A stretch of DNA of 32,263 bases, taken from positions 1-32,263 of the forward strand of contig CAIQEI010000019.1 in the NCBI GenBank assembly GCA_903870815.1, written 5' to 3'. This document shows positions 1 to 32,263 of this stretch, one piece after another; position 1 is the stretch's first letter; every line of letters starts with the position of its first letter. The DNA is from an uncultured Verrucomicrobia subdivision 3 bacterium. GTDB taxonomy: Bacteria > Verrucomicrobiota > Verrucomicrobiia > Limisphaerales > UBA11358. Made by a program: the position numbers and the translations under genes. The notes below the pieces were generated by a model that was not told the origin of the DNA, searched no databases, and saw nothing but the letters and a program-made list of their open reading frames with translations.

Positions 1-167
1 AAGTTTTTGCCGGTGAAACTTGAACCCGTATAAACCATGCGCTCCACCACTTCGAGCCTATGGCTTTTTATGAAGTCAAAAACCTCGGCGGATTCTGATT
101 GTCTGGTTAGGCCATCGCCGCTACTTTGTCTCCCGGAACTTATGCGGTTGTATAGATACGTTTTCAT
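1..167 (-). CDS. Serine recombinase (resolvase/invertase family), N-terminal fragment cut by window edge
   Basis: An open minus-strand frame runs from an ATG at 167 down to the left edge with no stop, giving 55 codons. The protein begins MKTYLYNRISSGRQ, which fits the start of the serine recombinase catalytic domain: Arg8 and Ser10 sit where gamma-delta resolvase has its catalytic Arg8 and Ser10. The following GDGLTRQ stretch resembles the Gly-x-x-x-x-Arg-Gln segment of that domain. Such enzymes cut and rejoin DNA through a phosphoserine intermediate. Only the first 55 residues are visible, so small resolvase and large phage-type integrase cannot be told apart. It is divergent from the NUDIX gene, with 21 bases between the two starts. 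I see no clear ribosome binding site. It may mark the edge of a mobile element lying to the left. Confidence 0.7.
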   Translation of the reverse strand, partial: MKTYLYNRISSGRQSSGDGLTRQSESAEVFDFIKSHRLEVVERMVYTGSSFTGKN

Positions 168-188
168 TGATTTTATTGAGCTTTTACC

Positions 189-692
189 GTGAATCCGAAA
201 CTTTGTCAACATTTCCAAATCGCCACGCTGCTTTACTGCTTCAATGAGGCGGGTGAAATCCTCCTGCTCGAACGCAGCCAGGAACCGAACCGCGGCTTTT
301 GGAGTCCGTGCGGCGGCAAGCTGAAAATGGACATTGGCGAATCGCCTTACGCCTGTGCCGCCCGCGAGGCGCACGAGGAAATCGGCCTGCCGCTGGCACC
401 CTCGGATTTGCAACTGGCCGGTCTCATTAGCGAACACGGCTACCAGGGGCAGACGCACTGGCTGATGTTTTTGTTTGAGGTAAAAGTGAAATTGAAAATT
501 TTGCCGCCGCCGCACGCCGAAGGACGCTTCGGATTTTTCCCGCGCGAAAAGATTTTTGATTTGAACATTCCGCAGACGGACCGCGAGCGGATCTGGCCGT
601 GGTTCTGGCGGTTTCGCGGCGGCTTTTTCGCGGCGCACTGCCATTGCCACGCGGACGGGCGGAACGACTGGACGCTCGAAGAAACCAAATGA
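189..692 (+). CDS. NUDIX hydrolase
   Basis: This 167-residue protein has a NUDIX box at about residues 42-68. The core reads E-x7-R-E-A-H-E-E-I-G-L, with the metal-binding REAHEE present. NUDIX enzymes hydrolyse nucleoside diphosphates linked to another moiety, using Mg2+ or Mn2+; the substrate cannot be read from the sequence. The spacing is unusual: GGKLKMDIGE has two more residues between the GG and the first E than the usual GGxxExGE. The start is GTG at 189, since no ATG lies near. The upstream Shine-Dalgarno is weak (a GAG about 8 bases before). It is followed after 104 bases by tadA, with an inverted repeat between, so an operon is possible but not shown. A second, unrelated NUDIX gene lies near the right end. 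Confidence 0.88.
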   Translation: MNPKLCQHFQIATLLYCFNEAGEILLLERSQEPNRGFWSPCGGKLKMDIGESPYACAAREAHEEIGLPLAPSDLQLAGLISEHGYQGQTHWLMFLFEVKVKLKILPPPHAEGRFGFFPREKIFDLNIPQTDRERIWPWFWRFRGGFFAAHCHCHADGRNDWTLEETK

Positions 693-702
693 AGAAACAT
701 CG

Positions 703-789
703 AACATTCAACGTTCAACGCCCAACATTCAAGGTTGCGGCGGAAACGCGTGTATTTGATTCGGTGTTGAATGTTGAGCGTTGAATGTT
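703..789. repeat. Imperfect inverted repeat, family AACATTCAACG
   Basis: The left arm at 703-719 reads AACATTCAACGTTCAAC. The right arm at 773-789 is its reverse complement at 16 of 17 positions. A further half copy (CCAACATTCAA) follows the left arm. A related phrase occurs at 29815-29837. The element fills the gap between the NUDIX gene and tadA and reaches to within 7 bases of the preferred tadA start. It could fold into a stem-loop in RNA. It looks like a dispersed intergenic element rather than a gene-specific site. Confidence 0.8.
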
Positions 790-796
790 TTTCCTT

Positions 797-1300
797 ATGA
801 GCGATCCCATCATTGACCTGCACAGCGACGATTATTTCATGGGCGAGGCGCTGCGGCAGGCGGCCAAGGCTTATGAGCTGGGCGAGGTGCCCGTCGGCGC
901 GGTCATCGTGCGCGAAGGCCGCATTATCGCTCGCGCGGCCAACCAGGTGGAGGCGCTCAAGGACGCCACGGCGCACGCGGAAATGCTGGCGCTCACACAG
1001 GCGCAAAACGCCGCGGGCGACTGGCGGCTGACGGACTGCACCCTGTACGTCACCAAGGAGCCGTGCCCGATGTGCGCCGGGGCCGTCGTCCACACGCGGC
1101 TGGCGCGGGTGGTTTTTGGGGCGGGCGACCCCAAGGGTGGCGCGGCGGGCGGCGCGCTGAACCTGCTGCAATTTCCCACGCTAAACCACCGGTGCGAGAT
1201 CACCTCCGGCGTGCGGCTGGCGGAATGCCGCGAGCTGTTGCGAAGTTTTTTTGCCGCGCAACGGGCGGCCAAGGCCAAGGTGAACGGCGAGGAAACGTGA
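797..1300 (+). CDS. tadA: tRNA-specific adenosine deaminase TadA
   Basis: TadA deaminates adenosine 34 of tRNA-Arg(ACG) to inosine, which allows wobble reading of CGN codons. From the ATG at 797 the protein has 167 residues, normal for the family. The zinc site is intact: His60 with catalytic Glu62 in HAE, and Cys90 and Cys93 in PCPMC. The C-terminal half (GAxDPKGGAAGG) also fits TadA rather than cytidine deaminase. An in-frame ATG at 785 would add MFFL, but it lies inside the inverted repeat, so 797 is preferred. Neither start has a clear Shine-Dalgarno. The C-terminal 15 residues (Ala/Lys-rich) extend beyond the conserved fold. Confidence in the family is high; the exact start is less sure. 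Confidence 0.93.
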   Translation: MSDPIIDLHSDDYFMGEALRQAAKAYELGEVPVGAVIVREGRIIARAANQVEALKDATAHAEMLALTQAQNAAGDWRLTDCTLYVTKEPCPMCAGAVVHTRLARVVFGAGDPKGGAAGGALNLLQFPTLNHRCEITSGVRLAECRELLRSFFAAQRAAKAKVNGEET

Positions 1301-1432
1301 GATGACAGTTTGCCCCCTCTGAAAAGTCCTAGGTCAGGACGAACGCGGAGCGTCTTTAACTGCGCAGTTCAGCACCGTATTTCTCCAGTACGATGGCAAT
1401 CTTCGCCGCGAGTAATCCCGAGCCAACGGCAT
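1301..1432. other. Intergenic, no gene seen
   Basis: This is the gap between tadA and the convergent pseudopilin gene. It contains a perfect 12-base palindrome, AACTGCGCAGTT, at 1358-1369. Short open frames here have no recognisable content. The stretch may be part of another dispersed repeat, but only one copy is visible in this window. Confidence 0.4.
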
Positions 1433-1463
1433 AAAAAAACGAGGCCGCCTGATGGCGGCCTCG
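1433..1463 (-). terminator. Rho-independent terminator of the pseudopilin gene
   Basis: A 10-bp perfect stem, CGAGGCCGCC (1440-1449) with GGCGGCCTCG (1454-1463), closes a TGAT loop. Read on the minus strand it is followed by seven T (complement of 1433-1439). It lies 23 bases past the stop codon at 1486. This is a textbook intrinsic terminator. Confidence 0.9.
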
Positions 1464-1485
1464 TCGCGAGCGGCAAGCTTGTCGC

Positions 1486-2220
1486 TTATTGAAAGAAGGT
1501 GAAACCCGGTGTCGGGGTTGACGTTGTGCCGTTGACAAAAGCGGTATTTGCCGTAGTCAGCGTGGCACCTTGCACGCTGCCGTCCGCCAACAGCAGATTG
1601 CCTGACCCTTGGTGCATATCATTTGCGGTCCAGGTCCAAAGCACAGCGGCAGAGTATGCTTTTCCAGCAACATATCTCGTAGTTGCGGCCTGAACTGAGG
1701 TGGCGGTGCCACCGCCTTGTCCGATGGAGTCATCGCCTGCCAAGATGGATTGCGGATAAGCATCGTTGGCATCACCGCCGACGAAATAGCTCACAGTAGA
1801 AGCACTAAAGACCGGATTCCCGGGGGCGGCCCAAGCGGTGGCGGGTTGGGTATGATTGTTATCCGAGGGGCACCAGACAACCTTGGGATTTTGCAACTGA
1901 TTTTTCATAGCCTGGAATAAAACGTCAATGGTAGTACCCGGTGCGGTGGCCCCGTGCTGCACGGCTTCTGAACCCCCACCATTGGCTGTCGATATTGCCA
2001 TGGGATATGAGTCACCATTATCACCCGCCCAGAGTTTCATGGAGAGGCCAACCTGCTTGAGGTTGCTGGTGCAGTTGATTTTCTGGGCCTTGCGCTTGGC
2101 GGCCGCGAGGGCGGGCAGCAGCATGGCCGCGAGAATCGCGATAATCGCGATGACGACGAGGAGTTCGATGAGGGTAAACGCTTTGAGCGCTTTTTTCGGT
2201 TGTAGTTTCATATTTTTCAT
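1486..2220 (-). CDS. Type II pseudopilin-like protein with H-X9-DG motif
   Basis: This 244-residue protein is exported and anchored as a type II secretion/type IV pilus pseudopilin. It starts with a short basic leader (about 14 residues, rich in Lys) followed by [20 protein letters not shown]. Prepilin peptidase would cut just before this Phe, with Ala at -1 instead of the usual Gly. Glu at +5 is kept. After the hydrophobic helix (to about residue 37) come the basic segment and the globular domain. Near the C-terminus [12 protein letters not shown] matches the H-X9-DG motif of a large family in Planctomycetes, Verrucomicrobia and Lentisphaerae. The gene is a single unit with its own promoter and terminator, far from the gspD/E block. 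Its exact role, as a secretion pseudopilus part or a separate surface protein, is unknown. Confidence 0.92.
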
Positions 2221-2247
2221 TTGGTTGTTTCCGGGGACAAGCGCGGG

Positions 2248-2275
2248 ATTTTAGACAAACTTGCGTCACTGTCAA
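2248..2275 (-). promoter_or_regulatory. Sigma-70-type promoter of the pseudopilin gene
   Basis: On the minus strand, TTGACA (2275-2270) is followed by a 16-base spacer and TAAAAT (2253-2248). The predicted start is near 2241, leaving a leader of about 20 bases before the ATG at 2220. The -35 box is a perfect match and the -10 box differs at one position. This is the best promoter in the window. Confidence 0.72.
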
Positions 2276-2374
2276 CACGGATGGTTGATTTACTTTAGCA
2301 ATGCCGGTGCCAAGTGGAAAACATCACCAAAGCCCAATGAATCCACCTTTTGATTTTCGCAACCGACCTTGGAT

Positions 2375-2411
2375 GCGTGAAATTCTCACGCCAAACGCGT
2401 GAGGTTCACGC
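2375..2411. promoter_or_regulatory. Two tandem palindromes GCGTGA..TCACGC, operator-like
   Basis: The first dyad is GCGTGA (2375-2380), AATTC, TCACGC (2386-2391). The second is GCGTGA (2397-2402), GGT, TCACGC (2406-2411). Their centres, 2383 and 2404, are 21 bases apart, about two helical turns, so two dimers would bind the same DNA face. They lie about 100-135 bases upstream of the pseudopilin -35 box and about 390 bases before the helix-turn-helix gene. The binding protein is not known. They could also form two small RNA hairpins. Confidence 0.5.
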
Positions 2412-2799
2412 AGGATGGGAAAGTTATTGGTTGAGGCAAGCAGTTGCCAGATCGGCGGCGCGCTCAACCGCAACTCCATTCTCATGCCGCCCGTTCGGGT
2501 TGGAGTTCAAGCTTTAGCTTGTCCCCCTGTTTATACCGCGTCTCAAATTTCAGCATTTCAGTCTGGGCATTTAAACCAAACTCGCTTATCGGCAGGCACG
2601 GCCCGCTCTCCGCGGTTAAGGATTTTCATGCATTACATTATTAACTCTTCAACAGAAAAAACGGCGCCGGATAAATTTTATTAAATAATGTATTTGACTT
2701 AGTTTATAGCTTTATACAGACTTTCGCCCGTCAGCCTCAGAGCCGGCCGCGGGCCGCAGGCCGGCGGAAATAATGGGGTAAATTAAAATTAGATTGCCT
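2412..2799. other. Intergenic region with hairpin and AT-rich stretch, no convincing gene
   Basis: No open frame here resembles a protein. An 89-codon frame (2415-2684) crosses the phrase TTGGAGTTCAAGCTTTAGC (around 2501-2520), which I recall as a dispersed intergenic repeat. An AT-rich stretch at 2636-2720 holds a near-palindrome (ACATTATTAA at 2636-2645, TTAAATAATGT near 2680-2690). A GC-rich hairpin follows: GCCGGCC (2742-2748) pairing with GGCCGGC (2759-2765). The AT-rich part may carry the promoter of the next gene, but I find no well-spaced -35/-10 pair. Confidence 0.4.
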
Positions 2800-3210
2800 A
2801 TGCACGACGACAATACCGTTCAACGTTTCATACAACTGCGCGCCAAAGGCTGGACCTATGAGCGGCTCATGACCGAACTCAACGTCTCCAAGCCCACGCT
2901 CATTGCTTGGTGCCGCAAACACCAGTTCCAGATCCAAAACCTCAAGGCTATCGAAATGGAAGCCCTGGGCGATAAGTGGCTGGACTCCGTCTCCGACCGC
3001 GTCGATGGCTTGGGCGGGCAGCTCCGTCTGGTCGAGGCGGAGATCCGTCAGCGGAGTGTAAGCGATCTTTCCACCGCGCAGCTTTATTCGTTGACCCATA
3101 GCCTGCGCCGGCAGATCGCTCAATGCACCAGCACCACCGGATTCACCATCCCCGTGTCGGAAATCCCGGCCGATGAATACCACGAGCAAGTCCAAGACGT
3201 GCGTTGCTGA
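2800..3210 (+). CDS. Small helix-turn-helix protein of unknown function
   Basis: This 136-residue protein starts at ATG 2800; a TTG two codons upstream is possible. Residues about 4-36 form a likely helix-turn-helix: RAKGWTYERLMTELNVSKPT followed by LIAWCRKH. It resembles the small DNA-binding domains found beside resolvases and phage terminase small subunits. The middle (residues about 47-105) is charged and probably helical. The C-terminal part (FTIPVSEIPADEY) has no motif that I can name. Base composition is like that of its neighbours. It stands alone on the plus strand with repeats on both sides and no close partner. It could be a regulator or a left-over of a mobile element; the sequence does not decide. 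Confidence 0.65.
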   Translation: MHDDNTVQRFIQLRAKGWTYERLMTELNVSKPTLIAWCRKHQFQIQNLKAIEMEALGDKWLDSVSDRVDGLGGQLRLVEAEIRQRSVSDLSTAQLYSLTHSLRRQIAQCTSTTGFTIPVSEIPADEYHEQVQDVRC

Positions 3211-3219
3211 ACCCGAATA

Positions 3220-3261
3220 CTTTACCTTCCAAAACTTTTTTTTGGTAAAGAAAAGGTAAAG
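3220..3261. repeat. Direct and inverted GGTAAAG repeats after the helix-turn-helix gene
   Basis: CTTTACCTT (3220-3228) is inverted as AAGGTAAAG (3253-3261). The 11-base unit GGTAAAGAAAA occurs twice in tandem (3244-3254 and, with one change, 3255-3265). CCAAAA (3229-3234) can also pair with TTTTGG (3240-3245). The RNA would fold and contains eight T in a row (3236-3243), so termination of the preceding gene is possible, but the layout is not the standard stem-then-T form. Confidence 0.45.
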
Positions 3262-3512
3262 AAATAATATTTAGTGGCCGCCGACGTGAGTCGGCTCAAT
3301 TAAATGAATAGCACATCAGGGGTAGGGCGTTTAGTCCTCTGCCCCGCCGGTCTTTGCCGCCGGCCACCATTGCCAACCAACGTGATTTTGATTCGCCATG
3401 GCGTCCTGCACGGAGCATTGCGCCCTGCCTGAACTCCTTGCACAGGCCAACCGGTTTAGCCGAGCCTTCAGCATTGATTTCTGCGCGCCAATGCCGAACA
3501 CTGGCCAGCCCT
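3262..3512. other. Leader region of glyQS with small hairpin, no gene seen
   Basis: A perfect stem GCCGAC-GTGA-GTCGGC lies at 3280-3295, inside a phrase (GTGGCCGCCGACGTGAGTCGG) of dispersed-repeat character. The rest stays open in the glyQS frame up to 3354, but the translation there has no family resemblance, so I treat it as leader. I find no T-box core motif or other recognisable riboswitch. Confidence 0.4.
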
Positions 3513-5147
3513 ATGGCCGAACCTAAAGAGAATTTGCAGATGGAAAAAATTGTGTCGCTGTGCAAACGGCGCGGGTTCATTTTCCAGTCGTCGGAGATAT
3601 ACGGCGGCCTGAACGGTTTCTGGGACTACGGCCCGCTGGGCGCGGAGCTCAAGCGGAACGTCAAGGAGCTTTGGTGGAACACCATGACGCGCCAGCGCGA
3701 CGACGTGGCGGGCCTGGAGGCGACCATCATCATGTCGCCGGAGATCTGGAAGGCCAGCGGGCACGTGGCGACGTTCAGCGATCCGATGATTGACTGCAAA
3801 ACGTGCAAAGGCCGGTTCCGGGCGGATCAGATTTCGGAAATTCCCTGCCCGCAGAAGCCGAGCCGGATGGTCAACGAGTGCGCGGGCGAGAAAACCGAAG
3901 CGCGTCCGTTCAACCTGATGTTCAAGACGCACACCGGGCCGCTGGAATCGGATGAAAACATCGCGTATCTCCGCCCGGAAACCGCGCAGGCGATTTTCGC
4001 GCAGTTCAAGAACGTGCTGGAAACGGCGCGACAGAAGGTGCCGTTCGGCATTGCGCAGGTCGGCAAGGCGTTCCGCAACGAGGTGACGCCGCGCAACTTC
4101 ACCTTCCGCTCGCGCGAGTTCGAGCAGATGGAGCTGGAATTTTTCATCAAGCCGGATGAGGTGATTCAGGCGATTCATGGTTCGGTGGCGACGATTTCTG
4201 AAAATCCGCAATCCGCAATCCGCAATCCGCAATCAAATTGGGGCTGGCAGGCGTGGCACCAATACTGGGTCGAGGAACGCGTGCGCTTTTACGAGGGCAT
4301 CGGGCTGGCGCGCGCGACGCTGGGCTTTCATCACCAGACGCCGGCGGAACTGGCGCATTACGCGCGGGCCTGCACGGATATCCTGTTCAAGTTCCCGTTC
4401 AGCAAAAAGGACGAGGCGGGCAACGCGGCCGGCGACGAACTGGAAGGCATCGCCGCCCGCAGCGATTTTGACCTGAGCCAGCATCAGCGCTTCTCCGGCA
4501 AGCCGATGGGCGTATTCGACGAGGAACTGCGCGCCGCGTGGGCCAAGCTGCCGAAGGAAAAACAGGATGACCTGTGGAAGCGGTATTACGAGCATCGCAA
4601 AAATTATCTGACGAAATCCGCCAAGCCGGACGAAACGCCGGAGCAAATCTCGCAGCAGGCGACAGAGGACGCGAACGGGCTGGCGAAGGGCCAATACCTC
4701 CCACACGTGATTGAACCGAGCGCGGGCGTGGACCGGCTGATCCTCGCGCTCATCGCCAACGCGTATTCCGAAGTGACCAAGACGGACGACAAGGGCAAAA
4801 GCGAGACGACGGTGGTGATGAAGTTCCATCCGCGCGTTGCGCCGGTCAAGGTCGGGGTATTTCCGCTGCTGAAAAACAAGCCGGAACTGGTGGCCAAAGC
4901 GCAGGCGATTTATGAACTGCTGCGGCCGCACCTGAAGACGGTTTACGATGACGGCGGCTCCATCGGCAAACGCTATGCGCGCCAGGATGAGGCCGGCACG
5001 CCGTTTTGCGTGACGATTGATTTTGACACGCTCGGCGAAAAGCCCGAGCTGCTCGACACCGTGACGGTCCGCCACCGCGACGACGGGAAACAGGAACGGC
5101 TGAAAATTTCCGAACTGTTGGAGTTTTTGCTGTCAAAGATTCGTTGA
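3513..5147 (+). CDS. glyQS: Glycyl-tRNA synthetase, single-chain homodimeric type
   Basis: This class II enzyme attaches glycine to tRNA-Gly. It is the one-chain type (as in Thermus and eukaryotes), not the alpha/beta type. From ATG 3513 it has 544 residues. The N-terminus (CKRRGFIFQSSEIYGGLNG) is characteristic. Motif 2 FRNE lies at residues 187-190, followed by FTFRSREFEQMELEFF. The motif 3 region is VIEPSAGVDR, and the C-terminal anticodon-binding domain starts around HPRVAPVKVGVFPL. Oddity: residues 230-242 (ENPQSAIRNPQSN) are encoded by a 7-bp tandem repeat. ATG 3540 (MEKIVSLC) is an alternative start with a better-placed AAAGAG upstream; the open frame reaches back to 3354. The stop overlaps the start of the next gene. 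Confidence 0.95.
   Translation: MAEPKENLQMEKIVSLCKRRGFIFQSSEIYGGLNGFWDYGPLGAELKRNVKELWWNTMTRQRDDVAGLEATIIMSPEIWKASGHVATFSDPMIDCKTCKGRFRADQISEIPCPQKPSRMVNECAGEKTEARPFNLMFKTHTGPLESDENIAYLRPETAQAIFAQFKNVLETARQKVPFGIAQVGKAFRNEVTPRNFTFRSREFEQMELEFFIKPDEVIQAIHGSVATISENPQSAIRNPQSNWGWQAWHQYWVEERVRFYEGIGLARATLGFHHQTPAELAHYARACTDILFKFPFSKKDEAGNAAGDELEGIAARSDFDLSQHQRFSGKPMGVFDEELRAAWAKLPKEKQDDLWKRYYEHRKNYLTKSAKPDETPEQISQQATEDANGLAKGQYLPHVIEPSAGVDRLILALIANAYSEVTKTDDKGKSETTVVMKFHPRVAPVKVGVFPLLKNKPELVAKAQAIYELLRPHLKTVYDDGGSIGKRYARQDEAGTPFCVTIDFDTLGEKPELLDTVTVRHRDDGKQERLKISELLEFLLSKIR
4203..4234 (+). repeat. Tandem 7-bp repeat (AATCCGC x4) inside glyQS
   Basis: Four exact copies of AATCCGC (4203-4230) are followed by AATC (4231-4234). 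The tract is translated in frame as part of ENPQSAIRNPQSN. It lies between the motif 2 region and the conserved W-H-Q-Y-W-V-E-E-R segment, where compact GlyRS proteins have only a short surface loop. This repeat phrase is otherwise typical of intergenic DNA. Confidence 0.9.
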
Positions 5148-5641
5148 TGGCCGAAAACGCAAAAATTCCGGAAGCCAGGCTGAAGCGCGCCCCGACGCTG
5201 TATTTGATCATCGCGTTCAAAATCCTGAAGGGCGCAGTGGCGATGCTGCTGGCGTTGAAAATCCACAAGCTGAGGGAGGAGGACCTGCCGGAACAGTTTC
5301 AAAAGTTGCTGCTGTTCTTGCACCTCGACCCGGAAAAGAAATTTTTTGCGGACTTGGCCGACCGCGTGGCGGAAATCACCTCGACCAACCTCCAATGGGT
5401 GGTGATCTTCTCGGTGTTATACGGCCTGTTCATGCTGCTGCAGGCCGGCGGGCTGATCCTGCGCGTAACGTGGGTGGTCTGGCTGGTCATCGGCGAATCG
5501 GCCTTTTTTGTGCCTATCGAGCTGTTTGAAGAGGTGTCCAAGCCATCCTGGATCAAGTTTTGCCTCTTCGCCGTCAACGTGCTGATCGTGTTGTACCTGT
5601 ATGCCAACCGGGCGCGGCTCACCCGGCACCATCACCATTAA
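5147..5641 (+). CDS. DUF2127-family membrane protein
   Basis: This 164-residue inner-membrane protein of unknown function resembles DUF2127. Four hydrophobic segments are visible: about residues 18-37, 87-107, 109-129 and 142-157. The first is introduced by RAPTLYLIIAFKILKG, which I take as the family signature. A polar stretch of about 45 residues, including an amphipathic LPEQFQKLLLFLHLD, separates the first two. The protein ends with a natural run of four His. Its ATG (5147) shares the A of the glyQS stop TGA (TGATG), so the two are translationally coupled. No functional link to GlyRS is known to me; the coupling probably reflects shared transcription. A TTG at 5144 is a less likely start. 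Confidence 0.8.
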   Translation: MAENAKIPEARLKRAPTLYLIIAFKILKGAVAMLLALKIHKLREEDLPEQFQKLLLFLHLDPEKKFFADLADRVAEITSTNLQWVVIFSVLYGLFMLLQAGGLILRVTWVVWLVIGESAFFVPIELFEEVSKPSWIKFCLFAVNVLIVLYLYANRARLTRHHHH

Positions 5642-5717
5642 GGCGATTTATTTACTTGCCGCCGCCCCCGTCATGGCTTAACTAAAGGGCATCGTAAGAA
5701 TTAGCCAGACGACAGTT

Positions 5718-5731
5718 TTGATGTACATCAT
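5718..5731. promoter_or_regulatory. Palindrome resembling an FNR/CRP-family site upstream of infC
   Basis: TTGATGTACATCAT contains the perfect 12-base palindrome TGATGTACATCA (5719-5730). It matches the FNR-type pattern TTGAT-N4-ATCAA at nine of ten fixed positions. It is centred about 34 bases before the infC start. One site only, so it may be chance. Confidence 0.3.
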
Positions 5732-5758
5732 AAATCAGCTCCAACCAGCGAGGGTCGC

Positions 5759-6496
5759 TTGAGTCGCCCTTTTTCCCCGCGTAACTCCTCTCCCGTCTCG
5801 TCGATGCGTGTCAACGGCAAGATCCGCGCCCGCGAAGTGCGCGTGATCGGGCCCGACGGCAAGCAACTCGGCGTGTACCTGCTGAACGACGCCCTGAACC
5901 TCGCGCGCCAGCACGGCGTGGACCTGGTGGAGATTTCGGCCAATGCCGTGCCGCCCGTCTGTCGGATCATCGAGATCGGCAAGTTTCGCTACGAGATCGC
6001 CAAGAAAGAAAAGGAATCGCGCAAACATCAGCACGCCTCGACGGTCAAGGAGGTTCAGTTGAGCCCGCGCATCGACCCGCACGACCTTGGCATCAAGGTG
6101 CAGCACGCGGTGAATTTTCTCTGCGAAGACATGAAGGTGAAGGTTGCGCTCAAATTCCGCGGCCGCGAAATGGCGCACACCGAAATCGGCTTTGAGGTCA
6201 TCAACAAGTTCATCGCCGAGATTGCACCGTTCGGCCATCCCGATTTCACGCCCAAGCTCGTGGGCCGCGCCATCAACCTGATGATCAGCCCGCTCCCGCG
6301 GAACAAGCGCGCCAAAAACCCGCGCGCCGACGAGGACGACGAAGTTACGCCCGAGGAACCCGGCCACGCGCCGGAAAAAACACCGCCCCAAAAACCGCAC
6401 GCCCAGCCGGCCGCGGAAACAGCGAAGGTTCCGGTCGCCGAACAGCCGGCCGCCGACGGCCTGCAAAATCCGTTTGCCAATCTGGAAATCAAGTGA
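5759..6496 (+). CDS. infC: Translation initiation factor IF-3 with long C-terminal tail
   Basis: IF-3 binds the 30S subunit, keeps subunits apart and proofreads initiator tRNA and start codon. The N-domain starts at RVNGKIRAREVRVIGPDG, with LLNDALNLARQHGVDLVEIS; the linker is KFRYEIAKKEKESRKHQ; the C-domain (KEVQLSPRIDPHDLGIKV onward) is complete to about residue 180. About 65 further residues, rich in Pro, Glu and Ala, form a low-complexity tail ending NPFANLEIK; usual IF-3 length is about 170-180 residues. The start is taken as TTG 5759, preceded by GAGGG (5750-5754); ATG 5804 would leave only RVNG at the N-terminus. The usual partners rpmI and rplT do not follow. The upstream gap carries a palindrome at 5718-5731. 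Confidence 0.94.
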   Translation: MSRPFSPRNSSPVSSMRVNGKIRAREVRVIGPDGKQLGVYLLNDALNLARQHGVDLVEISANAVPPVCRIIEIGKFRYEIAKKEKESRKHQHASTVKEVQLSPRIDPHDLGIKVQHAVNFLCEDMKVKVALKFRGREMAHTEIGFEVINKFIAEIAPFGHPDFTPKLVGRAINLMISPLPRNKRAKNPRADEDDEVTPEEPGHAPEKTPPQKPHAQPAAETAKVPVAEQPAADGLQNPFANLEIK

Positions 6497-6570
6497 GCCG
6501 GCCGGCCGGGATTTGGGGGAAGCGAATTTTCAGCTAAATCAGCTTCATTTCCGTTTCCGGCAGGGTTTTG

Positions 6571-6681
6571 CCGCTTTCGAAAGCGGTGCCAAAGCACCCG
6601 CAGTAAAGACGCTTTGCGTTTACCAGGCAACTTGAAATTTCGCGAAGCTTCTGGACGGCGGGTGATTCACCGCCGCTTTTC
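6571..6681. terminator. Hairpins between infC and the convergent DUF2851 gene
   Basis: CCGCTTTCGAAAGCGG (6571-6586) is a perfect palindrome flanked by GGCA and TGCC. A second stem (CGGCGGGTGA with TCACCGCCG, one bulged G; 6656-6675) is followed by CTTTTC on the plus strand. Either may end transcription between these convergent genes, but the T-runs are short, so this is a weak call. Confidence 0.35.
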
Positions 6682-6704
6682 GCCCGCCGGCAGCCGCCGC
6701 CCAT

Positions 6705-7325
6705 TCAATCTGTTTCTCGCACCGCCATTTCCGTAGCCGCCCAGCCACGCACCAAATCAGGAAAGCGACAGTCGGCGCAGACCGCGTTGGAGTGCTCGCA
6801 AAAATCGCGGATGATTTGAAGCAAGCCCTGCTGTCGGGCCGCGCCATTCAGGCCGCGCGCATTTGAAGTTCCGAGCAGCCGCTGCCGCGCGAGTTTCAAG
6901 ACGGAATTGTCCTCCGCCGCCGGCCACGCGAAAAACCGCCGCTCCACTTCGGCCCGGAATTGCTCATTGCCGCCTTCCTGCGCGCGGATCCACAGCCACG
7001 GAAGAATGACATTCACCGCCAGGTCCGTGACGCGCGCCCCGCCGAGCAACGGCTGCGGTTTCGCCAGACGCGCGGAATTGAAGGTCCAGTGCCACGACCA
7101 GAAATCATCGGGTTGGACCCGGAAAATTTCCAGCAACGAGGCGACCAATTGGGCCGCGGAAACTTCCCCGGCCCCCCACGCTTCAATTTTACCGGCGAGA
7201 TTTCCCGACGCGAGCCAGTGCGACGCCAGCGCCAGGCGGCGCTGCGGATGGTTGGCCGGCCGCAGACCGTGGAATTTCCAGACCGCACGCGGCAGGATAC
7301 AGCTTTCCCATTCATCGCGTTCGCG
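6705..7325 (-). pseudogene. C-terminal part of DUF2851 gene, cut off by an in-frame TAG
   Basis: The reading frame continues directly past the TAG at 7328-7326, with no frameshift, for 206 more codons to TGA at 6707-6705. It begins RERDEWESCILPRAVW and contains RPANHPQRRLALASHWL, which reads as the natural continuation of DUF2851 proteins. The end carries four Cys/His-type positions (C-x5-C-x2-C region near FCEHSNAVCADC). Codon use does not change across the stop. Without readthrough there is no good start until an ATG at 7148, which would give a 147-residue fragment. Likely a recent nonsense mutation, a sequence error, or, less likely, readthrough. Function of the family is unknown. Confidence 0.75.
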
Positions 7326-8168
7326 CTACCAGCAATCCCACGCGAGCCGCAAATAGGTATCGGAACTTTTCTGGGCGCGGGTCAGCTCGTTGGGCAGCAG
7401 ACCGCTGAGGCCGAGCAGGCGCGCCTGGAGGACAAAGGCGGAATCCGCCGGGCGCGCCCACCGCGGCATCGTCTCGGCGAGATTCAGCATCGGCCAGGCA
7501 TTGTGCTTGTAGCCCAGCGCGCGGAAAAGCTGTTCCCACAACGCCTGTTCCCAGCCGGAATTTCTGGCCCGGGCGAGGAAGGCGCGGGCCTTGTTTTCAA
7601 AGCGCACTTTCGCGGCGGCGTGCAGCAGTTCGGACAGCTGCGACGGGGATAAATCGCGCAAGGGGGCGGCGCACTTGCCGCGCAGGGATACCGGCAGGCC
7701 GGACTCGTTTTCCAACGCCAGCGCGAGTTCCGCCGGGGGCGCGTCGAGGAGATTTCTTAGCGCCAGGACAGCGGAGGGACCCGGGAACCTGGTCTTGGAG
7801 ACGGGGACAGATTCCCAAATGACATGAAGAATGACGTTTTTGTAGCCGGGATTCTGGTCGTGGCCGTGGGCGCGCCAGCCGCCGGGCTGCAAATCGACCT
7901 CCACATCGCCGGAAACCGGTGGTTCATTTTCAAATTGGAGGACGGCGCCGCGAAAATCCGGTCCGCCTTCGGCGCTGGCAAAACCGGGATGGAGGACGCG
8001 GAGATTCCGGCCATCGGCCGTTTGCAACTGATCGCGCCGAATCCGCTGGTGCTGCCAGACGGCTTGCAGCAGTTTTTCCGGCGGCACGGTACCGGCGTCG
8101 CGGAGGAGGTTTACGGCGCGGCAGCGTTGGCGCCAGACGGCGTAAAAATTTTCCGCGCGGGAGTTCAC
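7326..8168 (-). CDS. DUF2851-family protein, N-terminal 280 residues before a premature TAG
   Basis: The protein starts at GTG 8168 (MNSRAENFYAVWRQR) and ends at TAG 7328-7326 after 280 residues. The segment KLLQAVWQHQRIRRDQLQTA, followed by LHPGFASAEGGPDFRGAVL, GDVEVDL and GYKNVILHVIWE, fits DUF2851, a family of unknown function. Family members are longer (from memory, over 400 residues), and the missing part lies in the same frame downstream, so the product as read here is truncated. The combined length would be about 486 residues. TAG ends purU, coaB and the ABC-2-type protein in this window, so it is a normal stop codon in this organism. The gene is alone between convergent infC and the divergent ABC operon. 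Confidence 0.78.
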   Translation of the reverse strand: MNSRAENFYAVWRQRCRAVNLLRDAGTVPPEKLLQAVWQHQRIRRDQLQTADGRNLRVLHPGFASAEGGPDFRGAVLQFENEPPVSGDVEVDLQPGGWRAHGHDQNPGYKNVILHVIWESVPVSKTRFPGPSAVLALRNLLDAPPAELALALENESGLPVSLRGKCAAPLRDLSPSQLSELLHAAAKVRFENKARAFLARARNSGWEQALWEQLFRALGYKHNAWPMLNLAETMPRWARPADSAFVLQARLLGLSGLLPNELTRAQKSSDTYLRLAWDCW

Positions 8169-8351
8169 ATCAGATTTTTTCCGGCAACGGGCACCATTGT
8201 CAAGATGACATAATTCTCCTTCCAGCCTCCTGCGCGGAAAATTCGAAGTTCGATTACGAAGACGAGGAGGGAACGCACCGCCGGCAACGTTTGCCCCTTA
8301 TGCATATTAACGGACCGAAATTTTTGTTCGCCGCCACCGGAGGATTTTGGC

Positions 8352-8357
8352 TATACT
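8352..8357 (+). promoter_or_regulatory. Possible -10 box of the ABC operon
   Basis: TATACT at 8352-8357 lies 33 bases before the ATG at 8391 and would place the transcript start near 8364. There is no good -35 box 16-18 bases upstream, so this rests on the -10 match and position alone. The gap 8169-8390 holds nothing else that I recognise. Confidence 0.3.
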
Positions 8358-8390
8358 GACGCAAGTTTTTTAGGCCCACGAACTTGATTG

Positions 8391-9338
8391 ATGATTGAAG
8401 TTTCCAATTTGACGAAGCGCTACGCGGGACGCACGGCGGTGGACGACATTTCGTTCACGGTCGCGGCCGGCGAAATTGTCGGCCTGCTCGGCCCGAACGG
8501 CGCGGGCAAGAGCACGACGATGCGCGTCCTCTCGGGCTTCATGCCAGCGACGAGCGGCACGGTGCGCGTGGCGGGCTTTGATGTCTATCATGATTCGGAG
8601 GAGACGCGGCGGCGGATCGGCTACATGCCGGAAAACAACCCGCTTTACCCCGAGATGCGCGTCCGGGAATACTTGAAATTCCGCGCACGGCTGAAGGGGC
8701 TAGGCTGGCGGCATTCGCGCAAGCGGGTGACGACGGTGATGGAGCAATGCGGCCTGGCGGACGTGGGCCGGCGCGTAATCGGCCAGCTTTCCAAGGGCTA
8801 CAAGCAGCGGGTCGGCCTGGCGGACGCACTGGTGCATGACCCGGAGCTCATCATTCTGGACGAGCCGACCATAGGCCTGGATCCGCAGCAGATCCGTTCC
8901 GTCCGCGCGCTGATCAAAAGTCTCGCGGGGAAACACACGGTGTTGATTTCGACGCACATTCTGCCGGAAGTGGAGATGATGTGCGGGCGGGTGCTGATCA
9001 TGTTTGACGGGCGCGTGCTGGCGTCCGACACGCCGGCGAATTTGCAGCGGCGGATGGCGGGCGGCAGCCAGGTCATCGCCGAGATTGCCGCGCCGCTGGC
9101 GGTTTTGCGGTCGGTCTGGGAAAACCTGCCGGAAGTCGCGCAGTTCGACGTCGCGCCGGGCGAGGGTGAATATTTCCGGTGCGCGCTGACGCCGCGCGAC
9201 GGCCGGGACCTGCGGCCGTTGATTTTCAGCCTGGCCCGGGAAAATGGCTGGGGGCTGCGCGAGCTGACCCGGAGCCGGCATTCGCTGGAGGACATTTACA
9301 TCCAAGTGACCAAACCCACCACGGAGGCGATCGAATGA
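8391..9338 (+). CDS. ABC-2 transporter ATP-binding protein, GldA type
   Basis: This 315-residue cytoplasmic ATPase powers the permease encoded next. Walker A is GPNGAGKST at about residues 36-44. The signature is LSKGYKQRVGLADAL, the LSKGY form typical of GldA-like ABC-2 ATPases. Walker B with the catalytic Glu is LIILDEPTIGLDP, and the switch His is in ISTHILPE. About 100 residues follow the ATPase core, as in GldA. The start is ATG 8391; a TTG directly before it is possible. No Shine-Dalgarno is obvious. Its stop overlaps the next start (ATGA), so it heads a five-gene operon. The transported substrate is unknown; in Bacteroidetes the homologous GldAFG set is needed for gliding, but similar sets occur in non-gliding bacteria. 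Confidence 0.93.
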   Translation: MIEVSNLTKRYAGRTAVDDISFTVAAGEIVGLLGPNGAGKSTTMRVLSGFMPATSGTVRVAGFDVYHDSEETRRRIGYMPENNPLYPEMRVREYLKFRARLKGLGWRHSRKRVTTVMEQCGLADVGRRVIGQLSKGYKQRVGLADALVHDPELIILDEPTIGLDPQQIRSVRALIKSLAGKHTVLISTHILPEVEMMCGRVLIMFDGRVLASDTPANLQRRMAGGSQVIAEIAAPLAVLRSVWENLPEVAQFDVAPGEGEYFRCALTPRDGRDLRPLIFSLARENGWGLRELTRSRHSLEDIYIQVTKPTTEAIE

Positions 9339-10087
9339 GGATTTACTGGACGTTGCTGCGGCGCGAACTGTCGGCCTTCTTTTTTTCGTGGATGGGCTAC
9401 GTCATCATCGCGGCGGTGACGCTGCTGACGGGCCTGAGTTTTGTGGTGCTGGTGCAAAACCTCGGCACCGACCCGTCGCCGATGCCGGTGACGGAGATGT
9501 TCTATTTGAGCTTTTATTTCTGGCTGACCCTGCTGCTGGTGTCGCCGGTGATCTCCATGCGGCTGTTCGCCCTGGAAAAGGCGGCAGGAACCTTTGAAAC
9601 CCTGATGACGACGGCGGTGAGCGACCTGCAGGTCGTGCTGGCGAAATTCACGGCCGCCGTGGTTTTTTACATGATAGCCTGGCTGCCGCTGCTGGTGTGC
9701 CTGTTCATCATCCGGCGTTACGCGCAACAAGGCGGCGCGCTGGACCCGGGCACGGTCTACGGAATGTTCCTGGGCATTTTCCTGACCGGCTGCCTGTTTT
9801 TATCACTGGGTTGTTTCGCGTCGTCGCTGACGCGCAACCAGATGACGGCGGCAACCCTCAGTTTTGCGGGCGGGGTCGGGCTGTTTTCGCTGGCTTATCT
9901 CGCGCGTAAAATCTCCGACCCGGTCGGCTGGCAGGCGCAGGTACTGGCCAGTTTCAACCTGTTTGAGCAGATGCACGATTTCGCGCGCGGCGTGGTGGAC
10001 ACGCGCGCGGTGATTTTTTATGCGAGCGCGACGTTTCTCTGCCTGTTCCTGACGCTGCGCGTGGTGGAAAGCCGCCGGTGGAAATGA
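9335..10087 (+). CDS. ABC-2 transporter permease, GldF type
   Basis: This 250-residue inner-membrane permease pairs with the ATPase before it. The start ATG 9335 overlaps the preceding TGA and has GGAGG at 9323-9327, ideally spaced. After MRIYWTLLRRELSAFFFSW come six hydrophobic segments, at about residues 18-42, 58-80, 105-130, 140-165, 175-190 and 225-245. FALEKAAGTFETLMTTAVSD is the conserved cytoplasmic loop of this permease group (EKxxGTxExLLT in relatives), which contacts the ATPase. The next gene begins 6 bases after the stop. The pairing with a GldG-like protein makes the GldF type more likely than a drug or copper exporter. Confidence 0.9.
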   Translation: MRIYWTLLRRELSAFFFSWMGYVIIAAVTLLTGLSFVVLVQNLGTDPSPMPVTEMFYLSFYFWLTLLLVSPVISMRLFALEKAAGTFETLMTTAVSDLQVVLAKFTAAVVFYMIAWLPLLVCLFIIRRYAQQGGALDPGTVYGMFLGIFLTGCLFLSLGCFASSLTRNQMTAATLSFAGGVGLFSLAYLARKISDPVGWQAQVLASFNLFEQMHDFARGVVDTRAVIFYASATFLCLFLTLRVVESRRWK

Positions 10088-10093
10088 GCTAAA

Positions 10094-11587
10094 ATGAGTA
10101 ACCCCGTCAAATCCAGACCCAGTTTCTCGGCCGCGGGCCGGTGGAAAACCGGCTTTGACGTGGCGCTGCGCACGGTGCTGGTGCTGGCGGTCGTGGTGCT
10201 GGTGAACGAGCTCGGCGCGCGATTTTACCACCGGTTCTACCTGAGCTCGCAGACGCGCATGACGCTATCGCCGCGCACGCTGACCGTGCTGCATTCGCTC
10301 ACGAACGCGGTGACGGTGACGCTTTATTACGATCCCAAGGACGAATTTTACCAGGACATTGTGGCGCTGCTGAACGAATACCGCGACGCGAACAAAAACA
10401 TCTCCGTCCGCACGGTGGATTATGTCCGCGACGCCGGCGAGGCGGAAAAAGTGAAGCAGAAATATAATCTCCCCGGGGAGGCGGACAGCCCGAACGCGCC
10501 GCCGGGCAAGAACCTCATCATTTTTGACAACGGCAAACGCAGCCTCGTCATCCCCGGCGACGTGATTGCGCAATACACTCTGGAACAGATCGCGCCGGAA
10601 GACCCGAAGCAGACCAAACCGGAATTCCGCCACAAGCCGATCGCATTCAACGGCGAAATAATGTTCACCTCCAAGCTGCTGGCACTGGACAGCCCGCACC
10701 CGCTCAAGGCCTATTTCCTGCAGGGCCACGGCGAATCGTCGCTGACCGACCAGGGCAACTACGGCTTTTCAAAATTCGGCCTGGCCCTCGCCCAAAATTA
10801 TGTGCAGGTGGAAAACCTGGAACTTACCGGCACCAATGCGGTGCCGGATTGCAACCTGCTCATCATCGCCGCGCCCACCGTGCCGTTGTCCGAGGCGGAA
10901 TTGCAAAAAATTGACCGGTATCTGACCGAAGGCGGCCGGTTGCTGGCGTTGTTCAATTACGCTTCGGTGGATCGGCCGACCGGGTTGGAACCCATCCTCA
11001 AGCGCTGGGGCGTGAATGTGATGCCGGATTTTGTGAAGGACCGGAACAGCGCCACGGACGATATCGTGGTCCGCCGGTTCAGTTCACATCCGGTAGTAAA
11101 CGCCCTGGCGCAACTGGCCCTGCAGATGATCCGGCCCCGCTGCGTCGCCCGGGTGGACTGGCAAAACCCGCCCGCCAATGCGCCGCAGGTGGATGAACTG
11201 GCGTTTTCCAGCGACAACTCCGTGCTGGTCGGCGACCCCGCCACGCCGCCGCGAAGTTATCCGCTGATGGTCGCGGTCGAGCAAAAGCCGGTCGCCGGCG
11301 TGACCACGCCCCGCGGAAATACGCGGATGGTGGTCGCGGGCGATTCCATTTTTCTCGGCAACTACTGCATCGAAGCCGGCGGCAACCGTGATTTTGTGAG
11401 CTACGCCGCCAACTGGCTGCTCGACCGCCGGGAGCTGCTCGGCGGCATCGGCGCGCGGCCCGTCACCGAATTCCGCCTGCTGCTGACGAAACCCCAAGCG
11501 CAGCAGCTGCGCTGGCTGCTGCTCGGCGCCCTGCCCGGCGGCGTGCTTTTGCTCGGCTGGCTGGTCTGGCTCGTGCGCCGCCAATGA
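10094..11587 (+). CDS. GldG-like ABC transporter auxiliary protein
   Basis: This 497-residue protein belongs to the GldG/ABC_transp_aux group. Residues about 24-42 form an N-terminal membrane anchor (VLRTV-type hydrophobic stretch). The bulk is periplasmic: RMTLSPRTLTVLHSLTNAVT opens the GldG-like region, with TLYYDPKDEFYQDIVALL and a later ALNEYRDAN-type segment. The centre (YFLQGHGESSLTDQGNYGFS, then LLIIAAPTVPLSEAE and GGRLLALF) is the ThuA/GATase-like fold of the family. A second membrane helix at about residues 474-493 is followed by VRRQ, so the C-terminus is cytoplasmic. The stop overlaps the next ATG (ATGA). Such proteins are thought to act with the permease; the mechanism is unknown. 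Confidence 0.88.
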   Translation: MSNPVKSRPSFSAAGRWKTGFDVALRTVLVLAVVVLVNELGARFYHRFYLSSQTRMTLSPRTLTVLHSLTNAVTVTLYYDPKDEFYQDIVALLNEYRDANKNISVRTVDYVRDAGEAEKVKQKYNLPGEADSPNAPPGKNLIIFDNGKRSLVIPGDVIAQYTLEQIAPEDPKQTKPEFRHKPIAFNGEIMFTSKLLALDSPHPLKAYFLQGHGESSLTDQGNYGFSKFGLALAQNYVQVENLELTGTNAVPDCNLLIIAAPTVPLSEAELQKIDRYLTEGGRLLALFNYASVDRPTGLEPILKRWGVNVMPDFVKDRNSATDDIVVRRFSSHPVVNALAQLALQMIRPRCVARVDWQNPPANAPQVDELAFSSDNSVLVGDPATPPRSYPLMVAVEQKPVAGVTTPRGNTRMVVAGDSIFLGNYCIEAGGNRDFVSYAANWLLDRRELLGGIGARPVTEFRLLLTKPQAQQLRWLLLGALPGGVLLLGWLVWLVRRQ

Positions 11588-13368
11588 AATCCAAGACCAC
11601 CACCATCTGGTTCGTACTGGCGGCCTCGCTGTTTGCGGCCGTCTGGTTTTGTCAAAACTATCTCCAGCCCGCCGCGCCGGAGAAAGCCAGCCTGCTGGCC
11701 GGCCTGCGCGCCCCGGACCTGACCGCCATTCAGGTCGGCCCCGCCGGCGCGCTTGAAATCGCCGCCGTGCGCACGAACGGCGCCTGGCGGCTCCAAAAAC
11801 CGCTGGCCTACCCGGCGCAGGCCGCTGCGATTGACGCGCTGCTGGCCGCGCTCGAAAAACTCACCCCGCAGCGCCTCACCGCCGCCGAGCTGCGCGGGCA
11901 CAACACCGATGCCGAATATGGATTCGACAACCCCCAGTTCACCCTCGACCTCGCCGCCGGGGAACAAAGCTGGCACCTGCGTGTCGGCAAAAAGACCGCG
12001 CCCGGCGACCAGGTTTTTGTCCGCGTCGTCGGTTTGGACGGCGCGTTCGTGACGGACGCGGGCTGGCTGCAACTGCTCCCGCATACTTCCGGCGACTGGC
12101 GCGACACGGCGCTGGTGGATGCCACCGGCGGGTGCGACTGGATCATCGTCACCAACGGCGCAAAAGTCCTTGAATTCCGGCGCGACGCCACCAATCAGCT
12201 CTGGCGCATGATCCGGCCGTTGCCGGCGCAGGCGAATGGCGCGCGGCTGAACGCCGCGTTCGAGCAACTCCGAGCCGGGCGCGTCCAGTTCATCACCGAC
12301 GACCCGCGCACCGATATGAGCAGCTACGGGTTGCAGCCGGCGGATTTGGTGGTCTGGCTGGGCCGCGGGACAAATTTTGTGGCCGCCGTCCAGGTCGGGA
12401 AAAGCCTGCCGGCAGATGCCGCCCGGGTTTACGCCCGGCGCGAAGGCTGGAATGCCGTCGTGGCGGCGGACAAGGACGTGCTGGCACCGTGGCGCGGGGT
12501 AGTGAATGATTTCCGCGATCCGAACCTGCTCACGCTCACCGGGCCGGTGGGGGAAATCGAGGTGCGCGGTGAAACCCCGGAAAATAATTTCACGCTGCAA
12601 TCGCACGGCCCGGAGAGCTGGACGGTGGCCGGCGAAAAATTTTCCGCCGACCAGGAGAACGTGCGGAATTTCCTCCGGCTGCTCGCGGGCCTCCGGGTCT
12701 CGGAATTTGTGAAGGATGTCGTCACCACCCCGGATCTACAGGGGTTCGGCCTGACGACGCCGTCACGCCAGATCACCCTGCGCGCCACGGCGGGCGACAC
12801 GAACAGCGTCCTGGCGCAGTTGATTTTTGGCACGACCCTGACCAACCGGGTTTTCGTCAAGCGCGGGGACGAGGATTACGTGTATGCCGTCAAGCTGGAG
12901 GATTTCGCCCGGCTGCCCGAGGCGGGCTGGGAATTCCGCGACCGCCGCGTCTGGAGTTTTTCCGAGACTAATGTCGCGCAGGTCACGCTGCGGCAAAACG
13001 GCAAAACGCGCCAGATGATCCGCACCGGCGAAAACAAATGGTCGCTGGCGGCGGGTTCCCAGGGCATGATTGCCCCGCCGGCCATCGAGGAAACCCTGCA
13101 CCGGCTGGGCGGCCTCACCGCCTCCGGCTGGGTGGGGAGCAACGTGACCGAGCCTGAAAAATACGGGCTGAACACCAACAATCTTTCCCTGGCGGTCGAG
13201 CTCAAGACCGGCGAGAAATTAAACCTCGATTTTGGCGCCGAGCTGGCGCAGGCGCAGACCGCGCTGGCCGCCGTGACCTATGACGGCGAGCGCTGGGTGT
13301 TTGTATTCCCGCCGGTGCTTTACCAGTTTGTCACCACCTACCTGACGATTCCACCGAACGTGCCGTAA
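11584..13368 (+). CDS. DUF4340-domain protein of the ABC operon
   Basis: This 594-residue protein has one N-terminal hydrophobic helix (about residues 8-24, IWFVLAASLFAAVWFC) and a long periplasmic part. It fits DUF4340, with repeated segments of the form GLDxPxxxxxL: YGFDNPQFTLDL near residue 115, YGLQPADLVVWL near 245, GFGLTTPSRQITL near 385 and YGLNTNNLSLAVEL near 525. Each is followed by a G-K-like strand (LRVGKKT, VQVGKSL, LIFGTTL). Four such units suggest a chain of related domains. DUF4340 genes often sit after gldG homologues; the function is unknown. The start overlaps gldG, and the next gene starts 1 base after this stop, so production is probably coupled. Confidence 0.87.
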   Translation: MKSKTTTIWFVLAASLFAAVWFCQNYLQPAAPEKASLLAGLRAPDLTAIQVGPAGALEIAAVRTNGAWRLQKPLAYPAQAAAIDALLAALEKLTPQRLTAAELRGHNTDAEYGFDNPQFTLDLAAGEQSWHLRVGKKTAPGDQVFVRVVGLDGAFVTDAGWLQLLPHTSGDWRDTALVDATGGCDWIIVTNGAKVLEFRRDATNQLWRMIRPLPAQANGARLNAAFEQLRAGRVQFITDDPRTDMSSYGLQPADLVVWLGRGTNFVAAVQVGKSLPADAARVYARREGWNAVVAADKDVLAPWRGVVNDFRDPNLLTLTGPVGEIEVRGETPENNFTLQSHGPESWTVAGEKFSADQENVRNFLRLLAGLRVSEFVKDVVTTPDLQGFGLTTPSRQITLRATAGDTNSVLAQLIFGTTLTNRVFVKRGDEDYVYAVKLEDFARLPEAGWEFRDRRVWSFSETNVAQVTLRQNGKTRQMIRTGENKWSLAAGSQGMIAPPAIEETLHRLGGLTASGWVGSNVTEPEKYGLNTNNLSLAVELKTGEKLNLDFGAELAQAQTALAAVTYDGERWVFVFPPVLYQFVTTYLTIPPNVP

Positions 13369-13369
13369 T

Positions 13370-16054
13370 ATGCGTGGCTTCTGGCGCAAATGCCGCATCG
13401 CCTTCCGCTGCGTCCGCTTCGCCATCTGGCTGGCGGTGCTCGCGCTGCTGGCGGGATTCCTTTGGTGCAACCGCGTCGGCCTGCCGGATTTCTTAAAGGC
13501 GCGGCTGGTCGGCACGCTGTCGGAAAACGGGATCAAACTGGAATTTTCCCGGATGCGCCTGAGCCTGGGCCGCGGCATCGTGGCGGAAAACGTACGGATC
13601 GGCCAAGCGCAGACGGCCGACAGCCCGGCGTTCGCCGCCCGGCAGGTGCAACTGCAATTGGATTTCCACGCGCTCCTGCACCGGCGCTGGCAGATGGCCG
13701 GCCTGGTTCTGCGGGATGGCAAATTCACCCTGCCGCTCTCGCCCACCAACGCGCTCACGCTCACCAATGTCCAGACCACGCTTCGCTTTCAGGCCAATGA
13801 CACGTGGCTGCTCGATCATTTCCGGGCGGACTTCGCCGGCGTCCGGATTGGTATCAGCGGGGAGATGGCACACGCGCCGGAGGCGCAGAACTGGAAATTG
13901 TTTGCCGGTCGCGGCACGGACCGGGGCGACCTGCTCGGCTCGTTGAGAATATTCTCCGATGCGCTCCGGCAGATTCATTTTCAAGGCGAACCGCAACTGC
14001 GGCTGACGGTATCCGGCGACGCGCGTGATCCGGATACCATGACCGTGCGGCTGGCCGCCACGGCCGCTGGCTTCAGCACGCCGTGGCTGGTCGCGCGCGA
14101 TTTTGAAGCCGACACCACCCTCACCGCGCCGACCACCGCACCGACCCAGCCCGCCGCCGCGTGGGGCTTCTGGACCAACCTGCAGCCGTTCCGGCTGGCG
14201 TGGTCGGTGCGGCTGGGTGAACTGCACTCGGAACAGCTGGACGCCGCCGCCATCCGCTGCGCCGGCAGCTGGGCCGCGCCGACCCTGAAGGTGACCAACC
14301 TAACGGCCCGGCTCGGCGGCGGCAACCTGACGGCCGGGGCCGCCTTGAACGTCGCCACGCGCGCGCTGACGTTCACGAACGATTTGGAATTTGACTGGCA
14401 CGCCGTGGCCAAATTGCTGACGGGACCCGCACGCGAAGGGCTGGCGCGGGTTTTTTGGACCGAGCCGCCAGTGCTGCAGGCGGAAGGTTCACTCCGGCTG
14501 CCGCCGTGGACGAACACCGCGACCGATTGGGGCCGGGACATAGAGCCGTCGGTGTGCATGCGCGGCTACCTGGCGTTCACGAATATAACGGCCGGCGGCA
14601 TCAAATTAGATGAGGTGCGGACGCATTTTTCCTACATGGACCTGATCTGGGAGCTGCCAGACCTGACGGTGGCACAGGGGCGGACGCGGTTGCGCCTGAG
14701 TGGCGGGGAGAGTGAAGCCACGAAGAATTTCCACTGCCGCCTCACCGGCCAGCTGGACGAGGCCAGCGTGGCGGCGCTGCTGACGACGAGCAACGCCCTT
14801 CATGGCCTAGCGCAACTGACGTGCAGACAGCCGCTGGAGCTGGCCGTGGAGGCGAGCGGCAATCTGCGGCGGCTGGAAACCGTGAGCGCCACCGGCTGGC
14901 TGGCATTGACGAATTTCGCCATTCGCGACCAGCCAATGGATTCCGTCGCGGGCAGTTTTTCGTACACGAACCTGGCCGCCACAATTTTCGCGCCGGAATT
15001 ACAGCGCGCGGGCGGCGCGCAATGGATGAAGGCGGACACGCTGTTCCTGGATTTCACCCGGCGGGCGATCTGGATCACCAATGGCTGGAGCACGGCGGAT
15101 CCGCAGGCGGTGACGCGCGCCATCGGGCCGAAGACCGCCCGGTTGATGGAGCCATATCAATTTGCGTCGCCGCCGCTGGTGCGGGTGCACGGCAGCGTGC
15201 CCGTCTTCAACATCATGACCGGGCGCGATGCGGAAGACGCCGACCTGACCTTTGAAATCATTCGCGGGGTGCCGTTTCGCTGGGCGAAACTCTCGGCCAC
15301 CAACCTGACCGGCACGGTCCGCTGGCTGAAACAATCCCTGATCCTGACCCGGCTGGTGGCGCAGCTTTACGATGGCAACGGCGAGGGTTCCGGCTATCTC
15401 GATTTCCGGCCGGTGTCGCACGATTGCGATTTTGACTTTTCCTTTGTGGTCACCAATATCAACCTGCATCTGCTGGCCGCCGACCTGTCCACGGCCAAAA
15501 ACAAACTGGAAGGCCAGTTGAGCGGGGAGGTGACGGTGACGAACGCCAGCTCGATGGACTGGCATTCCTGGAACGGCGGCGGCAGCGCGCAATTGCGCGA
15601 CGGGATGCTGTGGGACGTGCCGATCTTCGCCTTCATGTCGCCGGTCTTGAACGCGGTGTCGCCCGGCCTGGGCAACAGCCGGGCCAAGGAGGCCGCCGCG
15701 CAGTTTCTGATCACCAACGGCGTGATCACCACGGATTCACTGCTCATTCATTCGACCATGATGCGGCTGCAATATTCCGGCACGGTGGATCTGAGGCAGA
15801 AAGTGAATGCCCAAGTCACGGCGCAGTTGCTGCGCAACACGCCGGTGCTGGGCCCGGTGGTCAGCGTGGTGCTGTGGCCGGTCAGTAAAATTTTTGAATG
15901 CCGCGTCACGGGCCAGCTGGGCGAACCGTTCGTCTCGACCGTTTACATCCCTAATATCATCCCGAAAATCCTGCTGGTGCCGCTGCATCCGATCCGCAGC
16001 CTGGAGGAATTGTTCACGCCGTCAACCGCGACCAACGCACCGACGGCCAAATGA
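13370..16054 (+). CDS. AsmA/TamB-like envelope protein
   Basis: This 894-residue protein has one N-terminal membrane helix (about residues 17-36) followed by a long region of predicted beta strands. The C-terminal 200 residues fit the AsmA-like C-terminal domain: GQLSGEVTVTNASSMDWHSW, then GGGSAQLRDGMLWDVPIFAF, GVITTDSLLIHSTMMRLQYS and GTVDLRQKVNAQVTAQLLRN. AsmA-type proteins are envelope proteins linked to lipid transfer between membranes and to outer-membrane assembly. Its ATG follows the previous stop by one base (TAATATG), so it belongs to the ABC operon. That placement suggests the whole set serves the cell envelope. It ends 7 bases before the convergent secretin stop, with no room for a separate terminator. 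Confidence 0.82.
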   Translation: MRGFWRKCRIAFRCVRFAIWLAVLALLAGFLWCNRVGLPDFLKARLVGTLSENGIKLEFSRMRLSLGRGIVAENVRIGQAQTADSPAFAARQVQLQLDFHALLHRRWQMAGLVLRDGKFTLPLSPTNALTLTNVQTTLRFQANDTWLLDHFRADFAGVRIGISGEMAHAPEAQNWKLFAGRGTDRGDLLGSLRIFSDALRQIHFQGEPQLRLTVSGDARDPDTMTVRLAATAAGFSTPWLVARDFEADTTLTAPTTAPTQPAAAWGFWTNLQPFRLAWSVRLGELHSEQLDAAAIRCAGSWAAPTLKVTNLTARLGGGNLTAGAALNVATRALTFTNDLEFDWHAVAKLLTGPAREGLARVFWTEPPVLQAEGSLRLPPWTNTATDWGRDIEPSVCMRGYLAFTNITAGGIKLDEVRTHFSYMDLIWELPDLTVAQGRTRLRLSGGESEATKNFHCRLTGQLDEASVAALLTTSNALHGLAQLTCRQPLELAVEASGNLRRLETVSATGWLALTNFAIRDQPMDSVAGSFSYTNLAATIFAPELQRAGGAQWMKADTLFLDFTRRAIWITNGWSTADPQAVTRAIGPKTARLMEPYQFASPPLVRVHGSVPVFNIMTGRDAEDADLTFEIIRGVPFRWAKLSATNLTGTVRWLKQSLILTRLVAQLYDGNGEGSGYLDFRPVSHDCDFDFSFVVTNINLHLLAADLSTAKNKLEGQLSGEVTVTNASSMDWHSWNGGGSAQLRDGMLWDVPIFAFMSPVLNAVSPGLGNSRAKEAAAQFLITNGVITTDSLLIHSTMMRLQYSGTVDLRQKVNAQVTAQLLRNTPVLGPVVSVVLWPVSKIFECRVTGQLGEPFVSTVYIPNIIPKILLVPLHPIRSLEELFTPSTATNAPTAK

Positions 16055-16061
16055 TCCGTGG

Positions 16062-18314
16062 TCACTGCGGCGGCTGGGCCGGGGTCGTGGGCGGCTGCGC
16101 GTCCAGATCGTTCAGCTTTTGGTTTAGGGCGGCGCGGGCCTTGTCCTGATCGGCTGGATCGGCCGGCGCAGTATCGCCAGAGGGCGGGGCGGATTCAAAA
16201 TTACCGGCGGGTGCGTTTGTTTCCAGGCTGGCATCCGACTTCATGTTGAAAAAGCCATCACCGTAAAAGCTGTTCGTGCCGCCGTGCATTTCTTTTTTGC
16301 GTTCGGCCTCGATGAGCTTGCGCTCGTCGGCGGCATCGCCGGCGAAAGCAGCGGAGATACCCGGCAGGCGCCGGCCTTCTTTGATCGTCTGGGCGGCCGC
16401 GATCTCGGGCGTCTTCAGCACGGTGGGGCGCATAAGCACCATGAGTTCGGTGCGATCCTTGGAGTTATCCGTGCTGCGGAACAGCCAGCCCAGAAGCGGG
16501 ATGTCCATGAGGATGGGCACGCCGGATACGGCGTGGGATTTTTGGGTGCGGACAAACCCGCCGAGGATGACGGTGTCGCGGTTTTTCACGGCGATCTCGC
16601 TGTTCAAGGTGCGTTTGATGGTGTTCGGCACATTGTTGCCGTCAATCGAGGTGTAGCCGCTGATCTCATCAATTTCCTGGGCGACATCCATGACGACCAA
16701 GCCGTCCGGGTTGATGAAGGGGGTCACGTCCAACTCCACGCCGACGGACAACTGCGAGTAAGAGGAACCGCCGTAGCCGCCGTTGATGCTGTTGTTGTAG
16801 GTGCTGTTGACGTAGGGCACGGTCTGGCCGACGAAAAACTGCGCGGGCTTGGCCTGCGAGGTCTGGATGCGCGGGCGCTGGAGGATGTTGGCGTTATTGT
16901 CCGTTTCCGCCGCCTTGACCGCAATGTCCCAAGTGTCACCAATGCTGCCGAAATAACTGAAACCACCCGCTAGAGCGTTAGTAGGCAAAGTAGCAGCGAG
17001 GCTGTTGGACATGGATCTCTGTATGACGGACAAAAATGAGGAACCGCCGCCATTTAGTGCAGCGCCGCCGCCGGTGACGTTGGAGTTGTTGAATTGTTGC
17101 GGTTTTTGCACCGCCGAGACGCCGGCGGACAAGGTTTTGCCGATGGCAACATCCATGATGATGGACTCGATCAGCACCTGGGCCAGCAGCACGTCGAGCT
17201 GGCTGATGACATGTTTGATGTTCTCCATGTCCTGGCGCGTGGCGAAGACGAGGAGCGAATTACTGCGCTGGTCGGCAATAATCTTGGTCTGGCCGAACAA
17301 TTGGATCTGGTCCTGGCCGCCCGCGGGCCCGGCCCCGGAGGCGCGGCTGACGATGGCGGCCAAGCGCTGCTGGAACGTCGAGCCGCCGCTCGGCGTGCCG
17401 TTGGGGCTGGCGACGCCGCCCGCCGGACGCGGCTGGCCACCATACGTCGAGGAGTTGCCGCCCCCCAAACCACCCATGCCACCCGTGCCGCCGGAGGTAC
17501 CCAGACCGTTGCCGCTGGAGCCGCCGCGCAAGCCGTTGATGGGCGCGGAACTGCTGCTACTGCCAAAGCTTACCGTGGAGCCGCCGCTGCCGCCAAGGCT
17601 GTTCAACGCGCTGGCGATGTCCGCCGCCTCCGCGTAGCGGATCGGGATGACCTCGGAGATGTATTCCGCCGGCACGCTCACGTCCACCCGCTCGATCATC
17701 TCCAGCATGCGCTTGACATTTTCCGCGTAGTCGCGGATGACGAGAATGCCGTTGCTGTCCAGCGGAATGATCGAGTTCAGTTTAGCAAACGGCGTGATGA
17801 CAGGCACCATCTCGGTGGGTTTCAAATATTTCAACTGCACGATGTGGGTCTGGTAGGTGCCCAGCACCGGCAGATTGGCGGCGGTGTTGGTGTCAACCGC
17901 CCCGCCGGCACCCGCCGCATCAGTGGAGGGCAGCACCTTTACAAACTTGTCGCCGATATTCACCACGGCAATGCCGTTAATCGCCAGCACCGCCTGCAAA
18001 GCCTCAATGGCTTCGCTTTTGGTCAGCGGGGTCAATGTCTTCAACACAATTGGCCCGCCGGGCAGGCTGGCCGGACGCAGCAAGGTCCGCCCCACATACT
18101 TCGAATAGATTTCGAGAACCTGATTCAAATCAACGCTTTGAAAATCAATCCCGCCGGCGGGAATCATCTCCTCGGCCGGCGCGGGAGCCGGGGCCGCCGG
18201 GGCGGGTTGCGGGAAAAGCGGCTGGGAGCGCGGCGGGCCGTTCAGCGGCGGAGTTTGCGCCCCTAATTCAAGACCGGTGAGGGCCAGGGTGAGTGCGAAC
18301 AGGATGGTTTTCAT
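16062..18314 (-). CDS. gspD: Type II secretion system secretin GspD
   Basis: The secretin forms the outer-membrane channel of type II secretion. The protein has 750 residues: signal peptide 1-19 (cut likely after GAQ), a Pro/Ala-rich linker 20-50, and an N0-like domain about 52-130. N1 lies about 150-215 and N2 begins about 220. It is interrupted by a Gly/Ser-rich stretch of about 70 residues (240-312). N3 is about 335-378 and the secretin domain about 380-650. Near its end, VPILMDIPLLGWLFRSTDNS and KDRTELMVLMRPTVLKT are the conserved gate and lip motifs. About 95 further residues form a tail rich in Ala, Pro and Asp. It overlaps the preceding gene (ATGA). No pilotin motif is evident. A type IV pilus secretin (PilQ) is less likely since no AMIN domain is seen. 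Confidence 0.92.
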   Translation of the reverse strand: MKTILFALTLALTGLELGAQTPPLNGPPRSQPLFPQPAPAAPAPAPAEEMIPAGGIDFQSVDLNQVLEIYSKYVGRTLLRPASLPGGPIVLKTLTPLTKSEAIEALQAVLAINGIAVVNIGDKFVKVLPSTDAAGAGGAVDTNTAANLPVLGTYQTHIVQLKYLKPTEMVPVITPFAKLNSIIPLDSNGILVIRDYAENVKRMLEMIERVDVSVPAEYISEVIPIRYAEAADIASALNSLGGSGGSTVSFGSSSSSAPINGLRGGSSGNGLGTSGGTGGMGGLGGGNSSTYGGQPRPAGGVASPNGTPSGGSTFQQRLAAIVSRASGAGPAGGQDQIQLFGQTKIIADQRSNSLLVFATRQDMENIKHVISQLDVLLAQVLIESIIMDVAIGKTLSAGVSAVQKPQQFNNSNVTGGGAALNGGGSSFLSVIQRSMSNSLAATLPTNALAGGFSYFGSIGDTWDIAVKAAETDNNANILQRPRIQTSQAKPAQFFVGQTVPYVNSTYNNSINGGYGGSSYSQLSVGVELDVTPFINPDGLVVMDVAQEIDEISGYTSIDGNNVPNTIKRTLNSEIAVKNRDTVILGGFVRTQKSHAVSGVPILMDIPLLGWLFRSTDNSKDRTELMVLMRPTVLKTPEIAAAQTIKEGRRLPGISAAFAGDAADERKLIEAERKKEMHGGTNSFYGDGFFNMKSDASLETNAPAGNFESAPPSGDTAPADPADQDKARAALNQKLNDLDAQPPTTPAQPPQ

Positions 18315-18886
18315 TTTGCCTTTGCGGTTGGATTTTTGGCGGCGGGCAGCGGATTTTTCTGGTAGCTGGCCACGAGCCGGATGTTGGCGATGAGGCGCTG
18401 GTGCGGCGGATCGGGCTGTAATTCCAGGTCACGCACCCGGATCATCGAGGCGCCGGAACCAAGCTTGTAAAGAAAATCCACGAGCTGATCCTCGGTGGCG
18501 AGGACGTTGATGTTCTCGATCTGCTCGACGAAAAAGGCATCGCTCGTGTGCGTGAGCTGGCGCGAGGTATTCTGGAGTTGCACGCCGCTCTGGTTGGACT
18601 GCGTCTGGATGGTGCGCATGAAATTGATGCCCTGGTCCTCGGGCGCAACGAATTCACCCTCGCTCTCGAATTTCCCCAAGTCCACCTTGAGCGCCGGGAT
18701 CTGCCCCACCGCCGTCTGATACAGTTTCAGCTTGCGGTGGGCTTCGTCCAGCCGGCCCCGCAGATTGCCCCAGTCCGAAAAGTGCGGCCAGATGAACACC
18801 GCGTTCAGCACCACGACCAACACCACCAGCACGCCGACGACGAGCCGGCGTTCCATGGGGCGCAGTTGGGCGAAATACTTTTTCAT
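18311..18886 (-). CDS. GspM/PilO-like inner-membrane assembly protein
   Basis: This 191-residue protein has a short cytoplasmic start (MKKYFAQLRPMERRL), one membrane helix (about residues 14-32, VVGVLVVLVVVLNAVFIWP) and a periplasmic part. The periplasmic part has a coiled-coil-like stretch (GNLRGRLDEAHRKLKLYQ). It then has a ferredoxin-like fold of the GspM/PilO kind, with FLYKLGSGASMIRVRDLELQ as the recognisable segment. Proteins of this type bridge the inner-membrane platform and the secretin. It overlaps both neighbours by 4 bases (ATGA at each junction), giving a coupled order GspL-like, GspM-like, GspD. Sequence identity in this family is low, so the assignment leans on topology and order. 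Confidence 0.78.
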   Translation of the reverse strand: MKKYFAQLRPMERRLVVGVLVVLVVVLNAVFIWPHFSDWGNLRGRLDEAHRKLKLYQTAVGQIPALKVDLGKFESEGEFVAPEDQGINFMRTIQTQSNQSGVQLQNTSRQLTHTSDAFFVEQIENINVLATEDQLVDFLYKLGSGASMIRVRDLELQPDPPHQRLIANIRLVASYQKNPLPAAKNPTAKAK

Positions 18887-20295
18887 TCAGATTCCGCCTC
18901 CGAGCGCAGGAGTTCCAGGGCGAAACTCCAAGCCACGCTACCGCCCACTTTGCGGTAGACAAGCTGGTCCAAGGGCGTGGAATTGAAGACCGGCTGGCCG
19001 TTCAGCCGGGCCTTGCGGATGCCGTCGTAGAACGCATCGGGATCCGTGATCAAATTGATCTGGTCTGATGTACAGTTGCCGCTCAACGAGATTTTTTTGC
19101 CGTCCGTGAAACTGAACCGCGAGAGGCTGATGCCCAACGGCAGTTCCTGCGCCACCAGCTGCCAGCAGTCCAGCGCGGCGTATTTCAACTGCTGCCGCTC
19201 CTGCAGGACGCCCAGCTGCGCCTTGAGCTGCATCGCGTTGGTGTAGTCGTTGCTGACGCCGGCCACGGCGCCTTCAACGCGGGTGGTGCGGTAGCCCAGC
19301 ACGGCGACCGCGCAAAAATAAATCACCAGATAAACCGCATACGTCGCGCCCGCGTAGGCGAGGCCGCGCAGCCAAAGCCGGTCCACAAACTGCTGGTGGT
19401 ACCGCGCCGTGAATTCAACCGGCAGCAGGTTGGATTTTTCCGACGACGCAGCGCGTTTGGCGGTGCCTGCCGCCAGCGCGGACGGAGCCGGCGGTTCGGA
19501 TACTTGGACCGGCTCGTTCAGGGCCGCGCGCAATATATTTTCCCATTCCGTCGCGTTCACGGGGTCGGCGACGAGATGCCATTGCGGCGGCGCGGTCAGC
19601 CAGCCTTCGATTTCGCCCGACCAGGCGAGGTGGGCGAGCTGGTTCTTCAATTCCTGAGCGCGGTCGCCGGCGGGCGGCAGGGTGACAAAACTCAAATTTC
19701 GCAGCACGCCGCCAAACCACCACGCCACCAGCGCCGCACTTTGGCCGCCCAGCGACAGCGGAAACAGCCACGCGCCGTCTTCCGTTGGCGCGACGGCGGC
19801 CAGTTGGTCGAGCATGGGAGTCTCCAGCCGGTCGGCGAGAAATCCTTCGCGCTCCAGCCGGCCGAGAAATTCCTCAACCACGCTGCGCCCGGCGATGACC
19901 ACGACCACCGTCTGCAGGCTCTCCGGCGCGTGATCACCCCTGGCCGGAGCGGTGTGCGTGCCGAGGACGTGCATCGTCCAGACGATTTGCGTCACCGGCA
20001 GCGGCGAAAACTTTTCCAGCTGCAACTCCACCATCGCCAGCGTCTCCTCGAAATTGCTCGCCGGCAGCTCGACGACGCGCAGGAAGACGTTTTCCGCCGG
20101 CAGCCACGCGATGTTCAGCTTGGGCTGCCACAGCGAGGACCAATTTTTTGCGATGCCCTTGGCCGGCAATTTATCCGTGTGCGCCACGCGCTGCTCGCGG
20201 TCGAGCACGAAGCCGCCGCCCTTCGCGTCGAACTGCCAGACGCGTTTCGCGTCCGGGGCGACGTGCAGGATGTTGCAGGAGTTCCAGCGGGCCAT
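18883..20295 (-). CDS. GspL-like (PilM-PilN fused) inner-membrane assembly protein
   Basis: This 470-residue protein has a cytoplasmic actin-like domain at about residues 1-240 (PilM/GspL type). Visible segments are IAWLPAENVFLRVVELPA, ETLAMVELQLEKFSPLP and VVVVIAGRSVVEEFLGRLE. A linker rich in Ala and Pro follows. One membrane helix lies at about 310-335, and a coiled stretch at about 350-375. The periplasmic PilN/GspL-type domain (PLGISLSRFSFTDGKKISLS) follows. This combination of cytoplasmic cradle, helix and ferredoxin-like domain is that of GspL, which docks the GspE ATPase to the inner-membrane platform. It is the first of three overlapping genes. The separate gspE lies 113 bases upstream, behind an inverted repeat. 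PilM-PilN fusion is an equivalent description. Confidence 0.8.
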   Translation of the reverse strand: MARWNSCNILHVAPDAKRVWQFDAKGGGFVLDREQRVAHTDKLPAKGIAKNWSSLWQPKLNIAWLPAENVFLRVVELPASNFEETLAMVELQLEKFSPLPVTQIVWTMHVLGTHTAPARGDHAPESLQTVVVVIAGRSVVEEFLGRLEREGFLADRLETPMLDQLAAVAPTEDGAWLFPLSLGGQSAALVAWWFGGVLRNLSFVTLPPAGDRAQELKNQLAHLAWSGEIEGWLTAPPQWHLVADPVNATEWENILRAALNEPVQVSEPPAPSALAAGTAKRAASSEKSNLLPVEFTARYHQQFVDRLWLRGLAYAGATYAVYLVIYFCAVAVLGYRTTRVEGAVAGVSNDYTNAMQLKAQLGVLQERQQLKYAALDCWQLVAQELPLGISLSRFSFTDGKKISLSGNCTSDQINLITDPDAFYDGIRKARLNGQPVFNSTPLDQLVYRKVGGSVAWSFALELLRSEAESE

Positions 20296-20300
20296 TTGAA

Positions 20301-20374
20301 TTTACGATTTACGTTTTACGAGTGCCGATTTGCGATTTAAGCACGCAGCCGAAAATCGGCGCGTAAATCGTAAA
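20301..20374. repeat. Nested inverted repeat, family TTTACGATTTACG
   Basis: The outer arms, TTTACGATTTACG (20301-20313) and its exact reverse complement (20362-20374), are 13 bp. A nested 7-bp pair, GCCGATT (20324-20330) and AATCGGC (20354-20360), lies inside. Related copies are at 26285-26383 and a half copy at about 31071-31094. It separates gspE from the gspL-like gene and would form a long hairpin in the transcript. Confidence 0.85.
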
Positions 20375-20408
20375 TCGCAAATCCTGGATGTTGCGCCTAA
20401 ATGCATTT

Positions 20409-22160
20409 TTAGCGGGCAATAAACTGCGTCTTGTCCTCGCCGCCGCTCAGGGCGTCCATGTGCTCCTCCATCTGCGTCACGCGCAGGACTTCCTCGATGG
20501 TGGTGGTGCCGGCCTTGACCTTGTTCCAGCCGTCGGTGCGGAGCGTGCGCATCCCGTTCTCAATGGCACGCTGGGCGATGGTTGAGGCGTTGGCGCGGTT
20601 CATGATGAGCGGCCGCAGCGCCTCCGTGACGATGAGCAGTTCATAAATGCCTTTGCGACCCTGATAGCCCTGCTGGCGGCAATGCTCGCAGCCCGCACCG
20701 CGCCAGATTTTTGCCGTCTCGATGTCCGCCTCCGGAAAGCCGATTTTCCGCAGGTAATCGTGGTCCACCTTATGTTCCGTCTTGCAATGCGGGCAGATCG
20801 TACGGACGAGCCGCTGCGCCTGCACGGCTTCGACGGATGAGGCGATGAGGAAAGGTTCGATGCCCATGTCCGTCAAGCGAGTGAACGCGCTCGGGGCATC
20901 GTTGGTGTGCAGGGTGGAAAACACCAAATGCCCGGTCAGCGAGGCGCGGATGGCAATATCCGCCGTCTCCTGGTCGCGGATTTCCCCGACCATCACAACA
21001 TTCGGGTCCTGGCGCAAAATGTGGCGCAGCCCCATCGCAAAAGTCAGCCCAATGTCGGACCGCACGGCGATCTGGTTGATGCCCTTGAGTTCGTATTCCA
21101 CCGGTTCCTCAATCGTGATGATGCGCTTGTGAACGGAATTGATCGCCGAAAGGAAAGCGTAGAGGGACGTGGATTTGCCGGAGCCGGTCGGCCCGGTCAC
21201 GAGGAAAATGCCGTGCGGCTTAATGATGATGTCGCGAATGGCGTCCTCCTCCAGCTTGGAAAAGCCGAGCTTGTCCAGCGACAGGAAAATTTTCCCGCGG
21301 GTCAGCAAGCGGAGGGAAACCGATTCGCCGTAAACCGTCGGCACGGTGGAGACGCGGATGTCGATTTCCTCGCCCTTGATGCGGACGTTGATGCGGCCGT
21401 CCTGCGGCAGGCGTTTCTCGGAAATGTTCATGCCGCTCATCACCTTGATGCGCGAGATGATGGCGGATTGAAAACGCTTCAACTGCGGCGGCAGCGGAAT
21501 CTGGTGCAGGATGCCGTCGATGCGGTTGCGGATGCGCAGCTCGTCCTCCTGCGGTTCGAAATGAATATCTGTCGCCCGGTCCTTGAACGCCTCCCAGATA
21601 ATTTGGTTCACGAACTTGATGACGCTGGCCTCTTGGTCGCCCTCGGTGATTTCCTTATCGTAGGCGAGTTCCAGCTCCATCGGCTCGCCCTCGCCCATTT
21701 CGTCCAGCGTCTCGGCGCCGACGCCATAATATTTTTTAAGCGCCTTCTCGATTTCGCCGCGGGTCGCCAGCGCGAAGCTCACCGGCATCTTAACGTCGAA
21801 CCGGACGGCATTCATCATTGCCGCATCAAACGGGTCACTGACGGCGATCTGCAAAACGCCGTTGTTGACGGCTACGGGCAGGACGAAATATTGAAAGGCG
21901 ATTTTCGTGGAAAGTTTGCCGCGCACCTCGTTCTCGACCGTGAGCTTCGGCAGGTCGAGATACGGCCAGCCGAGCGCGGCCGCGAGCTTTTGGATGAAGA
22001 CGTCCTCGGCCACGCCGCGTTCGCGCGCCACAAACGTGAGCAGCGACTCGGCGGAACCGGCTTCGGCGGCGGCGCGCCACGACTTGCGCCAGTCGTCGAA
22101 CTGCGCCGGTGACGCTTCCGCGACCGTCGCGACGAGATTTCTAACGGGACTAAAGGCCAT
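20409..22160 (-). CDS. gspE: Type II secretion ATPase GspE
   Basis: This 583-residue cytoplasmic ATPase drives pseudopilus assembly. The N-terminal domain (residues about 10-150) is of the MshEN/GspE type, with FIQKLAAALGWPYLDLPKLT. The core holds Walker A GPTGSGKST at about residues 328-336, the Asp box ITIEEPVEYEL, Walker B MVGEIRDQETADIA and the His box GHLVFSTLHTNDA. The tetracysteine zinc site is CPHC followed by CEHC, as in GspE and PilB. All catalytic motifs are intact. ATG 22160 has no clear Shine-Dalgarno. Its partner genes gspL-like, gspM-like and gspD follow after a repeat; gspF and the major pseudopilin are not in the window. PilB cannot be fully excluded, but the neighbours favour type II secretion. 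Confidence 0.93.
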   Translation of the reverse strand: MAFSPVRNLVATVAEASPAQFDDWRKSWRAAAEAGSAESLLTFVARERGVAEDVFIQKLAAALGWPYLDLPKLTVENEVRGKLSTKIAFQYFVLPVAVNNGVLQIAVSDPFDAAMMNAVRFDVKMPVSFALATRGEIEKALKKYYGVGAETLDEMGEGEPMELELAYDKEITEGDQEASVIKFVNQIIWEAFKDRATDIHFEPQEDELRIRNRIDGILHQIPLPPQLKRFQSAIISRIKVMSGMNISEKRLPQDGRINVRIKGEEIDIRVSTVPTVYGESVSLRLLTRGKIFLSLDKLGFSKLEEDAIRDIIIKPHGIFLVTGPTGSGKSTSLYAFLSAINSVHKRIITIEEPVEYELKGINQIAVRSDIGLTFAMGLRHILRQDPNVVMVGEIRDQETADIAIRASLTGHLVFSTLHTNDAPSAFTRLTDMGIEPFLIASSVEAVQAQRLVRTICPHCKTEHKVDHDYLRKIGFPEADIETAKIWRGAGCEHCRQQGYQGRKGIYELLIVTEALRPLIMNRANASTIAQRAIENGMRTLRTDGWNKVKAGTTTIEEVLRVTQMEEHMDALSGGEDKTQFIAR

Positions 22161-22198
22161 TCAGGTACAAATTGAACAATCCGAGCCGCGAAAAGTTG

Positions 22199-22226
22199 CA
22201 GATATTCTCATATTTTACAAACTCAA
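22199..22226 (-). promoter_or_regulatory. Possible promoter of gspE
   Basis: On the minus strand TTGAGT (22226-22221) and TATCTG (22204-22199) are 16 bases apart in a locally AT-rich stretch. They lie about 40-65 bases before the gspE ATG. Both boxes are only partial matches. Confidence 0.3.
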
Positions 22227-22298
22227 AGCGCGGTCAGCCCGGTTCGAAACCCGGCAAAATCCTTTAATTCCGGCCGGTTTTGGTTTATCCGTGTCGAC

Positions 22299-23132
22299 GT
22301 GAAACAATTCGCCACCATCACCGTTATTGGGCGCGACAAGACCGGCGTCATCGCCCGCGTCACGAATTTTCTCTTTGAACAACACGCCAACATCGAGGCG
22401 CTGGAGGAACAGGTCACACGCGGACAGTTTAGCATGACGCTCCAGGCGTCCTGGAAACAGGGCGCGCTAAAGACCGACGGGCTTCGCGCCGGCCTCGACG
22501 GGCTGGCCCGGTTGCTCGGCATGGAAATCAAACTGCGCCTGACCGACCCCCGCCGCCGCCAGCGTTTTGCGATCCTGGTCACCAAGGAGACGCACTGTTT
22601 CGACGCGCTGCTGGCCGCTAATTTGCCGGCGGAACCCGCGCTCGTCATCAGCAATCACGCCGACTTTGCCTCACGCGTCCGGAAACACAAGCTGCCGTTC
22701 GTCCATCTTGACTGGCATGATCGCGCAAAATCCGAAAACGCCGCGCTGCAACTTCTGGAGTCGCGAGAGATTGATTTCATCGTGCTGGCGCGATTCATGA
22801 AAATCTTGTCGCCCAATTTCGTTTGGCGGCACAAGAACAAGATCATCAACATCCATCCCTCGTTGCTTCCAAGCTTCCCCGGTCCGCAGGCTTACCGGCA
22901 GGCCTATGAAAGCGGGGTAAAAATCGCCGGCGTAACCGCGCACTTTGTGTCCATGCGGCTGGACGAAGGCCCGATCATCGCGCAAGGCTCTTTTGCCATC
23001 AAGCCCGGCATGGAACTGAAGGAGATTATCGCTGCCGGCCAGAAAGAGGAAGCCAAGGTGCTGGTCAAAGCGGTAAAACTCTACCTCGGCAAACGGCTGG
23101 ATGTATATTGGGGCATCGTGCGGGAAGTTTAG
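22299..23132 (+). CDS. purU: Formyltetrahydrofolate deformylase PurU
   Basis: PurU hydrolyses 10-formyl-tetrahydrofolate to formate and tetrahydrofolate, balancing one-carbon pools and supplying formate for purine synthesis. The 277-residue protein has an N-terminal ACT regulatory domain (about residues 3-75; ATITVIGRDKTGVIARVTNF). The formyltransferase-fold catalytic domain (about 85-270) follows. The active-site segment INIHPSLLPSFPG has the Asn and His, and RLDEGPIIAQGSF has the catalytic Asp. The start is GTG 22299 (KQFATITV follows at once), as the upstream sequence lacks a better start. The stop is TAG. It is divergent from gspE and about 200 bases ahead of mqnE, with no sign of shared function with either. 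Confidence 0.94.
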   Translation: MKQFATITVIGRDKTGVIARVTNFLFEQHANIEALEEQVTRGQFSMTLQASWKQGALKTDGLRAGLDGLARLLGMEIKLRLTDPRRRQRFAILVTKETHCFDALLAANLPAEPALVISNHADFASRVRKHKLPFVHLDWHDRAKSENAALQLLESREIDFIVLARFMKILSPNFVWRHKNKIINIHPSLLPSFPGPQAYRQAYESGVKIAGVTAHFVSMRLDEGPIIAQGSFAIKPGMELKEIIAAGQKEEAKVLVKAVKLYLGKRLDVYWGIVREV

Positions 23133-23193
23133 CAAAGGAAAATCGGAGCGTCACGGGCCGGGAGCGGTAATTATGATTCCGGCTTCTGCCTAA

Positions 23194-23208
23194 ACTACAA
23201 ACTGTAGT
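23194..23208. promoter_or_regulatory. Dyad ACTACAAACTGTAGT, BlaI/MecI-like
   Basis: A perfect 15-base dyad, ACTAC-AAACT-GTAGT, sits in the purU-mqnE gap, 128 bases before the mqnE start. TACA..TGTA half-sites are typical of BlaI/MecI/CopY repressors, though those usually have two bases between them, not three. No such repressor is in the window. It could also be a small RNA hairpin. Confidence 0.35.
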
Positions 23209-23336
23209 CAAATTTGCCCGGCCGGTACCACGGTGAAAGCGAGGAAAAATATCGTGCGTTTTATGGGATGGGTAGTTTCCAATTACCACCCAATCTTCAC
23301 TTTCACAAGCCCGCATTTTCTGCTAGATTTGGTGAC

Positions 23337-24509
23337 GTGAATTTTTTCATCCAGCGCAGCGAACTGCGCGACCTTTACGACAAGGTCGTCGCCGGGGAAC
23401 GCATCACCGAGGCCGACGCGCTGAGGCTCCTGGAGACGAAAGAGCTGAACGCCCTCGGGGCCATCGCCGATTTCGTCCGTCAGCGCAAGAACGGCAACCG
23501 CGCCAGCTTCATCATCAACCGCTACATCAACTACTCAAACTACTGCATTCTTTCCTGCCAGTTCTGCTCCTTCGCGCGCAAAAAACGCGACGCCGACGGC
23601 TTCGAGCTGACGATTCCGCAGATCGTTGAGAAGGCGCGCGAGGCGCTCCAACTCGGCATCACCGAGCTGCACATCGTCGGCGGGCTGCACCCGTCGCTGC
23701 CGTTCAGCCATTACACCGACATGCTGAAGGCGCTGAAGGCGCTCGCCCCCGGGCTCCAATTGAAATGTTTCACCGCCATCGAAATTCTCCACCTCGCCTG
23801 GCTCGCCAAAAAATCCGTGCGGGAGACGCTCACCGAATTGAAGGCCGCCGGCCTCGACTCGCTCACCGGCGGCGGCGCGGAAATTTTCCGCAAGGAAGTC
23901 CGCAGCGCCATCGCCAAGGGCAAGGAATCCGCCGAGGAATATCTGGAAGTCCACCGCACCTGGCACCAGCTCGGCCAGCGCAGCACCTGCACGATGCTTT
24001 ACGGCCACGTCGAAACGCTGGCCGACCGCGTGGATCATCTGCGGCAGCTCCGCGCGTTGCAGGACGAGACGCACGGATTCACCGCGCTCATTCCCCTAGC
24101 CTATCAGCCGGAGGACAACGACATCCCCGTTGAACATCCGCCGACCGGCTTTGATTCGCTGCGCACCATTGCCGTGAGCCGCATCTATCTGGACAACTTT
24201 CCGCACATCACCGCGTACTGGGTGGGCCTTGGCCTGAAGCTCGCGCAGGTGGCGCTGAGCTACGGCGCGGACGACATCCACGGCACGATCATCGAGGAGT
24301 ACATCTTCCACATGGCCGGGGCGACCTCGCCGCAATTGCAGACCGAGGCGGACATGATCAAGGCCATCCGCGAAACCGGCCTGACGCCCGTGCAGCGGAA
24401 CACCTTCTACGAGCCGATCAAAGTTCTGGAAAAAGCGCCCGCCGCCGCCGAGCCGCCGGAAAATCCCGCGCATTCAAAAGTGCTGGAAGACAATCTGGCG
24501 ACCGCCTAA
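23337..24509 (+). CDS. mqnE: Aminodeoxyfutalosine synthase MqnE
   Basis: This radical SAM enzyme of the futalosine menaquinone pathway joins 3-[(1-carboxyvinyl)oxy]benzoate with the SAM-derived adenosyl radical to give aminodeoxyfutalosine. From GTG 23337 it has 390 residues. The 4Fe-4S cluster motif is Cys70-x3-Cys74-x2-Cys77 in YCILSCQFCSF. Family segments include HIVGGLHPSLPFSHYTDMLK, CFTAIEIL, TMLYGHVET and ALIPLAYQPEDNDIP. The related MqnC and CofH have a similar fold, but the GGLHP and YGHVET combination fits MqnE best. The frame stays open upstream to 23214 (ATG at 23268); those extra residues look unlike the family. The C-terminal 30 residues are a low-complexity tail. Other men/mqn genes are not in the window. 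Confidence 0.9.
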   Translation: MNFFIQRSELRDLYDKVVAGERITEADALRLLETKELNALGAIADFVRQRKNGNRASFIINRYINYSNYCILSCQFCSFARKKRDADGFELTIPQIVEKAREALQLGITELHIVGGLHPSLPFSHYTDMLKALKALAPGLQLKCFTAIEILHLAWLAKKSVRETLTELKAAGLDSLTGGGAEIFRKEVRSAIAKGKESAEEYLEVHRTWHQLGQRSTCTMLYGHVETLADRVDHLRQLRALQDETHGFTALIPLAYQPEDNDIPVEHPPTGFDSLRTIAVSRIYLDNFPHITAYWVGLGLKLAQVALSYGADDIHGTIIEEYIFHMAGATSPQLQTEADMIKAIRETGLTPVQRNTFYEPIKVLEKAPAAAEPPENPAHSKVLEDNLATA

Positions 24510-24577
24510 TCAACCTCCGTCTTCTGCGGTTGCGCCTGGCGCAGTTGCGGCTTAATTTCGGGCGCGTGTCCAGCCTG

Positions 24578-26284
24578 ATGACCCAATTCAAAACCTCGCA
24601 CCTGCTCCTGCTGCTGCGGGTAAACGCCCGGCATAGCTGGCGGCGGCTGCTCTCGGTGCGCAAACAATCGCGGCTGCTCACGGGCATCATCAGCGCGTTC
24701 ATGGTCGGCTACCTGGTGCTCGCGTTCGAGCTGTTTTACCACGGCCTGCAATTCATCGCCAAATTTCCCGGCCTTGGCGCGGTGCTGACGGAACGGCTGC
24801 TCTTTACGCTGTTCGCCTTTTTGTTCGTGCTGCTGCTGTTGAGCAATTTGATCATCAGCTACACCAATTTGTTCCGGAACCGCGAGACGGCTTTCCTGCT
24901 CTCGCTGCCGGTCTCCAACCAAACCATCTTCAACTGGAAATTCATCGAGTCGAGCATCCTTGCGTCGTGGGCATTTTTGTTCCTGATCGCGCCGCTGCTG
25001 GTGGCCTTCGGGCTAGTGCGCGGGGCGCCGTGGCATTTTTATCCGGTGACGGCGCTGCTCACCGGGCTGTTCATCATTTTGCCCAGTGTGTTCGGCTCCG
25101 CGCTCGCCATCGGCATCGGCCGGCATCTGGACCGAAAAAGTTTTCAAATCCTATTGCTGCTGTTCGCCGTGGTGCTACTGGCATTCGTGGCGTTCTGGTG
25201 GAAGACGAATCCGGCGGACAACGACCTGCTGGACAAGCGCACGCTGGAAGCGCTGGACCGGCTGCTCGCTAAGACGCGGTTCACCCTGTTCCCTTTTCTG
25301 CCCAGCTACTGGCTTTCCAGCGCGGTGATGCAATGGGCCGAGGGCATCCTGAATAACGCCGTCTTCTTCGCAGCGGTGCTGTTGAGCAACACGCTGTTCT
25401 TCGGCAGCGTGGCCTTCACGCGGTTCGGCAATCTCTTCTACGACACCGCGTCGGCGGTGCAAAGTCGGGCCGGCGGTGGCTTCAAGTTTAATTTCCTCTG
25501 GGCCACCGACCGCGGTTCCGCCACACCCGGCCGGCTCGAATGGCTGTTTGAAAAAATTCCGCTCCTGGCCGCCGACACCCGCGCGCTGGCCGTAAAGGAC
25601 CTGCGGATGTTCTGGCGCGACACCACCCAATGGGGCCAGTCCGTGATGTTCTTCGGCCTGCTCGGCGCCTACATCATCAACCTCCGCAACTTCACGCAGC
25701 AGCTCACCAGCCCGTTCTGGATCCACGCCGTGGCGTTCCTGAACCTCGGCGCCTGCGCGTTCAACCTCGCGTCCGTCACCACGCGGTTCGTGTTCCCGCA
25801 ATTTTCCCTCGAAGGCCGGCGGATGTGGATTGTCGGCATGGCACCGATGGGTCTGGCGCGCGTCGTGAGGGTCAAATACTGGCTGGCCAGCGCGCTGTCG
25901 CTCGCCGTCACGCTGATGCTGGTCACGCTATCGTGCCACCTGCTGAAAATGCCCTGGAGCGACGTCGGGTTTTTCGGCGCGGTCATCACCGTGATGACCT
26001 TCGCTCTCAACGGCCTCGCCGTCGGCCTGGGCGTGCTGTATCCGAACGTGAATGAAACCAACCCGAACAAGATCGTCAGCGGCTTCGGCGGCACGCTCTG
26101 CTTCGTGTTAAGCTCGATCTACATCATCGGCTCGCTCGCGCTGCTCGTGGTGGGGGGCGGCGGGTTTCATCCGCACGTCGGGCTGGCATTCCTATGCATC
26201 GCCGGGTTTGTGCTGCTGTCGTTCATGATTGGCTGGCTGCCCATGAAGTGGGGGCTGAAGCATCTGAAGAACTTCGAGGCGTAG
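24578..26284 (+). CDS. Large ABC-2-type exporter membrane protein
   Basis: This 568-residue integral membrane protein has about ten to twelve hydrophobic segments. Examples are GIISAFMVGYLVLAFELFYH near residue 35, LLFTLFAFLFVLLLLSNLII near 80 and ILLLLFAVVLLAFVAFW near 195. The last pair lies near the C-terminus. A soluble region at about 285-345 contains AVKDLRMFWRDTTQWGQSVM, which resembles the membrane-proximal loop of ABC-2 exporter permeases. FRNRETAFLLSLPVSNQTIF is also seen in that group. No ATPase gene is adjacent, so its energy partner is elsewhere or missing. The start is ATG 24578; GTG 24566 and TTG 24530 are in frame. It follows mqnE by 68 bases. The stop is TAG. Substrate unknown. 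Confidence 0.75.
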   Translation: MTQFKTSHLLLLLRVNARHSWRRLLSVRKQSRLLTGIISAFMVGYLVLAFELFYHGLQFIAKFPGLGAVLTERLLFTLFAFLFVLLLLSNLIISYTNLFRNRETAFLLSLPVSNQTIFNWKFIESSILASWAFLFLIAPLLVAFGLVRGAPWHFYPVTALLTGLFIILPSVFGSALAIGIGRHLDRKSFQILLLLFAVVLLAFVAFWWKTNPADNDLLDKRTLEALDRLLAKTRFTLFPFLPSYWLSSAVMQWAEGILNNAVFFAAVLLSNTLFFGSVAFTRFGNLFYDTASAVQSRAGGGFKFNFLWATDRGSATPGRLEWLFEKIPLLAADTRALAVKDLRMFWRDTTQWGQSVMFFGLLGAYIINLRNFTQQLTSPFWIHAVAFLNLGACAFNLASVTTRFVFPQFSLEGRRMWIVGMAPMGLARVVRVKYWLASALSLAVTLMLVTLSCHLLKMPWSDVGFFGAVITVMTFALNGLAVGLGVLYPNVNETNPNKIVSGFGGTLCFVLSSIYIIGSLALLVVGGGGFHPHVGLAFLCIAGFVLLSFMIGWLPMKWGLKHLKNFEA

Positions 26285-26383
26285 GCCGATTTGCGATTTG
26301 CGATATACGATTTACGTGCCGCCGAAATCGGGTTGCAGCTCTTATATCGTAAATCGGATATCGTAAATACGATACGGTTCTGG
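26285..26383. repeat. Inverted repeat, second copy of the TTTACGATTTACG family
   Basis: CGATTTACG (26308-26316) is inverted as CGTAAATCG (26348-26356). Further GATTTGCG, GATATACG and TATCGTAAAT phrases lie around them. The element fills the whole gap between the convergent ABC-2-type gene and coaB and may serve as a two-way stop for transcription. It resembles the copy at 20301-20374, including a GCCGAAATCGG-like centre. Confidence 0.8.
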
Positions 26384-27037
26384 CTAAGAACAACGAGGCA
26401 GCTTCTCCAGCGCGGCAAACAACTTCTCTGCCGAGGCCAGATGCTTCTGCGCGGCAGCTGAAACCAGGTGGAATCCCTTGCCGTAAGCCGGGCCGTTCGC
26501 CACGCAGTGATCGGTCGCGCAATCCGCGAGCTGTTTTTCCGCCGCGCATAACACGCTCGCGCGGGTGCCGTCCGCTTCAAATTTCCAGCCGATGATCTTT
26601 GCCTGCGGAAACCAGCCGCGCAGTTCTGCGATGATTTTCGGTGTCGGCACCAGCTCAACGAACAGGTTGCCCTGGCGCGTAGAAATTTTATTGGCCGCCT
26701 TGAGCGCGGTGAACTCGCCGGGTTTCTTTTCCGAGTAGATTTGGCCAAACGCAAAATCACTCACCGCCGCCGCGTGAAAAATGGCGTCCACCTTTTTGCC
26801 GGAAAACGCCTTCAGCCTGGCGCGCAAATCCGCCGTGGTGGAAAACATTTTCACCGACTGCGCCCGCCGTTGGCCCGCGTAAGTTGCGGTTTCGCCGATG
26901 AGCAGCGTCACGCGATGGCCGCGCGCGGCGAGAAAATTGGCGAGTTCCGTGCCCAGCCGGCCCGTGGAAAAATTCGTGAGCCGGCGCACGTCGTCCAGCG
27001 GCTCAAAGGTGGGCCCGGCAGTGACGATGCAGTTCAT
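26384..27037 (-). CDS. coaB: Stand-alone phosphopantothenoylcysteine synthetase CoaB
   Basis: CoaB joins 4'-phosphopantothenate and cysteine in coenzyme A synthesis. In most bacteria it is fused behind CoaC in CoaBC (about 400 residues). Here only the CoaB part is present, as 217 residues. It starts directly with NCIVTAGPTFEPLDDVRRL; the TNFSTGRLG segment carries the Asn that anchors the acyl-cytidylate intermediate in CoaBC. HAAAVSDF and the Lys-containing LKAANKIST region follow as expected, then IGWKFEAD. No CoaC flavin domain lies next to it; CoaC is presumably encoded elsewhere. Its ATG is 9 bases after the thrS stop, so the two form an operon. The stop is TAG. Confidence 0.88.
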   Translation of the reverse strand: MNCIVTAGPTFEPLDDVRRLTNFSTGRLGTELANFLAARGHRVTLLIGETATYAGQRRAQSVKMFSTTADLRARLKAFSGKKVDAIFHAAAVSDFAFGQIYSEKKPGEFTALKAANKISTRQGNLFVELVPTPKIIAELRGWFPQAKIIGWKFEADGTRASVLCAAEKQLADCATDHCVANGPAYGKGFHLVSAAAQKHLASAEKLFAALEKLPRCS

Positions 27038-27046
27038 GCCGCGAGG

Positions 27047-29140
27047 TTAAGCCCGCCGTTCGCGGATCGCAGCCAAAATATCAGCCACGGCTTCGGCCTT
27101 CGGCTTGGAGCCGACATTGCCCTTGCCGTGCAGACGCACGCTGACCGCGCCAGCCTCCAGGTCACGACCGCCGATGACCAGCATCGTATGGACGCGCAGC
27201 TTTTCCGCTTCGGCGATCTTCGCCTTCATCGGGTCGCTGCCGTAATCGCCGGCCACGCGGACCCCCTGGGCGCGCAGTCCGTTCACAATGTCCTTGGCGT
27301 ATTGGATGAGCGGGGCGGACGCCGGATCGCCTTCCGCGCCGATGGTGATAACGCGCACCTGATCCGGCGCGAGCCAGAGCGGGAAGTTGCCCGCGTAATG
27401 CTCGATGAGGAAGCCGATGAACCGCTCGTGCGTACCGAGCGGCGCGCGATGAACGCAGAGCGGCGTCTTGTTAGAGTTGTCCTTGTCGCGGTAGGTCAGG
27501 CCGAACTTGGCGGGAACCGCGAAGTCCACCTGGTTCGTCGCGATGGTGAATTCGCGGCCGATGGCACTCCAAACCTGCACGTCAATCTTCGGCCCGTAGA
27601 ACGCCGCCTCGTTGGCGACCTCCACGAAGTTAATGCCGGATTCGATCAACACCTTGCGCACCATGTCCTCGGTTTTTTTCCACAGCTCCGGCTCGTTGAC
27701 GTATTTCTTGCCGAGCCCTTCCGCTGCGTGCGTGCTAAAGCGCATCTGGTATTTTTCGAGGCCGAAGATTTTGAAATACTTCAGATACATGTCGTTCACG
27801 GCGCGGAATTCGTCGGCGAACTGCTCCTCGGTGCAATAGATGTGGGCGTCGTTCATGTTGAGCGAACGCACGCGCATGAGGCCAAACAACTCGCCGCTCT
27901 GCTCGTAGCGATAGCAGGTGCCGTATTCCGCGAGGCGCAACGGCAAGTCGCGGTAACTGTGCGGTTCCGCCGCAAAAATACGGTGATGATGCGGACAGTT
28001 CATGGCTTTGAGATAATAACGTTCACCCAAGCCATCAATCTGAGCATCAAGTTGCTCAAAGCCCTCTTTATTCGATTTGTCTGCGGCATATGCAGCTGCG
28101 ATCGTCTCCAACTGACTCATCGCTCCAACTGAGTAACTTGAAGATTTCTTAAATTGTTCTAGAAAATGTTCAACATAACCCGGTTCAGTGCCACGCCGGA
28201 GATAAGACCGGAATTCAACAAGTTGATCTCTAACCTCTCGGTCTTTCTCCTCAAGCAGATTAATCGGCGGAAACATTGAGTCCGCGTAGTAAGGCAAGTG
28301 GCCGGAGGTCTTATACATTTTCTCCCGGGCCAGATGCGGCGTGCGGACGCGGACGTAGCCGGCGGCGAATTCGGTTTCCTTGGCCAGCTTCTCCAGTTCC
28401 TCGACGAGCACCGTGCCCTTGGGCAGCCATAGCGGCATGCCCGGCCCGACAAATTCCGTGTCGATCGCGAACAGCCCCATCTCCGCGCCGATCTTGCGAT
28501 GGTCGCGCTTCTTCGCTTCCTCCTGCATCTTCAGGAATTCGTCGAGTGAGGTCTTGTTCTTGAACGCCGTGCCGTAGATGCGCTGGAGCTGCGGGCCTTT
28601 TTCGTCGCCCTTGTAATACGCGGCGGCCACGCTGGTGAGCTTGAACGCGCCGATGTTGCCGGTGCGCATCACGTGCGGCCCGGCGCAGAGGTCAAGGAAA
28701 TCGCCGTTCTTGTAATAGGAAATCGGTTCGCCTTCGGGAATGGCTTCGAGATTGCCGATCTTTAATTTGCTCACATTGCCCGGCCGCCCGGCGAGCCCGC
28801 CCAACCGTCCGCTCTGCGCGTCGGCAATGGCCTGTTCGCGGGTGACGATGATTTTCTCGAACGGGTTGTTCGCCTTGATCTCTTTCTTCATCTCCGCCTC
28901 AATTTTCTCAAAATCCTCCGGCGATATGCGGTGTGGCAAGTCCACGTCGTAATAAAATCCGTTTTCAACCGGCGGCCCGGCGGCGAACTGCGCTTCCGGC
29001 CAGAGCCGCAGAATGGCGGTGGCCATGACGTGGGCGGCGGAATGGCGGATGCGCTCCAGCTCGGTCATCCTGGCGCGGTCGTCCAGGGTTTTGCGTTCGG
29101 GATCCGGAGCGGCGGGCACGGGTTGTGGTTCAGCAGACAT
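27047..29140 (-). CDS. thrS: Threonyl-tRNA synthetase with catalytic-domain insertion
   Basis: This class II enzyme charges tRNA-Thr and edits Ser-tRNA-Thr. The 697-residue protein lacks the usual N-terminal TGS domain and begins with the editing domain (about 25-220): His33 and His37 in HSAAHVMA, and Cys152 and His156 in DLCAGPH. The catalytic domain begins near residue 225. Zinc ligands are Cys382 (NCPHH), His433 (NDAHIYC) and His564 (CVHRAPLG). Motif 2 is around RLAEYGTCYRYEQSGELFGL, and the anticodon-binding domain is about 590-697. Oddity: residues 294-371, between MFPPI and GERYYLKAM, are an extra in-frame segment of lower GC than the rest. The start is ATG 29140 without a clear Shine-Dalgarno. 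coaB follows after 9 bases. Confidence 0.95.
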   Translation of the reverse strand: MSAEPQPVPAAPDPERKTLDDRARMTELERIRHSAAHVMATAILRLWPEAQFAAGPPVENGFYYDVDLPHRISPEDFEKIEAEMKKEIKANNPFEKIIVTREQAIADAQSGRLGGLAGRPGNVSKLKIGNLEAIPEGEPISYYKNGDFLDLCAGPHVMRTGNIGAFKLTSVAAAYYKGDEKGPQLQRIYGTAFKNKTSLDEFLKMQEEAKKRDHRKIGAEMGLFAIDTEFVGPGMPLWLPKGTVLVEELEKLAKETEFAAGYVRVRTPHLAREKMYKTSGHLPYYADSMFPPINLLEEKDREVRDQLVEFRSYLRRGTEPGYVEHFLEQFKKSSSYSVGAMSQLETIAAAYAADKSNKEGFEQLDAQIDGLGERYYLKAMNCPHHHRIFAAEPHSYRDLPLRLAEYGTCYRYEQSGELFGLMRVRSLNMNDAHIYCTEEQFADEFRAVNDMYLKYFKIFGLEKYQMRFSTHAAEGLGKKYVNEPELWKKTEDMVRKVLIESGINFVEVANEAAFYGPKIDVQVWSAIGREFTIATNQVDFAVPAKFGLTYRDKDNSNKTPLCVHRAPLGTHERFIGFLIEHYAGNFPLWLAPDQVRVITIGAEGDPASAPLIQYAKDIVNGLRAQGVRVAGDYGSDPMKAKIAEAEKLRVHTMLVIGGRDLEAGAVSVRLHGKGNVGSKPKAEAVADILAAIRERRA
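28028..28261 (-). other. Low-GC in-frame insertion within thrS (about 78 codons)
   Basis: By hand count, 108 of the 240 bases at 28021-28260 are G or C (45%), against 42 of 60 (70%) at 28321-28380 in the same gene. The segment encodes residues 294-371: a charged helical run (NLLEEKDREVRDQLVEFRSY), then GYVEHFLEQFKKSSS, then ETIAAAYAADKSNKEGFEQL. Ordinary ThrRS has only a few residues here, between the MF of the substrate-side loop and the Y-x-L-K-x-M-N-C-P zinc segment. It has no intein splice residues (no Cys/Ser start, no terminal HN) and no stop codon. Confidence 0.8.
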
Positions 29141-29151
29141 GCAACCAGTTT

Positions 29152-29180
29152 AGCCACAGAGCCACAGAGGGCACAGAGAA
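29152..29180. repeat. CACAGAG repeat phrase upstream of thrS
   Basis: The unit CCACAGAG occurs twice and GCACAGAG once in direct succession just before the thrS start. I recall this phrase (AGCCACAGAG...) as a short dispersed repeat in many environmental genomes. Only this copy is in the window. It may lie in the thrS leader. Confidence 0.6.
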
Positions 29181-29234
29181 AAATTGAGTGGAAACCGATT
29201 CAGGGTTGCCCAGCGGCAACAATTCAGCGGTGCC

Positions 29235-29693
29235 TCACCCGCGCAGACGCGCTTGGAGATCGTAAACCTGCTGCATCACGTGGAAGCTGATGGCAATGGG
29301 CTGCGGGACGGCTCTGCGGGCGACGGCGCGGGATTTGGGCGGGCGGGAAGCCAACGATTCGCGGATTTTTTCCAGCTCGCCATGGTCGAGCCAGATGCCC
29401 CGGCACTGGGGGCAGCAATCCATGACGACGCCCGAGCCGAGGCTGTAGAGCTTTTTCTCCAAGGTGACCGCCTCGCATTTTGGACAACCACGGACATCGT
29501 CATCATGCACGCGCACGGCCGGGTCGTGGCGGAGACTGGCAATGCTGGCGTCGGGGTCGGGATGCTCGCGGTTCACGCGGGCGAGTTCGCGATGGTCGAA
29601 CCAGATGCCGCCGCAGCCGCCATCGCAGCCGTCAAGCGTGACGGTGCCGGCTTTGAAGCGGCGCAACGGACGCAGGCAAGCGGGGCAGTGCAT
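29235..29693 (-). CDS. Protein with two zf-TFIIB-type zinc ribbons
   Basis: This 152-residue protein has two copies of the zf-TFIIB zinc ribbon. The first is at about residues 1-40 (MHCPACLRPL with CDGGCGGIWFDHREL). The second is at about 68-112 (GCPKCEAVTL with CCPQCRGIWLDHGELEKI). Each has a CPxC pair and a second Cys pair before G-I-W-x-D-H-x-E-L, the family hallmark. The C-terminal 40 residues are basic and without motif. Proteins of this kind are common, usually with one ribbon, and of unknown role; zinc binding is very likely. It is codirectional with the MFS gene upstream and thrS downstream, with repeat phrases in both gaps. No signal peptide or membrane helix is seen. Confidence 0.82.
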   Translation of the reverse strand: MHCPACLRPLRRFKAGTVTLDGCDGGCGGIWFDHRELARVNREHPDPDASIASLRHDPAVRVHDDDVRGCPKCEAVTLEKKLYSLGSGVVMDCCPQCRGIWLDHGELEKIRESLASRPPKSRAVARRAVPQPIAISFHVMQQVYDLQARLRG

Positions 29694-29814
29694 AGGTTCA
29701 GGTCAGCGGCAAGGGTCGTCGCCAAAACAAAACGGCATTGGATACAACCGGCCGCGCATGGCGGGAATTAACCACAACGGCGCGAAAAAGAAAAGCGGAA
29801 GAAATGCCGGGAAG

Positions 29815-29837
29815 ATTCAACTTTCAACGCTCAACAC
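29815..29837. repeat. Half copy of the AACATTCAACG repeat family
   Basis: ATTCAACTTTCAACGCTCAA here matches the arms of the 703-789 element (AACATTCAACGCTCAAC) with few changes. It lies in the gap between the MFS gene and the zf-TFIIB gene. The remainder of this gap (29694-29888) shows nothing that I recognise. Confidence 0.65.
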
Positions 29838-29888
29838 ACAATGGGGATGACGGGGCAACGATTCTTGGGAATTGAAGGTTGGAGGCAT

Positions 29889-31067
29889 TTACTGCCCAGC
29901 CCGGCCGTTTTTCCAGACGGCCAGCATCGCACCGAAGCCGCCCAGCAACAGGACGCCGACGGCAAACGCGCCGGCGTTGGCGGAGTGCGCCGCGAATTGC
30001 AGCGACAGCGCGCCGACCGCCGGGCCGAGGCAGTTGCCCGCGCCGATGGCCGCCTCGTGAATGCCACCGTGCGCGCTCTTGGTATCGCCCGCATCCATGG
30101 AATAAAAGAGAGATGAATAATAAATCAGGCCGATGGCCAGCCCAAAAAACAGCTGGGCGACCAGCAAAACCGCCAGGTTAGGCACGATCAAAATGGTGGT
30201 GAAGGACAGCACGAGCGCGCCGAACGCGGTCACCAGCCAGCGGAAGCGATAATGCCAGCCCGGCCAGCGCCACAAGGTCACAAAGGCCGCCAGGCGCACA
30301 AAGCACCAGAGCGAGCAGGCGAAGCCGGCAAACATCGGCGTTAGCTGGAATTTTGTCGCGAGGCCGGGAAGCTCTGCCACCAGCGTGTTGATGGCGATAT
30401 AAGCAAAGGGATTGGCTAGCCACGCGAGGCGCAGGAACATTTTCGCGCGCGCCGGCGCGGGCCGGTCAGCTCCGGGCGGCGGGAAAGCTTCCGCCTCCGC
30501 CGGGGCCGGCGGCGGCAGTGTTTCCAGCCAGAACAGCAAGGCAAATTGCGCGACGATGATTCCGGCCGGGAGGTAAAAAATGCTGTGGTACCCGAGTTTT
30601 TCGATGAGTGTGCCGCCGATGAAAAACGCGAATGCATTGGTGGCCGCCCAGACGATGTTATACATGCCGACGACATGCGGGACGAGCTCGGGCGTCTCGC
30701 CATCGCACAAGAGCGCCTCCAGCACCGGCCACGTGAAACACATGCCGAACGTGACGACCACCGCGCAGATGATCACGCCCGCCGCCGAGGCCAGTTGCGA
30801 ACCGGCGAGCAATCCGCCGGCCATGACGCCGAAGCCGAGCTTGAGCGCGCGGTAGTAACCCCAGCGCTGCGCCAGCCGGCCGGCCAGCCATGAGCACACC
30901 GCGTAGCAAAAACCCAACAGCGCGGCGACGGCGAGGTTGGCCTGGTTGGTGAAGCCGAACCGGTCGTGCAGTAGGAAATACAGGTAGGTAAAAAAGAGAA
31001 CCGTACCGAAGGAATTCAGGCCTTCGATGGTAAAACCAAGCGACTGGCGTTGTTGGCGGAGGGACAT
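29889..31067 (-). CDS. Major facilitator superfamily transporter
   Basis: This 392-residue protein has about twelve hydrophobic segments in two halves, split by a polar loop at about residues 190-210 (ETLPPPAPAEAEAFPPPGAD). The first half carries WLAGRLAQRWGYYRALKLGF, the MFS loop 2-3 pattern G-x-x-x-D/R-R-x-G-x-R/K. The second half includes ATFQLTPMFAGF-like helices and LFYSMDAGDTKSAHGGIHEA, with GNCLGPAVGAL. It is an inner-membrane secondary transporter; the substrate cannot be told, and drug, sugar or nucleoside types are all possible. The start is ATG 31067, without a clear Shine-Dalgarno. It is 41 bases downstream of the NUDIX gene, with a partial repeat copy between. Confidence 0.87.
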   Translation of the reverse strand: MSLRQQRQSLGFTIEGLNSFGTVLFFTYLYFLLHDRFGFTNQANLAVAALLGFCYAVCSWLAGRLAQRWGYYRALKLGFGVMAGGLLAGSQLASAAGVIICAVVVTFGMCFTWPVLEALLCDGETPELVPHVVGMYNIVWAATNAFAFFIGGTLIEKLGYHSIFYLPAGIIVAQFALLFWLETLPPPAPAEAEAFPPPGADRPAPARAKMFLRLAWLANPFAYIAINTLVAELPGLATKFQLTPMFAGFACSLWCFVRLAAFVTLWRWPGWHYRFRWLVTAFGALVLSFTTILIVPNLAVLLVAQLFFGLAIGLIYYSSLFYSMDAGDTKSAHGGIHEAAIGAGNCLGPAVGALSLQFAAHSANAGAFAVGVLLLGGFGAMLAVWKNGRAGQ

Positions 31068-31069
31068 CG

Positions 31070-31094
31070 GAATTTACGATTGGCGAATCCGGAT
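31070..31094. repeat. Partial copy of the TTTACGATTTACG family
   Basis: GAATTTACGATTGGCGAATCC matches one arm of the copies at 20301 and 26285 with the same leading AATTTACGATT. There is no partner arm here. It occupies most of the 41-base gap between the NUDIX and MFS genes. Confidence 0.5.
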
Positions 31095-31108
31095 TTGTTA
31101 TAAGTGTT

Positions 31109-31591
31109 TCAAGCCGCAATCCGCCCTCGCCCTTCCGAAATTTCCCCGATGGCTTGGCGGCAATACCATTTCACCGCGTCGGTCATCGGCGGGGAGAGTT
31201 TTTCCAAATCCGCGGCCGAACACCAGCGGATGTCGTGATGTTCTTCGGTCGCGAGTGTTACCGTAGCAGAATTTCTCGGCCGCGCCCAATAGATCAGGCC
31301 GATGTGTTCGTGCGTGTCGCTGATGCGGTGGATGTCCAGAAAGCGCGGCGCGATGAGCGCGCGCGTGCCGGGCGAAGTCGTGGGCGGTCGTTCGCCGAGC
31401 AGTTCCACGTCGAGTCCGCTTTCTTCCTTCGCCTCGCGCAGCGCGGCCTGTTCCGGATCCTCGTCCAGTTCGATGTGCCCACCGAGCGGCAGCCACTTGT
31501 CGAGCTTGCGATGATAGATGAGCAGAATCTTGCCGTCGTGAACGATAAAAATCGCGACGGTGAAATCAATTTTCTCGTGGATGTGCGCCAT
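31109..31591 (-). CDS. NUDIX hydrolase
   Basis: From ATG 31591 the protein has 160 residues. The NUDIX box is canonical: GGHIELDEDPEQAALREAKE followed by ESGL, matching G-x5-E-x7-R-E-x-x-E-E-x-G. LIYHRKLDKWLPLGGHIE is typical of the MutT/ADP-sugar group. HHDIRWCSAADLEKL near the C-terminus is the usual closing strand and helix. The substrate is unknown. The frame extends to a TTG at 31615, but that part overlaps the inverted repeat at 31608-31670, so 31591 is preferred. It is transcribed toward the MFS gene, 41 bases away. It differs from the NUDIX protein at the left end, whose box has two extra residues. Confidence 0.9.
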   Translation of the reverse strand: MAHIHEKIDFTVAIFIVHDGKILLIYHRKLDKWLPLGGHIELDEDPEQAALREAKEESGLDVELLGERPPTTSPGTRALIAPRFLDIHRISDTHEHIGLIYWARPRNSATVTLATEEHHDIRWCSAADLEKLSPPMTDAVKWYCRQAIGEISEGRGRIAA

Positions 31592-31607
31592 GTTGCCGGA
31601 AAAATTT

Positions 31608-31670
31608 AACAACAAAGGCGCGAAGGCGCGAAGGAAGATTTTTACTTTGCGTCTTGGCGCCTTTGTTGTT
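31608..31670. repeat. Perfect 14-bp inverted repeat, family AACAACAAAGGCGC
   Basis: AACAACAAAGGCGC (31608-31621) is exactly inverted as GCGCCTTTGTTGTT (31657-31670). A tandem GAAGGCGC unit follows the left arm. The element lies between hcp and the NUDIX gene, before the hcp terminator hairpin. I recall the phrase as a dispersed intergenic repeat. Confidence 0.85.
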
Positions 31671-31675
31671 CAAAC

Positions 31676-31700
31676 AAAAAGCCCCGGCTTGCGCCGGGGC
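31676..31700 (-). terminator. Rho-independent terminator of hcp
   Basis: GCCCCGGC (31681-31688), loop TTGC and GCCGGGGC (31693-31700) form an 8-bp perfect GC stem. On the minus strand it is followed by five T (complement of 31676-31680). It lies 21 bases after the hcp stop. Confidence 0.88.
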
Positions 31701-31721
31701 GTGATGTTTTTCGGCGAATCG

Positions 31722-32263
31722 TCAGGCCGCCAGGGGCAGGATGTCCTTCAAGTCCTGCGCCGCCGTCTGGATCGGCATGAGGTTGAATTTTTCGTTTAGC
31801 ACCTTGAGCACATTGGGCGTGACGAACGCGGGCAGCGTCGGTCCCAGCCGGATGTTGCGAATGCCCAGGTGCAGCAGTGTCAGCAGAATCGCCACGGCCT
31901 TTTGCTCATACCACGACAGCACGAGCGAAAGCGGCAGGTCGTTCACGCCGCAGTTGAAGGCCTTCGACAGCGCCACGGCGATCTGGATGGCGGAATACGC
32001 ATCATTGCACTGCCCGATGTCGAGCAGGCGCGGAATGCCGCCGATGGTGCCGAAATCGAGCTTGTTGAAACGGAATTTGCCGCACGCCAGCGTCATGATC
32101 ACGCAATCCTGCGGCACGCTTTCGGCGAACTCGGTGTAATAATCGCGTCCGCTCCGCGCGCCGTCGCAGCCTCCGTCGAGGAAGAAATGCTTGATGGCAC
32201 CGGGTTTCACCGCAGCCACGACTTTATCCGCGATGCTGAGCACGGCGTTGTGGCCAAAGCCGA
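31722..32263 (-). CDS. hcp: Hydroxylamine reductase (hybrid-cluster protein), C-terminal part
   Basis: The hybrid-cluster protein reduces hydroxylamine or, in current views, nitric oxide, and takes part in nitrosative stress defence. The window shows the C-terminal 180 codons; the frame is open to the right edge ([15 protein letters not shown]). Ligands of the Fe-S-O hybrid cluster are present: Cys in DGGCDG, Cys in [11 protein letters not shown], Cys in [10 protein letters not shown], and Glu in [24 protein letters not shown] and [18 protein letters not shown] are highly conserved family segments. The fragment is normal for the family, with no sign of decay. Its promoter and any FNR/NsrR/HcpR control lie outside. 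A strong terminator follows. Confidence 0.96.

Follow-up and report, generated by a model that had tools for sequence, protein, structure and literature searches.

The window, i.e., the whole analysed stretch of 32,263 nucleotides from an uncultured bacterium of Verrucomicrobia subdivision 3, carries on its minus strand (27047–29140) a thrS gene encoding a threonine–tRNA ligase (ThrRS) of 697 amino acids. The protein scored 556 bits against TIGR00418, passing the curated cut-off of 384, and matched PF00587, PF07973, and PF03129; core, editing, and anticodon domains were recognised with the Pfam and NCBIfam profiles, and the Pfam search gave no match to a TGS domain. It was the single thrS copy found in its genome, in which a second, weak match reads as a prolyl-tRNA synthetase. 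When this ThrRS was compared with that of the relative L003 (L numbers denote relatives' loci and G numbers relatives' genomes), a mosaic pattern was observed: windows of the core from 212 on were mostly 96–100% identical outside the insert described below, and the anticodon domain (27047–27350, minus strand; residues about 597–697) was 56–84% identical in 25-residue windows.

Between the MFPP and YYLKAMNCPHH segments of the enzyme, an open, in-frame insert of 82 codons was found (residues 293–374; 28019–28264, minus strand), at a position where only a few residues are present in the aligned ThrRS of Staphylococcus aureus, as had been supposed for ordinary ThrRS. The original prediction, made from the sequence alone, of a low-GC in-frame insertion in the catalytic core thus held, although the extent proposed for it, about 78 codons at 28028–28261, lies within the insert and stops short of both its ends. 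The first six residues, INLLEE (28247–28264, minus strand), and the last few match a linker pattern common to relatives, with the consensus M-E-L-x-E-E at the upstream boundary and, at the downstream boundary (last six residues; 28019–28036, minus strand), an E-R end that runs into YYLKAMNCPHH. The added part therefore amounts to about 70 codons, and this variable core (about residues 299–368; 28037–28246, minus strand) was without BLAST-level similarity to the other inserts compared. C382 (codon at 27995–27997, minus strand), H433, and H564, which we take to be the zinc positions, and H33, H37, C152, and H156, presumably the editing positions, were invariant over 42 aligned ThrRS, in agreement with the claim that these residues are intact.

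The GC content of the insert was 0.443 versus 0.607 in the other thrS sequence and 0.606 in the whole window, and at fourfold-degenerate sites it was 0.33 (36 sites) versus 0.91 in the flanks (262 sites). Windows of 246 nt as low in GC as the insert numbered 140 of 32,017 and fell in the bins 0–500, 2000–3000, and 27500–28500. The value of about 70% first given for the upstream sequence was reached in one 120-nt window (28960–29079; 0.708), whereas the part of thrS upstream of the insert averages 0.612.

Four helices were predicted for the insert in both AlphaFold2 runs, one with the whole protein (42 sequences) and one with residues 286–384 alone, which is in line with the charged helical module that had been proposed. 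In the full-length run the pLDDT of the insert was mostly 70–83, and the model was poor in the core (mean pLDDT 68, pTM 0.37), so that the placement of the insert relative to the rest relies on the known class II synthetase fold. The insert would correspond to the turn between the predicted strands 293–295 and 373–377, just before the zinc-ligand segment, and we infer that it protrudes as a helical fold.

The origin of the insert was sought in several collections. The insert alone, searched by profile as had been suggested, gave no significant match in Pfam or NCBIfam, nor did it in the PDB, and no match was obtained among phages and plasmids (tblastn, E ≤ 1) or viral contigs. Weak matches to ATG17_like (E 0.048), ParR (0.053), and a LacI-family chain (0.64) were treated as chance, as were congener matches at E 0.086–0.5; Foldseek with a model of the insert fragment returned no solved structure below E 0.49. 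When 61 inserts of the site were compared with Pfam and PHROGs, no common family was found, only single-member matches at E 0.001–0.009. Inteins have a HINT domain and a size above about 130 aa, and an intein was rejected for this 82-aa insert without a HINT-type match in Pfam or NCBIfam; a self-splicing intron was likewise rejected, the region 26900–29400 giving no Rfam match at E ≤ 1 and the frame being open. Both outcomes agree with the earlier impression that intein and intron features are absent. A shufflon was discarded, no second place with thrS flanks being present in the genome.

Variation at the insertion site among relatives

Each of the 59 genomes searched as relatives, the source genome of the window among them, gave matches to thrS, and many of these were interrupted at the insert site. 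A named collection, made up of the best 80 of at least 577 related stretches from Verrucomicrobia subdivision 3 and its neighbours, comprised 69 loci with thrS fused in frame, 6 split with both halves, and 5 with the C half only. Among the 75 named loci holding both thrS parts, every one with a gap below 1 kb (33–723 nt) was open and in frame (69/69); these loci provide the fair test, the openness of the pooled fused genes being a matter of their selection. By chance, about 4 of 61 inserts would be expected to be open at their own base composition. It could be suspected that an assembly or binning artefact lies behind the insert, the genomes being largely draft or metagenome-assembled; such an origin is extremely improbable, as many independent assemblies show an open frame at this site and the tails of split genes, presented below, recur with different cargo.

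Fused genes with identical first 200 C-part residues were merged, which reduced 92 genes to 82 and later, with L005 and L016, 96 to 84. The 84-gene set includes the FYLKAM genes L005 (= L042 = L059) and L016 and leaves out L118, which has a short linker; L001, L002, L023, and L032 were also left out of the fused-gene set. The 82-gene set, without L005, L016, and L118, was used for the third-position pair test, the end-column test, the chance-open estimate, and the pair identities of flanks and inserts. The linker measured less than 35 residues in 17 of the 84 unique fused genes, 40–150 residues in 63, and 217–244 residues in 4. On our reading, the linkers of L062 and L103 look repeat-derived.

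All four of the longest inserts presented the HxH transposase motif, and the two that were scanned, L057 and L096, were matched by the PF01797 profile (Y1 transposase family) along about 90 of its 121 positions. In L057, L096, L038 (= L112), and L125, a transposase-like frame is thus seen fused within the ThrRS catalytic core, and on the gene tree, in which three of these four genes are present, such inserts had at least two origins. REP-associated or IS200-like Y1 transposases are in this way represented in frame at the site in L057 and L096, whereas the window insert lacks a Y1_Tnp domain and was not considered an insertion of that kind. These in-frame pieces (4 of 84), together with the linkers of L062 and L103, would suit a selfish repeat of the MITE or Rickettsia-palindromic-element type. 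Against that origin, a single copy of the window insert is present in its genome, its inverted-repeat pairs measure only 10–12 nt with none joining the two insert ends, and no relative of it was found at E ≤ 0.001 in 48 congeners; the idea is accordingly held to be very improbable. Rickettsia palindromic elements are in-frame repeats of about 150 bp inside protein genes (PMC10969869). They are likewise in-frame additions of broadly similar size within housekeeping genes; however, they form repeated, related families with palindromes in many genes, whereas the window insert has no second copy in its genome and most inserts found at this position have no relationship to one another.

The phylum was sampled with 115 genomes of at least 90% completeness. 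Among the matches listed, most of those from outside the order had a short gap at the site; about 50 codons were present in G266 and G210, and L177, from another part of the class, held a 94-codon segment at the same thrS site. Of the phylum-sample loci L177–L205, only L177 and L182 (14 codons) could be parsed at the site. Because G266, G210, and L177 carry them, longer inserts are not restricted to the order.

The extent of variation was most evident between close relatives. The flanks of the window gene and L003 were 95.4% and 99.4% identical, while the inserts were 21% identical and gave no BLAST match, and no relative of the window insert was found at E ≤ 0.001 in the other 145 genomes of the order sample. 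Related inserts occurred in 7 of the 63 pairs with flank identity of at least 95% (84-gene set), the median insert identity being 0.25. Flank third positions were at least 0.8 identical in 25 pairs, and for 21 of these the insert DNA identity lay within the 95% limit of shuffled sequences; among the 13 closest pairs, L003–L037 and L037 with the window gene were the two that exceeded it. Since the inserts diverge more than third positions do, replacement or independent gain, and not drift, would account for them, and in most close pairs replacement is strongly indicated by these comparisons. It is not universal, because in two clades (L069 with its relatives; L109, L113, and L131) one insert is conserved at near-normal GC. 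L007 and L008, with flanks 98% identical, have inserts related at 60%, and weak BLAST links join inserts in several other pairs. The window insert belongs with the in-frame additions between MFPP and YYLKAMNCP that are unrelated to those of near relatives.

The conserved clades, the L007/L008 pair, the weak links, and the first and last six insert residues common to relatives could also be read as remains of an old, order-wide helical hairpin with little function that evolved very fast without any block replacement. Neutral drift would not, however, leave insert DNA no more alike than shuffled sequence in 21 of 25 close pairs, the dN/dS of shared inserts (0.06–0.25, see below) is not near 1, and private inserts have a foreign-like GC at fourfold sites, so that a hairpin of this kind is regarded as unlikely. 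From the sequences compared, hypervariability of the site extends over the order: most inserts are unrelated to one another, some genes hold a transposase-like piece in frame, and others are split. The suggestion of a recently gained domain fits this genome, but a single unusual domain confined to one species does not describe what was found. Nor was one segment of normal GC common to the close relatives, which would have made it an old lineage trait: near relatives have different segments, and 60 of the 63 long inserts had a third-position GC lower than that of their flanks.

The GlyRS gene of the same window (3354–5147, plus strand) served as a control. Variation at an insertion site was seen there too, but among its long inserts 24 of 45 pairs were BLAST-linked (10 long inserts among 19 parsed sequences), and because many long GlyRS inserts are still linked, its variation is milder than that of thrS. 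The GlyRS site lies after GHVxTF and measures 37–161 aa in relatives, the two longest inserts (L150 and L151) having low third-position GC. A loop of the same protein, EFFIKPDE...NWGWQAWHQY, presents repeat-like in-frame additions, here ENPQSAIRNPQS, and its length differs among relatives. Probable ProRS frames of relatives were mostly 572–602 aa, with two longer (661 and 694) and two short (321 and 267). Class II synthetases are known to have insertion domains, as between motifs 1 and 2 of GlyRS, which are inherited and homologous within a lineage. The thrS insert resembles them as an extra domain at a catalytic-core loop; it differs from them in that unrelated inserts are found in enzymes with nearly identical flanks.

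Probable acquisition and exchange of inserts, and constraint on shared inserts

For the base composition of the 63 long inserts, an insert without any BLAST link was termed private (37) and one with any link shared (26). Fourfold-site GC was lower than in the flanks in 36 of the 37 private inserts (0.54 versus 0.90). The third-position deficit was −0.29 in private and −0.16 in shared inserts (p 0.002), and when eight weakly linked inserts were counted as private instead, giving 44, p became 2.7e-6. Private inserts look foreign in their fourfold-site GC and look acquired, and the smaller deficit of shared inserts is what would be seen if amelioration had started in older inserts.

Shared inserts had a dN/dS of 0.06–0.25 in eight pairs, which partly overlap (three use L069) and several of which have a dS above 1; a ninth pair, L092–L119, was saturated. 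Judging from these ratios, shared inserts are under purifying selection, and their translation and constraint are supported by sequence comparison. In the end-column test, from which L008, L021, and 12 conserved-clade rows were excluded, the 47–49 hypervariable inserts showed clear conservation only over about six residues per end, with weak similarity just inside. Their composition was high in E, Q, S, and L and low in G, P, Y, and C.

Exchange was considered from three comparisons. L018 and L021 share an insert at 96% identity, with flanks at 86–87%; along the DNA, identity was 0.82–0.95 over windows 277–396 and 0.67–0.77 over windows 408–489, and it was high also at windows 169–253 (0.81–0.92). 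For the genome of L021, contamination is about 5%, and another, partial thrS is present in it. This insert probably travelled between genomes. Across 13 genes, codon identity at conserved residues was 0.50–0.55 just upstream of the insert (the last window overlapping it) and 0.62–0.66 just downstream, values that are suggestive only, because both thrS ends were equally low (0.55–0.69); it reached 0.77–0.86 in windows 149–209 and 0.74–0.80 in windows 402–462. Finally, third-position agreement near the site between the window gene and four genomes was 0.87–0.90 in thrS (144 codons) versus 0.60–0.71 in GlyRS (325–567 codons), which fits recombination between species, the stretches compared being unequally constrained. 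Recombination is thus a likely route of exchange, resting on one fairly clear case.

Split thrS genes and the sequences between their halves

In at least 14 other genomes, thrS was found as two genes cut at the insert site and bearing conserved tails; the count was 16, two of the ten named genomes being G056 and G008, and it is given as at least 14 to allow for further overlap. On our reading, both halves without an intact gene were present in 8 of the 59 genomes (G002, G005, G008, G012, G018, G027, G038, and G056), G002 and some other split cases being interrupted by contig ends. Among the named split candidates, 10 of 11 had both halves and no intact copy, and four had their halves on different contigs. 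The N halves of these four (G190–G193) end in a stop after a tail of the conserved type. The consensus of the N-half tail was MEMDEHRxxRxxIxxRIAELEKQL and the head of the C half ended in LxxLGEPE; we infer that the split halves dock by their tails. Synthetases made as two polypeptides are known from the LeuRS alpha-beta of Aquifex and the AlaRS of Nanoarchaeum. Split ThrRS is like them in this respect and differs in that the cut falls in the catalytic core, has a scattered distribution over the gene tree, and sometimes encloses defence genes. A limited literature search found no paper on such split ThrRS, on hypervariable ThrRS inserts, or on Verrucomicrobia synthetase inserts.

The stretch between the halves was read in nine loci (L033, L034, L035, L036, L039, L058, L063, L094, and L098), and three of them held methyltransferase or restriction genes: a methyltransferase with an AccI-like endonuclease in L033, a complete type II pair in L094, and a methyltransferase in L039. 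L036 carried a partial AbiGi match and a Y1 transposase; the other split loci gave no defence match except a weak PtuA in L058, in two scans of 10 proteins each, not all of them cargo. No integrase was noticed among the split-locus genes read. Some cargo genes were similarly low in GC, e.g., 0.39 and 0.42. Additional copies of thrS ends were found nearby in 9 of the best 80 of at least 577 loci, and because splits, cargo, and extra thrS ends cluster there, the thrS locus is seen to attract insertions. Two loci may be described in this context. In L041 (1–19501), an intact thrS is followed by five displaced thrS 3′ fragments alternating with other genes, several of them large and secreted-looking, as if cassettes had been integrated successively; in L035 (1400–5100), the N-half tail of thrS is repeated between the split halves.

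On a tree of the C half with 92 rows, the four states of the site (long, short, split, and transposase) needed 25 changes, and the starred branches forced at least 12 long, 9 short, 6 split, and 2 transposase; these counts are rough, the tree being that of a recombining gene with bootstrap not settled and with rows identical in residues 20–150 merged. L118 was set to short, L046 was dropped, and L087 is absent.

That split and fused forms, cargo, and duplicated thrS ends meet at the same turn, with the states interspersed on the tree and some cargo genes as low in GC as the inserts, raises another reading of the window insert, i.e., a scar of a former split, in which cargo entered, two proteins were made, the cargo was deleted, and the halves were fused again in frame with leftover low-GC DNA. 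However, the tails MEMDEHR... and ...LxxLGEPE are not recognisable by eye in the window insert, no fused gene was noticed with split-tail sequence around cargo remnants, and the inserts, rich in E, Q, and L and poor in G and P, are unlike random read-through. Such a scar would be a rather unlikely origin.

The thrS site as a probable place of module exchange

At a fixed site of ThrRS, the window insert is probably one allele of a protein module that can be exchanged. In the mechanism proposed, the turn before the zinc-ligand segment would accept, in subdivision-3 Verrucomicrobia, sequence-unrelated modules of helical composition, the two ends of which must be close together, so that the enzyme core would fold as usual and the module would protrude from the surface. 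The modules would come from low-GC DNA and be exchanged as whole blocks; in at least one case, recombination within the conserved thrS sequence flanking the insert is the probable route. Between replacements they would be kept as translated protein. The same turn would have taken up an in-frame transposase-like piece in four relatives, and it would also be the place where the gene was divided to give two proteins; their conserved tails look helical, and defence genes lie between the halves in some cases. The turn is apparently permissive, a module being swapped or the chain being cut without loss of the enzyme.

As for what drives the replacement, a recurrent conflict is favoured, in which a change of surface would allow ThrRS to escape something that binds or attacks it; this is the least certain part of the explanation. 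The dN/dS values reflect constraint and not site-by-site diversification, and therefore do not directly support conflict. Plain tolerance of insertions at a permissive turn is the alternative and is ranked second. A wider proposal can be put forward tentatively, as a possibility that falls well short of being the expected one: the site would be a polymorphic surface site of ThrRS, at which recombination passes unrelated helical modules from species to species and a long conflict with something that targets the enzyme maintains their diversity. Mobile defence genes would exploit the same turn: ThrRS would be split by them into two obligate subunits joined through dedicated helices, and the cargo would thereby be hard to lose.

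For annotation, the site is a warning that a split thrS may be called broken or its second half missed. It also offers natural examples of an enzyme core tolerating insertion and splitting, and a collection of two-part ThrRS enzymes whose conserved tails may dock. Slow variation is expected of an essential enzyme, yet one turn of a tRNA synthetase seems here to be exchanged wholesale between species whose enzymes are nearly identical around it; in these bacteria, the site may therefore serve as a lead to whatever selects for ThrRS variation.
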